This document shows, piece by piece, positions 1 through 64,000 of a DNA stretch of 64,000 bases. The DNA comes from Pasteuria penetrans (GTDB lineage Bacteria; Bacillota; Bacilli; Thermoactinomycetales; Thermoactinomycetaceae): the NCBI RefSeq assembly GCF_900538055.1, contig NZ_UZAC03000003.1, forward strand, positions 1-64,000, given 5' to 3'. Position numbers and translations under genes: made by a program. The notes below the pieces were generated by a model that saw only the letters and a program-made list of their open reading frames with translations, had not been told where the DNA came from and made no database searches. Position 1 is the first letter of the stretch. Each line of letters begins with the position of its first letter.

Positions 1-418
1 GGAGGATGATGGATTTTCTGGGATACCCGATGTATGATCTTGCCTGTACCCCCTCCCTACCCTCAGCAGGGATGATGGTAAGGGGGGTATAGGGCAGTAA
101 CCCCTTTGTGTTGTTGTCCTTTAGGATAGGACGAGCCAGATTTTGGGATGTTTCCCTGGGTAATCCTGGGGCGGGGGGGTGGGTGGCTTTCTTGTCCATT
201 GCGGTGTACATTGGAATCTGATTATGGGGTCTTTCTGTTCCCCCGGGGAATGGTTTTTGTTTCGGAAGGGCGTGGTTTCGTGTTTCCCCACAAACCCCCT
301 TTCTGAAATTGCGGGATTCCTAATTTAGAGTGGAAATTTTATCCACTGTGGTAGTTCTGTAAGGAGGTTTCTTGTTTGCCACAGGTGACAGTTCATTTGA
401 ATCAAGGGGGGATGGGGA
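1..418. other. non-coding leader region before spoIIIE
   Basis: I see no convincing gene in this stretch. It contains scattered G-runs and one purine-rich Shine-Dalgarno-like AAGGAGG near 361, but the short frames that follow it stop or run out of phase with spoIIIE. The ribosome binding site used by spoIIIE is the AAGGGGGGA at 404-412. Confidence 0.5.
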
Positions 419-2878
419 TTGTCCAGTAGAGGCAAGGGGAGAGTTGTGCCTCACCGGCAGCCAAAGAAGGACATTTTATTTTTTGTTTGCGGGATTTCCC
501 TGTTGACTATTTGTCTTATCACTATGGTCTCCTTGGGGGCTGTGGGTAGACTCCTGTATTTTTTTGTACGATTGATTCTGGGGGGATGGGGGTTTCTTCT
601 ACCCATGGCGGGTATCATTATTTCCCTCTATGTGTTAATGGAAAAACGATGGCCCCATCGCTGGTCCCAGCGTTGGGTAGGTATCAGTGTGATGGTATTT
701 TCTGGATTAGTTCTTAGGCACATCCTGGACATGAGGTCGATGATGATGCCCATACCGAATCAGGATGTATTCGATCATATTTGGTTTTCCCTGTTGGGGG
801 ATTTAGAGCAAGGAAATAGGACCCGATCCGAAGTGGGTTCCGGTATGGTGGGGGCTGGTAGTTATGCACTCCTCTATTTCCTTTTTGATGATACAGGGGC
901 GATTCTTACCCTTCTGGCAGCGTTCATTTGTGGATTAGCTCTTGTGATGGGTCCACCCAATTATTTGAATTGTTCAAATTATTTTCGTACCCTGTGGCAA
1001 CGGATCGGGGATTTCCCGTCGCACTGGATGATTTTGCGGTCCTTATGGAGGAGGGTAGCCGATTTTTCCTTCTGGCGGCGCGTTAGGCAGGTGAATACGG
1101 GAGCCCTGGATCGAGGGAATCGTCGTCCAGCGACACCCCTGCGTTCGGGGAGGATGGGTGGTATGAAACGTAGTTCCCATCCCGCACGAAATCGCCAGAA
1201 CCAGAATTCCCCCGGGGGGGGAGTATCCTCTCCTACTACGCTGCCTGTCATTCATGATTTTGCTGCACAAAAGTATCAGGATCAGCCTGATGATGGGGGA
1301 AGGGGGGAAAATGTTACCGCACGTCATGAGAGATCCTTTCCCTCTCTTTCCCCCCCTGTGGTGAATTCACTACCCTCCCCTCCTACGGTAGAATACGTTA
1401 TGCCATCCCTATCTTTACTACGGCGTACGAACCCACCCTCTGAATGTGAGAAGAAGGAGGTGGAACAGGAGGCTGTTGTACTGATAGATAAATTGCAGAG
1501 TTTTGGGATTCATGCCAATGTAGTCTCTGTGCATCGGGGTCCCTCGGTGACCCGTTATGCAATCCAGCCTGAGGCAGGTATCAAGGTGAGTAGGATTGCC
1601 AGTTTAGGGGATGATATGGCCCTGGCTTTGGCGGCACGCAGTCTAAGGATCGAGGCACCTATACCCGGTGAGTCGGCGATTGGGATTGAGGTTCCCAATA
1701 AGAAAACCTCACCGGTGGGATTGCGGGAGCTGTTAGATTGTCGTGCATTTCGGGAGAGTACTTCCTATTTAATGATTGCCCTAGGACGTGATGTTTCTGG
1801 TTCTCCTATTTTTGCTGATTTGGCCAAAATGCCTCACCTATTGGTAGCAGGTACCACGGGCTCGGGGAAGAGCGTGTGTATCAACGTTATTCTTGTTAGT
1901 CTCCTATATAGGGCACGCCCCGATGAACTGCGCTTGGTGTTGATTGATCCCAAGATGGTGGAGCTGAGCACCTACAATGACATTCCCCATCTTCTAGCCC
2001 CTGTAGTGACGGATGTGAAACAAGCGTCTGCTGCTCTCAAACAGGTGGTAGGTGAGATGGAGCGTCGGTATCAGTTGCTGAAGGAGGCAGGGGTACGCGA
2101 TATCTACGGTTACAATGAGGGGATCGTTTCGGAACATAGGGCTAAAGGGGAGGGAGAGAATCCCGTTGAGCCGCAGCCGCTTCCCTGGATTGTGGTTGTG
2201 GTGGATGAGTTGGCCGATTTGATGATGGTGGCTCCTGGTGAAGTGGAGGAATCGATTGGACGTTTGGCCCAAAAGGCACGTGCGGCCGGTATCCACCTCA
2301 TTCTGGCTACGCAGCGTCCGTCGGCTAATGTGATTACAGGTATCATCAAGGCTAACATCCCTACTCGTATAGCCTTCTCCGTTTCTTCCTCCGTGGACTC
2401 CCGGATCATTCTTGATACCACGGGGGCCGAACGACTTCTAGGAAAAGGGGATTCCCTTTATACGCCGGTGGGCTCTCGTAAACCTGTGCGTTTGCAGGGA
2501 GCCCTGGTGCAAGATGGGGAGGTCAGGGGTGTCGTGGAGCATGTGAAACGACAGCAAACGGCAGAGTATGAGGATGCCCTACTCCCCGAATCACTACAAA
2601 CACAGGTAGAGGAGGGGGAAGCATCTACCACGGTTCATCCTACCGATCCCTTGTTTGAGAATGCAGTCCGAATGGCGATTGAGGTAGGAAGTGTATCCAC
2701 AAGCATGCTACAGCGGCGCCTGCGGGTTGGTTTTTCCCGGGCGGGTCGTTTGATGGATATGTTGGAGGAACAGGGTGTGGTGGGTTCCTCGGAAGCGGGG
2801 GGAAAAGCACGCCCCGTTCGGATTACATGGGAGGACTGGGAACGTTATCATCAGGGCACTATGAAATCTTTATCATAG
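419..2878 (+). CDS. spoIIIE: DNA translocase SpoIIIE/FtsK
   Basis: An 819-residue FtsK/SpoIIIE-family motor that pumps double-stranded DNA across a septum; in spore formers SpoIIIE moves the chromosome into the forespore. Residues about 20-180 hold hydrophobic membrane segments, residues 190-330 are a basic, Pro/Ser-rich linker, and the motor follows: Walker A GTTGSGKSV, Walker B LVLIDPKMVEL, and the conserved IVVVVDELADLMM block. The last 65 residues are the winged-helix gamma domain (DPLFENAVRMA...RRLRVGFSRAGRLMD) that reads polar DNA motifs. Length matches the family. The start is TTG at 419, seven bases after an AAGGGGGGA site. In Bacillaceae this gene sits upstream of the nucleoside transporter and ymf cluster, as it does here. 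SpoIIIE is favoured over a second FtsK (SftA) by that context. Confidence 0.93.
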   Translation: MSSRGKGRVVPHRQPKKDILFFVCGISLLTICLITMVSLGAVGRLLYFFVRLILGGWGFLLPMAGIIISLYVLMEKRWPHRWSQRWVGISVMVFSGLVLRHILDMRSMMMPIPNQDVFDHIWFSLLGDLEQGNRTRSEVGSGMVGAGSYALLYFLFDDTGAILTLLAAFICGLALVMGPPNYLNCSNYFRTLWQRIGDFPSHWMILRSLWRRVADFSFWRRVRQVNTGALDRGNRRPATPLRSGRMGGMKRSSHPARNRQNQNSPGGGVSSPTTLPVIHDFAAQKYQDQPDDGGRGENVTARHERSFPSLSPPVVNSLPSPPTVEYVMPSLSLLRRTNPPSECEKKEVEQEAVVLIDKLQSFGIHANVVSVHRGPSVTRYAIQPEAGIKVSRIASLGDDMALALAARSLRIEAPIPGESAIGIEVPNKKTSPVGLRELLDCRAFRESTSYLMIALGRDVSGSPIFADLAKMPHLLVAGTTGSGKSVCINVILVSLLYRARPDELRLVLIDPKMVELSTYNDIPHLLAPVVTDVKQASAALKQVVGEMERRYQLLKEAGVRDIYGYNEGIVSEHRAKGEGENPVEPQPLPWIVVVVDELADLMMVAPGEVEESIGRLAQKARAAGIHLILATQRPSANVITGIIKANIPTRIAFSVSSSVDSRIILDTTGAERLLGKGDSLYTPVGSRKPVRLQGALVQDGEVRGVVEHVKRQQTAEYEDALLPESLQTQVEEGEASTTVHPTDPLFENAVRMAIEVGSVSTSMLQRRLRVGFSRAGRLMDMLEEQGVVGSSEAGGKARPVRITWEDWERYHQGTMKSLS

Positions 2879-2907
2879 GAAAATTTCCTCTGGTTTTATT
2901 TTCGTGG

Positions 2908-2941
2908 GTCCCTGCCCCTTTATGGGGGTGGGGGACTTTTT
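2908..2941 (+). terminator. Rho-independent terminator after spoIIIE
   Basis: A GC-rich stem (GTCCCTGCCCC paired with the GGGGGTGGGGGAC arm, with some G-T pairs) is followed by a run of six T residues, 30 bases after the spoIIIE stop codon. Confidence 0.7.
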
Positions 2942-4198
2942 TGTTTCCGTCCCCCTTTCATAGGAGATGATTCAACCCTCTCGCGTCGGGTAGGGCTGTG
3001 GTATTTCAGCCAACTTTTCCACAGAACCAACACGTACTACTCCCGCATTATGCGTCCCTCATTGCTCCGTCTTATCGTTTAACGGATAGCCAATGGGCGG
3101 GAAGTTTCCCTTACCCTCTCCCTGTATACTGGTCACCTGCTTGCATTTTTTTCGCATGCTATCGGGCCTTTCTGTACCTCTTCTTGACCTACTAGGCCAA
3201 GTAGTCGACCTAGTCCCCCCATATTGGATTGGACATTTTTGCTACCTCGGTGTAGTTCCCCATGCCTGGCCTCACATGTCCCCTTATCCAGGGAAGATAT
3301 TCCCGGGCGACATTCGTGGGGGTGGGGGACCGAGCGTAGTTCTAGAAGGAGTTCGAGTCGGTTCTTGGCTTACCGATCTGAGTTTATCCTGTCCCCAATT
3401 GCGGTATTCCCGGGGGGTTTCTTCCCCCATCTGACTTCGAGATTTCCACCATCTTTCTAACCCCTGGTAGTGCGAAAAGGAAACGGAACTGCAACCCGTT
3501 ATCGTTGTCCTTTTTGATTTTGGAGATCTGACAGAAAATAACCAGTGAGAGTAAAATTTCACTTACTAATTTTCTATAAAAAAGTAATTATATGCCATAG
3601 TTCATTATATTGGCAGTATGTACATAGATTGTCTATATTATTATTTATTATTAGAATTTTAATAATAAATTTTTACATATTACAACAATTGAATCGAAAA
3701 AATAGGCTAAATTTTCAGTTAAAAATACATACGCGGTTTCAAAAAAATCATGCCGATTCCATGATTTCATCTGGGATCGAAGTCATTGGGATGGGTCCAA
3801 AACCACAGGGGAACGCCATTACATGGGGTTATTTTCTATTCCTGTCTTGAAGAGCAAATCTCTCTCCAAGATAATACCCTATTTTTTACATCTATTCTAC
3901 TCGCCTCCCCTTCACAAACAGAAGGAAATAAGGTAGAGTGGACTCGCGGGTTGCGTTTTATGGAGTATATCTACTTTTCGAAAAAATTCGTTATTTTTGT
4001 AGGGAATCCGGGATAGATGAAATGATGAATCCTGGGGAGTGGGTGTTTATGAGACAATGTTCGTATATGATATGAGGAAACGTTGTGCGTTCCTGGACCT
4101 TCTACTGATGAATACTTTTTTCCTTGGCTACTCCTTTGAGTGGTAGTAAGGTACATAGTGATGCATGTTTATATTTTTTATGAGAGGACGATGATATT
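2942..4198. other. non-coding gap between spoIIIE and the panC-like gene
   Basis: About 1.25 kb with no coding region that I can support; the short frames here are overlapping and lack family motifs. It includes an AT-rich island at roughly 3560-3730. In related genomes a GntR-type regulator is often found after spoIIIE; I see no remnant of one. Confidence 0.5.
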
Positions 4199-5668
4199 AT
4201 GACTAAAAAGAAGAGAGAAAGAAAATTTTTCAAGGGATCCTCACATTCTAAGCTTCATGTGTTGCAGGCTACTTCAAAATCCAAAGTCAGTTCTCCACCG
4301 AAGACCTTCCCAAAGAGGGCTTTCTCCCATCCTGATTTGGAAGCCGTGGCAAGGACCCTCTGGGGGGAGGGGTGCTTCGACGTCGTGAGGGATCTGTTGT
4401 GTGTGATCTCCCTTGGTCCCGAAAAGGAGGAGGAGGTATGGGAGAGATTCCTTAGTACGGGTGGGTTGAACGTTCTATCAAGGGTCCATTCCCATTCGCC
4501 GAGCGTGAATGGGATAAGGGGCATTTCGAAATCCATTCGGGAGGATAGGAAGCGGCGTGGGACAGGGAAAGGGATTCATTCCCCCATGAGGGTATGCACC
4601 TCCCCCGGGGATTTGCATGCTATAAAACAATCCTGGATCGAGGAGGCAGGTAGACCTGTAAGAGTGGGTTTTGTTTCCACCATGGGTGCGTTGCATGCGG
4701 GTCATCGGTATCTGTTGAACCGGGCACGTCGGGAAAATGATCGTGTGGTGTTGTCTGTATTTGTTGATCCATTGCGGTTCTTTTGGGGGGATGGATACGA
4801 TTATTGTCGGCGTTATGAGAAAAGGGATCTAGAAATAGCTCGTCAGGAGGGCGTGGATCTCTTTTTTGTTCCCTCTAAGGAGGAATTACGAATTTCTCCC
4901 CTCTCCAAGCGTGTCAAGTTGGAGGATGTTTTAGGCGATTTATGTGGCATGGTTCGCCTTAGGTTTCTAGCGAGGGAAGTGGCTATTGTGTTTGCCCTGT
5001 GTCAACTCATTCGGCCCCATTCCCTCTACTTAGGGCGTAACGATGTACATCGGTTGATTTTGATACAGCGGTTGGTGAAGGATTTTCGTTTACCTCTCAA
5101 TGTGGTGGAAATGCCTATCGTGCGTGAGAGGGATGGATTGGTTTGTAATTCACGCAATGTCTACCTCACACCGGAGGAACGTAAGATAGTACCTGATTTG
5201 CATTGGTTTCTTTGGCATACCCTCGTGGAGATCTTTAAGGATCCGTCTCGTCGTTCGCCGTCTCGTCCCTCCTGGAATGAAAGTATGAATGAGTTTATTC
5301 TTGACCTGCGGCGCGAGCTAGAATCAGTGGACTTATCTCGGGAAGGATCGGAGTACATAGAAGAGGTTCTCCGGTATATGGCATGGGAGTTTGCCGAAGT
5401 ATGGGATAAGATGACATCGTCGATTGTGTTTGTGGAGTCCTTGGATTTGCGAACCTATCCCGATTTGCAGGTGCCTAAAAATTTATCGGTTCGTCCCCTC
5501 GTGTGTTCCGTGGCAATCCGAATTGGTTCTATGCGTTTAGTGGATCATATTTGGATTACGGAGGACGGTGTGGAGGATGGTATACTTTGCCCCTCCTCTC
5601 ACGCGGAGTGCGGATGGATGGTCTCATCACTAGCGGAAAGGTATTATCGAACTTGTGATGGTGTATGA
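4199..5668 (+). CDS. Divergent pantothenate synthetase-like protein with N-terminal extension
   Basis: Residues about 140-480 are homologous to pantothenate synthetase (PanC), which joins pantoate and beta-alanine using ATP. Recognisable pieces are the ATP-binding TMGALHAGH (HIGH-like) at about residue 160, a VFVDPLRF block, EGVDLFFVPS, MPIVRERDGL and NSRNVYLTPEER. However, several residues conserved in the family differ: VNPxQF reads VDPLRF, GxKDxQQ reads GRNDVHR so the catalytic lysine is Asn, the HFxGV block is lost, and SSRN reads NSRN. About 137 extra residues, basic and of unknown function, precede the domain. Total length is 489 against about 280 for ordinary PanC. panB and panD are not in the window. 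The reading frame is intact, so it is either a decayed or a repurposed paralogue. ATG at 4199 follows a weak GAGAGGA site. Confidence 0.72.
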   Translation: MTKKKRERKFFKGSSHSKLHVLQATSKSKVSSPPKTFPKRAFSHPDLEAVARTLWGEGCFDVVRDLLCVISLGPEKEEEVWERFLSTGGLNVLSRVHSHSPSVNGIRGISKSIREDRKRRGTGKGIHSPMRVCTSPGDLHAIKQSWIEEAGRPVRVGFVSTMGALHAGHRYLLNRARRENDRVVLSVFVDPLRFFWGDGYDYCRRYEKRDLEIARQEGVDLFFVPSKEELRISPLSKRVKLEDVLGDLCGMVRLRFLAREVAIVFALCQLIRPHSLYLGRNDVHRLILIQRLVKDFRLPLNVVEMPIVRERDGLVCNSRNVYLTPEERKIVPDLHWFLWHTLVEIFKDPSRRSPSRPSWNESMNEFILDLRRELESVDLSREGSEYIEEVLRYMAWEFAEVWDKMTSSIVFVESLDLRTYPDLQVPKNLSVRPLVCSVAIRIGSMRLVDHIWITEDGVEDGILCPSSHAECGWMVSSLAERYYRTCDGV

Positions 5669-7067
5669 CCTTGTTCACACCCCATCAAGAAAAGTGGTAT
5701 GGGAACAGGATGTTTGTGGGATACAATTTCCCCCGCTATCCTTCGTATGGAGTTCATTACAATCTACATACGGCTGCTGTTCTATCCTTCGTTCCCTGGT
5801 CGATTCCCAAACCTTATCGACTTGGGGATCCTCCTGATTTTTTGTAGGGTACTGCGGGATTTTGAAATTCTTGCCTTCTTAAAGGGTACCTTATTTATCT
5901 TTATAAAATATAGGAATGGGATGTATACCGGGTGTGGGGTCCAAGCCGTACGTGGTTTGGGTCGTTCGCCTGGACGTAAATGAATGATCTTCCCATACCC
6001 TTTTTTGGGGGGTCTTGGCCGCATATCGGACCTGAGGTTCAGTCTCGGGAGTGGGGATGGGCAACTCACCCTCTATCAGTGAATAAGGGGTTGTCGGTAT
6101 GAAAACAGAACTAAATTTCCCGAGGTCCCCTTTTTCGGACGAAGTGAAAATCATGAAAATAGAGAAATTAGGAATTACAAAATTAGATATAAAATGAGTT
6201 ATATCCTAGAGTCCATTGCCAACCGTTCATTCCCGGGAATCAGGTATTCCTGTGAGGATTCGGGAAACCTGGGACCCCCATCCAACTCATCCTTACAATC
6301 CAGGATTAGGAAAAAACCACCCAAGGATATTTCAGGTCCAAAGTTTGGCCAAGAGTCTTTTGGGGTGGTTACCCTCTACTTCTTCGCGGAAAGCGTACCC
6401 CCCCTGTATTCATTCGTATTCCCTGTTTATGGGTCTGAGTAGGCCTCGGCTTTTGATTGGGAAGAGAGGGAATGGAATTCCCCCGACAAGGAGGGTTCCC
6501 GGGGAATGTTTTTATCCCTAAAAGGTTTTTTTTAAAAATTATCGAAATATGGGGATTTCGATTTTGTAGGGTAAGCAAGTTCCTTTTGGTATCTTCCAGG
6601 GAAATTGTACAATCATTGCGGAAATTCTGTCGTGGTTTTACTCGGGGATGGCTACTACCTCCTTTATAAGAGGGGCTTTTTTTATTTTCACCTTATGGTA
6701 TATTTTGTATACAGATAGGATGGGTGTAGCCCAGAGGGGATATTCCCTGCGGGGGAAGGCTATATGCCCATTTTGGGTGGATGCCCCGGCCTCCCATGTG
6801 TTCTTAGTTCTACGGTTGTACGCTGGTCATCCTATGATCCTAGGAGAGTGTATATAAAGAAATTTTTATTTTATAAATTGTTGCTAGTATTGTTTTTTCC
6901 ATAGGATTGGGCAACCATAGGGACAAATGAGCCTGTGTTTTTCAAGTGTACAGTGGTGACCATCCTATGCGTATGTTGTTATAGTAAACAAAAAATATTA
7001 TAAAAAATAAAAATATTATACACTAACCTAGTTTAAATAGAATGGAGAAGAGGAAAGGGTGGTACGA
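5669..7067. other. non-coding gap with repeat copy
   Basis: About 1.4 kb without a supportable gene. It carries one copy of an inverted dispersed repeat (about 6050-6330, listed separately) and ends in an AT-rich island at 6860-7030 just ahead of the first lipoprotein gene. Confidence 0.5.
6050..6330 (+). repeat. dispersed repeat R1, copy 1
   Basis: The reverse complement of this stretch closely resembles 17690-17930. Shared blocks include GGCAATGGACTCT, ATAACTCAT, TATCTAATTTTGT, GATTTTCACTTCGTCCG, GGGAAATTT(A/G)GTTCTGTTTTC and GGTTTCCCGAATC. Both copies lack an intact reading frame. The element could be a MITE-like insertion or the ruin of a larger mobile element. Confidence 0.65.
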
Positions 7068-8222
7068 ATGGGTAAACGTAGGGGATGGATGATGGGGTTT
7101 GGGGTGTTGGGTCTTGCCTCGGCCATGCTCAGTTTGACAGGGTGCAACGATGGTACAGACAAGGGTAGTACAGATAAGACAACTACTAGTGGGGCCGCGA
7201 CAGATCAGAAATTCCGATTGGGATTGGCTCTGGACGAGGGGGGAAGAAATGATGCTTCTTTCAATCAAACAGCTGTAGAGACGGTGAATGGGTTGGAAAA
7301 GGAAGGGAAATTGACTCCATGGATCGCTGATTCGACAAAGGATTCTGAATATGAAATGAATATGGAAAAAATCGCACAGCAGAAACCCAATCTTATCGTG
7401 GCTATGGGTTTCAAATTAGAGGATGCGGTTGGTACCATGTCGAGGAAGTATCCCGACCGACGTTTTGTGATCATTGATAGTGACATGAAAAAACAGCCAC
7501 CCACCAATGTAGCGGCTTGTTTATTTGGTGATCATGAAGGGGCTTTTTTAGCGGGGTTAACGGCGGGTTTTGCTTCTAAAACAAATAAGATTGCTTTCCT
7601 CGGTGGGATCAAATCCCCCTTAATGGATAAGGGTCAAGGGGGGTATGAGGCAGGAGCGAAATTAGCTTCAGCAATCAAAGGAAATAATGTAGAGGTTACC
7701 TCGGTTTATGCGAATAGTTTTAGTAATGAGAATGTGGGGTACTCGTCAGCGCAAAGTCTCTTCTCCGGAGGGAATGATGTAATTTATCATTTCGCTGGTA
7801 AGGTCGGCAAGGGAATGTTTAGGGCTGCTAAGGGTGCCAGGGGTGATGGCAGGGAACATTGGGTCATTGGTACGGATAAGGACCAGTACGCGGAGGCTCC
7901 CGATCACATTCTAGGTTCTGTGATCAAGAAAACGGATGTGGTCATCAAAGATACCATCAATAGGGTGGGGAGAGGGGATGAAAGTCTCTTTGGTAAGGTC
8001 AACTACTATAGTTTGAAGGATGCAGCGATCGACTTTAAGGAGGATTATGGTTCGAAGTTGGATTCAGAAAAAGCGAATAATTTAAAAAATATTTTGGAAA
8101 TTACGAAAAAATCGATTGCAGAAGGGAAGATTTCGATACCTGATACACCAGATGCGGTCCGTACATGGAAGGTACCTGTTGATACTCTCGAAGCTTTGAA
8201 AAAGAAGGTAGGGGCCTCTTAG
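7068..8222 (+). CDS. BMP-family nucleoside-binding lipoprotein, copy 1
   Basis: A 384-residue substrate-binding lipoprotein of the BMP/PnrA (Med-like) family, predicted to capture nucleosides outside the membrane for an ABC importer. A short basic N-terminus, hydrophobic stretch and LTGC lipobox end at about residue 26, followed by a Thr/Ser/Lys-rich tether. Family blocks: GLALDEGGRNDASFNQ, VIDSDM, GAFLAGLTAGF, KIAFLGGI, IYHFAGKVGKGMFRAAK and WVIGTDKDQ. ATG at 7068 is preferred (AGGAAAGGG eight bases upstream); GTG at 7059 is possible. It is the first of three tandem paralogues, with a terminator directly behind it, upstream of the ATPase and permease genes of the same transporter class. Confidence 0.88.
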   Translation: MGKRRGWMMGFGVLGLASAMLSLTGCNDGTDKGSTDKTTTSGAATDQKFRLGLALDEGGRNDASFNQTAVETVNGLEKEGKLTPWIADSTKDSEYEMNMEKIAQQKPNLIVAMGFKLEDAVGTMSRKYPDRRFVIIDSDMKKQPPTNVAACLFGDHEGAFLAGLTAGFASKTNKIAFLGGIKSPLMDKGQGGYEAGAKLASAIKGNNVEVTSVYANSFSNENVGYSSAQSLFSGGNDVIYHFAGKVGKGMFRAAKGARGDGREHWVIGTDKDQYAEAPDHILGSVIKKTDVVIKDTINRVGRGDESLFGKVNYYSLKDAAIDFKEDYGSKLDSEKANNLKNILEITKKSIAEGKISIPDTPDAVRTWKVPVDTLEALKKKVGAS

Positions 8223-8258
8223 GGAATGGTGACGGGAAATCGAATGAAACAATGGGTA

Positions 8259-8295
8259 GGGCGATGGGGTATTGTATCCATTGTCCTGCTTTTTT
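8259..8295 (+). terminator. terminator after lipoprotein copy 1
   Basis: Nine-pair stem GGGCGATGG / CCATTGTCC (two G-T pairs) with a ten-base loop, then TGC and six T residues. A related hairpin follows copy 2 at 9897-9928. Confidence 0.65.
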
Positions 8296-8361
8296 CGTGT
8301 TGATTTTCTCCGTACCTTTGGATATGGATGGTTTGTTCATGCATGGTACTATATTTTTTCC

Positions 8362-8390
8362 TTCACAAATGGGCATAGATGAGATAGAAT
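8362..8390 (+). promoter_or_regulatory. sigma-A-type promoter upstream of lipoprotein copy 2
   Basis: TTCACA, 17-base spacer, TAGAAT. The same pair of hexamers with the same spacer occurs at 9993-10021 ahead of copy 3, which supports it as functional. It implies a transcribed leader of about 350 bases before the copy 2 start. Confidence 0.6.
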
Positions 8391-8748
8391 ACCAATAGGT
8401 TTTCTCTTTCAAATTTTTTTATAGAATGGGGTCATCCATCTGTGGGGATGGGTTGCGAATGGTTTCATGTAGGATTTCCCTGGGTGGATTTGATGGGTTC
8501 TCTGGATCGGGTGTGGTCCAAGGGAAGATATGGGCCCGTGATCCAACAAGGGACGATTGTGTGCTCCTCCTCCATAGGGGGTTCAACGATTTTCCCAATC
8601 TATAGGATTGTATAGAATGTGATATCACTTATACCAAACACTATTGATAAATTTTATTTTTATGATGAATGAGTTTCCTGACGATAGGGTCATCCATTTC
8701 AGAGGCGCTTATCATGGTATGGGATGGGGAATGGGAGGGGATAAAAAG

Positions 8749-9864
8749 ATGAGTTACGAGCGAGGAAAATGGAAGACATGGTTGGGCGTAGTCTGTCTTA
8801 CCCTGGTGATGATTGGGATGGCCGGATGCTACAATGATAGGGATAAGGAAACAAAAAAGGGGGGGGGAGATTTCCTGATAGGTTTGGCTCTGGACTCGGG
8901 AGGGCGGAATGATGGTTCTTTCAACCAGCTCGCTTACGAAACTGTGGACAGATGGAAGAAAGAGGGGAAGCTAGATTATAGGATTTCTGATCCGGCTAAA
9001 GATTCCGATTTCTCGGCCAATATGAGGAGACTTATGCAGGGGAATCCCAAGTTCATTATAGGTATGGGTTCCCAACTAGAAGAATCCCTTCGTGGGTCAG
9101 CGAGGGAACGTCCTGATATCCGGTTTATGTTGGTGGATAGTGACATGGACCAAAATCCCCCCCCCAATGTAGCGGCCTGTTTCTTTAAGGATCATGAGGG
9201 TGCCTTCCTAGCAGGAATAGTGGCAGGTCTTGCTACGGACGCAAACAAGGTTTCTTTTATAGGCGGTATACGGTCTGCCGTTATCAGTCGCTTTGAAGTA
9301 GGGTTTAAGGCAGGCGTGAGGGCGGCCTCTCAGATCAGGGGTATACCTATAGGGGTCCAGGTTGTCTATGCGAACAGCTTCAACGATGAAAGTCAGGGTT
9401 ACTCATTGGCAAGAATGTTATTCGCCCAAGGAAATGATGTCATTTATCATGCTGCTGCTAAAGTGAGTAAGGGGATATGTAGGGCTGCCAAGGAGGCAGG
9501 TGGAAAACATTGGGTGATCGGGACGGACAAGGATCAGTTGAAAGAAGCTCCTGATCATATTCTAGGGTCTGTTCTCAAGAGGACGGATGCAGTCATGGAG
9601 GATATGGTGAACAAGGTGAGAAACAACGATGTTTCTTCCTTTGGTAAGGTTAGTTACTACGGTGTTGGGATGGCAATTGATTTTAAGGGGGATTATGCTT
9701 CGAAATTAGGTGCTGGGAAAGCTAAAAAATTGGATTTGATCTTGGAAGTGGCCAGAAAATATGTTCAGGGGGTACCCGATACACCGGAGAAGGAAAGAAC
9801 ATGGTCCGTGCCCACCGATTTTATGGAGGCCGCTCAGAAAATATGGGGTCCTTCGGGGAGATAA
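8749..9864 (+). CDS. BMP-family nucleoside-binding lipoprotein, copy 2
   Basis: A 371-residue paralogue of the preceding lipoprotein with the same block order: GLALDSGGRNDGSFNQ, LVDSDMDQNPPPNVAACFF, GAFLAGIVAGL, KVSFIGGI, VIYHAAAKVSKGICRAAK, WVIGTDKDQ and GSVLKRTD. A signal peptide ending in the lipobox MAGC is seen only if translation starts at ATG 8749 (GGGAGGGGAT eight bases upstream); the frame stays open to TTG 8644, but that would place charged residues ahead of the signal. It lies between its own promoter and terminator, so it appears to be transcribed separately from its neighbours. Which nucleoside it binds cannot be told from the sequence. Confidence 0.88.
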   Translation: MSYERGKWKTWLGVVCLTLVMIGMAGCYNDRDKETKKGGGDFLIGLALDSGGRNDGSFNQLAYETVDRWKKEGKLDYRISDPAKDSDFSANMRRLMQGNPKFIIGMGSQLEESLRGSARERPDIRFMLVDSDMDQNPPPNVAACFFKDHEGAFLAGIVAGLATDANKVSFIGGIRSAVISRFEVGFKAGVRAASQIRGIPIGVQVVYANSFNDESQGYSLARMLFAQGNDVIYHAAAKVSKGICRAAKEAGGKHWVIGTDKDQLKEAPDHILGSVLKRTDAVMEDMVNKVRNNDVSSFGKVSYYGVGMAIDFKGDYASKLGAGKAKKLDLILEVARKYVQGVPDTPEKERTWSVPTDFMEAAQKIWGPSGR

Positions 9865-9896
9865 ATGAAAAGGGTGGCAGACATAGGAGGAAAAGG

Positions 9897-9928
9897 GGGC
9901 AATGGATTTCTCATCTGTTGTCCTTTTT
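9897..9928 (+). terminator. terminator after lipoprotein copy 2
   Basis: Stem GGGCAATGG / CTGTTGTCC with wobble pairs, followed by five T residues, 33 bases after the stop. It resembles the hairpin after copy 1, as expected if the duplication unit included the terminator. Confidence 0.6.
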
Positions 9929-9992
9929 CGACGAATACAGGTATCCTGGTAGATTGTTATGGATCGGGATTAGTATGATAGGGCATTTTTTC

Positions 9993-10021
9993 TTCACAAA
10001 TTGAGATGATTACGATAGAAT
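9993..10021 (+). promoter_or_regulatory. sigma-A-type promoter upstream of lipoprotein copy 3
   Basis: TTCACA, 17-base spacer, TAGAAT, matching the promoter ahead of copy 2; the bases just before it (TTTTTTC) are also shared. The leader to the ATG at 10325 is about 300 bases and differs from the copy 2 leader. Confidence 0.6.
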
Positions 10022-10324
10022 GAGCATGTGTCCTAGGGTCGTTGTTGTTTTCGACTCTATGGAATAGTGAGTCATCGTGTAGTGGGTTGTTTTACATTCA
10101 TAGGGGACTCTGGTTTGGGCGGAAGTCTCCTTTACATTTACAGGTTTTGCACACATAGTGATTCGTTATGTGTCCCTTGCACAGCGAAATCACAAGAATG
10201 TTCCTGGGTGTTAGGAATTCCCTCCTATCTTCCTTCCTGTGGGATAGAATGGTGACCTTTCCGCCCGCGTGCAATGTCTCGTCATCGTAATCCATAGATC
10301 AAGGGAGAAAAAGGCGATCATAGG

Positions 10325-11446
10325 ATGAATGGGCAGAAGAAATGGATGATAGGGCTGTGCGTGGTAGGTTTTGTCCCCTTTGCCTTAGGATTGGCAGGAT
10401 GTGGTAATCCGGAAGGAGAAACGAACGGGGTAGGTCGGGATTTTCGGGCGGGATTGGTACTGGACATAGGGGGACGAAACGATGACTCCTTTGGTCAGAT
10501 GGCCTACCAGAATATGGAGGGAATGCGGAAGAAGGGGGAATTGACCTATCTCCTCTTTGAATCGGAGAAGGGATCCGATTATGTTGAAGGTGTGGAGAGG
10601 GTGGCAAGGGAGAAACCCACCCTTACCTTTCTCATGGCGGATCGACTGTCGGAAGCGACCCAACGGGTAGCGAAAAGGCATCCCAATCTTCGGTTTGCGA
10701 TTATGGATAGCGATATGGGACAGAATCCCCCTCCTAATGTGGCCGCCTGTTCCTTTAGAGATCAGGAGGGGTCCTTTCTGGCGGGTTTGTCGGCAGGGAT
10801 GACCACGAATACAGGTAAAGTTGCCTTCGTAGGGGGTATCTTGTCTCCGGTGATCCGCCGTTTCCAGGCCGGATTTGCCGCAGGAGCAATGCTAGCCTCG
10901 CAAATTAGGGGAGGGAAACCTGTAGAGGTCCGAGTGACCTATGCGAATAGTTTCAACGATGAAGATACAGGACGGTCCCTAGCACGGCTCCTGTTCTCTG
11001 AGAATGTTGATGTCATTTATCATGCCGCCGGCAGGGTGGGTAAGGGGGTATTCAGGGCTGCTAGGGAAAGAGGACCATGCCGTTGTTGGGTCATTGGTCA
11101 GGATAAGGATCAGCATGGGGAGGCACCTGATCATACGTTGGGATCCGTCCTTAAGAAGACAGATGTGGTCACGAGGGATATCATTCGCAGGGTGAAGGAG
11201 GGGGACTTTTCTTCCTTTGGAAAGGTTGGTAGTTATGGTATCCGGGAGGGATCTATAGATTTTAAGGAGGATTATGCTTCGAATTTGGGTACTGGGAAGA
11301 TGAAGCAGTTGGAGAAGGTGGTCCGACTTGCTAAAGAGGAAGTGGCCCGAGGACTGCTGATACCCGATACGCCTGAGGAGGTCAAGAGCTGGAAGGTAGG
11401 GGCGGATTTCCTTGGGGTTTTACGGAGGGCATATGAATCCCCCTGA
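10325..11446 (+). CDS. BMP-family nucleoside-binding lipoprotein, copy 3
   Basis: A 373-residue third paralogue. Signal peptide with lipobox LAGC at about residue 22, then the family blocks GLVLDIGGRNDDSFGQ, IMDSDMGQNPPPNVAACSF, GSFLAGLSAGM, KVAFVGGI, VIYHAAGRVGKGVFRAAR, WVIGQDKDQ and GSVLKKTD. Compared with copies 1 and 2, the binding-site SFNQ is SFGQ and GTDKDQ is GQDKDQ, so ligand preference may differ. The ATG at 10325 is supported by the signal peptide placement; the ribosome binding site (AAGGGAG at 10301) is rather distant. The gene precedes the transporter ATPase by 1.4 kb of non-coding DNA. Confidence 0.87.
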   Translation: MNGQKKWMIGLCVVGFVPFALGLAGCGNPEGETNGVGRDFRAGLVLDIGGRNDDSFGQMAYQNMEGMRKKGELTYLLFESEKGSDYVEGVERVAREKPTLTFLMADRLSEATQRVAKRHPNLRFAIMDSDMGQNPPPNVAACSFRDQEGSFLAGLSAGMTTNTGKVAFVGGILSPVIRRFQAGFAAGAMLASQIRGGKPVEVRVTYANSFNDEDTGRSLARLLFSENVDVIYHAAGRVGKGVFRAARERGPCRCWVIGQDKDQHGEAPDHTLGSVLKKTDVVTRDIIRRVKEGDFSSFGKVGSYGIREGSIDFKEDYASNLGTGKMKQLEKVVRLAKEEVARGLLIPDTPEEVKSWKVGADFLGVLRRAYESP

Positions 11447-12894
11447 ATACAGAAGGTGGATCATGATAGTAGGATCCATTCTTATCTAAATAAAGTTTAT
11501 TTTCATTGGTATTTCCTGCTTTCTTTATATATGCAACATGAATTTGTATAGTAAGAATGGTGCTTCATCATATTTTATATAGCGTGCTATCTTTGGTCCC
11601 ATGCCCGGCGTAAGCGAATAGGGAAGATTGTGCCAGGGACGTACCCCGATGTTGGATTGTTGTGTTCATCCCAATAAAATATATGTATATTTTATTTTCA
11701 TAAATATTATTATGTAATATAAATAAAGTTTTGGATAGAAATACTTATAGATGTAAGAAAGTTGTTCGTACCCCTTCTCTATTTTTGGGGGGTGGTGTAA
11801 AAATAAAAACCATCCCCTTGATTCGTATCTTAATTATAAATTATATTGTTTTAAAATTTTTTCAATGGATAGTGAAGGGTAAGAAATAACGGGGTTGGAG
11901 CGCGGTGATTGTTGTCGTCCCCAGACCTGTACCCCCACGCTGTTCCCCCCCTTGGCACGCCCAAAAGAGGGGGAATAGGAACCAGTTGCTATTCCCCCCT
12001 GCGATTTCGGGAATTCAAATCCAGGGAATAACTGGTAGTTGATAGATTTTTACATATCAACTTTTTATAGAGTGGTAGGTTTTATCTATTGGTTTGTTCA
12101 TTCCGACTAATGTTTACATAACCTTTTTTCATAGACTAATCATTCGTAAATGTAAACATTTTCATAAATATATTCTATAAGTTATTGGAAAATATTATGA
12201 AAATACCCTTAATATAATTTTAAAATTTTGATGTTATTTTCCGTAGTATCGACATAGCCATAGTTATGAAAAATTGATCGTATTTTGGCGATTCAGGTTC
12301 CAGGCGAATCCCCCCGCGGAAGGGAAACTTCCTGGGAAATCTACGCATGCGATCGGTCGCAATCTTTTCTTTGGTTCCCCTTATTTGGCAAATCGAGACA
12401 GAAGTAAGTAGTTGGTACATGCGTGAAAGGGAGGGGGTCAGAGTTCCCTATATTTTTTCTATTATAAAATAATAAAAATATTGTACTTATGAACCTATGA
12501 AAAAAGTCCAAAAATGGGGGAACCTTCCCTGGAAACCTTGTTCCGAAATCCACACCCACAGCGGGACTCCGCCGTTGTGTACCCGCGAAGACTGGAATAG
12601 GCGAAAGATGTAGGTATAGTACGGGGATACTAGATTTATGGTTGTGCTTCAGGGGTAAAAAAGGTAGAATCAACGGTGAGATGTAGAAACAGAGAGGGAT
12701 GGTGTAAAGCGTGGGGAGTGTTGCCATCTTCGCGGATATTTTGTAGATAGGCGGTGTTCATGGGGGTCGGTGATCGGCAGATAATGGTGATAATAATGTG
12801 AATATTTTCATTTAGATGAACTCAAAGGCTCACAGCTTGGGTAAGGGGAGACCCCCTGGGTGCGTCCTGTGTGGTTTATGTTGGAGGGGTGTGC
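11447..12894. other. non-coding gap between lipoprotein 3 and the ATPase
   Basis: About 1.4 kb, very AT-rich between 11480-11870 and 12050-12250. A short hairpin (TGGATC/GATCCA, 11457-11478) follows the lipoprotein. A short dispersed repeat lies at 11626-11672. No supportable gene; the minus-strand frames show no family motif. Confidence 0.5.
11626..11672 (+). repeat. dispersed short repeat R2, copy 1
   Basis: About 48 bases matching 18570-18617 on the same strand: both contain GATTGT(G/A)CCAGGGA, a CCCGAT block and TTGTT(G/A)TGTTCATC. No coding frame is preserved. Confidence 0.5.
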
Positions 12895-14430
12895 GTGGAA
12901 TATGCGGTTGAGATGAAGGGGATTACGAAGCGCTTTGCTGGTACGGTTGCCAATGAGGATGTAGATCTTAGGGTGCGTCGTGGTTCTATTCACGCACTCC
13001 TAGGGGAGAATGGAGCGGGCAAGTCAACGCTGATGAATATTTTGTATGGGGTTTATCAACCGGACGAGGGGGAAATCTGGATCCAGGGTCAGAGGGGATG
13101 GATCAAGGGGCCCGCGGTCGCCAATCGTTTGGGAATTGGTATGGTTCATCAGCATTTTACCATGGTACGAAACTTTACTGTGGCGGAGAACGTAGTGTTG
13201 GGTCATGAGACCACCCGATGGGGTTGTTTCTCCTCTGTGCTGGCAGAAAAAAGGGTGCAAGATTTGGCTCAGGAATATGGGTTAGAGGTGGATGTGAAGA
13301 AGCGTGTGGACGATCTATCTGTGGCCACCCAGCAGATTGTTGAGATCCTGAAGGTGCTCCACCACGGGGCTGATATCCTAATTTTGGATGAGCCTACTGC
13401 GATTCTCTCCTCTCATGAAACGGATGTTTTTTTGTGTATTCTGCAACGGTTGTCGGAACAGGGGAAGACCATTATTTTCATTACCCATAAACTGAAAGAG
13501 ATCATGCGTGTTTGTTCCGACGTTACGGTGCTTCGACGTGGACGGAATGCGGGTTCCTTCCGGGTAAGGGATGTGACAGAGGAAAAACTAGCCGCTTGCA
13601 TGGTGGGTAGTACAACGATTTTCCGTGTCGAAAAGGAAAAGAAGAGGCCTGGGAGACTGGTTTTAGAAGTTGAGGATCTGGTTGTTGAGGATTCCCAGGG
13701 TGCGTTGAGAGTCAACGGTTGCAATCTGGATGTTTGTGCCAATGAAATTGTGGGTTTGTTGGGTGTGGCTGGCAATGGGCAAAGGGAATTGGTGGAGGCT
13801 ATCACAGGTTTGCGGCGTTGTAGGGAGGGCTCTATCCGTCTGTTGGGTAAGGAAATAAGTAATCTCACCCCACGGCAGGTTATGGAGTTGGGTGTGAGCC
13901 ATATTCCCGAGGATCGTTGTGGTTCTGGACTTGTCCCTGGTTGTAATGTCATTGAGAATATGATTCTTCGCTCTCATGATGAGGCCCCATTTTCCCATTA
14001 TGGTTTTTTGCGGAGGGAAGCAATTCGCGAGTACGGTAAGAGGTTGGTTTCTGCCTACGATATCCGTGCCTCCTCGTTGGATACACCTGTGGGGTATTTA
14101 TCGGGTGGAAACCAGCAAAAAGTAGTTGTGGCCCGTGAACTGGATCGTGATTCGATGTTGTTGATTGCTGTACAACCAACACGGGGGGTGGACGTCAAGG
14201 CTTCTACCTTTATTCGTAGCCGGTTGGTCGAGTATCGTGATCGCGGGCATGCAGTGCTGTTGGTCTCTCTCGAATCGGAGGAGGTTTTACAGCTCAGTGA
14301 CCGATTGGCAATTATGACCCATGGGGAAATCGTGGGTTGGGTGGATGATACAAAAGGAGTTAGCCACGAGGAGATAGGTTTGTTGATGGCCGGTAGGAAG
14401 CAAAAAACATCTGTTGGATCGAACAGGTAG
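12895..14430 (+). CDS. Nucleoside ABC transporter ATP-binding protein (NupO/YufO-like)
   Basis: A 511-residue protein with two nucleotide-binding domains, as in sugar- and nucleoside-type importers. Domain 1: Walker A GENGAGKST, Walker B ILILDEPTAIL. Domain 2: Walker-A-like GVAGNGQRE (degenerate, as usual in the family), signature LSGGNQQKV, LLIAVQPTRGVDV. The domain 1 signature reads LSVATQQ rather than the usual LSVGEQQ, a change at the conserved glycine. GTG 12895 is preferred (TTGGAGGGG six bases upstream); it gives the usual family length, while upstream GTG codons lack a site. It energises uptake through the two permeases that follow, with the three upstream lipoproteins as likely binding components. 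Confidence 0.9.
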   Translation: MEYAVEMKGITKRFAGTVANEDVDLRVRRGSIHALLGENGAGKSTLMNILYGVYQPDEGEIWIQGQRGWIKGPAVANRLGIGMVHQHFTMVRNFTVAENVVLGHETTRWGCFSSVLAEKRVQDLAQEYGLEVDVKKRVDDLSVATQQIVEILKVLHHGADILILDEPTAILSSHETDVFLCILQRLSEQGKTIIFITHKLKEIMRVCSDVTVLRRGRNAGSFRVRDVTEEKLAACMVGSTTIFRVEKEKKRPGRLVLEVEDLVVEDSQGALRVNGCNLDVCANEIVGLLGVAGNGQRELVEAITGLRRCREGSIRLLGKEISNLTPRQVMELGVSHIPEDRCGSGLVPGCNVIENMILRSHDEAPFSHYGFLRREAIREYGKRLVSAYDIRASSLDTPVGYLSGGNQQKVVVARELDRDSMLLIAVQPTRGVDVKASTFIRSRLVEYRDRGHAVLLVSLESEEVLQLSDRLAIMTHGEIVGWVDDTKGVSHEEIGLLMAGRKQKTSVGSNR

Positions 14431-14530
14431 GATATGATGTGGGGATAATCCGTGCTATTGGGGGATTCTCTTACCGGTATTTTGGGCCGCAGGGGATGCT
14501 AAGATCTGGAAAATAGGGGGGATCAGGGGC

Positions 14531-15613
14531 GTGAATACCATACTGCGATATTTTCGCGGGAATAGTACCATTGTTACCGCTGTGATTTCCATTGTGCTGG
14601 GCCTGTGTGTCGGAGCGTTGGCTCTCATGGCGATTGGGCATAATCCCTGGACGGCTTATAGGACCATGTTTATGAACTCCCTCGCTGAGCCCTATGGGGT
14701 TGGGGAATCCTTGGTTGCTATCACCCCGCTGATTCTGACGGGTTTAGCGGTTGCTCTTGCGTATGGTTCTGGCTTATTCAATATTGGTGTGGAGGGGCAG
14801 TTGATTGTGGGGCAGGTGGCGGCTTATGCCGTAGCTCATCAATCTCCTTTCCCTGGTGTGGTTACGGTTCCCCTTGCTATATTGGCGGGTATGGTAGCGG
14901 GTGCTGCTTGGGGTGGTGTCCTTGGCTGGTTGAAGACATGGCGGGGTGTGCACGAAGTCATTTCTGGTATCATGATGAATTTTATGGCACTCTATCTTTC
15001 CAATGTTATCATTCGTCAATGGTTTTCAGTGAATCGTTCTATCACATCCGAGGTGCTACCGGAGTCTACCCATCTCAACTGGGAGTTTTTTTCGCAAATT
15101 TCTGGGGGTTCAAGACTTCATGTGGGTTTTATTCTGGCCCTTTTGGCGGTTGTTTTGATGCATATACTGCTTTCCCACACCCGGTGGGGCTTCAAAATAC
15201 GGGTTACGGGGCAGAGTCCCCAGGCGGCTTCCTATGCTGGTATCTCTAGTCGTAGGGTTACTTTGCTCGTCTTGGTGCTCAGTGGGTCTCTAGCGGGATT
15301 GGCTGGTGTGTGTGAGGTTCTAGGGTCTGGCCACCGAATCACAGTCCTCACGGGTTTTGAAATGCTTGGGTTTGATGGGATTGCAGTGGCTTTTCTAGGA
15401 GCTGCCACTCCCCTAGGTGTGGTTTTGGCTGCTACTTTATTCGGGGTTCTACGGTATGGTGCAAAGGATTTGCTGATGATAGATCGTATTCCTACCGAAA
15501 TTTCCCAAATTGTATTGGCCGCTATTCTGTTCATGGTGGCTGCCAATATTTCCAACCGATTGTTCGCACGATGGCGTTCATGGAGAAGGGTGGGTTCCCA
15601 GCGTGTCCAGTAA
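14531..15613 (+). CDS. Nucleoside ABC transporter permease 1 (NupP/YufP-like)
   Basis: A 360-residue polytopic membrane protein of the branched-chain amino acid/sugar/nucleoside permease family. The conserved cytoplasmic block GLFNIGVEGQLIVGQ and later YAGISSRR are typical; about eight to ten hydrophobic helices cover the length. GTG 14531 follows a G-rich site (ATAGGGGGGATCAGGGG). The gene end overlaps the start of the second permease by 11 bases, so the two are translationally coupled and probably form the heterodimeric channel. Confidence 0.9.
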   Translation: MNTILRYFRGNSTIVTAVISIVLGLCVGALALMAIGHNPWTAYRTMFMNSLAEPYGVGESLVAITPLILTGLAVALAYGSGLFNIGVEGQLIVGQVAAYAVAHQSPFPGVVTVPLAILAGMVAGAAWGGVLGWLKTWRGVHEVISGIMMNFMALYLSNVIIRQWFSVNRSITSEVLPESTHLNWEFFSQISGGSRLHVGFILALLAVVLMHILLSHTRWGFKIRVTGQSPQAASYAGISSRRVTLLVLVLSGSLAGLAGVCEVLGSGHRITVLTGFEMLGFDGIAVAFLGAATPLGVVLAATLFGVLRYGAKDLLMIDRIPTEISQIVLAAILFMVAANISNRLFARWRSWRRVGSQRVQ

Positions 15614-16547
15614 CCTCATCAATTTGATACCTGATATGGTTTTTCCCGTTATCATTCCTCTCATGTTGGTTGGTCTGGGGGGGTTGTTCAATGAACGTTC
15701 CGGTGTTGTTAATATAGGATTGGAGGGTTTGATGACGGTAGGTGCCTTTGTGGGTGCCGTGGTATCGTTGGAGGCCCATAGTATTTGGTTGGGGGGGTTG
15801 GCTGCCATTTTGGTAGGGGGTATTTTTTCCCTACTCCATGCCTTTGCTGCGGTCTCCCTGCGAATGGATCAAATTGTCAGCGGTGTCATACTCAATATAT
15901 TGGGAATTGGGCTGGCCATTTATTGTTGTAGGTCCTTTTATGATGACTCAGAGACCCCCTCCTTGCCCGACTCTGCTATTTTTTTTCCCGTAGATCTCCC
16001 CAGTTTGCGATTGTGGCCCATTGTGGGGGGATTCTTTAGTGTCAAGGATTTCATTGTATACCCTCTGTTTCTTTTGGTGTTGCTTTCCTATTTCGTCCTA
16101 TATCGGACAGCTTGGGGTTTGCGTTTACGGTCTGTAGGTGAGAATCCTTGTGCGGCAGACAGCGCGGGTATTAGTGTGAAGGGTATGCGTTATGCGGGGG
16201 TTGTGTTGGGCGGCATGTTTGCTGGATTGGGTGGGGCCTTTCTTTCCATCGTTTTGAATAAGCATTTTAGTTCTACCACGGTTTTAGGGCAAGGTTTCCT
16301 GGCCTTGGCCATACTCATTTTCGGGAAATGGCGTCCCTTGGGGGTTTTGTTGGCCTCCACCTTTTTCGGTAGTGCTATGGCTTTAAAAACCGAGAGTCTG
16401 GTTAATTTCTCCTCCGGTGGCCCCGTTTTGTCCGATATTATAGCCATGATTCCCTATTTGTTGACTCTATTGGCCTTGGCCGGTTTTGTGGGGAAAACGG
16501 AACCGCCTAAGGCCATTGGGATTGCCTATGATCCCGAAGGGCGGTAG
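15603..16547 (+). CDS. Nucleoside ABC transporter permease 2 (NupQ/YufQ-like)
   Basis: A 314-residue permease with the family block VVNIGLEGLMTVGAF and SAGISVKGMRYAGV. I start it at GTG 15603, with GGAGAAGGG a short distance upstream, because homologues begin close to the first membrane helix (NLIPDMVFPVIIPL); the frame is open further upstream inside permease 1 but that extension is the shadow of that gene. It pairs with permease 1 to form the membrane pore of the nucleoside importer. Confidence 0.9.
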   Translation: MSSNLINLIPDMVFPVIIPLMLVGLGGLFNERSGVVNIGLEGLMTVGAFVGAVVSLEAHSIWLGGLAAILVGGIFSLLHAFAAVSLRMDQIVSGVILNILGIGLAIYCCRSFYDDSETPSLPDSAIFFPVDLPSLRLWPIVGGFFSVKDFIVYPLFLLVLLSYFVLYRTAWGLRLRSVGENPCAADSAGISVKGMRYAGVVLGGMFAGLGGAFLSIVLNKHFSSTTVLGQGFLALAILIFGKWRPLGVLLASTFFGSAMALKTESLVNFSSGGPVLSDIIAMIPYLLTLLALAGFVGKTEPPKAIGIAYDPEGR

Positions 16548-16566
16548 GGGAGTAAAAGGGAGGGCG

Positions 16567-16592
16567 AGGGGGATTGTATAAAACCCCCCTTT
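16567..16592 (+). terminator. possible terminator after the nucleoside transporter operon
   Basis: AGGGGG / CCCCCT hairpin twenty bases after the permease stop, followed by a short T stretch only. A second hairpin (CCCCTTG/CAAGGGG) lies at 16605-16633. Confidence 0.4.
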
Positions 16593-17689
16593 GGTCCAAA
16601 TATCCCCCTTGTCTTTGAAAGAAGGTCAAGGGGAAGCAGGAACATTATTTCCCTGTCGCGGCTTTTGGGGCCCTAACACCTAATAAGAACTACATCTGAG
16701 GAAAATCAAAGTCCCCCCACTGTTAGGGACGGTCGTAAGACGGGAGAATATAGGAAAACACCCCTTGGCCTTCTAGGGTTTACGTCCTACCCACGTCCGG
16801 CTTGTAACCCATGGGGGAAGGGAAGGGGTTACAAAATGCAGTCATCATCCGGAAATCGGGGAAAAGGATAGTTGAGCAGGGGAAAGGGGACATGTGTGGC
16901 TAGGTATGGAACTGTATGGGGTGGAGGAAGAAATGTCCAAGTCCAATATGGCAGAGCGAATCATTCACTATGGTGTCTCTGATTCCCCACATCTAAGAAA
17001 AACCCTGCACAGCCTCGATCATAATGTTTGGCCTGGCGGGTAGGTCCTCCGAGGATTCGTGCATAGCATAAAATCAGCCGTAGAAGGGTGGGTGGCTAGC
17101 CATTAGAGGTATGTTATTTAAATAAATTTTATATAATATATTACTATTTTTATTCATTTGTTATAGGTCGGGGCTCAGTCCATGGCAATAACCGCCGAAT
17201 CAAGTTCATATGAGTGGTGATTTTGCCCCTGGTGGTCCATGAGTTCCTCATAGTTACGGCCCCCCTTTTATGACAGCCAATACAGGGATCCCTATCATAG
17301 ATATAGCTTTGCGTGTAGTCCTCATCTCCCCCCGTCGATGTATCATCCATATCGATAGTCCAACAACGTACCTGTTCCTTGGCCCTCCTGATGTCCTTTT
17401 CCTCGGGCTCTTTTCTCTCTGTAGGAAGAAATTCATCAAAAAATAGAACCTGTTCTCACTTATATTCCATGTAACTTGTTGCTCCCGCTGTTGAAGATAG
17501 TACTGCTTTTAATGAGAACATTTTCCTACAAAAATTTTCATATGTATTTCCTTTTCCAACAAATGCATACACATAGTTGAATTTGTTTCTGCAGTAGGTA
17601 CATCCTCGCCGTTGGGTTTTTATAATAGATTCAGTTTCCCGAAAGCCAAGAATGCTGTGTTTTATTTTTCATTCCTCGTCTAATCCTGT

Positions 17690-17930
17690 TTTCCCCCAAT
17701 TTTTGTCCCGGGTTTCCCGAATCTTCATGGGGACACCCGATTCCCGGGGATGGAAGGTCGGCAATGGACTCTTAGGGTATAACTCATGTTATCTAATTTT
17801 GTGGTTCCTACTTTCTCTATTTTTACGATTTTCACTTCGTCCGGAAAAGTGGGCCTTGGGAAATTTGGTTCTGTTTTCATCATTTCTCGATAAAGAGTGG
17901 GTTGCCCACGATTATAACATATAAAACTTA
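17690..17930 (-). repeat. dispersed repeat R1, copy 2 (inverted)
   Basis: Inverted relative to 6050-6330; see that entry for shared blocks. Similarity seems to resume beyond this at about 18050-18090, where CTACTCCCGAGACTAAA matches the complement of the sequence just upstream of copy 1, so the original element was larger than the best-conserved core. Confidence 0.65.
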
Positions 17931-18569
17931 AATTTTATAAAAATAATGAATGGGCCCTAGTGTGTTCTTTCTAGAACACCTTGGAATACAGTGGGAATTC
18001 AAACTTAGGCAGATGCAAACACAGAACCCTATCGCGATACATTCGGTCTATCAAACCATGGTTCAATCCCTACTCCCGAGACTAAATTCCTGGATCCGAA
18101 TTTTATGATAAGCCGGGAAGAAAACCAATATTCTGGGCGGTACTTATCGGATCGTTCCTTTCTGCGATAGCACCCCGACTACAGACAAGTAAGGGTAGGA
18201 AGTTAATGAAAAAACGTTTCTCGGGGGAGCACTGTTTTCACAATTCCAAAGCATACAATGGGTATAGATAAACATAGACCAACGTCGTATAATCAGGCAT
18301 TCATGCCCATTATTTCATATAAGACGACTCTGTGTTTTGATCGTGTTATTCGGGAGAATAACAATACAGAAAAAGGCTCGGATGGACGTTTTTACCAGGG
18401 AGTTTCTTGAAGAGGGCACCCATCTAAAAATATAAATTTTCAAAAAGTATTATGGAAAGGTTTCCGTCCCCATCCGCACTAGAATGGTGTTATTTTGCGT
18501 AATAAGGAATAAAAACCATGGAATGAACTGGATCATCCCAACGGGCATCCATTTCCGAGTTGTATTGCA

Positions 18570-18617
18570 GATTGTACCAGGGAAGTGTCCCGATTTTGTG
18601 TTGTTATGTTCATCTCG
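18570..18617 (+). repeat. dispersed short repeat R2, copy 2
   Basis: Direct repeat of 11626-11672, diverged; see that entry. Confidence 0.5.
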
Positions 18618-19167
18618 GTGTAGATGTAAAGGGGTGCTGTTCGCATTCCTTCTAAATTATGAGAGTCAAAATCGTTCCGATGTCTACGAGAAAATCAAAG
18701 GTCATAAAGTCAGGGATCGAGGTTACTCTGATCTCACCCAATTTTTGATGGGAATCATTGATGTGGACTCTAGTTTTTATCGGATGGATTCAATCTTCAT
18801 CAGTGGCTGTATCAGGAAGCTGAGCCGCAATAGGTTGATTTTCTTGATGATCATCAGGATTGGCAGGTCCGTCCGATGGCTAAACTTGCCGTTCCTCTCC
18901 CTTGGGATTCTGGGACTGAATTCCTAAGTCTGATATGCGGCCAAGATCCGTTTTTTTTCAGATGGACTTTTGGGACTCCGAATTCTGAGTTATTGGCATC
19001 ACATTGCGTTTGCGGGGCGCAAGAGCTACAATCTTTCCCTAGGTGGGTGTATCCGTGGGCTCGCGCATCTTTTGTTCATACCGCGGTACAAAATTAGGAA
19101 CTCAGGCTTTGATCGCAGAAGTGAAAACTATCAAGGGTTATTTCGTTTCAAGGGGGAGGTCCCGCTA

Positions 19168-20460
19168 TTGAAGTATGTTCCCTTTGTTACCACAAAGTTG
19201 CGAAGAGGGAATTTGCATGTTGCAACTACGGACCAGTTCAAAATCACGACATTTTTGTTTTTCTTGCGCTTTCCCATGGACGTTGCCACAGTGACAAAGC
19301 ATGCTTTACTACCGGCTGTACTTAGGAGAGGAACGATGGCACATCCAACCACGTTGGGATTACAGCGGCAGTTAGAGTCTATGTACGGCGCCCATCTCTC
19401 CGTGGATGTTTGCAAACGCGGGGATATGCATATTTTACAGTTTGGTTTGACTATACCCAATGACACCTTCTTACCGGGGACCACCAACCTACTTCAGCAG
19501 TCCATAAATTTTCTGTGCGATGTTTTGCTCAATCCCTACAAGGAACAGGGTGCGTTTTCTTTTTCCTTTGTTCAGGCGGAAAAACAGAACCTTAGGAGAC
19601 ACATAGAGAGTCTTCCTAACGATAAGGGTGCCTATTGTACACAGAAGTTGTTGGAAAAGATGTATCCCGGCGATCCCTTTTCCCTATTCCTTTATGGGCG
19701 TGTTCAGGACCTTGAGGCGATCACCCCGGGGGATTTGTACGAGCATTATCAAAATGTTCTCAGACGATGTCCCATTGACTGTTATGTGGTGGGTGACGTC
19801 GATGGTCAGCAGGTAGCTGATAAGATCAATTCTGTTTTTGCCAAATTGTCTTTCAAGACCCCTGTATCGGAAACGTTGATCCCTGTAGCGGATATCCCAA
19901 GGGGGAACGTGGAGAAGGTTCGTTACCATTCCGAAAGCATGGATGTGTATCAGGGTCGCTTGAATATGGGCTTTCGGACCTACACGACGGCTCGCGATGC
20001 AGAGTATCCGGCCATGCTACTCTATGATGGTTTGTTAGGGGGATTCCCACATTCCAAGTTGTTTCGGGAGGTACGGGAGAAACATAGTCTTGCCTATTCC
20101 TGTTCCTCACGGATGGATACCTCTAAGGGTCTATTGATGGTTCAAGCGGGTGTTGACTTTGCCAACGTCAAAAAGGCAGAGGGGATTGTGATGGAGCAAC
20201 TGGAAGCATTACGTCAGGGGCAGATCAATGAGGAGGAGTGGGGACAAACAAAGGCTATGTTGGCCAATCGATGGACGGAGGCACAAGACAGTCCCTTTGG
20301 AATGATTCAATTCCACTATCAAACCCTCCTAAATGGTACGGAGTGGACGCCCCCTTCGTTATGGGAATCCCTAGAAGGATTGCATCGTCCCGCCGTGCAG
20401 GAGATAGCCGATCGGGTGCAATTGGATACGGTCTACGTATTGCAGCGGGGGGTAATGTAA
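19168..20460 (+). CDS. ymfF: M16-family peptidase-like protein YmfF
   Basis: A 430-residue homologue of B. subtilis YmfF, a member of the M16 (insulinase/processing peptidase) fold that has no zinc-binding HxxEH motif and is thought to pair with the motif-bearing YmfH. Family features: RGNLHVATTDQFKIT near the N-terminus, LESMYGAHLSVDVCKRGDMHILQFGL, YPGDPFSLFLYG and FPHSKLFREVREKHSLAYSCSSRMD. The frame is open from 18970, but homology begins around TTG 19168, which has AAGGGGGAGG eight bases upstream and gives the normal family length. Its stop codon abuts the ymfH start. Confidence 0.88.
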   Translation: MKYVPFVTTKLRRGNLHVATTDQFKITTFLFFLRFPMDVATVTKHALLPAVLRRGTMAHPTTLGLQRQLESMYGAHLSVDVCKRGDMHILQFGLTIPNDTFLPGTTNLLQQSINFLCDVLLNPYKEQGAFSFSFVQAEKQNLRRHIESLPNDKGAYCTQKLLEKMYPGDPFSLFLYGRVQDLEAITPGDLYEHYQNVLRRCPIDCYVVGDVDGQQVADKINSVFAKLSFKTPVSETLIPVADIPRGNVEKVRYHSESMDVYQGRLNMGFRTYTTARDAEYPAMLLYDGLLGGFPHSKLFREVREKHSLAYSCSSRMDTSKGLLMVQAGVDFANVKKAEGIVMEQLEALRQGQINEEEWGQTKAMLANRWTEAQDSPFGMIQFHYQTLLNGTEWTPPSLWESLEGLHRPAVQEIADRVQLDTVYVLQRGVM

Positions 20461-21762
20461 ATGGGGAGCATCCAATATCGGTCCTTACAGGAGGAGCTTT
20501 TCTTCGAGCAGCTCCCTAATGGGTTACGAGTTTATGTTCTTCCCAAGCGCGGATATCACAAGACTTTCGCCGCTTTTTCCACCTACTATGGTTCTAACGA
20601 CTCATCCTTCCGGGTGGGTGACGGAGAGGTTGTTCAAACCCCAGATGGAGTTGCCCACTTTTTGGAGCACAAGTTGTTTGAACAGCCTGATGGGAGCGAT
20701 GTTTTTAGGGAGTTTTCCTTGCGGGGTGCTTCCTCTAATGCCTTCACCACCTACAATCGTACGAGCTATCTTTTTTCCTGCACGCAAAATCTGTATCAAA
20801 ATCTAGAAATACTCCTTTCCTTTGTCCAACAGCCCTATTTTACTGATGCCAACGTAGCTAAGGAACAGGGCATCATTGGGCAGGAGATTCGTATGTACGA
20901 TGATGCCCCAGATTGGCAGGTTTACGTGGGTCTTATGCAGTCCCTGTATCACAATCATCCTGTACGGGGAAACATCATAGGTACGATTGAATCGATTGCA
21001 GGGATTACAAAGGAGGTTCTCTATGCGTGTTATGAAACTTTTTATCATCCTAGCAATATGATTCTTTTTATCGTGGGTTGTGTTGAACCTGAAGGGGCTA
21101 TGGAGATTGTTCGTGCCCACCAGGCACAACGAGAGGTTCCGCCGGCTCCTAAAATCAGTCGCGTTCTTCCAGGGGAGCCTGACACGGTGATTGCTTCTAT
21201 CCATGAGAAGAGGCTTAGTGTAGGGATTCCTCACTGCTTGCTTGGTTGTAAGGAGGCAGTGGCTTCCCTACCCAGTTCAGGTGATACTTTGATGAGGCAG
21301 GAGTGGCTAACGGAGTTGGCCCTTGGTGCTATCCTTGGTTCCAGTTCGCAATTTTATCAGGATCTTTATGATGCGGGACTCATCGATGGTACCTTCGGTG
21401 TTGATTATACTCTGGATTCCGGCTACGGTCATGTCATTTGTGGTGGACAGACCTCCAAGCCTAGTGAGTTGGTATCCCGTTTGCAGGAGGGTATTCAGAA
21501 GGCCTGTGAACGCGGAATAGATCGTGATGCTTTCCGCCGTCTACAACGAAAAAAATTAGGAGATTTTTTGCATAGTTGGGACATTTTACGTTGGATAGCC
21601 GATCGTTTTGTCTCTTGCCAGTTTCTAGGGGCCGATCCATTTGTAGTCCCCGAAATGGTGACAAGATTGCAACCCGAAGAAGCCGATGAACGGATTCGTT
21701 CCCTCTTTGCCCCCGAGCGTATGGCTACCTCGGTTGTAGTACCTAATGCCGTGATGGAGTAG
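20461..21762 (+). CDS. ymfH: M16-family zinc peptidase YmfH
   Basis: A 433-residue M16 peptidase with the inverted zinc motif HxxEH in VAHFLEHKLFE at about residue 72, and the downstream acidic helix (QGIIGQEIRMYDD) that supplies the distal zinc ligand Glu. It begins with ATG directly after the ymfF stop, with a G-run site inside the end of ymfF, so the two are co-translated and probably form the active/inactive pair typical of two-chain M16 enzymes. Physiological substrate is unknown in the family. Confidence 0.9.
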   Translation: MGSIQYRSLQEELFFEQLPNGLRVYVLPKRGYHKTFAAFSTYYGSNDSSFRVGDGEVVQTPDGVAHFLEHKLFEQPDGSDVFREFSLRGASSNAFTTYNRTSYLFSCTQNLYQNLEILLSFVQQPYFTDANVAKEQGIIGQEIRMYDDAPDWQVYVGLMQSLYHNHPVRGNIIGTIESIAGITKEVLYACYETFYHPSNMILFIVGCVEPEGAMEIVRAHQAQREVPPAPKISRVLPGEPDTVIASIHEKRLSVGIPHCLLGCKEAVASLPSSGDTLMRQEWLTELALGAILGSSSQFYQDLYDAGLIDGTFGVDYTLDSGYGHVICGGQTSKPSELVSRLQEGIQKACERGIDRDAFRRLQRKKLGDFLHSWDILRWIADRFVSCQFLGADPFVVPEMVTRLQPEEADERIRSLFAPERMATSVVVPNAVME

Positions 21763-21765
21763 GTT

Positions 21766-22509
21766 TTGCAAGATTCAGGGGTATGGGCATGGGTGGATGG
21801 TGGTAGTGGCGCGATCGGGGGTAAGGTTGCTGAGATCCTAGCTCAACGAGGGTTGAATGTAGTTGTTACCTACCATCGGGGTGTTGAGCGGGCCCATCGG
21901 GTGGTAGAACGGTGTCTTCGTTGGGGGGTGAAGGCCCTTTCTGTTCCTATCTCTTCCGTGGGGTGGAAGGCGGGGGAAATTTTGGTCCCGTTTCCGTACA
22001 CCGTGGAACCCGGGGTGTATGTTCATGCAGCTGGGGGTACCATTGTAGGTGTGTGTCAGGAATTGGGGGAACAGGATTGGAAAAAATTGTTTCATGTTCA
22101 TGTGGAGATGTCCTTTCGGGCCATTCGCACCTTTCTACCGTCTATGATTCGCAATCAATGGGGTAGAATTGTTCTTGTGACATCCATTTTTTCCGCTGCC
22201 TCAGGGGGGGCTTTGGAAACTCTTTACACGGCTGTCAAGGGGGCACAGGAAGGCTTCGTGCGTTCCCTTGCCCAGGAGGTGGCTGCTGCAGGTGTAACTG
22301 TCAATGCGGTAGCCCCTGGTGCTATTGATACGCCTCTGCTACAACGGCAGCTCTCCCCCGTCGATCGTGATGCGCTCCGCGAGGCTATCCCTATGCGTCG
22401 TTTGGGTACGCCCGCCGAGGTAGCCCATTTGGTGGGATTCCTTTGTTCAGAGGAGGCGGCTTATATTACCGGGCAAGTCATTGGTATCAGTGGTGGCTTC
22501 AGGGGTTGA
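21766..22509 (+). CDS. ymfI: Short-chain dehydrogenase/reductase YmfI
   Basis: A 247-residue Rossmann-fold oxidoreductase. Cofactor loop DGGSGAIG (family TGGSGGIG) at about residue 11, catalytic Ser in VTSIFSAASG and YxxxK in LYTAVKG, then the ADH-like AVAPGAIDTPL. It resembles FabG-type reductases but sits in the ymf cluster at the ymfI position. TTG 21766 starts three bases after the ymfH stop; GGAG near 21755 serves as binding site. The Thr of the glycine-rich motif is Asp here. Confidence 0.88.
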   Translation: MQDSGVWAWVDGGSGAIGGKVAEILAQRGLNVVVTYHRGVERAHRVVERCLRWGVKALSVPISSVGWKAGEILVPFPYTVEPGVYVHAAGGTIVGVCQELGEQDWKKLFHVHVEMSFRAIRTFLPSMIRNQWGRIVLVTSIFSAASGGALETLYTAVKGAQEGFVRSLAQEVAAAGVTVNAVAPGAIDTPLLQRQLSPVDRDALREAIPMRRLGTPAEVAHLVGFLCSEEAAYITGQVIGISGGFRG

Positions 22510-22618
22510 ACGTTCCGACATGCATAGGTTTTTTACGGATGAATCACCCTAAAGAATATACACATAGCAGGGACTGCTTTTGTGATAGTGATTTGTGCAT
22601 TGTGATGGGGGGATGAAA

Positions 22619-22876
22619 ATGGTCGTTATGGAGAATTTTGATGAGTGGAAGCAATTTTTAAAGACGAGGGTGGAACAAGCCAGGGGTTTGGGGATGGATG
22701 ATGAGGATATCACCTCCGTGGCCTCCCAGATCGGGGAGTATTTGACAACCAATGTGGAGCCCGCCAACATTCAGGAACGACTCTTGAAGGAGATGTGGGA
22801 TGCTGGGGATTCCAGTCAACGTGAGGCAATGACCCAGATGATCATCCATATGGTGGAACGGGAACCTGCCCAATGA
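22619..22876 (+). CDS. ymfJ: DUF3243 protein YmfJ
   Basis: An 85-residue acidic helical protein of the DUF3243 family (B. subtilis YmfJ, same length). Sequence features: MENFDEWKQFL at the N-terminus, GLGMDDEDITSVASQIGEYL, and a Glu-rich C-terminal helix. ATG 22619 is chosen because GGGGGG ends six bases upstream; ATG 22613 would destroy that spacing. Function in the family is not established. Confidence 0.85.
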   Translation: MVVMENFDEWKQFLKTRVEQARGLGMDDEDITSVASQIGEYLTTNVEPANIQERLLKEMWDAGDSSQREAMTQMIIHMVEREPAQ

Positions 22877-23576
22877 TCGGAGATCATTCAGAGAACCGGA
22901 CTTCTGGGGGATTGGGAATGGGGGATTCGTGTCGTTTTCCCTTTTTGCCTTCTCCCCCCCCATAGAGGAGCTTTCTCTGCAATTGTTGTGAGCGAACTGA
23001 GGAGTTCTGGTGTATCCGTGATCACCCATCGTGGGGGGACACGGGTTGGACCATGGCCTGGGGTTGACACCACGGGAGTTGGGTATCCCCTTGTCATTAT
23101 GGAATTCCCCCCTTTTGGGAATCGACCGGGGGGAATTCGGATACCCCGGGCCGGCTTGTTGTTGACATATCATTCTTGGAGTGAAGCCCGTGGAATGTTG
23201 TGTTTGGGGAAACATGCGTTCGTTTTGTAATATTTCGATCAATAAGAAAGCAGGAGTGGGGTTTCAAATGGGGGGAAGATGAGGGTTTTGATCATGGCAA
23301 GGATTCCTTGTCCTATTTTTTAATTGAATACATCTATTTATTAATAAAGTTTTCTATTGCATGTATTTTTTTAGTAAATAGTATGTTATGATTGTTAGAG
23401 TAGCCAACACAGAGACTGAGGTGGGCGTGCCTAGACAACCGGTCAGTACCATCCATGCTTTGGACCCGACGTTCATGGGGTGAACCTACGTATATGGTGA
23501 TAAGACGGGGCATTGAAGTCCTACCCCGGATCAGGATACAATGGGAGCTGCGGTTGAGGGGTTCGGGGGGTTGATT
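22877..23576. other. non-coding gap between ymfJ and ymfK
   Basis: About 700 bases with an AT-rich patch at 23320-23400 and no supportable gene. In related genomes ymfJ and ymfK are usually closer together, so this looks like an insertion or expansion. Confidence 0.45.
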
Positions 23577-24344
23577 ATGGACGGCAGTGAGTGGTATTTG
23601 GAGTACGAAATCCATCAGGATCGACCCGGGTTGCTTGGTAATATTGCTTCGGCACTGGGTATGTTATCCATCAACATTCTGTCCATCAGTGGCATGGGTG
23701 AACGCAGGAGGGGGGTTCTCTTTTCTACGGGGAACAAGTCCAAGGTGGCTCTGTTGGAAAAGATTGTTTCCCAGGTGGATGACATTACGGTTACGGCCCT
23801 CCGCCCGCCTATTCTCGTGGATCGCTTGGCCATTCGACACGGTCGTGCTTTGGATAGTTGTTCGCAGGATCGCACGTATCGTTTTACGCGTGAGGAGTTG
23901 GGTCTACTCGTTGACTTCTTAGCTTCCATGCTACAACAGGGTGGTCATCAGTTGATCGGTTTGCGGGGGATGCCGCGTGTTGGTAAGACGGAATCGATTG
24001 TGGCGGCCAGCGTTTGTGCCAATAAGCGGTGGGTTTTGTTATCCTCTACGCTCCTACGCCGTACGATCTCCACTAGCTTAGAGGTGGATAGGGAGTCAGG
24101 AAGAAATGTGTATATCATCGACGGGGGGGTTTCGGCTCATCATGCGGATGAGCGTCATTCGGAATTGTTGCGTGAGGTACTTTGTTTGCAGGTGTCTAAG
24201 GTCATTGAGCATCCCGATATGTTTGTTCGCAATTCTTCCCTCACGATGAATGATTTCCACTGTTTGATTGAGCTGCGTAATCACCCTGATGAAATCATTA
24301 CATATGAGGCCTTGGAATCAGAGTTGGAGATGCGACATTGGTAA
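23577..24344 (+). CDS. ymfK: DUF3388 protein YmfK (ACT-like plus ATP-binding-like)
   Basis: A 255-residue homologue of YmfK (DUF3388). The N-terminal 75 residues look like an ACT regulatory fold (EWYLEYEIHQDRPGLLGNIASALGMLSINI); residues about 120-150 contain a P-loop-like GMPRVGKTES. The start ATG 23577 has GGGGGG six bases upstream and gives the conserved EWYLEYE start; the frame is open to 23541. The protein precedes the RodZ-like genes as in Bacillus. Biochemical role unknown. Confidence 0.85.
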   Translation: MDGSEWYLEYEIHQDRPGLLGNIASALGMLSINILSISGMGERRRGVLFSTGNKSKVALLEKIVSQVDDITVTALRPPILVDRLAIRHGRALDSCSQDRTYRFTREELGLLVDFLASMLQQGGHQLIGLRGMPRVGKTESIVAASVCANKRWVLLSSTLLRRTISTSLEVDRESGRNVYIIDGGVSAHHADERHSELLREVLCLQVSKVIEHPDMFVRNSSLTMNDFHCLIELRNHPDEIITYEALESELEMRHW

Positions 24345-24373
24345 AAAGGAAGAGGGGAGTGATTCAGTAACAA

Positions 24374-25852
24374 GTGGACGTTGGAGAGCGCCTGCGAAAG
24401 GCAAGGGAAGCACGCGGTATGTTGCTTTCAGAGGCGGAGCGTGTCACGGGAATTCCGGAACGTCATTTATTGGTTATGGAACAGGGGCGTTTCGACTTGT
24501 TACCCAGCCCTAGGTACGTGCGTTCCTACCTACGTACCTATGCCAATGCCGTAGGGGAAAACCCGCAGGTTTTGTTAAAATTGTATCGGCCATGGGCGCA
24601 TCCCACCACGGAACCCCACGCCAAAAAAATTTTTGCTGTTGATTCAGATCAATCTGTGCCGGAACGGTCGTCCCAACGTTTGTCCTCCTCCCCCGCCCGT
24701 TTGCCGCGTCCCGCACGCTCCCACAAACCTGTTTCCGGCCTCCCCCCATCCGATTTCCCCCGGAGAGGAATGGAACTGCCCTTCCCATCCTCTCCTCGGC
24801 AGGGGGATGATGATGTATCCCGGCAGAGGGATGGTGATGTACCCCGGCAGGGGGATGGTGATGTACCCCGGCAGGGGGATGGTGATGTACCCCGGCAGGG
24901 GGATGGTGATGTACTTCGGCAGAGGGATGGCGATGTACCCCGGCGGAGGGATGGTGATGTACCCCGGCGGAGGGATGGTGATGTACCCCGGCAGGGGGAT
25001 GGTGATGTACCCCGGCAGGGGGATGGTGATGTACTTCGGCAGAGGGATGGCGATGTACCCCGGCGGAGGGATGGTGATGTACCCCGGCAGGGGGATGGTG
25101 ATGTACTCCAGCAGGGAGAGGGTGATGATGTACCCCGGCAGGATCCCCCCCGTCCCCCGGTGGATTCTGGTGGGTTTCCGCGACTCCCCCGTCGATCGCA
25201 GCAGCGATCACCTTGGCGGTCGCAACGAAAACCGTTGCAATCAGGACAAACCCAGCGGGTGCAACAGGCGTCACAGCGTCCACAACAGCATTCGCAACAG
25301 ACAACGCAGCCATTACGGCCGGTACGATCTCATCATCAGCCCCCATCCCAGTTTCGTCCATCGTCTGTTCAGGAGGATGATCCCTTGCCAGCAGCGGGGA
25401 GGAGGACCCGTGTTATTTATGCACGTCGTGTCCGTCATCATCGGGATCCGAAGGCAGAGGGTGGGGTAATGGGTAGAAGGGGGTCCGTTTTGGCTCGTCC
25501 TCCCAGGGATGAACCGGAGGTGCACCCGTCACGTGGTAGGGGGCGCTCAGGGGGCGAGGATTTATCGTCCTCGAATGCGGATAAGCAGTCCATGAGTCGT
25601 CGTCAGTCGCGGCGCATCCCCTCGGGGAAGAATCGGGGGGATACCAGGAAGAAACCGGGGAAATTTCTTGCGGTGGTTCTCTGGGTTGGTGGGGTCTTGT
25701 TCATGGTCTTTTCCCTTGCCTATATCGTCTATATGGTGAACAAGTCCAAGGGAAAGCCGGCGGTTCAGGGCATGATGATGATGGCCTATTTGGATCCTCC
25801 ACCCTCGCAGGAGTGGACGGAGGGGGGATCCGGTGATGAGTGGATCACATAG
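24374..25852 (+). CDS. ymfM: RodZ-like HTH membrane protein with 8-residue repeats (first of three)
   Basis: A 492-residue protein at the ymfM (rodZ) position. Residues 1-75 are the RodZ-type Xre HTH (VGERLRKAREARGMLLSEAERVTGIPERHLLVMEQG...PSPRYVRSYLRTYA) that contacts MreB in homologues. Residues 142-254 are fourteen copies of an octapeptide RQGDGDVP, then a Gln/Arg/Ser-rich stretch (about 270-330) and a basic linker. One membrane helix (FLAVVLWVGGVLFMVFSLAYIVYM) lies at about residues 435-460, leaving roughly 30 residues outside. RodZ normally has a folded external domain; here it is missing. GTG 24374 is preceded by GAGGGGAG. Two further RodZ-like genes follow immediately. The normal job is cell-elongation scaffolding. 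Confidence 0.82.
   Translation: MDVGERLRKAREARGMLLSEAERVTGIPERHLLVMEQGRFDLLPSPRYVRSYLRTYANAVGENPQVLLKLYRPWAHPTTEPHAKKIFAVDSDQSVPERSSQRLSSSPARLPRPARSHKPVSGLPPSDFPRRGMELPFPSSPRQGDDDVSRQRDGDVPRQGDGDVPRQGDGDVPRQGDGDVLRQRDGDVPRRRDGDVPRRRDGDVPRQGDGDVPRQGDGDVLRQRDGDVPRRRDGDVPRQGDGDVLQQGEGDDVPRQDPPRPPVDSGGFPRLPRRSQQRSPWRSQRKPLQSGQTQRVQQASQRPQQHSQQTTQPLRPVRSHHQPPSQFRPSSVQEDDPLPAAGRRTRVIYARRVRHHRDPKAEGGVMGRRGSVLARPPRDEPEVHPSRGRGRSGGEDLSSSNADKQSMSRRQSRRIPSGKNRGDTRKKPGKFLAVVLWVGGVLFMVFSLAYIVYMVNKSKGKPAVQGMMMMAYLDPPPSQEWTEGGSGDEWIT
24797..25135 (+). repeat. 24-bp tandem repeat inside ymfM (14 units)
   Basis: Fourteen consecutive in-frame 24-base units encoding R(Q/R)(G/R)DGDV(P/L), the last one base triplet longer. 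A higher-order pattern of about four units (RQGDGDVP, RQGDGDVL, RQRDGDVP, RRRDGDVP) recurs, indicating expansion by unequal exchange of blocks. Because the unit is a multiple of three and free of stops, the other frame and the opposite strand also stay open here. Confidence 0.95.
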
Positions 25853-25868
25853 GGGAGAAAAGATTTTG

Positions 25869-26627
25869 ATGGGGGGGTTTCTTTTGTCACGTGAAGGAAG
25901 TCATTCGGCCAATGATTCCGCTGGTTTTTTGGGACAAGGCCCCACTCCACAGCATAGTTCCCGATCTTTGGATTTTGCACCGTCACAGATGGGGTGTACT
26001 ATGGGCGATGTGGGGGGTGTTTTGTGCAAGGCGCGCAAATCATTGGGGCTTTCCCTAGATGAGTTGCAGCAAAAGACAGGGATTGAGAGATTGTTTTTGC
26101 AAGCTATTGAACAGGGGGAAATGGGGAATCTCCCGAGCCCGTTTTATACGCGGAATTTCTTGCGAAACTACGCAAAATGTGTACAGTTGGAACCCCATCG
26201 CATTTTGCGTCGTTATCGACGATATGAGCAGGCGGAGCGGGAAATAACAGGTAAGTGGCAGCGAATGGAGTTATCCCCTACAGGTACGGGACATGCGACG
26301 ATGGGAAGAGTCGTGTGTTCACAGTCTACCACGCGACACAGAACGGCTGTGGGTAGTGAAGGCGGATCTGATCCATGGACTCCTCCTACCCAACACGTTT
26401 TGTCACAACAGCGCCCTTCACGGGGGACATCCTCTTCTACAGACCCGCTGGGGCGCGGGAGAGCACCTTCCCCCTCCCGTCCCGCACAACAGACGCGTTT
26501 GCGCCGTGTGGATCGTTATCGTCAGGAGATGCAGGAACGTCAGTCCCGTGGTTGGTTAGTGGCGGCAGTGTTTTCATCCCTGTTGGCGATTGGATTGTTG
26601 ACAGCGGCTGTTTGGAATTTCCTTTAG
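25869..26627 (+). CDS. RodZ-like HTH membrane protein (second of three)
   Basis: About 252 residues. A RodZ-type HTH (GDVGGVLCKARKSLGLSLDELQQKTGIERLFLQAIEQGEMGNLPSPFYTRNFLRNYAK) starts at about residue 45, followed by a basic, Ser/Pro/Gln-rich linker and one C-terminal membrane helix (GWLVAAVFSSLLAIGLLTAAVWNF) ending the protein, so nothing is exposed outside. The start is uncertain: ATG 25869 has AGGGGAG upstream, but ATG 26001 sits right at the HTH where RodZ proteins normally begin. It starts just after the first rodZ-like gene ends. The same domain layout as its neighbours argues for tandem duplication; sequence divergence is high. Confidence 0.75.
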   Translation: MGGFLLSREGSHSANDSAGFLGQGPTPQHSSRSLDFAPSQMGCTMGDVGGVLCKARKSLGLSLDELQQKTGIERLFLQAIEQGEMGNLPSPFYTRNFLRNYAKCVQLEPHRILRRYRRYEQAEREITGKWQRMELSPTGTGHATMGRVVCSQSTTRHRTAVGSEGGSDPWTPPTQHVLSQQRPSRGTSSSTDPLGRGRAPSPSRPAQQTRLRRVDRYRQEMQERQSRGWLVAAVFSSLLAIGLLTAAVWNFL

Positions 26628-26707
26628 GTTCCAGGATGCGGGATCGTTGTAGTATGATAGGAGTAAAAATTCATGATATTCCTGAAGATTGAAGGGGGGT
26701 AGGGGAC

Positions 26708-27673
26708 GTGGGCTTGCACCTTCGAAGGGAGCGCCTGCGTCAGAAACGGAGCATCGAGGAAGTTTCTCACAGATTAGGGGTTCATCCTGCCGATGTTTGG
26801 GCTATCGAGGAAGAGAATATGGCACGATTTTCCGATTCAGCTACAGCCCGTCGTTTGCGTGAGTCCTATGAGAAACTTCTACAGGTAGGGGATTTGTCTG
26901 TGGCCCGCCCATCCTCTAGAAACCAGATCCCCATTGCGCCCCCTGAAATGTTGGTGGGTGGAGAACATCTTGGGAGGGGGAGGAGACGGCGGAGGGGAAG
27001 GAGGCCATCGTCCTGGAAGAGGTGGGGGACGATAGCGAGTGTGTTATTGTTGCTTGTTTTTGGGTTTGGATTAGCCCGTTTGTTGGACCAGAAAACGGAG
27101 CAGAAAAAGGATGCGGAGGCTCCTCCCCCTATCCCGCCATCTAGGAGTCCTCCCCCGCAATCGAATCCTACACAGGGTGGTGGGGTGCAGGTAAGGTTTC
27201 AATACAAGGATCGTGGTGTTAGTGTCTACTCCGTGGCGGGTGCCCAGGTCGTTACCGTGCGTGTTTCTTCCCTTCAAAAACCTATAAGGGTATCGATAGA
27301 TGCTTATCCGGAACGCACCCTATTGGCACGAAGCACAGCGCAGTCTAAGGCCCCTATTTCGGCCACCCATGTTAAGGGGATGATGGTCACCGTTAGTGAT
27401 ATTTCGCAAAGCCGCTTCACGGTCAATGATGTGGACATTGACGTAGGTACGGGACGCAACAAGGGTCGTATGCGGTATCTTTTTTGCCGGGAGGATTCCT
27501 GTCCTAAGCCTGGCACTAGTAGATCCAATAAGAGTAAGTCTGGTACTGGTGGCGATGGTAAGCGGGAAAATACAGGGGAGAAAAGCCCGGGGAAACAAAG
27601 GGCTGGTGAACGGGGTTCTAGTGGACGGAATGCCAGTGGGCGGGGGGCGGAAACAGAAGGGGAGCAGAGTTGA
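26708..27673 (+). CDS. RodZ-like HTH membrane protein with external domain (third of three)
   Basis: A 321-residue protein: N-terminal HTH (LHLRRERLRQKRSIEEVSHRLGVHPADVWAIEEENMARF), a poly-Arg stretch next to one membrane helix (WGTIASVLLLLVFGFGLARLL, about residues 106-126), a Pro-rich spacer, then about 110 residues with beta-rich character (VQVRFQYKDRGVSVYSV...VTVRVSSL...MMVTVSDISQSRFTVNDVDIDVG) resembling the external domain of RodZ, and a Gly/Ser/Lys-rich tail. Of the three it has the most canonical RodZ architecture and may be the working copy. GTG 26708 follows AAGGGGGGTAGGGGA. Confidence 0.78.
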   Translation: MGLHLRRERLRQKRSIEEVSHRLGVHPADVWAIEEENMARFSDSATARRLRESYEKLLQVGDLSVARPSSRNQIPIAPPEMLVGGEHLGRGRRRRRGRRPSSWKRWGTIASVLLLLVFGFGLARLLDQKTEQKKDAEAPPPIPPSRSPPPQSNPTQGGGVQVRFQYKDRGVSVYSVAGAQVVTVRVSSLQKPIRVSIDAYPERTLLARSTAQSKAPISATHVKGMMVTVSDISQSRFTVNDVDIDVGTGRNKGRMRYLFCREDSCPKPGTSRSNKSKSGTGGDGKRENTGEKSPGKQRAGERGSSGRNASGRGAETEGEQS

Positions 27674-27937
27674 CGAGGATGCCCTGGGGTATCCCACATG
27701 AATAGGGTATGGGGGTGATGGTGTTCCCGGTTGATGAAGGGGCGGTTGGGTTACGATTTGGATCGCCCGGAAATTGGGAGGGTATGGTAAAGGGAGTATT
27801 GAGTTTTTATGGATGGGTGGCTACAATGGGCAGAAGGGATTCATTTTTGTATGTTTCTTTTTTGTGGGTGTATGCCTCGTGGTTATAGAAAATGAGTACG
27901 ATATGTGTTGCTGTGCTTGTCTACCCCCTGGGGGTTG

Positions 27938-28516
27938 ATGGATGTGAACCTGGCCAATCAGTTGACGTTGCTGCGTATTCTCTTGGTTCCCCCACTTGTT
28001 CTTTTTCTCCTGATGCGTCCCCACCTTGGATTCATTCCAATAGGTGGTTGGTTGGTTAGCGTTGGGGATTTGTTGGCGACGTTCCTTTTTCTTGTGGCCG
28101 CTTGTACCGACGGTTTGGATGGGTATATTGCCCGCAAACGGGGAGCTGTGACGAGATTGGGGAAATTCCTCGATCCTCTAGCAGATAAGTTGTTGATCAC
28201 AGCTGTACTGATCCAGTTGGTGGAGATTGATCGTGTGGAGGCCTGGATGGCTATCATGATCATCAGCCGGGAGTTTGCTGTTATGGGTTTACGGCTTGTT
28301 GCTGCGGCCGAAGGAAAGATGGTAGTGGTTCACTGGCTTGGTAAGTGGAAAACATTGGTGCAAATTGTGGCTGTGGGTTCCCTGATGCTGGACAATACCC
28401 CGTTTTCATGGTGGGGTTTTCCCTTTGCCGATTATGCTATGTGGTTGGCTGTGATTGTGACGTTGATCTCCGGGTTTTATTATTTTTATAAAAATCGTAA
28501 ATTAGTCATGATGTAG
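27938..28516 (+). CDS. pgsA: CDP-diacylglycerol--glycerol-3-phosphate 3-phosphatidyltransferase
   Basis: A 192-residue membrane enzyme that makes phosphatidylglycerol phosphate, the committed step to phosphatidylglycerol and cardiolipin. The CDP-alcohol phosphatidyltransferase motif is complete: DGLDGYIARKRGAVTRLGKF continuing into LDPLADK. Four to five hydrophobic helices. Homologues begin NLxNxLTxxRI, so ATG 27938 or GTG 27944 is the start (GGGGG at 27930). Position between the RodZ-like genes and cinA matches Bacillus. Confidence 0.92.
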   Translation: MDVNLANQLTLLRILLVPPLVLFLLMRPHLGFIPIGGWLVSVGDLLATFLFLVAACTDGLDGYIARKRGAVTRLGKFLDPLADKLLITAVLIQLVEIDRVEAWMAIMIISREFAVMGLRLVAAAEGKMVVVHWLGKWKTLVQIVAVGSLMLDNTPFSWWGFPFADYAMWLAVIVTLISGFYYFYKNRKLVMM

Positions 28517-28601
28517 GCACCCATGCATTGGGTGTGAGGCAGTTGGCGATAGGGGTTTCCAATGTTGTAGGGAAAGGTTATCGAGGGGGGTTCTGAGTTC
28601 A

Positions 28602-29843
28602 TTGGTGCGGGTATCCGTTGTGACCGTAGGCACGGAGCTAACCACGGGTATGACGATCGATCGCCATGCCCGTTATCTGTCTCTTCTATGTACATCATTG
28701 GGTCTGCATGTTACGCGGCACGTGACTGTGGAGGATGAACCGGATTCCCTATATTCAGTGCTTCTTTGGCTCCGGTCTCAGATGGATGTTTGTTTATTGA
28801 CGGGGGGGTTAGGTCCCACGCCTGATGACTTGACGCGCGAAGTGGTGGCAAGGTTCCTGGGTGAGTCCTTGGTATGGGATGAGACTCTCTATTCCGACAT
28901 TGTGCGTTATTTTCAAGGGCGTGGTTTGGACTTGCCGGAGGGTAATTCCAAGCAGGCTTACCGTTTCGTAGGTGGTGATGTTCTCCCGAATCCCCATGGG
29001 ACAGCCGTGGGTCTTTCCCTTCAAAAGGGTGGTGTGCGTTACGTTTTACTGCCGGGTCCTGTCCATGAATTGCGCCCAATGGTGGAAAATTTTGTGACTC
29101 CCATGCTGCGGGATTTTGCTCGGGACCAGGTGGTTCGCCAGTGTTCGCTTTGTTTTGCTGGGATTGGTGAATCAGAATTAGTGGCGCATTTTCGGCATCT
29201 GATCCAGGCTACCCCTCGGCTTACTATAGCCCCCTATGCTCACCGCGATCGGGTAGTTGTTCGTGTGACTGTTCGTGGGGATGAGGATGCTGCTGCAGAA
29301 CGACTCCTTGCCTCTGCGCAAAGGGATATTTTGGATCTTTGCGGTGATTGGTGTTATTCTGATGAAGATGTTTCCCTAGCCACGGTGGTGGTGAGGTTGT
29401 TGTGTCAGTGCGGTAGGACAGTAGCCTTGGCAGAGAGTTGTACGGGAGGGCAGATTTTGCAGCGTTTGACCGTCGTGCCGGGGAGCAGTCAGGTCGTGCG
29501 CGGGGGTTGGGTAGCTTACCACAAGGATGTTAAGGAGCAGGTTGTGGGTGTCTCAGGTGCTTGTATAGAGCGTATGGGTATTGTGTCTGCTGCTACGGCT
29601 CGTTTCCTAGCGAGGCGGGCTATGCAGGTGTTTGCTGCTACGATCGGCGTGGGCGTAACGGGTGTGGCAGGCCCTAAGTCACATGGTGGGCAGCCGCCCG
29701 GCATAGTTTGGATCAGTTGGGTTACCGCGGAGGTGGAGCATGCAGTGAGATTCTGTTGGCCGGGAGTACTACGGGAGGATGTGCAGGCGTTGGCTTCGCA
29801 GCAAGCGCTCTTTTGTTTGTGGAAGTATTTGAAAAAATTTTGA
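28602..29843 (+). CDS. cinA: CinA-family nicotinamide-nucleotide amidase / competence-damage protein
   Basis: A 413-residue two-domain CinA. The N-terminal MoCF-like domain (SVVTVGTELTTGMTIDRHARYLS, LLTGGLGPTPDDLTREVVA) is linked to ADP-ribose/NAD repair hydrolysis in characterised members; the C-terminal domain has the NMN deamidase core AESCTGG...GSSQVVRGGWVAYHKDVKEQVVGVS and GVGVTGVAGP. Length is normal. TTG 28602 has GAGGGGGG eleven bases upstream. In most Bacillaceae recA follows cinA; here a DEAD-box helicase follows after 47 bases instead. Confidence 0.92.
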   Translation: MVRVSVVTVGTELTTGMTIDRHARYLSLLCTSLGLHVTRHVTVEDEPDSLYSVLLWLRSQMDVCLLTGGLGPTPDDLTREVVARFLGESLVWDETLYSDIVRYFQGRGLDLPEGNSKQAYRFVGGDVLPNPHGTAVGLSLQKGGVRYVLLPGPVHELRPMVENFVTPMLRDFARDQVVRQCSLCFAGIGESELVAHFRHLIQATPRLTIAPYAHRDRVVVRVTVRGDEDAAAERLLASAQRDILDLCGDWCYSDEDVSLATVVVRLLCQCGRTVALAESCTGGQILQRLTVVPGSSQVVRGGWVAYHKDVKEQVVGVSGACIERMGIVSAATARFLARRAMQVFAATIGVGVTGVAGPKSHGGQPPGIVWISWVTAEVEHAVRFCWPGVLREDVQALASQQALFCLWKYLKKF

Positions 29844-29890
29844 AAACTTATTGGGTGGAGGAAGGGTTGAGGAAAGGTGAAACTATTACT

Positions 29891-31474
29891 ATGAATCGTT
29901 TTGATCAGTTCAACTTGAGTGAGGAAATTTTGGGTGGTATTCAGGATTTGGGGTTCGAGGAGCCCTCGCCCATTCAAATGGAGTGCATCCCTGCGGTTTT
30001 GCGCGGGGAGGATGTCATTGGCCAGGCGCAGACAGGGACAGGAAAGACGGCGGCTTTTGGGATCCCCATCCTGGAACGGGTAAATACACGGTCACTTCAC
30101 GTTCAGGCAGTTATTCTGGCACCCACGCGTGAGCTAGCAATCCAAGTTTCGGAGGAATTGCGACGGATTGGTCGACCGAAGCGTTTACGGATGCTGCCTA
30201 TCTACGGCGGACAGGCAATTGGTCGTCAGATCAAGGCCCTCCAGCAGGGTGTGCATGTTGTGATTGGTACACCGGGACGGTTGCTTGATCATCTGCGAAG
30301 GGGTACGTTACGCGTGGATAAGGTGGAGACCTTTGTGTTGGATGAGGCCGATGAGATGTTGGATATGGGTTTCATTGAGGATATTGAGGCCGTGATGCGT
30401 TATGTACCGGATCGTCGGCAGTTATTGCTTTTTTCTGCCACGATGCCTCCGGTGATCCGTCAGTTGGCGCAGAGATATATGAAAAAACCTCGTTATATTA
30501 CGGTCAGTCGTGGTGAGGTTACGGTACCTATCATTCAGCAATTTTATTATCGTGTATTGGAGAGTTGCAAGGCTGATGCCTTATGCAGGATTCTGGATAG
30601 TGAGGAGATTTCCCTCTCCATTGTTTTTTGCCGTACGAAGAAGGGTGTGGACGATCTTACAGAGGCTCTTCAGGTTCGCGGGTACCTGGCGAGTGGGCTG
30701 CATGGAGACTTAGCTCAGCAACAGCGGGATCGGGTGATGCAGGCTTTTCGTAAGGGTGATATTGATGTTTTGATTGCTACCGATGTGGCTGCGCGGGGGA
30801 TTGATGTGGGAAATGTTTCCCATGTTATCAATTTTGATATCCCGCAGGATGTAGAGGGGTATGTGCATAGGATTGGGAGGACAGGTCGCGCGGGTCGTGA
30901 GGGCATTGCGTTGACGTTGGTAACCCCCCGTGAGATGAAGCAGTTGAAGATCATTGAGCGTGAAACGCGTTTGCGTTTGCAGCCGCGTGAGTTGCCCACG
31001 CTGGAGGAGGTAGCTGCTAAGCAGCAACGCAGTTGGATGACGCAGATTGAGGAGGTCATTCAATCCAATACAGATTTTTCTTTTGTATCGGAAATAGTAG
31101 ATCAGTTGATGGAGCGTTTCTCACCCCACAAGGTGGTTACTGCGGCCCTCCATCTGGCCTTTTTTGATCGCTTTAGTAAGAATATGGAAACTTCCTATCG
31201 GTTTGGTGAAACGGGAGCTTCACCGGGTATGGTTCGCTTTTTCATCAATATTGGACGTAATGCCCATTTGCGGCCCCAGGAATTGGCCAAGGCAATTGCA
31301 GAAAACGCTGGGATTCATTTGCGACAGATTGGTCGTATCAATATTTATGATCGTTTCTCATTTGTTGAGGTACCCGAGGAAACCGCTCCCTTTGTTTATG
31401 AGGCTTTGCAACAGTCGCGCATCAATGGTACGCGGGTGAATATGGAGCCGGCGCGTCCGCGTGGGCGTTCATAA
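29891..31474 (+). CDS. DEAD-box RNA helicase with DbpA/CsdA RNA-binding domain
   Basis: A 527-residue ATP-dependent RNA helicase of the DeaD/CshA type. Motifs in order: Q-motif FEEPSPIQ, I AQTGTGKTAAF, Ia PTRELAIQ, II VLDEADEML, III SATMP, IV VFCRTKKG, V ATDVAARGIDV, VI HRIGRTGRAG. The final 80 residues (VRFFINIGRNAHLRPQELA...IGRINIYDRFSFVEV) are the RRM-like DbpA domain used for ribosome assembly or structured RNA. ATG 29891 has a GAGGAAAGGTG site; the open frame back to 29708 overlaps cinA in another frame and is not used. Ends at a strong terminator. Confidence 0.93.
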   Translation: MNRFDQFNLSEEILGGIQDLGFEEPSPIQMECIPAVLRGEDVIGQAQTGTGKTAAFGIPILERVNTRSLHVQAVILAPTRELAIQVSEELRRIGRPKRLRMLPIYGGQAIGRQIKALQQGVHVVIGTPGRLLDHLRRGTLRVDKVETFVLDEADEMLDMGFIEDIEAVMRYVPDRRQLLLFSATMPPVIRQLAQRYMKKPRYITVSRGEVTVPIIQQFYYRVLESCKADALCRILDSEEISLSIVFCRTKKGVDDLTEALQVRGYLASGLHGDLAQQQRDRVMQAFRKGDIDVLIATDVAARGIDVGNVSHVINFDIPQDVEGYVHRIGRTGRAGREGIALTLVTPREMKQLKIIERETRLRLQPRELPTLEEVAAKQQRSWMTQIEEVIQSNTDFSFVSEIVDQLMERFSPHKVVTAALHLAFFDRFSKNMETSYRFGETGASPGMVRFFINIGRNAHLRPQELAKAIAENAGIHLRQIGRINIYDRFSFVEVPEETAPFVYEALQQSRINGTRVNMEPARPRGRS

Positions 31475-31502
31475 GGTTTGGTTGATAGAAAGATGATATA
31501 GT

Positions 31503-31539
31503 AAAAACGCGTTCCCCCCGTGAGAAGGAACGCGTTTTT
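31503..31539. terminator. bidirectional terminator between helicase and CAP-like gene
   Basis: Perfect 13-base inverted repeat AAAAACGCGTTCC / GGAACGCGTTTTT with an 11-base loop; the A-run and T-run flanks allow it to work for both converging genes. Confidence 0.9.
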
Positions 31540-31615
31540 AGTATTACATTTTTTATGTTGCTTTGTACAGATGATTCTATTCTTATAATGCCTTTATATC
31601 AACATGGATTGAGGA

Positions 31616-33031
31616 TTAGTCCCTGATACCGAGATCCTCCCGTGTCCACATTTTTGTAGTTTTGTCAGGCCCAGCGATGTGTATGGCTACAACAGAGTCG
31701 ATATTGGGTCCACCCTTACCCAAATCAGAGAAAGGGGGTACACGCAGGAAGGCTATTCCCACACGAGAACCCTCGGCAGCATACCTACCATCGGCGAGCA
31801 ATGCGTAAGAGTGGGTTCCCTTCCGGCTCCATTGTGTCAGAATATCTTTCCTCGTCCCCTTTTTTTGTTTCAAACAGGGTTGTTCATTCAATAAACCATA
31901 ATGGTTCTGGGAACAATTGGGTTGTACATCCATACTACGACCTGGTCCATATAGATGTTCCAGATAACCACCAGTGTTACCAACACTCGTAAGCTCGTTT
32001 GAACCTTCTTCTCTAGGGACTAGGTGGTGTCTGTAACGCGTAATGGGCTGTTTCCCCTCTGCTCGTAGTTTTGAATTTCTGAGTTCATATTCGTATCTAG
32101 CTTTTGCCTGTGCCAGGGCTGATTTTGCAAGATCCTCGTCCCATTTCAGTGCAGGGAAGGCCCTTAATTCGGATAGTAGGGGCTCTCCTCGTTTTGTATT
32201 GCTACGCTGTTGATTGATTTCGTCGAACATTTTACGGGCTTGCTCTTCCGAATTGCCCTCTTCAGAATGGGTTACCCTTTCCTTATCGTTATCCTTGGGT
32301 GGATGGATAGGTTTGGTTTCACGGTTGGAATCGAATTCATTGTTTGATTCCCGTTTGGATTGGGAGTTGTGGTTGTTGTCTGAATACTTTTTCCCCTGCT
32401 GGGATTCATTTTGGGTGTATGGGCTCCCGTTCTTGTCCTCTATTGCGTTCTTTGGCTTCTCAGTTAGAACCTCCTTTTTCTTTTCCATCCCTTGTTCCTT
32501 ATCGCTGTTCCCTTGTTCCTTATCGCTGTTCCCTTGTTCCTTCCCGCTGTTCCCTTGTTCATCGTCCAGATTTTCCCCATCGGAGGAACGGATCACAGCG
32601 GTTTTTCCGTTGGATTCTTTAACCTGTACATCCGTGATCGAGCTCCCTTTGGATTGATATGAGCATTCTGCTAGTTCGTGACCACTCTTTATTATTTTAT
32701 CCTTCAATTTATCGTTTATAGATTCTGTGGGTATGGGTTTCCAATAGTCCGTTTCTATGAGTTTGTCGCACCCTTTTTCCCCAGATCGTTTTCTTGGCGT
32801 ATGGTTTTTTTCATTCTCAGCATTTGTTGGTGTGGTACCCTGCTTGTTTTGTTCGTTATACGATGATGAAGGATCCTCTTTAATTTGTTTGCTTTCGCTT
32901 TCTTTTTTAGAATCTAGGTTGTGATTCAGCTGGGCGTTGGTGGATAGGGTGGGAGGAAGGAGTGTGAGCGTGGTGAGACCCATAACAAAGGGTATGGAGT
33001 AAAGGTTTTTTTTTTTCTCAATTTGTTTCAT
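31616..33031 (-). CDS. Secreted protein with C-terminal CAP-like domain
   Basis: A 471-residue predicted secreted protein. Residues 1-33 form a signal peptide (MKQIEKKKNLYSIPFVMGLT..., cleavage near TNA). Residues 34-270 are highly charged and low complexity, rich in Ser/Glu/Lys/Asn, with short repeats of GNS(G/D)KEQ. Residues 280-460 resemble a CAP/SCP-like domain (MFDEINQQR, FPALKWDEDLAKSALAQAKARYEY, later QWSRKGTHSYALL and SRVGIAFLR), a fold found in secreted spore and host-interaction proteins. The CAP assignment is tentative because the active-site His/Glu are not clearly placed. The start has a very strong AAAGGAGG six to ten bases upstream. It is the only supportable minus-strand gene in the window. 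Confidence 0.75.
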   Translation of the reverse strand: MKQIEKKKNLYSIPFVMGLTTLTLLPPTLSTNAQLNHNLDSKKESESKQIKEDPSSSYNEQNKQGTTPTNAENEKNHTPRKRSGEKGCDKLIETDYWKPIPTESINDKLKDKIIKSGHELAECSYQSKGSSITDVQVKESNGKTAVIRSSDGENLDDEQGNSGKEQGNSDKEQGNSDKEQGMEKKKEVLTEKPKNAIEDKNGSPYTQNESQQGKKYSDNNHNSQSKRESNNEFDSNRETKPIHPPKDNDKERVTHSEEGNSEEQARKMFDEINQQRSNTKRGEPLLSELRAFPALKWDEDLAKSALAQAKARYEYELRNSKLRAEGKQPITRYRHHLVPREEGSNELTSVGNTGGYLEHLYGPGRSMDVQPNCSQNHYGLLNEQPCLKQKKGTRKDILTQWSRKGTHSYALLADGRYAAEGSRVGIAFLRVPPFSDLGKGGPNIDSVVAIHIAGPDKTTKMWTREDLGIRD

Positions 33032-33886
33032 GGTGTAGTTTCCTCCTTTGGGTTATCGTGGGTTTTTATTAGCAGGAAAACTAAAAAGCTACCTGTGGAT
33101 TTTGTGATTTGAGATTTTCGGTGGTGCCGGAATTGCCATGAAGGTGGGGGGGTGGTTGAGCCCCCCTTTTCTTGCACCCGGCTGGTCTACTTGATGTTGG
33201 GAACCTCCTTACCCTCCTCTGTTGTAGGCAAGTTTTCCTCTAGTGTCATTAGTTAGGAATGGTAAGAGGTGCGTTCAGGATATCTTACACTAAAATATTT
33301 TTCCGGACATTGGGTTAAAAAGTTTCTGGTAAAGTCCTTCGGGAGCCTACCTTAACTACCCACTCAATACTTTGAAAATTTAATATATATATATATATAT
33401 TAATTCATAAAAGTACCTGTACCATATTTTTATTAATAAGTTAATAAATATAATACTATGATTACACAAAACAATATATGATAATGAATATGAAAACTAA
33501 GATAGACGTTGCTATACGGTCGGTCCATACTGTCCATACTCCGTGTGGATTCATCGTATAATTATTTATATTATACAAATAAATTTTAATTTTATAAATA
33601 ATATATTTTTACCATATAGTTTATATTATAGTTTGACATTGGTCTTATCCATTGTGAATGCATCTTGTATTCCATAGTTATATGTATTTGTTTCATTTAA
33701 GGGGTGACGTACCCTACAAGATCCCTCTAGGAACAGAGGACTCACTACCCTCATTTCACGAGGATATTCATAAATAATTATTTTTACGTAAGATGAAAAC
33801 ATGCACCAGGCTAAGTATAAGGGAGGCTTTCTGGTATCCGGCGAATTGGGTTGACGAATTGATATCAAGCTGGGATTCATGTATCG
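33032..33886. other. non-coding gap with AT-rich island
   Basis: Holds the promoter side of the minus-strand CAP-like gene, a run of about ten TA dinucleotides at 33382-33401, and a very AT-rich island at 33370-33640. No gene seen. Confidence 0.5.
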
Positions 33887-34470
33887 TGTTGTGCTCTATG
33901 AGGGATGGGGGAGGGGCCCCCCGAAATTGGCATGTGGTATGCAGGTTTCAAATCGCCCAGTGCTGCTTGTTGTAAAGAGCAGGGGTGGTTGGGCGTTCTG
34001 GGAAAAGGCAAGATGAAAGAATCCTGTCCGGTGTGAATCAGGGAGATTAGTAAAGTGAACCATGGGAGGAAAATATCGGAAAGGCTCAGTCGATGTCGAA
34101 ACAAGGGACCTATCCTTAGAACGAAGCCACGGAGGGCGAATCACCTGTTATCCTGGCGGCATCTGGTGTACAGATGGGGTGAATTTGATGTAGGCCCTCA
34201 TAGGGAACCACGAGAGACTGTCCGCGCGGACACCTGGCTTTAGCCGGGTGTAAAAAAAGAGCTAAAGGTACACCGAGACTTCCTTCCGTGAACAGAGTTG
34301 GATCAACTCATAGTAGTGGAGAGAAACCCTTGTAATGAGGGTGGAGCGAAGGGGTTGAATGGTAGACCTGGATGGGTCTAACTGGGCGTACAATCTGAGA
34401 TAAGGAGATGATTGCAAGTTGGACCAGGCAACATTGGATCGAAACTCGGACAGAACACAGCAGAGGAAGG
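33887..34470 (+). ncRNA. structured-RNA-like repeat family, copy A (possible group II intron remnant)
   Basis: Non-coding segment sharing ordered blocks with copies at 51780, 57951, 60083, 61060 and (inverted) 46840-47167: AGTGAACC, (G/T)ATGTCGAAA, GGTGTACAG, GCGGACACCTGGC, CCGGGTGTAAAAA, GGTACACCGAGACTTCCTTC, CCGTGAAC and CATAGTAGTGG. Conservation in blocks without a frame suggests a folded RNA. The block order and the GTGYG-type start of other copies recall bacterial group II introns; I could not find a convincing domain V or a reverse-transcriptase frame. The edges are uncertain. Confidence 0.5.
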
Positions 34471-34902
34471 CATGGAAAACGTAGCATTAGACTGAGGCTC
34501 CAAATGGGCAAAATCCTATGGGTTCATAAGGATTACATAATGTGAGAGTAGTACGTTATGACTTTATCGGGATCGGAAGGGTTTCCTATTGGGAGGACTA
34601 TCAAGGCAGCATCCCGTTGGGGGTGTGAATTTCTGAACGGGTTTTTTTGGGGGGGATTTCCCCCCATTTGAGGTGCTTCCCCCATGGACTGCTATATAAA
34701 ATAAATTTACTATATTAAAATATAAAACGTATATTTTGGTTTTCTAGCTCTTCCCCCCTTTTTTACCTATGTCACTATAGTACTTGACTCACCCTAATTC
34801 GTTAAAAATGGTAATTAATTTCCATTTTCTTTTTGTTTATCTTTCTGTTACACTGTTCCGTAAAAATTGAAAATTTTATGGAATATAGGGGGGTATAGAT
34901 TG
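34471..34902. other. non-coding spacer between RNA-like repeat A and the IS256-type transposase
   Basis: No gene seen. A pronounced G-run followed by a C-run (GGGGGGGATTTCCCCCC near 34649-34666) forms a compact hairpin. The left end of the insertion element should lie here but I could not identify its terminal inverted repeat. Confidence 0.4.
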
Positions 34903-36158
34903 ATGAACCACAATACTTATACCGCCTTACCGGCCCCTATTCGTGATAAAAAAATGGAGAACGATCTCCTAGAGCGGGTACAATATTTGCAAAAATCAGG
35001 ATTATCATACGAGAAAGCCGTTCGAATTGTCGGGCATTCTATTCTGCATGATAAAAACTGGGGAAATTCCACCATTGGAAAGGCTTGGACATGGTTGGCC
35101 AACTATGAAAGGGATCAATATCTGGGGCGAAAAAAATATCAAAGAGACAACGGAGGACGCTGTACAATCATCAGAAATGGATATAGAAAACGTGTTTTAG
35201 ATACCCATAGGGGTCCCATTACTTTTTTCATTCCACGATTACGAGGCGCCAAGTTCCAGTCCGTTCTAGTCGATCCCTATTTCCGTTATGATCCCTACTT
35301 GCTGGAAAAGATCGTTTCCCTTCGAATCAGCGGTATGTCCCTGGAGGTCATCGCGGGGCAAACAAAGTGGATCTCCGGCAAGAGGATTCCCCGTTCCACC
35401 CTCTCCTAACGTCTTATTTCCCGGTATGATAGCCACCTAGACGCGTGGAATCTCCGTTCCCTACAGAACCAGTATTCCGCTCTTCAGGCCGATGCTACTT
35501 ATCTCAGGATCCGGGGGGCAAAGGGAAAAAAATAGCCATTTACATAGTAATGGGACGTAGGTGGGACGGTGTATGGGAAATTCTTTACGTTGGATACGGT
35601 CTACCTGAAACGTTGGACACCTGGAACCAGGTTTTCAAAAATCTTCGCTCGCGGGGTTTATCATCGGTTCCTTTGATCGTTACCGACGCTCACCCTGGCC
35701 TCAAAACGGCTGTTCGTGTCCATTACCCCGCATCGGATTGGCAACGATGTATTGCCCATTTCTTTAGAAACCTGCGGGATGCCGCTGAGGAGGACTCTTT
35801 TCCCCCAGAGATACTCTTTGATAGGATGCGCAAAGAGGTTCTGGAATCCCCGGATTGTGAAACGGCCTATGCAGTTGGCATGAGGATATGCGAGGATTAT
35901 AAAGACGTGGCCCCGAAAACGGTAAAAGTATTGCGAAAGGGCCTGCGAGATATCACCATCCACCTCGGACACGACCTTACCCATCAGAAGTCGAATCGGA
36001 GTACCAACATCCTGGAGAATTTAAACGGGAATTTAAAACGCATTACGAACAAAGCTCGCTGCTATCCTGATGACAGGGCTTCTTATCGGATATCCACCCT
36101 CTTCTGTCTCCGTGATCACCAAAAACGGCAGGAAACAACGGACCAGAGGATAGCATGA
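34903..36158 (+). pseudogene. IS256/Mutator-family transposase, broken
   Basis: Together the pieces read as one IS256-type DDE transposase of about 415 residues. Part 1 (34903-35409; ATG with GGGGGG nine bases upstream) carries the N-terminal DNA-binding half and ends at an in-frame TAA. The same frame continues as RLISRYDSHLDAWN and reaches the first catalytic Asp in QADATYLRI, then meets TAG at 35533. From there the -1 frame continues to the second Asp (IVTDAHPGLKTAV), CIAHFFRNLRD and the Glu region STNILENLNGNLKR. The switch occurs at an A AAA AAA heptamer immediately before the TAG. A decayed second copy lies on the minus strand at 57450-57865. Confidence 0.88.
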
Positions 36159-36272
36159 ATCATAGGGATTGGGAAGAAAGCAGAAATAGTATGGAATCAT
36201 GTGTTTTTGCGATTTAGATTGAAAATTTGGTAAAGTAAGAATCGTCTTTTTTCCCAATCCCTATAGGATTCA
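36156..36272. repeat. inverted repeat downstream of the IS256-type element
   Basis: ATGAATCATAGGGATTGGGA at 36156-36175 is nearly complementary to TCCCAATCCCTATAGGATTC at about 36251-36270, with about 75 bases between. It could be an element end or a long hairpin; the left end of the element has no obvious match. Confidence 0.55.
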
Positions 36273-37761
36273 TAATAAGAATGGACGAAAGAAGGTCGGA
36301 AGACGGGAACGAATTTTCTATCTATACAAATTAATAATATAATTATTCTTAAAAAATACAGGAAAAGGTCACCCAAGGAAGCAAAAAAGTGGGACTAAAA
36401 ATCCCCTCCGAAAAATGCACACACCCGTCCGGATGCTGTCCTGCTTTCTTTGCTCGGGGCCCTGTATCCGGTTAAGTTTGTTTTCTCTGTGGCCTTGGCA
36501 TAGACCAAAACCCCTTGGGAAGATTGTCAGTATAGGTAATTTGTAGTTGAAAATTATCACTCTCGGACTAGAGTACGTGGGCCAAGTAAAGCCAACATAA
36601 ATTTAAATTTCATTTTTTATATAAATTTTTATATATTAAATTTTATGTAATCCTTGGTATTCCCCTCTGCCCCCTCTGTCCCTTTTTTGGAGGCACCAAA
36701 TGACCTGGGATCCATTGTAAGCCGATTCTTTTTCTATCCTGGCCCGTACCACTCTTGTCTTACCATGTCCCTTTATCTTGGCGGCCTGAAAACGATTTTT
36801 GTAAAAGAACACCTCCCTGCTCATAGGTTTGGCAGCGCATTGGCCTGGCCAACTGACATCCCTCACAGGTTCCCTTATTGAAGTGGTCCACCATCTTTTA
36901 CAATGTATTTTTCTAATATCTTTAGATCATAACCATGATCCTTTTAGTAATCCCTATAGTATCCCTTATCATTTTACTATTATTTATAATCATTATTAAT
37001 TTTCTTTAACTTCTGTAAATTTAAAATATCCACAACGTGGTGGCACAATACCGACATAGGATTATCGATAACACGAGTACTGCTTGACTTTTCCTCATTT
37101 GGGAGGTTGTAGATTGTAGTAGCTAATGTTCGCAACAGAAGCAGTCGTCTTTCTTTTTTTGCCCTTATACTTTTATAATCCCCCTAAGGCTGTTTTTAAA
37201 TATTGGGTTTCTTTGTTCCTACCTGTTCTCTTTTTTCTATCTTCTGATTTACCGTGAAAAATATGGAAAAAAATGATTGAATATAGTTTGTGGAATAGGA
37301 CATTTGCATCGACTCCCTTGTTTTTATCAATACTGTTTCCCAAATTTATGAACAAAGGAGTGATTGTATGTATAGGTTGATAACATAAATATTATTATAT
37401 TACATATATTTTATGATAATGAATGCAGCGATCATTTGGGGGGGTATCTTCAGAAGGGATTTTCTTTACCTATTTTCCCTATCTTCCGTAGCTGAAAATT
37501 ATGCCTTATGTGGTTCTCGTTTACGCTGACTACGGGACCGGAGGAAGCAACATTTTTTAATATAAATTCATAATTATATAAAAATATAATTATATATTAA
37601 AAAATACATAAAATATATTTAAATAAAATTTACTCCCTATCGTCCTATCATCAGCCAACCTCTGCATCGATTTATGTTGCAATGTTCTGCAGAGGAATGA
37701 TATGTTAGAATGAATGTATATCATAATTGCAATAGTTAATTGGGATGGGGAGGGTGGTTCT
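36159..37761. other. non-coding gap after the transposase
   Basis: About 1.6 kb, with AT-rich islands at 36320-36360, 36600-36650 and 37560-37640. It contains repeat R3 copy 1 (36777-36895). No supportable gene; the region just before 37762 holds the start of the deacetylase. Confidence 0.5.
36777..36895. repeat. dispersed repeat R3, copy 1
   Basis: About 119 bases related to 47235-47390 in the same orientation: CTTGGCG(G/T)CCTG(A/G)AAACGA, AAAGAAC, AGGTTTGGCA(G/T)CGCATT, GGTTCCCT and GGTCCACCAT are shared, with about 35 extra bases in the other copy. On the minus strand each copy has part of an open frame starting at the complement of the ATGGTGGACC end, so it may be the remnant of a short gene or mobile element. 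Confidence 0.6.
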
Positions 37762-38616
37762 TTGCTTAATTCTCTATACTACTCCCGTTCTCGTTTCCGT
37801 AGAGGGGGGGGCATTTCCCTCGGGAATTTTCGTATTGGATACTATGTACCCGTGTGTGTATTTCTCCTTCTCATTATGATTACCTCCATTTTAGTATTCA
37901 AGGGTTGGCTGGGACAAGGGGTCGGCGGGGATAGGGGAGGCCTTCATTCCCCCTGGCATAGCAGCAGGGGGCGGGTTGCTCTCACCTTTGACGACGGTCC
38001 CTCCTTGGATCACACCCCTGCGATTCTCGATATCCTTCATCGTTCTGATGTTCCCGCTACCTTCTTTGTCCTTGGTAGTAAAGTTCAGAATTTGGAAGGG
38101 GCAAGAAATAGGACGACTGCGGAGGCCCAAAAAGCCCAATATATCATTGATGAGACCCGGGCCAGGCATCTCGTAGGCAATCATACTTGGGACCATAAGA
38201 ATATTAAAAAAATGGATAGTAATACCATGATGAATAGGGAAGTTAAACCTACTTCGGAGATCATAAAGAGAACATACGGACAGGAATCAGTCGACCTCTT
38301 TCGGCCCCCCTATGGAGCTATCTCATCAGAGAAAATGGATGAGATTCAGAGGGAAACGGGGATGCAAAAGGTCCTTTGGAATATCGAAACCAGGGATTGG
38401 GATAAAAAAAATAGTGCAGCGACTATGGTTGCAGAGGTGAAGAAATCCCTAGATAAGGGTGGGGATGCTGTTATTATCATGCACGATGGTGTTGGTAATA
38501 CAAAGGAAACGATAAAGGCCCTGCCTGAGATCATTAAGGTGATAAAGGATCATAATTTTGAAATCGTTCCCTTATCGGAAATTATGAGGAATGGGGGTAT
38601 TCGCAAACGTTCCTAG
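37762..38616 (+). CDS. Membrane-anchored polysaccharide deacetylase (NodB family)
   Basis: A 284-residue CE4 esterase that removes acetyl groups from peptidoglycan or another cell-wall polysaccharide. One N-terminal membrane helix (IGYYVPVCVFLLLIMITSILVF) precedes the catalytic domain. All five CE4 motifs are visible: TFDDGPS, HxxxH as NHTWDH, RPPYG, a WNIETRDW block and IIMHDG. TTG 37762 with GGGGAGGG eight bases upstream is preferred; ATG 37714 is in frame but has no binding site. In spore formers such enzymes (PdaA-like) act on the cortex or vegetative wall; which one this is cannot be decided. Confidence 0.9.
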   Translation: MLNSLYYSRSRFRRGGGISLGNFRIGYYVPVCVFLLLIMITSILVFKGWLGQGVGGDRGGLHSPWHSSRGRVALTFDDGPSLDHTPAILDILHRSDVPATFFVLGSKVQNLEGARNRTTAEAQKAQYIIDETRARHLVGNHTWDHKNIKKMDSNTMMNREVKPTSEIIKRTYGQESVDLFRPPYGAISSEKMDEIQRETGMQKVLWNIETRDWDKKNSAATMVAEVKKSLDKGGDAVIIMHDGVGNTKETIKALPEIIKVIKDHNFEIVPLSEIMRNGGIRKRS

Positions 38617-40565
<1,949 letters not shown>

Positions 40566-40987
40566 TTTCATGTTGTCTTTAGGAAATTTTAGGGTAAATA
40601 ATTCTTGTAGGGATTGGATCCTAAAGGGCAAACCGTCAGCGGAAATTTTTTCCTAATTTTTTCTAGGGTTACGTTATAGGGGTTTATTTTATCATTGCCG
40701 CCAGATTGTGATAGGTCCCACATAGAGGCCTGGGATTGCCGATATTCTTGGGGGACGTGATCCTCGCGCTCCTTTTTCCCTTATGGTTTCTAGGGTGTTG
40801 CCTCAATCATAAGGGGGTTGGGTTCAATGATTCCCCCGCATTTGTTTTTGCGTGGGCAAAGGGCCCTTTCGTGGGTGTTTTGGGGTACTATAGGTAGTAT
40901 GGTCCTTTTTGTCCTTGGGATTCATATTCCGTTTGTCCCCAGTGAGACGGTATGGGGATCACCGCAACAGGGAGGGGGATTAAGGGA
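40566..40987. other. non-coding gap between guaB and the metzincin-like gene
   Basis: Just over 400 bases; no terminator with a clear T-run and no supportable gene. Confidence 0.4.
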
Positions 40988-41815
40988 GTGCGGACTCTGT
41001 GGCGGGGGTTGTTTTTTTTTCTGAGGATTATTTCAGGGTTGTTTGGGATTATTGTGTGTTCGTTTTTTTTTTTCGTTTTGACTTCGGATTGGGAGGACTC
41101 AGAGTACGAAGATACCTTTTTGATGCAACGACAATCACCTTCCGCACAGGCCCTCCGACTCTCCATATATGCTGATTCCTCTTTTCGTAGGTATTATCCG
41201 AAATGGAAGCAGAAGATTGAGAGATGGGTACATCGTGCAGGTGTCCGTTTGTTTAAAAAGACACAGATTCAATTAAAAATTATTTGTTACCATCCATGGG
41301 AAACACGTTCCATATTGGATGGGGGTTCTTCCCTTTATCTCGATCATCTGAACTGGTTTTCCCAAAAAATTCATCGTTCTCCCGCCCCCGTGCATTTTGT
41401 GGTTGGTTTTACCGTGCGGGACGATTTTCTCAACCTGCGTACTCCTTCCCATTCCAAACAGGGTGGTTCCATGAACGGAACCCTAGGTGTGTCTGGAATG
41501 CGATGGCGAATGGATAGGGTGACAAAGGAAAAACGTCCGGATACTTCGGACCCTGTTTACAGTGTTGTTTACACGGGTCGTCGTCAAACAGGGGATGAGG
41601 GTATTGTTCTTACCCTACAGCATGAACTTTCCCATCTGTTGGGGATCCTTTCCCATGATGATCGTTCCCCAAATTTGATGAATTCGGTTTTGCATCAACA
41701 TACTTCCTATATTTCTCGTTGGTTACCAGAACATATTCCCATCATTCGGTCCTGGGCACTTGCCTACCTTCGTGATACAAGGAGGAACCCGCGTCGTTGT
41801 CCCATATCGTCGTAA
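40988..41815 (+). CDS. Membrane-anchored metzincin-like zinc protease
   Basis: A 275-residue predicted membrane-anchored protein. One hydrophobic segment (GLFFFLRIISGLFGIIVCSFFFFVLT) near the N-terminus, then an external domain whose C-terminal third contains LQHELSHLLGILSHDDRSPNLMNSVLH. This has the HExxHxxG core of metzincins, a third His shifted one residue later than the canonical HExxHxxGxxH, and a Met shortly after in NLMNSV that could be the Met-turn. I do not recognise the precise family. GTG 40988 has GGAGGGGG nine bases upstream; upstream frame to 40952 is open. It precedes aroQ. A spore-coat or wall protease is possible but unsupported. Confidence 0.7.
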   Translation: MRTLWRGLFFFLRIISGLFGIIVCSFFFFVLTSDWEDSEYEDTFLMQRQSPSAQALRLSIYADSSFRRYYPKWKQKIERWVHRAGVRLFKKTQIQLKIICYHPWETRSILDGGSSLYLDHLNWFSQKIHRSPAPVHFVVGFTVRDDFLNLRTPSHSKQGGSMNGTLGVSGMRWRMDRVTKEKRPDTSDPVYSVVYTGRRQTGDEGIVLTLQHELSHLLGILSHDDRSPNLMNSVLHQHTSYISRWLPEHIPIIRSWALAYLRDTRRNPRRCPISS

Positions 41816-41869
41816 GGATTTGAGGGGGTACATTCCTACAGGGTACAATGGCGTGAAGGGGGGATCTTG

Positions 41870-42310
41870 TTGATAGCGATACGTGTTATCCATGGTCCCA
41901 ATTTGCAACGTCTCGGCAGACGGGAGGTATCTATTTATGGGGAGCAAACCCTCGCTGAGCTGGATCAGCGATTAGTACGGCTGGGGAGAGAGTGGGGTTT
42001 GATGGTTACCTGTGTACAGCACTCCGGCGAGGGGGAACTGATGAAGGCCCTGAATGCGGCGGAGGAGGATGCACACGGGGTAGTTTTCAATCCGGGTGCT
42101 TATACCCATACGAGTTACGTTCTCCGTGATGCTGTGGCGGGTTTGCGGATCCCTGTTATCGAAGTACATTTGACCAACTTGTATGCCCGGGAGTCCTTTC
42201 GGTCCCGCTCCGTGATTGTTGATGTTTGCCATGGCCAGATTGTGGGCATGGGTGGCTTAAGCTATGAAGCTGCTTTGTGGACCCTACGTGGTTTGCTTGT
42301 AGATCAATGA
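41870..42310 (+). CDS. aroQ: Type II 3-dehydroquinate dehydratase
   Basis: A 146-residue shikimate-pathway enzyme converting 3-dehydroquinate to 3-dehydroshikimate. Residues typical of the type II enzyme are present: HGPNLQRLGRRE, the lid Tyr in SIYG, NPGAYTHTSYVLRDA with the catalytic His, and EVHLTNLYARESFR. TTG 41870 is preferred (AAGGGGGG six bases upstream); TTG 41867 would be too close. The aroQ-pepP/yqhT-efp order is the Bacillus yqhS-yqhT-efp cluster. Confidence 0.94.
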   Translation: MIAIRVIHGPNLQRLGRREVSIYGEQTLAELDQRLVRLGREWGLMVTCVQHSGEGELMKALNAAEEDAHGVVFNPGAYTHTSYVLRDAVAGLRIPVIEVHLTNLYARESFRSRSVIVDVCHGQIVGMGGLSYEAALWTLRGLLVDQ

Positions 42311-42322
42311 GGGGGATCGTGT

Positions 42323-43444
42323 GTGAGTGGACCATATGTTGGGCGTTTGGAACAATTACGGGCCCGGTTACGGCGCGAACATATTCCAGCGATTTTGATA
42401 ACCCAGCCTGACAATCGTCGTTACCTGACGGGTTTTACTGGTTCCCACGGTATCGTTTTGATTACAGCAACAGAAGCTGTTGTCATTACGGATGCCCGTT
42501 ATCGTGTACAGGTTGAGAACGAGGCACCCGATTACAAGCCAGTTTTACAAGGCAATATGGGATGGATAGCTGCTGTCATTACACAAGTCAAACGGTTGGA
42601 AGTAGGGACGGTGGCTTTTGAGGAAAATCACGTTACTGTTTCTATCCACCAACGCTTGCTTAAGGACTGCCCCGATACTACCTGGCGTGCGGTGGCGGGC
42701 TATGTGGAGGCATTGCGGATTGTTAAGGATGAACAGGAACTGATTCTTCTGCGTAAAGCAGCCCGGATTGCGGATCGTGCTTTTTTGCAGGTTGTGGGGC
42801 AACTGGGATCTGGGATGACAGAACGGTCGATAGCACGGGCTCTTTCGCGGAGTGTGGAGGATCAGGGGGCCTCGGGAATGGCCTTTGATACGATCGTTGC
42901 ATCTGGTAAGCGTTCGGCGTTGCCTCATGGGATTGCAACTGATGCCAAAATAGCCAAGGATGACATGGTGACTATCGATTTTGGTGCCGTGTATCACGGG
43001 TATTGTTCGGACATGACGCGCACATTTGTGTTGGGTGAACCCAACGAACAGCAGAGGGAAATACATTCCATTGTAGCTGCTGCACAGATGCGGGCCATGG
43101 AAGCCATTCGACCAGGAAAAACGGCCCATGAAATCGATGCAGCCGCACGGAATTATATATCGGAAAGGGGTTATGGGGAAGCGTTCATCCATTCTACTGG
43201 GCATGGGGTGGGCCTTTGTGTGCACGAGTTGCCCAACTTAGCGCAACGGCAGCGGGACACACGTTTGGTGCCTGGTATGGTGGTGACGTTGGAGCCGGGT
43301 ATTTATCTCCCCGGTGTTGGTGGGGTGCGGATAGAAGATGTCGTTCTCGTTACAGAAGAGGGTGCTCAATTCTTGACGCATGCTCCTCGTATGATTTGTC
43401 TACGAGATATATTGAAGAGGGTGGGGGAGAAGGCGGTTGATTAG
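42323..43444 (+). CDS. Xaa-Pro aminopeptidase-like M24 peptidase (YqhT/PapA)
   Basis: A 373-residue M24 peptidase with creatinase-type N-terminal domain and pita-bread catalytic domain. Five metal ligands are in place: [19 protein letters not shown] (two Asp), STGHGVG (His), [11 protein letters not shown] (Glu), [10 protein letters not shown] (Glu). It removes N-terminal residues before proline. GTG 42323 has GAGGGGG seven bases upstream. It overlaps efp by eight bases, so both are translated together; the link of this peptidase to EF-P, which rescues stalls at proline stretches, is conserved across Bacillota. Confidence 0.94.
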
Positions 43445-43994
43445 TGTAAATGATTTCCGTACGGGTATAACCATTGAATTGGAGCAGGGGGCATGGACAG
43501 TTTTAGAATTTCAGCATGTGAAACCTGGTAAGGGTGCTGCCTTTGTTCGTTCCAAATTGCGTAATATTTCTACGGGTGTCATTCAGGAACGTACATTTCG
43601 TGCGGGTGAAAAGGTGGTTCCCGCCCATGTGGAAAATGTGACTATGAAGTATCTCTATAAAAATGGGGACAATTATACCTTTATGAGTATGGAAAATTAT
43701 GAGCAAATGGAATTATCTTCCTCCCAATTGGAATATGAACTTCAATTCCTGCAAGAGGAAATGGAAGTTCAGATGATCTCCTACAAGGGGAAAATTATAG
43801 GTATTGAATTGCCCAATTCAGTGATCCTGGAGGTAATAGAAACAGATCCCGGGGTACGCGGTGATACGGCCACTGGGGGATCCAAACCGGCCAAGTTGTC
43901 AACTGGTTTGATGGTGCAAGTGCCCATGTTCATCAATGTAGGGGATCGTTTAGTGATTGATACACGAAGTGGGGGTTATGTATCGCGGTCCTGA
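43437..43994 (+). CDS. efp: Elongation factor P
   Basis: A 185-residue EF-P, normal length, with three beta-barrel domains. The tip loop carries Lys in [11 protein letters not shown], the residue modified in this family to stimulate peptide-bond formation at polyproline. The C-terminal OB-domain motif [41 protein letters not shown] is complete. TTG 43437 begins inside the end of the upstream peptidase gene. In Bacillus the spoIIIA operon follows; here it does not. Confidence 0.96.
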
Positions 43995-44139
43995 TGGCTA
44001 TATCTCCCCATGGAGAGAGAATGGCATTATTGATTTCTATGGGTCCCTGTTTTTTGAGGAGGTATGGATCGATCGGGCAGGAAGAGAGGGATGGGGTTTA
44101 GAAGTATTCCCCTGCTAGGGCTTCTGATGAGGTAATATT

Positions 44140-46668
44140 TTGATCATAGAGGGTGGTATATTGGTTGGGAGAGGATATACCCCTCTCTTACCTGATCGAC
44201 GGGACCAATGGGCGGTTTCCCTGGCTGGAAGCGCCTGGTTGGGAGTACTTTGGGTTGCATCTCTCCCCTTTTCCTTTGCGTGGATCGTTCCATTATTCTG
44301 TGGAATTTGTGGTGGAATGGTAGGTTTCTTTTCTAAAAAAAAATCCCTTCCATGGTATCGGATGGCGGCTTGCAGTTTGTGGGTGGCAGCCGTATTTTCT
44401 GGATGGTGGATTGTATCGGAGGAGGTATTCAATCAACCAGGACTTCCCCTGACAGGTAGGGGTAGACTGGTGATTGTGTTGGATGAGACGTTTTGGTGCA
44501 CTAGGGGAAGAAGTAGGGTACATGCTACCATAACCCATCGGGTGGTCCGAAAAGAGGGGACATGGTCCCCCCTTTCCGTCCCCACGGGGGCCAGTGTAGG
44601 GTTTCCCTGCCCCCCTTTATCACGGGGGTATATCCCTCCCCATGGGGGGGTGGGGGACGATTTTTTTTTGCCCCGTGGTACGGAGTTACAGTTGACAGGG
44701 CATTGGGGTCCGGCCCCCGGAGCCCGTAATCCGGGGGCCATAGATCTACGCTCCTATTTACGGCGTCATCGCGTTCATCTGTTGCTTTTTCCTGATCGAG
44801 ATGTCCCTATAACTTGGACGAGGGTACCCCCGATCCCCTGGGTCTGGGTGGATCATCTCCGCTTTATTCTGCGAACCCGCATCCAACAATGTTTCCCTCC
44901 CCCTCTGGCGGGTTTTGTTCTATCCATGATGTTGGGGGATAAGGGATTGCTTGATGTGGATACCAAACTCTCCTACACGTTGCTGGGTTTGGGCCACATT
45001 CTAACCGTTTCTGGTTTGCATGTAGGGTTTGTTATGGGTTTCATGGTCCTTTTGGGTAGGGGAATAGGGCTACCCCGGTGTGCGTATAGGACCCTTGCCG
45101 CCCTTGCTGTCCTTACCTTTGTACTTATATCGGGCGTCGGCCCCGCCGTCGTACGCGCAGGTGGAATGGCTATTCTCCTATTGATAGCGGATCAGAGGGG
45201 AGGCAGGTTTTCCCGACAGGCATGGGCCATTATGTTGGGAATGGCCTTACTTCTTCGCCCCCAATTGGCTTTGGATCTAGGTTTTCAGCTGAGCTATAGC
45301 GTTACCCTGGCCCTGTTGACTCTAGCACCGGCCCTCGCGGAACGATTCTCCCGGTTCCTCCGGTGTGGGTGTACGGTGATGGCCATTCAATGTTCCGCTC
45401 AATTGGTTTCCTTCCCACTGCTCATGACCCTCATGCCCGTTGTTTCTATATTCAGTTTACCCCTTAATCTTTTATTGGTTCCTATGCTAGGCATCCTTAT
45501 TTTTCCCCTTGCGGTGATCGTGCCTGCTGTGAGTTTTCTTTTTCCCATTGTAGCCATAAGGATGGGATATGCAATGGGTCATTATTTTTTCCTGTTGCAG
45601 AAATGGGTTCATGAGCTTTCTACCTTGCGGGGAACGCGAATGGTTCTACCCATTTCCCATCCTCTTTTGTTGGTTCCATGGTATTTGACGCTTTGTTATC
45701 TCCTCTGGTCCTGGTTACGATGGCCACGTGTGCGTAGTTTTCACAGAGTAGTGGGTTTGTCCTTAACCTTTGGTTTATTCGTTTTTTTCTCTGTGGTTCG
45801 TTTTCTCCCCCTCGCATCCGCTGAAGTGAGGATGACGGTATTGGATGTGGGGCAAGGAGATGCCCTAGTCTTGGAGTGGCCCGATGGGCGTGTATGGTTA
45901 GTAGATACAGGGGGAAGGTTTCATCGCAATGGTGAATTCCTTCCCCCTTCCTGGTTATCTACTGTATGGGATGCGGGTACGCAGGTGATCCTTCCCTTTC
46001 TTTGGAAACGAGGGATTGTCCAGATTGATATGCTCATTCTTACCCATGGAGATTTGGATCACATAGGGGGGGCAAGGAGTATAGCAGAATATCTCCCCAT
46101 TCGTTATCTGTTGCGCAATCCCCATCCCCCCTCGGTAGAGGAGAGGGAGTTGGTGGCATTTCTTCGGGGAAAAGGAACGAAAATCATAGAGGCTTCCCGT
46201 GGTTTGGGAGGTATGATAGGGCCTGGGATTCATTGGTATGTCTTGCACCCCCATAGAGAGTGGATTTCCCCTTCCATTAATGAGAGTAGTTTGGTACTAT
46301 CCCTCAACATCTATGGTCGACGTTTTCTCCTCACTGGGGATATAGAAGGTGGGGGTGAACAGGAGCTATTGAGTATAGAGGGGGATGATATTTCATCGAT
46401 CGATGTTCTTAAGGTAGCCCACCATGGTAGTAGGACCTCTACCCAGCAGGTGTGGGTGGATAGGACGAAACCTGTTTATGCGATCATTTCTGTTGGGGCG
46501 AACAACCGCTATGGTCATCCCGCCGAGGATGTGTTGGATCGGTTGGTTCGGCAGGGTACCATCGTTTTGCGTACGGATCAATATGGTGCGGTTACCCTTC
46601 GTATTCGTCCTGCTGGTTGGTCTATCACTGCTATGTTTCCCTATGGTGTGGGGGAGGAATCCCAATGA
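44140..46668 (+). CDS. comEC: ComEC/Rec2 DNA-uptake channel
   Basis: An 842-residue ComEC. N-terminal helices and an OB-like region (residues 100-230), the Competence domain of about eight membrane helices (FVLSMMLGDKGLL...LGLGHILTVSGLHVGF...GVGPAVVRAGGMAILLL, residues 265-540), then a metallo-beta-lactamase domain (VLDVGQGDALVLEWPDG, LILTHGDLDHIGG, LTGDIEGGGEQELL, VAHHGSRTST). It forms the inner-membrane channel for single-stranded DNA in transformation. comEA and comEB are not adjacent. TTG 44140 follows GAGG; a later TTG at 44161 is possible. Reading frame and motifs are intact. Confidence 0.92.
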   Translation: MIIEGGILVGRGYTPLLPDRRDQWAVSLAGSAWLGVLWVASLPFSFAWIVPLFCGICGGMVGFFSKKKSLPWYRMAACSLWVAAVFSGWWIVSEEVFNQPGLPLTGRGRLVIVLDETFWCTRGRSRVHATITHRVVRKEGTWSPLSVPTGASVGFPCPPLSRGYIPPHGGVGDDFFLPRGTELQLTGHWGPAPGARNPGAIDLRSYLRRHRVHLLLFPDRDVPITWTRVPPIPWVWVDHLRFILRTRIQQCFPPPLAGFVLSMMLGDKGLLDVDTKLSYTLLGLGHILTVSGLHVGFVMGFMVLLGRGIGLPRCAYRTLAALAVLTFVLISGVGPAVVRAGGMAILLLIADQRGGRFSRQAWAIMLGMALLLRPQLALDLGFQLSYSVTLALLTLAPALAERFSRFLRCGCTVMAIQCSAQLVSFPLLMTLMPVVSIFSLPLNLLLVPMLGILIFPLAVIVPAVSFLFPIVAIRMGYAMGHYFFLLQKWVHELSTLRGTRMVLPISHPLLLVPWYLTLCYLLWSWLRWPRVRSFHRVVGLSLTFGLFVFFSVVRFLPLASAEVRMTVLDVGQGDALVLEWPDGRVWLVDTGGRFHRNGEFLPPSWLSTVWDAGTQVILPFLWKRGIVQIDMLILTHGDLDHIGGARSIAEYLPIRYLLRNPHPPSVEERELVAFLRGKGTKIIEASRGLGGMIGPGIHWYVLHPHREWISPSINESSLVLSLNIYGRRFLLTGDIEGGGEQELLSIEGDDISSIDVLKVAHHGSRTSTQQVWVDRTKPVYAIISVGANNRYGHPAEDVLDRLVRQGTIVLRTDQYGAVTLRIRPAGWSITAMFPYGVGEESQ

Positions 46669-46839
46669 GTATGCCTATGGTTTAGTTGCACCCTCATCTG
46701 ATACTGATGCAGAAGAAAGTAGACTTTGAACAGGGGAATATGTAGAACATTGGAGGGATCCTATGGGGTTGGGCGACCGAAAAGGAGGAAAAAGTTCCTA
46801 TCCGTAGGGAGGGGGATTCTTGTGAACGAGGGTGAGAAT

Positions 46840-47167
46840 AGTGCCGATGATGGATTGCGTTCCCATGATCTGGAGGTTATTCCGTCTGTTTTTATGGTCC
46901 GAAGATCCGGCCCAATCTTCAGACCCTTTAGGTCCTACTTCGATTGTGGGGATGTTGCGCTTCGAGGTTCCGGTGACTTCCCCCCGTGGATCTTTCCGAT
47001 TTCCACCGGGCAGGGGTATTACCCTGCCTTTTCCTAGACCGCTCACTACCAGGGCTCTTTACCCCAGCAGCGCTAGGCGGTTGGAAACCAGCCACCTAAC
47101 CAGCCACCTACCAGCTGATTCCGAAGGTCCAGACAACCTTCATCTCTTGTACAACTTCTTGACACAC
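46840..47167 (-). ncRNA. structured-RNA-like repeat family, copy F (inverted)
   Basis: On the minus strand the segment starts with GTGTGTC at 47167, then AGTTGTACAAG..GAAGGTTGT as in copy D, then TTCCAACCGCCTAGCG(C)TGCTG and the TAGTGAGCGGTCTAGGAAAAGG block of copy C. Near 46930 it also carries CGAAGTAGGACCTAAA, identical to copy C at about 58661-58676. The piece lies next to repeat R3 copy 2 (47235-47390). No frame is preserved. Confidence 0.5.
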
Positions 47168-47234
47168 GTAGGCCAATCAATTCTCTTGCCATCCTTGTCC
47201 GTGCTCTGCCCTTTCCCTATCGCGCTATCTTCAC

Positions 47235-47390
47235 CTTGGCGTCCTGGAAACGACTCTTTATAAAGAACGAACCCTTCTTCACCCCATGATATGCAAGGAC
47301 CCTTTTCCTCCTCTTCAGAGGTTTGGCATCGCATTTGCTTGGTGAATTTATATCCCCTGCGGGTTCCCTCATGGAAAGGGTCCACCATCC
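47235..47390. repeat. dispersed repeat R3, copy 2
   Basis: Second copy of the segment at 36777-36895, longer by about 35 bases in the middle. It sits directly at the 5' side of RNA-like copy F, so that element may have inserted beside or into it. Confidence 0.6.
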
Positions 47391-47643
47391 TTTCTTTTCC
47401 TTCCCCCAGGTTTGGTATATGGGATGGATCGGGGGTTTTGCCGCCCGAGCACCAATGGATCTTTCCCTCCTCCCCCCCTCTACACCATCTTATCTTCCTA
47501 GAGGGTGCGGATAGCTCCCCTCAAGAGGTTGATCCGATATTTTATTGTGATTGGGGGTAGGGGTTGGTTTGGTTCTAGATGGGAAGGAAACAGGCATACC
47601 AATGAAAGACAACCTTGATTGGATTCTAGGGGGGTGCCTTTGT

Positions 47644-48354
47644 ATGCAGCCTGTGTCATGGAAGAGGAATCATGGGAATAAGGGTAGGGCCCTCTCTTAC
47701 GTTAGATCCCGCTCGACCCCGTGGGGTTCACCCCGTCCCCCGAGCCAGCTGCTGGCAGGAGGTAGACGATGGTTGCGTCGGCTGGGTGTACAGAGTATAC
47801 TGGTTCTCGTTTTGTCGGTATTCACCCTGGGAATCTTCCACATTCGTTCCCCCATAGTGCAACCTGTTACCTCCTGGCTTGTTGATTCCTTGCATAAGGA
47901 TATGAACTTTATTGCTGTAAAGGCATGGTACCAGAAAAATATTGGTTCCATACCCTCCTTTTTACCTGTTTTTTCTGAAATAACGGGTAGGTCTGCGGAA
48001 CCCAGGTCGGTTGTTACGCCCGCTTCATCAAGGACAGGGGTTCGGACGATTGCGAATAGGAGACCCTTTGTTAGTGTTTACTTACCAGCACGACAAAAAG
48101 TTAGTGTAACGCGCCCGGGTAAAGTGTTGTCGGTGGTCATGATTCCCCACGTCGGGTATCGGATGATGATTCAGCATGCCAATGATTGGGCCACCTGTCT
48201 GGAGGGCATACAAAACCCACATGTTAGGGTGCAGGATAAGGTTCGGGTAGGGCAGTCCCTAGGTGAGGGCGGTGAGGATGGCCATCTGGTGACACTTTCG
48301 GCATGGTACCAGGGTCGCCCAGTGGATTCTACGGGGTGGTTCTCCCTTGCCTAG
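47644..48354 (+). CDS. spoIVFA: SpoIVFA-like regulator of sigma-K processing
   Basis: A 236-residue protein at the spoIVFA position. A basic N-terminal cytosolic part (about 45 residues) is followed by one membrane helix (SILVLVLSVFTLGIFHI) and an external domain with a degenerate M23/LytM-like fold (YLPARQKVSVTRPGKVLSVVMIPHVGYRMMIQHANDWATCLEGI...VRVQDKVRVGQSLGEGGEDGHLVTLSAWYQGRPVD). SpoIVFA anchors and restrains the SpoIVFB protease in the outer forespore membrane. ATG 47644 is chosen because AGGGGGG is nine bases upstream. It overlaps spoIVFB by eight bases. Confidence 0.85.
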   Translation: MQPVSWKRNHGNKGRALSYVRSRSTPWGSPRPPSQLLAGGRRWLRRLGVQSILVLVLSVFTLGIFHIRSPIVQPVTSWLVDSLHKDMNFIAVKAWYQKNIGSIPSFLPVFSEITGRSAEPRSVVTPASSRTGVRTIANRRPFVSVYLPARQKVSVTRPGKVLSVVMIPHVGYRMMIQHANDWATCLEGIQNPHVRVQDKVRVGQSLGEGGEDGHLVTLSAWYQGRPVDSTGWFSLA

Positions 48355-49312
48355 GTACCCCTGGCCCTGGCAGGGAATTCGGGTTACTATACATCCCCTG
48401 CTGATGGCGATGATTGTTCTTTCTGTATGGACGGGTCATCATCTTGAGATAGCAACCCTAATGGTATTGTTGGTGGTTCACGAATTGGGGCATGTTACGG
48501 CGGCTTGGTCCTATGGTTGGAGGATTACCGCGCTTCATTTCCTTCCCTTTGGCGGGGTTGCTGAGGTGGATGATCATGGTTACACCCACTGGCAACAGGA
48601 AATCGTGGTAGCCCTGGCGGGTCCCTTTTATCATTTGCTACTGATAGCTATGGGTTTCGGTTTACAGACGGTACTCGAATCCATGGATTGGGGGTACAGG
48701 GACCCGGGGGGATTCAGTTTGTATTTTGTTTATTGTAATATTTTCCTAGCCTCATTCAATCTTTTGCCTGTTTATCCGTTGGATGGTGGTCGTATTGTAC
48801 AGGCACTATTGAGCTTGTGCATGCCCTGGCGCCGGGCTTGGATTTGGACCCTTTGCATTAGTATGCTGGGCGTTTTTGTCCTTCTTGTTCTGGCTTTTTC
48901 GATACAGAGAACGGGGGTTGCTTGGCATTTTGTGGGTATTGCGGTTTTCTTGGGGTTGGCTAATTGGCGGGCTATACGCGACTCATACTATCGTCAATTA
49001 CGTTTTTTGCTGTATCGCTTCGTGCACGGTCCCCCTCCCCGTGCAACCCCGGTGACGTTATGTCCCGATCCATCGGCCACGGTGGAGCAGGTATTACAGC
49101 TGTTATATCGTGAACGACATCATATGATTCTTATTCCCTCCACAAGGTATGGTACATTGGCGGTCATGGAGGCCTCCTTGCTGAAGTGGTACTTCAGAAA
49201 TCGTAGTATGGCTTTTCCCTTGCGTGATTTGCTCCTCTCATGGTACACTCAGGGGAGATCTTGCTTTGTTCGGCGAGGGGTGAAGGGAAACAGGGAAAAG
49301 GAGGTCATTTGA
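48347..49312 (+). CDS. spoIVFB: Intramembrane metalloprotease SpoIVFB
   Basis: A 321-residue site-2-type protease that cleaves pro-sigma-K during sporulation. The zinc site HELGH lies in a membrane helix ([20 protein letters not shown]) and the third ligand Asp in [15 protein letters not shown]. About six hydrophobic helices are followed by a C-terminal CBS-like part ([27 protein letters not shown]) that senses ATP in the B. subtilis protein. TTG 48347 is inside the end of spoIVFA, implying coupled translation. The stop is only five bases before rplU. Confidence 0.93.
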
Positions 49313-49317
49313 GAGGT

Positions 49318-49647
49318 ATGTATGCTATAGTAGAAACGGGTAGCAAGCAGTACAGGGTTGAAGAGGGCAGGTATATCGACGTCGAGAAGCTGCCGGTTGA
49401 AGTAGATCATGAGGTTCGTTTGGATCAGGTGGTGTTGTTGGCCCCATCGGGAGAACAATGCCAAGTAGGGGTTCCTTATGTAGAGAGTGCGTCTGTGGTT
49501 GCGAAGGTGGTGCACCATGGTCGTGGTAAGAAGGTTGTAGTGTTCAAACATAAGCCCAAGACCAATTACTACATGCGGAAGCAAGGACATCGCCAGGGAT
49601 ATACTCGTCTTATGGTCGAGCGTATTGAGATTGGGAAGGCTACTTAG
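49318..49647 (+). CDS. rplU: 50S ribosomal protein L21
   Basis: A 109-residue L21: [17 protein letters not shown], then the beta-barrel region and [26 protein letters not shown] 49318 is the canonical start. AGGAGG at 49299-49304 would suit TTG 49309 better (four extra codons), so either may be used. Because spoIVFB ends at 49312, there is no room for the L21 leader RNA that regulates rplU in many Bacillota. Confidence 0.95.
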
Positions 49648-49659
49648 GTTTCCCCGAGT

Positions 49660-50034
49660 ATGATTAGGGTTGTCCTCTTTTTCGATGATACCCATCGTAT
49701 GGTCAGGATCCGGCTACGGGGTCATGCTGGAGCGGCTCTTTATGGTCGTGATCCTGTTTGTGCTGGGGTATCGGCTGTGGTTTTGGGTATCGTTCATGCG
49801 GCTGATGAACTGCTGGGATGTTCCTTAGTGCATGGAAAGTCCATGCCGGGTGATTTGGATTGTCGTTTGCCCAAGGAGGGTTCGGTTGTTCCTGAGGTAC
49901 AGGAGAGGATGGAGTTTTTGTTGGCCGTTATGGCTTCTATTTTGCGGGCCATATCCGCTGATCATCCCCAGTATGTGTCGGTTAAGACGGAAGGGAGCCG
50001 ATCTTTAGATCGGGGAGAGGGGAGGTGCGATTGA
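49660..50034 (+). CDS. prp: Ribosomal-processing cysteine protease Prp (YsxB)
   Basis: A 124-residue Prp homologue: His in RLRGHAGAALYG and Cys in DPVCAGVSAVV are the catalytic pair. Prp trims the N-terminal extension of ribosomal protein L27, and the L27 gene that follows has exactly that extension. Encoded between rplU and rpmA as in all genomes with the system; its stop overlaps the rpmA start region (rpmA GTG is directly adjacent). Confidence 0.93.
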   Translation: MIRVVLFFDDTHRMVRIRLRGHAGAALYGRDPVCAGVSAVVLGIVHAADELLGCSLVHGKSMPGDLDCRLPKEGSVVPEVQERMEFLLAVMASILRAISADHPQYVSVKTEGSRSLDRGEGRCD

Positions 50035-50316
50035 GTGCGTATTGATTTGCAGTTTTTTGCTTCTAAAAAGGGTGTTGGATCTACTAAGAACGGTCGCGAT
50101 AGTAGGGCGAAACGACTGGGATGCAAACGTGGTGATGGTCAGTGGGTCCACGCGGGTACGATTTTGGTTCGGCAGCGCGGTACGAAGATTCATCCAGGAC
50201 AAAATGTGGGTCGCGGTGGTGACGATACGCTCTATGCATCTGTGACGGGTAAGGTACGCTTCGAGCGGTATGGAAAGCATCGTAGGCGTGTTTGTATTGA
50301 GCCCCAGGCTGGATAG
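50035..50316 (+). CDS. rpmA: 50S ribosomal protein L27 with Prp-cleaved N-terminal extension
   Basis: A 93-residue L27. It begins [23 protein letters not shown]: the first nine residues (LQFFA site) are the extension removed by Prp to expose the SKKG terminus that reaches the peptidyl-transferase centre. GRGGDDTL and the rest are standard. GTG 50035 immediately follows the prp stop. Confidence 0.96.
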
Positions 50317-51118
50317 GGGGTTCGCATTTGAGCCCCGTAAAAGCACGGTGGTTTCCGATGGCAGTTTTTTCTGCTGGGGTGACCACCGTTTTTGTGCGGG
50401 ATTGGGGGGTCTGATTCTATTGGGTTCGTTGGTTTCATGGTTGTGGGTAGCAGGGATAGGGATCGTTTTGTTGGTAACATTGGGTTTTCTTGGGGTGTGG
50501 CGTTTGTTTCAGCGATGGCGGGAGGAACAAGTGGTCAGTGAGGCGGAAACTATTCAGAATCTTATCAATCATTGCAATCATGCTCTGTTGAATGATTTAC
50601 AAGTTCTCTTGGGATATCACCAATTAGGAAAAGGAGATAAATTGGTAGGTCATTTGAAAAGTATGATGGACAGGGAACGACGGGACCAAGTTTTGATGAG
50701 ATTTTCTTACCCACCGTTGGCCGTATTGTTACTCCATTTGGAGCGTGGTTTGTCCCTTACCCGCATTCAATTGGTCATCGATCCTTGGTTGCAAAGGCTT
50801 GCAGCCACGGATGGGCGACGAGTTTGGAAGGTATTGGAGGGATTACGGACAGATTTCTTGGTGATCGTTCCCCAGTGGCTTGTATTGCGACTGGGGAGAA
50901 GGGGCAGGTGTGTACGCATACATATCACCATCCGGGGGATGAACGATGTACAAGCCCTAAGGGATTGTGTAGTGCGATGGCGGCGTATGGTGCGATTCTA
51001 CCGAGGCAGTTTGGTGTGGGAGGAGAAGGATCGGGTATTATGGTTTCTTATTCCGTTATCCGATGATACGGTAGTGCTATCATCAGATGATAAAATAAGG
51101 GGGAATGAGAGGGGTTGA
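50270..51118 (+). CDS. spo0B: Spo0B-like sporulation phosphotransferase with N-terminal membrane segment
   Basis: A 282-residue protein at the spo0B position between rpmA and obg. The helical H-box region [28 protein letters not shown] aligns with the Spo0B phospho-histidine helix (RHDWMNKLQ), placing the phosphorylated His at about residue 104. The rest is weakly conserved, as usual for Spo0B. Residues about 40-80 contain two hydrophobic helices, so the protein looks membrane-anchored, unlike soluble B. subtilis Spo0B. The true start is uncertain: ATG 50270 lies inside rpmA with a poor site; a later in-frame GTG 50348 has none. In the phosphorelay Spo0B passes phosphate from Spo0F to Spo0A. 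Confidence 0.78.
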
Positions 51119-51410
51119 AGAGGGGAAACGGATGCCGATATGAATTTTCTGCCAGTCCCTGTGAAATGTTGTACGTCATTGCAAGAACCCTGTCCCTTTC
51201 CCCTTTTCGTATATTCCACTGGCTTTTGCTTCTCCTTCCGAATTATGGTAAGTGAGGGCGAGGGAGCTTTGGTTTGGTTTTATATTTCATAAAATTGTGT
51301 ATTTATTTGTTTTCAATTGTTATTTATGTTATTATATACATATCTGAACAATTGATAAGAACATACTTTTATGTTGATTTGTGACTTATAGTAGGGGGTG
51401 TGATGTTGCA

Positions 51411-51758
51411 ATGGTTGATTTTTTCATTTATAAAAAATTTTTTAAAAAATTTAAATTTTCATTTCTTTTCCTTCTTACGTTTTCCGCGGTATTTTCGTTT
51501 CCGGATATAGGGAATGCGAACGCTGAGGTTGACATACAGAATTTTTCGAAGGAGGCGGTTCAGGAGATTGCGAAGAATGATAGCGGCAATAGTTTGGAGA
51601 AAAAATGGATTGAGGAAGCTGGTGGAATTATCTCTCCTACCCAATCGGGAGGAATAGGGGGTACCTTAAAGAGATTGGGGGAATGGCATCTTACAGGTTT
51701 AAAAGTTAGTATCAAATGGGGTCTTAAGTTCCTGTTAGCGGGCGTTTTGGGGGTGTAA
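51411..51758 (+). CDS. small secreted protein, hypothetical
   Basis: A 115-residue protein with a basic N-terminus and hydrophobic signal segment (FSFLFLLTFSAVFSF, likely cleavage near NANA), then an acidic/polar stretch (EAVQEIAKNDSGNSLEKKWIEEAGG), a Gly-rich loop and a hydrophobic C-terminal helix (LKVSIKWGLKFLLAGVLGV). ATG 51411 has AGGGGGTG ten bases upstream. Codon use is more AT-rich than its neighbours. It separates spo0B from obg, which are adjacent in Bacillus. I do not recognise a family. The C-terminal helix might anchor it to the membrane. Confidence 0.6.
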   Translation: MVDFFIYKKFFKKFKFSFLFLLTFSAVFSFPDIGNANAEVDIQNFSKEAVQEIAKNDSGNSLEKKWIEEAGGIISPTQSGGIGGTLKRLGEWHLTGLKVSIKWGLKFLLAGVLGV

Positions 51759-51779
51759 TAAAAAGCAAGCGGGTTGGGT

Positions 51780-52105
51780 GAACACGAGAATGGCACGAAA
51801 AGGGAGGGATTTTGCCGTACGGACATCTGGCCTTGCCAAGCGTAAAGGGTTAAGGAATACACCAAGGTTTCGTTCCCGTAAACGGAATCGGACTCTACTA
51901 TGTTTCGGCGAGTTGCATGGGCGATGAAGGGGAGAACCCCGAATGGGGTTTGGCTCTCCAGAATCGGGGCTGGTAGGAACGGGGATTCTAAACCACCTCG
52001 CACTGCTGATGGAAAGGGCATCAATCAGTAGAGAACAACTTTATGGGTGAGGACTGTACGTGAAGGGGGGGCGAACGAGCTCCCTTCCATTTATGTCTAT
52101 AAGTA
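51780..52105 (+). ncRNA. structured-RNA-like repeat family, copy B (3' part)
   Basis: Aligns with the second half of copy A: ACGGACATCTGGC, GCGTAAAG, ATACACCAAGGTTTCGTTCCCGTAAACGGAATCGGA, GGGGAGAACCCC. It ends with a stem (AGGGGGGGCGAACGAGCTCCCTT) and CATTTATGTCTATAAGT. A sister of the end segment is at 57838-57897 (CTCTTCCACCTATGTCTATAAGT), followed in both by a similar TTTGTTTTATTGA stretch. This shared end may be the 3' boundary of the element. Confidence 0.45.
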
Positions 52106-52899
52106 TCGCTTTACCCCCAAATTTTGTTTTATTGACGTGGATATTTCATAACAATGTTCATTTAAATAAAATAAACACATATTTTATTGAGGTAAACATA
52201 ACAATCCAAAATCAGGATACTTCCCTGGTAAAGTCGCCAATACTCGCGTATGCCCACCATGGGACCGGGGGGAGCAACATTCTTGATATATGAATTCATA
52301 TTGCATGTATAAAGAAACAAACTATATGAATAAAAACGGCAGGACATTATTTATAAAATATTTTAAAATTTATTAATAGATATTATATTAATAGATATTA
52401 CATAGAGCAAAAGAGGCCGTGATTGGGATGGTAATCGCCTCCGTTGCTATTATGGGTACCAACACCATAAATATATTGTAGTAATTCAGGTTCAGAGAGA
52501 GTCTCTCTTCAGAAAAATACCCAAAAAATTCCCAGATAGCCCCCGGGGGGATCTATGCACGCGATCATGATTGCCATTCATGGGGTGTTGTGGCCCACAT
52601 CTATATCTTTACTGGGGTATCGGTTGGATGAACCGGGACGCAAGGGGAAACTAGAAGATGATGGTCCTAGAGTCGGAGGGACAAGTTTATGGATGTGGGG
52701 GCTAACTATTACGAAAATAGGGATTGATTCTGCTTCATATTGCTACAAGAACGATGTGGTGGGTTGAAAATAAGGGGTGGAACCGTTCTTCAGTGATTCA
52801 ATTTCGTGATTCCATCTTGTAGGTAGGGGGGTGATAGAAATGGTAAAGAAACAAGTGATGAAGTGGATGCCAATGTAAGATGTGGTTTGGAGGGATGTT
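52106..52899. other. non-coding gap before the first obg copy
   Basis: AT-rich at 52130-52400, then mixed sequence; no supportable gene. A 70-codon frame at 52555 has no recognisable motif. Confidence 0.45.
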
Positions 52900-53970
52900 G
52901 TGTTTATCGATGAGGTAGGCATTTACGTGTGCGGTGGTCGCGGTGGTCATGGGAAAGTCTCTCTTCGGGGTGGAAAATATTTTCCGGCTAGGGAAGGACC
53001 GGCCGGTGGTGACGGTGGTCGTGGTGGCGATGTCATCATGGTGGCAGATGCAAATTTACGGACATTGTTGGGTCTGCACCGTAGCAAGAGGTACCACGGT
53101 TCGGCCGGTGGGGAGGGTTGTTCCAAAGGACAGCACGGTTCTAATGGATCGCACGTTCGTATTCCTGTTCCTCCAGGTACATTGGCTCGTGACCGCAACA
53201 CGGAGGAAATCGTAGCTGACCTCAAAAGACCTGGGGATTCTCGTGTAGTTGCGAAGGGCGGTCGCGGTGGTAGGGGAAACATGCGTTTTATCACGTCGGA
53301 GTGTCTCCTCCCCCGGATAGCAGAGCGTGGTGGATCTGGTGATGAACGATGGCTCAATTTAGAATTGCGTTTGCTAGCCGATGTAGGGTTAGTTGGTTTC
53401 CCCAATGCCGGGAAGTCGACTCTTCTAGGATCCATTTCGGCAGCTCGTCCTAAGATTGCCAACTATCCCTTTACTACGTTGAAGCCCCAGTTGGGGGTAG
53501 TTCCCATGGAGGGCGGAAATAGTTTTGTCGTGGCCGACCTACCCGGCCTATTGGAGGGTGCCCATAAAGGGAAGGGTTTGGGATATCAATTTCTGCGCCA
53601 CATGGAACGCACTCGATTGCTGTTGTACGTCATTGATATGTCTGGGGTCGAGGGTAGAGATCCCTACCAAGATTATCAAATCCTGCAATCCGAGGTAAGG
53701 AGTTACTCGGAGGGGTTGGCTGCTCTTCCCCATCGTATAGCGGCCAACAAGATGGATGTTCCTGGGGCGGAGGAACGGTTGAGAATATTTCGGGAGAGGG
53801 TTTCCTCGCCCGTTCACGCTGTTTCTGCTTTCAACAAGGGGAATGTACGGGGGTTGGTCTACGATTTGTATGATACGATTTCCTCTCTCCCAGTACCTTC
53901 TTGGCTGGAGGAAGGGGAGGAAGGAGAGGAAGGAGAGGGGGTCTCCCCCCTGTCTTCCGATGGGTCGTAG
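52900..53970 (+). CDS. Obg-like GTPase lacking the C-terminal OCT domain (obg copy 1)
   Basis: A 356-residue Obg paralogue: glycine-rich OBG fold at residues 1-155 (YVCGGRGGHGKVS, GGDGGRGGDVI, GGRGGRGN), then the G domain with G1 GFPNAGKST, G2 NYPFTTL, G3 DLPGLLEGAH, G4 NKMD. It ends in an acidic EEGEEGEEGEG tail at the point where the complete copy (55847-57148) starts its C-terminal OCT domain. The GTPase motifs are intact, so it could still bind GTP. GTG 52900 has TGGAGGGA about six bases upstream. In Bacillus obg directly follows spo0B and affects phosphorelay signalling and ribosome assembly; OCT absence would remove one regulatory surface. Confidence 0.88.
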   Translation: MFIDEVGIYVCGGRGGHGKVSLRGGKYFPAREGPAGGDGGRGGDVIMVADANLRTLLGLHRSKRYHGSAGGEGCSKGQHGSNGSHVRIPVPPGTLARDRNTEEIVADLKRPGDSRVVAKGGRGGRGNMRFITSECLLPRIAERGGSGDERWLNLELRLLADVGLVGFPNAGKSTLLGSISAARPKIANYPFTTLKPQLGVVPMEGGNSFVVADLPGLLEGAHKGKGLGYQFLRHMERTRLLLYVIDMSGVEGRDPYQDYQILQSEVRSYSEGLAALPHRIAANKMDVPGAEERLRIFRERVSSPVHAVSAFNKGNVRGLVYDLYDTISSLPVPSWLEEGEEGEEGEGVSPLSSDGS

Positions 53971-53987
53971 TATATTACCTTCCGTCT

Positions 53988-54245
53988 AGTGGAACGCACT
54001 CGATTGTTGTTGTATGTCATGGGTATATGTCTGATGATCTTTGTCAGGATGATCAAATTCTGCAATCCGAGGTAAGGGGAGGCATTGAGATGCTCTTCCC
54101 CATCGTATAGCGGCCAACAAGATGGATGTTCTTGGGGCGGGGGAACGGTTGAGAATATTTCGGGAGAAGGTTCCCTCGCCCGTTCATGCTATTTCTGCTT
54201 TCCACGGGGGGAATGTATGAGGGTTGGTTTGCGATTGGTACGATA
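53988..54245 (+). pseudogene. decayed fragment of obg G domain
   Basis: Closely resembles 53603-53878 of obg copy 1 (GGAACGCACTCGATTG, CAATCCGAGGTAAGG, CCATCGTATAGCGGCC, GAGAATATTTCGGGAGA, CTCGCCCGTTCA), but has deletions and stop codons and no start. It covers the G3-G5 end of the G domain. It sits directly between obg copy 1 and the transporter gene, so it is a third, dead, tandem piece. Confidence 0.9.
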
Positions 54246-54289
54246 ACAGATCGATAGGGCATCTATGAGTTTTCCGAGGGAGGCGAAGT

Positions 54290-55561
54290 ATGGCTCTAGA
54301 TCATGCCATTGTTGCTCGTGGGGGATGGCGTCGGATGATGTATGTCCTAATGGCGTTGGTTTGTATTGTCTATGCATCGATGATGATGATTTATCCTTTT
54401 CTTCCCTTGTATCTACAAACCATGGGTGTTACGGGTACGGAGAGATTGTCGGTATGGGTGGGTGTCATTGAGGCCGCCCCCTTTTTCTCTATGTTCCTTG
54501 TATCCCCCATTTGGGGGAGGTTTGCTGATCGTTTGGGTCACAAATGGATGATTGTTCGGGCCGCGGTGTGTGCTACGGTTGTAACCCTCCTGATGGCATG
54601 GGCGAGATCACCTTGGGAGTTGTTGGTGCTACGGTTGATTGAGGGAGCGTTTTGTAATTTTTTCCCCGCGGCTATAGCCATGGCAAGTTCTCTTGTTCCT
54701 TCATCTCGTTTGCAGTATGCATCGAGTATGTTGCAGACGGGGTTTATGGTGGGTCTTACAGCAGGGCCTTTGCTTGGTGGGTGGCTTGTGGACGTTTTCC
54801 AGGATCGGGATGCTTTCGCCAAATATCAGTATACTTTTTGGGTAGCTGCGATCATTTTGGCGGTGATTACTCTGGTTGCTGCGTTCGTTTTGCGTGGGCC
54901 GAAGGGGAGGATCAAAACGGAAACAGGGATCCGGGAAGGCCTTTTCACACAGGGTCTTCGGTTTCTCCGTCATCGTCCTCTAGGACAGTTGTTGGTGATT
55001 TCCTTTTCAGTTGCTGTTGCTAATTTTAGTTATATAGGTTTTCTATCTATTCTACTTCAGGAATTTACTACCTCGGAACGGGAGACGATATTTTGGGTTG
55101 GTATTCTGTGGTCTGCTATAGCCATCGCCACGGCTATTGCCTCCCCATTTGTAGGCATGATGGGTGGCCGCTGGGGCTCCTATAGGGTTCTCCGCATTTG
55201 TTTGATGGGTGCAGCCCTCTCCCTGATGACGTATGGAATAGCTTCGAGCAAGGAAATGTTAGCTATGATAAGCCTCCCCCTGGGGGCGTTTACAGCGGGC
55301 ATTTACCCTTCTATCTATACTTTGTTGGCCAGGGCTGCTCCATCATCGGCGGAGATGGGGGCTGTCTATGGTTTTCAGTCTTCCTTTTCCTCTCTCGGCT
55401 ATTTTGTGGGTCCCGTCCTATTGAGTGGGGTGGTTGCTATGGTCAGTGGGGCGAAAGGATTACGGGGAGTTTTCATTGTGGCTGGATTGCTTGCTTTGGG
55501 TATTTTTTTGTATATTGTGCGATCCCGTTCCTTCACCGTGGCGTACAAGGAGGAGGGATGA
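54290..55561 (+). CDS. Major facilitator superfamily transporter
   Basis: A 423-residue MFS permease with twelve hydrophobic helices and the loop 2-3 signature WGRFADRLGHKWMI (variant of GxxxDRxGRR). Resembles multidrug-efflux-type members; the substrate cannot be assigned. ATG 54290 has GAGGGAGG six bases upstream. It lies between the two obg copies, where none is expected, so it was presumably inserted with or after the duplication. Confidence 0.88.
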   Translation: MALDHAIVARGGWRRMMYVLMALVCIVYASMMMIYPFLPLYLQTMGVTGTERLSVWVGVIEAAPFFSMFLVSPIWGRFADRLGHKWMIVRAAVCATVVTLLMAWARSPWELLVLRLIEGAFCNFFPAAIAMASSLVPSSRLQYASSMLQTGFMVGLTAGPLLGGWLVDVFQDRDAFAKYQYTFWVAAIILAVITLVAAFVLRGPKGRIKTETGIREGLFTQGLRFLRHRPLGQLLVISFSVAVANFSYIGFLSILLQEFTTSERETIFWVGILWSAIAIATAIASPFVGMMGGRWGSYRVLRICLMGAALSLMTYGIASSKEMLAMISLPLGAFTAGIYPSIYTLLARAAPSSAEMGAVYGFQSSFSSLGYFVGPVLLSGVVAMVSGAKGLRGVFIVAGLLALGIFLYIVRSRSFTVAYKEEG

Positions 55562-55846
55562 TCCTATTCTGGTGTGGAATGGTGTCCTTACCCCATTTCC
55601 CTTCCCTGATTCCTCGGTTGTATGGGATCATTAAGGAGTGGATCATTTCCTATGAGGGGGATGGTATGCAGGGAGATGGACCTTTGCTCCATCCCATATT
55701 CGCATGCGCGTATCCCCTAAGGGAACAATGGAATGCCCAATGTCTACTTCTTTGATCCCTTGTCCATATACTGTATTTCCCGAAAGATATAGGGGTGGTA
55801 TAGGTAGGTTAGACAATAAAATTCCACATAGGGGGGAGATTTCGGG

Positions 55847-57148
55847 GTGTTTGTAGATCAGTTGAGTATCTATGTGTGTGGTGGTCGTGGGGGCGATGGT
55901 CAGGTATCTTTTCGCCGTGAGAAATATGTCCCACGAGGGGGTCCATCGGGTGGCGATGGTGGTCGTGGGGGTGATGTCATTTTGGTTGTAAACCCTGGCT
56001 TACGAACCTTGTTGGATTTACATCGTACGAAGCAATATCATGGTTCCCGTGGCGAGAATGGTCGTTCTAAGGGGCAACATGGTGCCAACGGATCCCCTGT
56101 TCAGATTTTGGTTCCGCCTGGTACATTGGTCAAGGACCGCGATACGGGCGAGTTGATGGCTGATCTCAAAAAACCAGGGGATTTTTTTGTGGTGGCCAAA
56201 GGGGGGCGTGGAGGTCGAGGAAATAAGCGCTTTGTTACTCCGGTTCGTTCCGCACCCCGGATTGCCGAGCGTGGGGGCCGTGGTACTGGCCGATGGATTG
56301 ATTTGGAATTGCGCTTATTGGCGGATGTGGGGTTGATTGGTTTTCCCAATGCAGGTAAATCGACTTTGTTAGGGTCTGTTTCGAAGGCCCGGCCCAAGGT
56401 TGCTAATTATCCTTTCACTACGCTTAAACCCCATTTGGGAATGGTTTTTGTGGATGATACGACTAGCTTTGTTATGGCCGATTTACCCGGTTTGTTGGAG
56501 GGGGCCCATAAAGGTGTGGGATTAGGGCACCAATTTCTGCGTCATATCGAACGAACCCGATTGTTATTGTATGTTATTGATATGGGGGGGGAGGAAGGTA
56601 GGGATCCATATCAAGACTATCAAATTTTGCGGACCGAGGTGAATGGTTATTCGGGGGAGTTAGCCACTCGTCCCCATCATGTTGTGGCTAACAAAATGGA
56701 CCTTCCAGGGGCAAGGGAACGATTAGAGGAATTTCAAAAAAAGGTCTCTGTATCCGTTCATCCCATTTCAGCTATCCATAGGGAGAATGTAAAGGATCTT
56801 ATCTATGATTTATCCAATCATGTTGCTTCCCTCCCTACCCCAACCTGGCCCAAGGAGGGGGAAGAGAACAGGGACGATTCCCCACCCCGTTTCCGCAGAC
56901 AAAGGTCCGTATTTTTCATTGAGGAGGTAGATGGCGAGTATGTGGTGCATGGTGAGTCTGTAAGGGAGATTGCAGAGAGGATGAATTTTAACTATTATGA
57001 TAGTGTTGTTTATTTTCTTCAATTTTTGAAAAGAATAGGGGTGAACAAGGCTTTGTTGCGCAAGGGCATAGGGGATGGCAATGTGGTTCGGATCGGGGAG
57101 TATGTGTTTACGTACGATATGCAGATGGACGGATTGGTCGTGGATTGA
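55847..57148 (+). CDS. obg: Obg GTPase (CgtA), complete copy
   Basis: A 433-residue full-length Obg: OBG fold (YVCGGRGGDGQVS, GGDGGRGGDVI, GGRGGRGN), G domain (GFPNAGKST, NYPFTTL, DLPGLLEGAH, NKMD, SAIH) and the C-terminal OCT domain (RQRSVFFIEEVDGEYVVHGESVREIAERMNFNYYDSVVYFLQFLKRIGVNKALLRKGIGDGNVVRIGEYVFTY). Essential in most bacteria for late 50S assembly and linked to sporulation and stress responses. GTG 55847 has GGGGGGAG eight bases upstream. pheB, which often follows obg in Bacillus, is not here. Confidence 0.95.
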   Translation: MFVDQLSIYVCGGRGGDGQVSFRREKYVPRGGPSGGDGGRGGDVILVVNPGLRTLLDLHRTKQYHGSRGENGRSKGQHGANGSPVQILVPPGTLVKDRDTGELMADLKKPGDFFVVAKGGRGGRGNKRFVTPVRSAPRIAERGGRGTGRWIDLELRLLADVGLIGFPNAGKSTLLGSVSKARPKVANYPFTTLKPHLGMVFVDDTTSFVMADLPGLLEGAHKGVGLGHQFLRHIERTRLLLYVIDMGGEEGRDPYQDYQILRTEVNGYSGELATRPHHVVANKMDLPGARERLEEFQKKVSVSVHPISAIHRENVKDLIYDLSNHVASLPTPTWPKEGEENRDDSPPRFRRQRSVFFIEEVDGEYVVHGESVREIAERMNFNYYDSVVYFLQFLKRIGVNKALLRKGIGDGNVVRIGEYVFTYDMQMDGLVVD

Positions 57149-57449
57149 GTTTCGATTTTATATAGGGCCGAATTGTCATCATCTGCCCCGATGGTAAAAC
57201 AAGGGGGATTTTATGGAAACCACCGTTGATTCTTGGTTATCCCATGGTTCTAGGTCCGCCCCGGGGATGGGATGCTGTGGCATTTATGAGTACTTGGGGT
57301 GGGGGGCATTGGCCTCATCATTTCGTGTGGGTGTGTGGAGCAGCGCCCCACAGATTTCCCACCCCGTGGGGGAGAACGCGGATACCGTTCTGATTGCGAT
57401 CCATGATTCAATTGGGGGGCATGTCATCCAATAGTTCGGCCCCCCCCTT
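57149..57449. other. non-coding stretch after obg
   Basis: A 73-codon frame (57213-57434) has a fair ribosome binding site but no recognisable motif, and is G/C-rich. A GGGGGGC/GCCCCCC hairpin at 57414-57447 might terminate obg transcription but has no T-run. I do not call a gene here. Confidence 0.35.
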
Positions 57450-57865
57450 CCATCCACCACCCCAATACCTTGCCGGTTTCAGTTCTGAATTCTTGCAGAT
57501 CCCCATGCTCTTCGCGTAGGCCCTGTCCCCGGGATTGGGGGATTCCAGAACCTCAATCTTCCCGAGGGGTATTTTCGGCAGAAAGAGGTCTTTCCCGAGG
57601 ACACATCCGCAGATTTCTAAAGAAATGGGCTATATACCCTTGCTAATACGGTGCAGGGTCCTTGGTACGAACGGCTGTCCTGAGGCTAGGGTGGGCATCG
57701 GTAACGATCGAGGAAAGGAAACCAATGCTGTGGGCGAATATTTTTGAAAATAGGGTCCCAGGTACCCCACATTTTTGGAGGATCGTATCCAACATAAAGG
57801 AATCCCCTGGACACCATCCTATCTGCGTTCTATCACTAGATGGGTGTGAACAGCCCTCTTCCACC
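57450..57865 (-). pseudogene. decayed IS256-family transposase fragment
   Basis: On the minus strand pieces in shifting frames match the element at 34903-36158: GVPGTLFSKIFAHSIG then IVTDAHPSLRTAV, then CIAHFFRNLR in another frame, then EVLESPNPGD..AY..MGIC, corresponding to the middle of the transposase including the second Asp. No intact frame, no start. Orientation is opposite to the first copy. Confidence 0.8.
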
Positions 57866-57950
57866 TATGTCTATAAGTGGTACTACTCAAAACTTTGTTT
57901 ATTGATATTGCATGATAATATTTATATAAATAAAATATATTGTATTAGGA

Positions 57951-58690
57951 GTGTGTCTAGTACGATGTGTAAGCGGTGGGGGTTGTAAATGGCCCTTCGG
58001 ATCTGGGTAGGTAGCCGGGCTTCCAACCATCTAACGCGCTACTGGTGTAGAAACCACTCCGGTGGTGAGCGGCTAGGGAAAAGGAGGGGCTATAGAATCC
58101 TTGTTCGGTGGGGATTAGAGAGCTCAACGGGAGTGAACCGTTTGGGGACGCATTGAAAGGGATCCGTTCATGTCAAAACCTGGGTGTGTTGTGATACGTC
58201 GGGAGAAATCACGGAGGACGACGACCTATCTACTGTCCTAGCGGCATGCGGTGTACAGGCAGAATGAACCCAATATGATTTTTTTCGTTTGGAAACCTGT
58301 TCGTTCGGACGTTTAGCGGCTGATCGTCACCAGGCCGTAAAAAGCCGGAGGAGATATCGAGGGGACCTGCCATGGAGGGCGGACTGGTTTGTAGTAGCTA
58401 GGAGGCCTTATAAGTGAGAAGGGGGCAAAGGGCCTAGCCTCACCGGACTGGTCCCGGAAAGATCAAGTGGAAAACAGGGAATTCTATCGGTCCTGCGTTT
58501 CACACAACCATCATAGTGGACATACGGTGTGTACCGTTGATCTTATGTGGGGTGAGGAGAAAAGGGCCGGGTTACGTGGGGGTGTTGGGTTTGTTTCTGT
58601 GACAGGCCCGGTTGAAATACCGGGTTTACCTGACGATGGAATCCCAGGGCTATTCCATAACCGAAGTAGGACCTAAACACCGATCTGGGG
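57951..58690 (+). ncRNA. structured-RNA-like repeat family, copy C
   Basis: The longest copy. It starts GTGTGTC at 57951 and runs through the ordered family blocks: GGGCTTCCAACCATCTAACG, TGGTGAGCGGCTAGGGAAAAGG, AGTGAACCGTTTGGGGACG, GTTCATGTCAAAA, GGCATGCGGTGTACAGG, TCGGACGTTTAGCGG, GTAGTAGCTAGG and CGAAGTAGGACCTAAA near the end. No coding frame spans it. A shared 3'-end-like piece lies just upstream at 57838-57897. The GTGYG-like start and long-range block order recall group II introns without an encoded protein; domain V was not found. Confidence 0.5.
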
Positions 58691-59120
58691 GTTGGGATGG
58701 GATGAGAGGGGCCGTATCAATAGGAGATCACTTGGTTCTGTAAGAGAGCTGGATGCTGAGATATCAAGCCCCACCCCCACTCGACGAATGGCGGGGAAGC
58801 TAAGAGGAACACCAGAGGACCCTATGTGGAACGTGTCAAAAAATCCATGAAGGGATCCCATGAAGAATTTACGCGTACGATCGGATGCAACCGGGTTTGG
58901 GGTAAATTATCCATGTGAGATATCATTGAGTGATCGGTATATCTATATAATAAATATTTTTATTTTTTTAATTAATTATATATAAAAATTAGACTTTATT
59001 TATTATTACATAGGTGATAGTATATAAACTATAGATGTATTTTATATAGATGCATTTTATTTTTTATTTATAAATTTTTATATGATAAAAAATTACCTAA
59101 AAAGCGAGGGGAGATGTGAC
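58691..59120. other. non-coding AT-rich leader of the secreted repeat protein
   Basis: Contains a strong AT-rich island at 58940-59090 directly ahead of the secreted protein gene; presumably its promoter lies here. No gene seen. Confidence 0.4.
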
Positions 59121-59690
59121 ATGAAAATTTGCAAACCGAGAAAAATTATTAGAAAAGTGTTTGTGGATATGATGGTTGGAAGCGCGATATTTTCATTCAT
59201 TTTTATGTCTCCCTTGTCAGTTGGTTTATCGGCTGCTAATTCTCAGTCTCGATCATCCGCACAGACAACGGGTAAGGCGGCGAGCAAGACAGCGGATAGA
59301 TCCCAATCATCCGCACAGACAACGGATAAGGCGACGAGCAAGACAGCGGATAAATCTCAATCATCTACACAGACAACGGACAAGTCAGCGGATGATAGAT
59401 CTCAATCATCTACACAGACAACGGATAAGGCAGCGGATAGATCCCAATCATCTACACAGACAAAGGAAAAGACAGCGGATAGATCCCAATCATCTGCACA
59501 GACGGATACTTCCGGGGGGGCAACTTTAGATAAAATAATTCGTGGTTTTATGTCGGTTATGGCCCCGATATTGCCGAGGATGATTTCAGACACAATGGTC
59601 CAGATGACAAAGAAAAAATCAGCAGGAGACATATCGAAGGAAATCCAGGGTGCTACGGATGGTGTATTCAAGTCCTTAGGTGTCAGATGA
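59121..59690 (+). CDS. secreted Ser/Thr-rich repeat protein, hypothetical
   Basis: A 189-residue protein: signal peptide (MKICKPRKIIRKVFVDMMVG then hydrophobic SAIFSFIFMSPLSVGLSAANS), then about six imperfect repeats of 11-18 residues built on (D)RSQSSTQTTDKA (residues about 40-135), and a C-terminal 50-residue part with amphipathic helices (LDKIIRGFMSVMAPILPRMISDTMVQMTKK). ATG 59121 has GAGGGGAG seven bases upstream. The repeats differ mainly by a SKTA insertion. A surface or exosporium component is a reasonable guess but unsupported. A good terminator follows. Confidence 0.75.
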   Translation: MKICKPRKIIRKVFVDMMVGSAIFSFIFMSPLSVGLSAANSQSRSSAQTTGKAASKTADRSQSSAQTTDKATSKTADKSQSSTQTTDKSADDRSQSSTQTTDKAADRSQSSTQTKEKTADRSQSSAQTDTSGGATLDKIIRGFMSVMAPILPRMISDTMVQMTKKKSAGDISKEIQGATDGVFKSLGVR

Positions 59691-59784
59691 TAAAGGTTGG
59701 ATTCATTTCCGTATGCTGAGTTGTATATTTTGCGTTGAAGGGTGTCTTTCTAGACCCTACTAAGATTTTGATGGTTACGAATTC

Positions 59785-59811
59785 AAATAGGCCCCAAAGG
59801 GCCTATTTTTT
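59785..59811 (+). terminator. terminator after the secreted repeat protein
   Basis: AAATAGGCCC / GGGCCTATTT hairpin with a four-base loop and a T-run, about 95 bases after the stop. Confidence 0.85.
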
Positions 59812-60082
59812 ATGATGGTTTCTGAAGAAGGCCCAATTTTTTGTACAGGGTTCTCAGATAAAATAAAGGATCTCTACATGGGGGATGCGATCCTCTAAAT
59901 ATCATAGACAAAATTACTTAAAAATATTATAATATTTATTATATATTTATAAATTTATAACAAGGAAACCCATGAAGCCATCGAAATTCTGATCCTGTCT
60001 ACTGGACATGGGGAGGGGATGTGCATTCTTTTTTACATTATTGATTGAAATATCCACAAAAAAAGGGGAGTTCGTTTCAAGA

Positions 60083-60300
60083 GTGTGTCCCATAAGCTGT
60101 ACAAGCAACGAAGGTTGTACCTGTTTCTTTGGGGTCGTTGGATAGGTAGAAAAGTTTCCAACCCACCTAACGCTGCTGATATGAAAACACTCTGGTGGTT
60201 AGGGTTTGAGAAAAGGTGGGGGATTAGGGGGTTCAACAAAAGTGAACCGTTTGGGGACGTACCGAAGAGAATAGTTCATGTCAAAAATAATGTTCATAAT
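60083..60300 (+). ncRNA. structured-RNA-like repeat family, copy D (5' part only)
   Basis: Starts GTGTGTC at 60083, then CTGTACAAGCAACGAAGGTTGTA, TTCCAACCCACCTAACGCTGCTG, CTGGTGGTTAGGGTTTGAGAAAAGG, AGTGAACCGTTTGGGGACGTACCGAA and GTTCATGTCAAAA, matching copies C and F; it breaks off after about 215 bases. Confidence 0.5.
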
Positions 60301-61059
60301 CAATGGGATGAGTATATGTTTGCATATCATCCCTATTGTATTATGGTAGTCATATTATCTATCCATATACAAAGGTTCATATTCAGTGGAGAATAGGACG
60401 AGTGGAGTGTAAATTAATTCTATATAGGAAGGTTTATCGGGATCCGTCGTGGATAACAGGCGATCTTGAAAAAAAAATTTATTTTTTTCTATCTCCTCTG
60501 TTCCGTAGTTATTCGGTGTTGTGTTACAATATCTGGGAATCATCTGTCGTCTAGTTCACTTATATTTTTTTATATACGATAAGAAAGATGATACAACGAG
60601 GATAGATGCTTTTCTATTATTTATCACCAGGTTTTTAACCAACGAAATGTAGGTACCATTAGTTGATACATAATAATATGAACAAACTGTTTATTGTGAA
60701 ATATTGTGCTGATCTACTGACCAAGGGGGTATTGGATGAAAAAGGAGGTATTATCAAATAACCTTACTGTATCGGGACCGAAGGGATGACAAATCCATCC
60801 AATACCGGACTCTTGATGAAGGAACCGGGCTATCCGACACGTCCTCTCTGTCCCCCTTTATCCATCTGTTGATGGTATCGGACAGCAACGTCGTATTGTC
60901 CACAGGTACCCGGGCCTTATGTTGTCCACTCTTGACCTGTTCAACGGTCTTTTATTTGAATTCCATAGACTGGGAATAATGAAATTTGATAGGATGTCCC
61001 TATGGAGAGGGTGTGCTCTACCAATTCGTGTGGATGATGAAGGGACACTTCAACTTAGG

Positions 61060-61745
61060 GTGTGTCCACTCTAAGTTGAATACAGTGAAATCGTCTGGTG
61101 GGTGGTAGGCTTCCAACCGCCTAGCGATGCTGGGATCAAGGGTTCTGATCGTGATAGGTTGGGGAAAAGTAGGGTTTGGCTAACTTTGTCGGGTGGGAAT
61201 CGGGGCGGGAAGATTGGTGGATGGGGGTGAACCGTTGATGACACGCCGAAAATCGCGATTCGTGTCGAAAAAGCATGATGTGGGTATGCGATGTGGGAAT
61301 GAACTGATGGGGATGAATGATCTACTGCCTCGGTGGCCCATGGGATGTGCAGGTGGGACGAATCCAATGTAATTTCCTGTGCGAAGCTTTTGGGGGGTGT
61401 GCGGATTCTTTGGCCGTCACCAGGCGAAAAAAGGACCAGAGATAACCGATCTTTTTCGTATAGGGTCGGATCGTGTGTTCTGCGGACCCTGTGTATAGGG
61501 ACAATGAAGGGGAATTTCGACAAGAAGATGGAATCCCCCCGTCGGGATGGCGGGCCGATTCTAAGCCGCCTTACGCTGCTGGTATAAAGAGCATCGGTAG
61601 CTGGTGGATTCCAGGAAGGGGTAGGGAATGTTTGTCTGGTGTGGATTATAGGGACCAGTGGGAGCAGATCCTCATAAATCGAACGGAAAACGCTCATCTC
61701 CACGTGTCGAAACCCTGGTTGGTATCGAAGATGATGGGGGATTCG
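61060..61745 (+). ncRNA. structured-RNA-like repeat family, copy E
   Basis: Starts GTGTGTC at 61060, followed by GGCTTCCAACCGCCTAGCGATGCTGG, TTGGGGAAAAG, GGTGAACCGTTGATGACACGCCGAAA, TTCGTGTCGAAAA, GATGTGCAGGTGGGACGAATCCAATGTAA, GTGTGCGGA and GGCCGTCACCAGGCG, in the same order as copies A and C. A second, shorter set of blocks follows (CCGCCTTACGCTGCTGGTATAAAGAGC at about 61566), suggesting a nested or tandem piece. The start lies in a hairpin TTCAACTTAG / CTAAGTTGAA (61049-61080). Confidence 0.5.
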
Positions 61746-62088
61746 CCCGTTATGATATAGGCTCTGCATCAATCCTATATTTGGCAAAGCGGCATTCGGT
61801 GGCATGATTCCGGCGTTCGCGTACAACAGGGAAACCTATTATGGGGGCTGGGGGATGGTTTTTCCCAGCATGGGTCGGGGACTTGGGTTTGAATCTGAAT
61901 ATATCTGCTCCTACGTACACAATACTTAGAATCGTTTGTTCCGTGGGTTTGCTAGGAGCAGTTGATTTGGGTGATGGAGGTTTTCCACGGCAGGGGACTG
62001 TCGTATACAGTCCCAAGGAAGGTTGATTCGCGGGGATGATATGGGTTCCATCCCATCGGGTTCAGAAGCGATGGGGGAATGAATAGAC

Positions 62089-62958
62089 TTGGAAAAGGAT
62101 GTGTTCCTCTATATGGGAGAAGTATATCAGCAAATATCGGAAATAAAAACGGCCATTCGGAAAAAAACCGATTGTGTACCTGATGTAGCCCTTATCCTGG
62201 GTTCTGGATTGGGATCCCTTACCAAGATGGTGAAGGATGCTGTTGATATTCCTTATGGTGATCTACCCTATTTTCCCGATACCGGGGTTGTTGGCCATGA
62301 GGGTCGATTGTGGTTTGGAGAATTGGCGGGACGACAGGCAGCTATTTTGTCGGGTCGTTTCCATGCCTATGAGGGTCATCACCCTTCAGTCATCACCTTG
62401 CCCATTCGTGTTCTGCACCAATTGGGTGCACAGTGGTTGATCGTGACCAATGCCTCGGGGGGTATTTCCGAAAGTCTTCATCCTGGGCAATTGATGGTGA
62501 TTACAGACCATATCAACAACATGGGTCGGAATCCCCTGGTGGGCCCCCATGATCCAGCCCTAGGTGAGCGTTTCCTGGATATGTCTGCCGCCTATGATAT
62601 CGAACTCCGTGCGATAGCCCATAGGGTGGCAAGGGATCGTGGAATTGATCTCGGAGAGGGGGTATACATGGGTTGCCTGGGTCCTGTTTTCGAAACACCA
62701 GCTGAAATTCGGGTGTTCCAGAAAATGGGTGTGGATGCTGTGGGAATGTCCACCATCCCTGAGGTTATTGTTGCACGGCATGTTGGGATGCGTGTTTTGG
62801 GAATTTCCTGTATTTGTAACATGGCAGCTGGAACCTCCCCCCAGCCTTTGAATCATCTCGAGGTTCTGGAAATGGCCGAACGATCCCGTGATTCGTTTAT
62901 CTCCTTGATCACCGGTGTTCTTGAACATGTGGGGAGTCATGAGGTTACGATGGTGTGA
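62089..62958 (+). CDS. punA: Purine nucleoside phosphorylase
   Basis: A 289-residue trimeric-type PNP that splits guanosine/inosine and deoxy forms with phosphate. Motifs: LILGSGLGSL, GRFHAYEGH, IVTNASGGI, ITDHINNMGRNPL, the active-site MGCLGPVFETPAEIR with Glu, VGMSTIPEVIVARH and the purine-binding Asn in SCICNMAAG. TTG 62089 with GGGGG eleven bases upstream gives 289 residues; starts at GTG 62100 or ATG 62113 are also possible and nearer family length. It lies ahead of pdp, as in related genomes. Confidence 0.93.
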   Translation: MEKDVFLYMGEVYQQISEIKTAIRKKTDCVPDVALILGSGLGSLTKMVKDAVDIPYGDLPYFPDTGVVGHEGRLWFGELAGRQAAILSGRFHAYEGHHPSVITLPIRVLHQLGAQWLIVTNASGGISESLHPGQLMVITDHINNMGRNPLVGPHDPALGERFLDMSAAYDIELRAIAHRVARDRGIDLGEGVYMGCLGPVFETPAEIRVFQKMGVDAVGMSTIPEVIVARHVGMRVLGISCICNMAAGTSPQPLNHLEVLEMAERSRDSFISLITGVLEHVGSHEVTMV

Positions 62959-63201
62959 CTATATATAATTTATTAAGAATAAGAATTGATCAATAAATTG
63001 ATCTATTTATGATATCGATGTAAGAAAATGGTGACAGCAATGAACATCGCCTCGATTGTGTCATTTTTACCTTCCAATATCTGTATAAAAATTCTTAAAA
63101 AAGTTATTTTACTAAAAAGTTATTTATTAAGCAAAATTCGGATTCAGATAGGTGGTTTTGTTTCCGTACTAGCTTCATCTATGCATAAAGAGGGGTACAT
63201 T

Positions 63202-64000
63202 ATGAGTAAACCATTGGATATTGTTTCCTTACTGCGTCAGAAGAGAGATGGTAGATCTATTGATCCCGAAAGGCTGACATCCCTTGTGCAGAGTTATATG
63301 AGGGGGGATGTCGCGGATTATCATATGGCTGTTTTTGCTATGGCTGTTTATTATCGGGGCATGACGGTATCAGAATTAGCTGCTTTTACTCATGCCCTAG
63401 CTGACTCCGGGAAACGGGTAGACCTCTCTTCCCATTTTACCTCCCCAGTGGTAGACAAGCACAGTACAGGGGGGGTTGCTGATAGTACAACATTGATCCT
63501 AGCTCCTTTGGTAGCAGCGGCGGGTGTACCTGTAGGGAAACTCTCTGGGGCTGGTTTAGGGCATACTGGGGGAACGTTGGACAAATTGTCTGCGATCCCG
63601 GGGATGACAACATGTTTGTCTGTAGACCGTTTCATAGAACAGATACGGTCCATTCGGGTTGCCATTATGGGTGCCACAGAGGAAATAGCGCCGGCCGATC
63701 GTAGGTTGTATGCCCTACGGGATGTTACGGCAACGGTAGATTCCCTTCCTCTTATTGCCAGCTCTATTCTCAGTAAAAAACTTGCCCTCGGGGCTTCAGC
63801 CATTGTTTTAGATGTAAAGGTGGGTGCGGGAGCTTTTTTGCCGCAGGAGCGGGAGGCTGTACGTCTGGCGGAGATCATGGTGCAATTGGGTGCAGCCGTA
63901 GGCTGCCGTGTGGTTGCTTTGGTTACCGAAATGGGGCAGCCCTTGGGTTGTACGGTGGGTAATGCACTGGAGGTCCAGGAGGCCTTTACCGTGTTACAAG
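63202..64000 (+). CDS. pdp: Pyrimidine-nucleoside phosphorylase, partial (3' end beyond window)
   Basis: 266 residues visible of about 430. It cleaves thymidine, uridine and deoxyuridine. Visible motifs: N-terminal helical domain MSKPLDIVSLLRQKRDG, the phosphate loop KHSTGGVADSTTLILAPLVAAAG, SGAGLGHTGGTLDKL, and ALRDVTATVDSLPLIASSILSKK with the pyrimidine-binding Arg/Lys. Family usually has SSGGVGDKT; here STGGVADST. ATG 63202 has AGAGGGG six bases upstream. The frame continues unbroken to the window edge. It follows punA after 240 bases of AT-rich DNA. Confidence 0.95.
   Translation, partial: MSKPLDIVSLLRQKRDGRSIDPERLTSLVQSYMRGDVADYHMAVFAMAVYYRGMTVSELAAFTHALADSGKRVDLSSHFTSPVVDKHSTGGVADSTTLILAPLVAAAGVPVGKLSGAGLGHTGGTLDKLSAIPGMTTCLSVDRFIEQIRSIRVAIMGATEEIAPADRRLYALRDVTATVDSLPLIASSILSKKLALGASAIVLDVKVGAGAFLPQEREAVRLAEIMVQLGAAVGCRVVALVTEMGQPLGCTVGNALEVQEAFTVLQ

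Follow-up and report, generated by a model that had tools for sequence, protein, structure and literature searches.

RodZ-like genes kept in tandem without MreB in Pasteuria penetrans and other members of its order

MreB, the bacterial actin, is the normal working partner of the shape protein RodZ, and RodZ is usually understood through MreB. Bacillus RodZ (YmfM) is encoded by a single gene between ymfK and pgsA, and has an HTH_25 domain, one membrane helix and a beta-rich outer domain. Streptococci, to our knowledge, lack MreB. The accessible part of a report on S. pneumoniae lists RodZ, RodA, PBP2b, MreC and MreD as elongation proteins, MreB not being in that list (PMC11980242), and the available portion of another describes the joint evolutionary loss of mreBCD and rodA in Neisseriaceae and Moraxellaceae (PMC4498754). 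Chlamydial RodZ (CT009) is presented, in the text available to us, as an HTH without a large outer domain (PMC4047632).

Here we describe a RodZ-like locus of Pasteuria penetrans, contained in a window (the whole stretch of DNA analysed) of 64,000 nt (NCBI RefSeq GCF_900538055.1, contig NZ_UZAC03000003.1, positions 1-64,000, forward strand). The locus resembles that of Bacillus in position, HTH_25 domain and single membrane helix, and in the beta-rich outer domain of one class of product (class D), but differs in carrying three or four genes where Bacillus has one, in the lack of MreB, in the lack of an outer domain in two of the three window copies and in the lack of the MreB-contact pair in the class D copy. 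The chlamydial architecture recurs in gene 2 and in many class A and B copies from MreB-less genomes; Chlamydia, however, has MreB, which CT009 binds through an aromatic pair. Streptococci keep MreC and MreD, whereas the present genome lacks MreC and has several RodZ-like genes, and in Neisseriaceae and Moraxellaceae rodZ was lost too, whereas rodZ-like genes remain here. No report on RodZ or MreB in Thermoactinomycetaceae, or on several RodZ paralogues in one genome, was found among the titles and abstract openings listed from the open-licence literature. The features of the locus, with classes named by the fixed gene order A, B, C, D seen across the order, are as follows.

23541..24344, + strand: ymfK (ACT and DUF3388), conserved left neighbour (Pfam DUF3388, 1.3e-72)
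24374..25852, + strand: gene 1, class B; 358-residue Arg/Pro/Asp-rich linker between HTH and membrane helix, then a 43-residue tail (HTH_25, 61.9 bits)
24389..24568, + strand: gene 1 HTH; MreB-contact pair Y48/Y52, both aromatic
24797..25141, + strand: gene 1 linker repeats, 14.2 copies of a 24-base unit encoding an octapeptide (Tandem Repeats Finder, 88% matches)
25664..25720, + strand: gene 1 membrane helix, residues 431-449 (hydropathy)
25833..26627, + strand: gene 2, class C; 112-residue linker between the HTH and a membrane helix at the C end (HTH_25, 67.3 bits)
26022..26201, + strand: gene 2 HTH; MreB-contact pair Y/F, both aromatic
26556..26612, + strand: gene 2 membrane helix, ORF residues 242-260; stop 4 residues later
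26708..27673, + strand: gene 3, class D; degenerate HTH, membrane helix and beta-rich outer domain (HTH_25, 31.1 bits)
26720..26887, + strand: gene 3 HTH; MreB-contact pair replaced by T46/L50
27017..27091, + strand: gene 3 membrane helix, residues 104-128 (model; 108-126 by hydropathy)
27188..27490, + strand: gene 3 outer beta domain, ten strands, residues 161-261 (AlphaFold2 model)
27905..28516, + strand: pgsA, conserved right neighbour (TIGR00560, 172 bits)

The three ORFs between ymfK and pgsA lie on the same strand, and HTH_25 is the best Pfam family for each (E-values 5e-17, 1e-18 and 2e-7 for genes 1, 2 and 3); their scores exceed the Pfam cut-off of 24.6 bits, as do those of no other gene in the whole 2.52 Mb genome. 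Hydropathy places one hydrophobic helix after the HTH in each protein, at the residues listed. The first-pass annotation, made from the window alone, had described three adjacent RodZ-like ORFs of this composition, and the profile search bears this out for genes 2 and 3 as well as gene 1, the HTH of gene 3 having diverged much further than those of genes 1 and 2. On the flanks, ymfK gives a single match in each of the 42 genomes of the order, and viral contigs contain no match to pgsA.

Gene 1 scores 104.1 bits with the class B model (75.4 with the next class), its class B place in the tree being without a starred branch, and its HTH matches the solved structures 3fym (7e-10), 2wus chain R (1e-6) and CT009 4gqm (6e-4). 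The octapeptide repeats had been taken for the outer part of this protein. They occupy residues ∼141-256, with the HTH on one side and the membrane helix on the other, and, assuming a RodZ-like topology, would therefore be cytoplasmic; the outer part is the 43-residue tail. Gene 2 scores 111.1 bits with the class C model (against 83.6) and falls within the starred 23-row class C set of the tree. Its start is uncertain, since the GTG at 25833 adds 56 residues ahead of an in-frame ATG at 26001, and it does terminate at its membrane helix as first noted, with only 4 residues beyond.

Gene 3 is assigned to class D, which also holds the single-copy RodZ, by a weak margin (30.5 bits against 25.7 for class B). 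The claim that it alone has a RodZ-like outer domain stands as to the beta-rich ten-strand domain of the model (pLDDT block means of 90-96 at residues 161-240 and 78-83 beyond), but not as to RodZ_C (PF13464), which gives no Pfam match in any of the three window proteins. Across the order, RodZ_C is matched at E 0.01 by 72 of the 137 proteins scanned out of 141 (the four of locus L052 were left out). The outer domain searched alone has no Pfam match, the gene 3 model has no Foldseek match in the PDB at E 0.001, and re-alignment of the outer domain yields nothing better than weak matches to beta-sandwich folds (Z no higher than 4.4). Among the top PDB chains from Foldseek, the HTH re-aligns best with YmfM 3fym (Z 10.7, rmsd 1.9 over 68 residues), and the structural matches to its modelled fold also include SinR, HipB and other DNA binders.

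Two to four RodZ-type HTH genes in the fixed order A, B, C, D are present at 39 of 41 loci in the order of P. penetrans, the window having B, C and D. In other families one gene is present at all 73 named loci, drawn from the best 80 of at least 549 confirmed relatives; the statement that one copy is usual thus describes those loci and is wrong for this order. Class assignment was correct for 130 of 132 proteins when whole clades were left out. Model and position conflict for the middle gene of L062 (C 114.7 over B 108.2) and the single gene of L065 (A 97.5 over D 94.8), and in both cases the positional class was retained. The 41 loci leave out G034 (67% complete, with the cluster split over two contigs), L043 stops short of the D position, L040 is without a D gene, and genomes of the same class (G042-G060) entered the HTH_25, MreB and MreC searches only. 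Separate HTH genes recur at the same positions in relatives, so the three genes are not frame-error artefacts. The class models rule out a recent duplication in this genome, and the tree argues against it less firmly. Comparison of the loci shows that this tandem family of RodZ-like membrane proteins is old in the order; the proposed duplication followed by specialization is supported, but as an old, order-wide event rather than one particular to this genome.

MreB and MreC were not found in the P. penetrans genome, in which the sole MreB_Mbl match is DnaK; of the other 41 genomes of the order, 17 likewise lack both. MreB is present in 24 of the 42 genomes, and of the 40 with a completeness of 90% or more, 16 lack it; MreC is missing from the same 18 genomes as MreB. 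The number of SEDS proteins follows, with two in all 16 MreB-less genomes of at least 90% completeness and three or more matches in all 24 with MreB. By parsimony, the MreB state changed six times on the tree. The region corresponding to the mre genes of the relative L180 lies within the window:

46669..49647, + strand: site of maf-radC-mreBCD-minCD in L180, before M23, M50 and rplU (gene order and tblastn)

After comEC, the window has only M23 (47551), M50 (48347) and rplU (49240). A tblastn search with eleven L180 proteins (E up to 1) found none of maf, radC, mreB, mreC, mreD, minC and minD in the window, and detected M23, M50, rplU and rpmA. An assembly gap is ruled out as the cause of the missing MreB, the mre site being inside the contig and the search negative with flanking genes detected. 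The role in elongation with MreB suggested earlier cannot apply here, because MreB and MreC are absent and the mreBCD site is empty of those genes. As judged from gene content, MreB, MreC and a third SEDS protein have been lost here and in other lineages, and the RodZ-like genes have been kept.

The four classes differ in how their MreB-contact pair relates to MreB. In class D the pair is intact in 19 of 24 copies with MreB but in none of 15 without, where the pair or the whole HTH is lost (the D pair in the G034 fragments is Y, I). The corresponding fractions with and without MreB are 22/22 and 13/13 for class A, 20/22 and 17/17 for class B, and 12/12 and 14/16 for class C, so that the aromatic pair is retained in 44 of 46 MreB-less HTHs of classes A-C. 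An independent-pairs test yielded three pairs on well-supported branches, too few to reach significance, and a correlated-evolution likelihood test was therefore used. On a quick genome tree with seven unsupported forks and a very long branch leading to the window, rooted at midpoint or on f2, it links the class D pair to MreB with p 0.0003 (0.0006 to 0.0014 in four variants), and finds no such correlation for class B (p 0.48) or C (p 0.43). Five MreB-bearing genomes have a broken D (L045, L067, L069, L070, L071), so the decay of D does not depend strictly on the loss of MreB. Outer parts of fewer than 50 residues occur in 13/17 class B copies without MreB versus 2/22 with it, and in 6/13 class A copies versus 0/22; the link between outer-domain loss in A and B and MreB loss is suggestive at best (p 0.08 and 0.07).

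On balance we favor a reading, based on these comparisons, in which D is an MreB-linked RodZ decaying after MreB loss and A-C are membrane adaptors with a putative other partner. D would now survive mainly for its outer domain. A-C would be membrane-anchored adaptors that extend their terminal HTH on a long cytoplasmic linker, probably disordered, to grip another cytoplasmic partner from the division, hyphal-growth or sporulation machinery and bring it to the remaining wall-making enzymes. Candidate partners are SpoIIE, FtsA and DivIVA, SpoIIE_N being present in 42/42 and DivIVA in 41/42 genomes of the order. In the window, B and C have no outer domain and their action would be confined to the cell interior; in D the outer domain is the only one in good order. 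Where MreB is present, A-C may be able to bind it as well, and their aromatic pair could be kept for folding.

That all three genes are instead remnants of an elongation system that has been lost, each decaying at its own rate, would fit the divergence of the window proteins, the degenerate HTH of D, the frequent absence of A and B outer domains without MreB and the broken pair in two MreB-less class C copies. Relaxed constraint is nevertheless improbable, given that all three are long open frames, that the pair is so widely kept in MreB-less A-C HTHs despite six changes of MreB state, and that class C HTHs average 72% identity between MreB-less genomes (window left out). Still less probable is that A-C are membrane-bound transcription regulators with the HTH on DNA: the fold of the gene 3 model is like those of DNA binders, but the best Pfam family is HTH_25 throughout, and the retained pair is the one to which the accessible text of PMC4047632 assigns protein contact in E. 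coli and Chlamydia.

Another actin-family protein, for instance FtsA, could also be the partner; A-C would bind it in addition to MreB in MreB-bearing relatives, and it alone would be left here. Retention of the pair with and without MreB is consistent with this, as is the match of a relative's MreB to the FtsA family (E 7e-12), which makes the two folds kin; we consider it unlikely. A low probability is likewise given to a sporulation module, in which RodZ-like proteins would act together with SpoIIE where the asymmetric septum forms and so persist without MreB. SpoIIE is a reported RodZ partner in B. subtilis, according to the part of that study available (PMC4945075), and SpoIIE_N is universal in the order, but Bacillus manages with one RodZ, and SpoIIE, found in every genome of the order searched, does not discriminate. 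The cluster may have a role in sporulation. Returning to the adaptor reading, its broader form, in which A-C are a separate morphogenetic system split from RodZ, with the HTH on a non-MreB partner and a supporting function in hyphal growth or sporulation that needs no Rod complex, has in our estimate slightly less than an even chance; repeated MreB loss would then be a natural experiment separating both functions.

With up to four RodZ paralogues and several MreB losses in one order, comparison alone can sort MreB-serving residues, which decay in D, from paralogues with other roles. RodZ function besides MreB is now directly testable in Shimazuella kribbensis DSM 45090 and Thermoactinomyces vulgaris DSM 43016, which have four RodZ-like genes each, the former without and the latter with MreB.

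The three tandem RodZ-like genes of the P. penetrans window are adjacent open reading frames flanked by ymfK and pgsA. Each encodes one membrane helix and an HTH that passes the Pfam HTH_25 cut-off (24.6 bits), a score reached at no further place in the 2.52 Mb genome.

24374-25852, + strand: gene 1, open reading frame (HTH_25, 61.9 bits)
24797-25141: 14.2 copies of a 24-base repeat, in the gene 1 linker
25833-26627, + strand: gene 2, open reading frame (HTH_25, 67.3 bits)
26708-27673, + strand: gene 3, open reading frame (HTH_25, 31.1 bits)

The HTH of gene 1, which matches the solved structures 3fym (7e-10), 2wus chain R (1e-6) and CT009 4gqm (6e-4) in sequence, is followed by an Arg/Pro/Asp-rich linker of 358 residues, the helix and a 43-residue tail. 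The first-pass annotation described the repeats of this gene as external; the 24-base repeat in fact precedes the helix, and given a RodZ-like topology would face the cell interior. A 283-residue open frame on the - strand opposite gene 1 (24510-25361) spans this repeat and is not counted as a gene. Elsewhere in the window, a 471-residue protein (31616-33031, - strand) contains short EQGNSDK-type repeats and has no Pfam match at E 0.001. The stop codon of gene 2 lies 4 residues beyond its helix, and gene 3 comprises HTH, helix and an outer domain in which no Pfam family is recognised. The AlphaFold2 model of gene 3 (50-sequence alignment; mean pLDDT 74.7, pTM 0.43) has ten strands in residues 161-261, with pLDDT block means of 90-96 for residues 161-240 and 78-83 thereafter. 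A Foldseek search of the PDB with this model gave zero matches at E 0.001, and re-alignment of Foldseek's top chains placed S. aureus YmfM (3fym) first, with the match on the HTH (Z 10.7, rmsd 1.9, 68 residues).

The tandem genes were correctly noted in the first-pass annotation, and are more general than could be seen from the window. The sample of the order comprised 42 genomes, this one included; the array locus was taken from all but one of them, giving 41 loci including the window, of which 19 contain four HTH-bearing RodZ-like genes, 17 three, three two and two one, the one-gene loci being those of the two family f2 genomes. Six loci (L042, L044, L054, L057, L067 and L070) have an extra gene, read by eye, with helix and outer part but without HTH, and RodZ_C was confirmed in that of L042. 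The flanks are constant (ymfI, DUF3243, ymfK, array, pgsA, cinA), the stretches of loci L043 and L049 showing neither pgsA nor cinA. Among 80 named loci reached via YmfK (the best 80 of 549), a single HTH gene lies between ymfK and pgsA in 73/73 from other families, and three or four are present in 7/7 from Thermoactinomycetaceae; the Lihuaxuella locus L091 and locus L038 have identical lengths for all four array genes, which suggests that the sampled order is the one to which Thermoactinomycetaceae belong. The array is old. In six family f3 genomes, an additional RodZ protein resembling class B or C is encoded outside the array, at seven loci in all (L171-L177; 410-544 residues, measured stop to stop).

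Classes A to D were defined from a tree of 135 HTHs together with class models, and follow gene order; class D takes in the family f2 single copy. In leave-clade-out tests 130/132 genes returned to their positional class. The middle gene of locus L062 is positionally B, yet the C model scores it higher, and by this sorting family f3 arrays contain no class C. Gene 1 belongs to class B (104.1, next 75.4; unstarred branch) and gene 2 to class C (111.1, next 83.6; starred branch), and class A has no member in the window. Gene 3 forms a very long branch, and its assignment to class D, weak by score (30.5, next B 25.7), also uses position and outer domain.

The only MreB_Mbl match in the P. penetrans genome (57.5 bits) is DnaK (951 bits with the DnaK model) and was rejected as MreB. 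In relative L180 the gene order is maf, radC, mreB, mreC, mreD, minC, minD, M23, M50, rplU (radC, mreB, mreD, minC and minD by Pfam, mreC by place, maf by eye, the rest by matches in the window). The window has comEC and then M23, M50 and rplU, with zero matches to the first seven L180 proteins; maf, radC, mreBCD and minCD are missing from their place at 44140-49647. Across the order MreB is present in 24/42 genomes and absent from 18 (16 of the 40 that are at least 90% complete), and MreC is missing from the same 18. Two SEDS proteins are found in 16/16 MreB-less genomes at least 90% complete (0 and 1 in the two poor genomes), and three in 23/24 genomes with MreB, G023 having four matches, two of which resemble one split gene. 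Since MreB, MreC and the third SEDS protein are absent from the same genomes, these Rod components disappeared jointly; parsimony on a six-protein tree gives six changes of MreB state. The third SEDS gene adjoins another SEDS gene in several relatives. In two of 19 genomes of the same class outside the order (G045, G050) MreC is present although a full match to MreB is lacking, unlike in the order, where both vanish together. A role in elongation with MreB, given by the first-pass annotation as known for Bacillus, is excluded for the P. penetrans genome as assembled, which lacks both MreB and MreC.

Binding of RodZ to MreB is reported to depend critically on an aromatic pair, F60/Y64 in E. coli and Y66/F70 in chlamydial RodZ (PMC4047632). 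The corresponding columns were read in every HTH, located by motif and a spacing of four. In class D both residues are aromatic in 19/22 HTHs with MreB vs 0/11 without, or 19/24 vs 0/15 when HTH-less D genes are counted as well; gene 3 has T46 and L50. The pair never varies in class A (22/22 with MreB, 13/13 without), and is aromatic in 20/22 and 17/17 of class B and in 12/12 and 14/16 of class C, the MreB-less counts becoming 16/16 and 15/17 if the L062 middle gene is moved to C. A correlated-evolution likelihood test associates the class D pair with MreB (p 0.0003; 0.0009 minus the window, 0.0010 minus the window and rooted on f2, 0.0014 with HTH-bearing D genes only, 0.0006 with the missing D of locus L040 scored as broken), and gives no association for B or C (p 0.48, 0.43). 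Fisher's test for class D, uncorrected for kinship, gives 8e-7. Against this, D is broken in five MreB-bearing genomes (L045, L069, L071, L067 and L070), and an independent-pairs test had only 3 pairs on supported branches, with a mean of 2.5 in the expected direction and 0 opposed. In family f5, the D genes of the MreB-bearing L067 and L070 lack the HTH altogether, which their sister L063 retains; MreB loss does not account for this HTH loss. Duplication followed by specialisation, as first proposed for the window, is supported, class D losing its MreB contacts.

Outer parts of fewer than 50 residues occur in 13/17 class B proteins without MreB vs 2/22 with, 6/13 vs 0/22 in class A, 1/16 (window gene 2) vs 0/12 in class C, and 0/11 vs 0/22 in HTH-bearing class D (correlated-evolution tests: B p 0.07, A p 0.08). 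Without the Rod system, then, A and B tend to retain what lies inside the membrane, and D what lies outside it. The window is an end point, with B and C inside only, and D combining a ruined HTH with a good outer domain. In MreB-bearing genomes the median linkers of A, B, C and D are 166, 168.5, 241.5 and 55 residues.

In Neisseriaceae and Moraxellaceae rodZ is reported to vanish along with mreBCD and rodA (PMC4498754), whereas this order keeps rodZ-like genes after MreB loss. Chlamydial RodZ is described as lacking an outer domain with MreB present (PMC4047632), and the importance of B. subtilis RodZ is disputed, having first been called essential, with later mutants reported as viable with mild shape defects (PMC8631317). 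Among the listed titles and abstract openings of open-licence papers, none deals with multiple RodZ paralogues within a genome, or with Thermoactinomycetaceae RodZ or MreB.

We suggest that class D may be the former MreB-linked RodZ, retained for its outer domain, and that A to C may act as adaptors anchored in the membrane, each carrying its HTH on the tip of a long linker, which would bind some partner still present in the cell. One candidate is SpoIIE, whose cytosolic part reportedly contacts RodZ in B. subtilis, where RodZ is brought to the asymmetric septum (PMC4945075); FtsA is another because it is an actin relative. SpoIIE_N is found in 42/42 genomes of the order and DivIVA in 41/42; by analogy with actinomycetes, as far as these are described, DivIVA might be the partner for hyphal growth.
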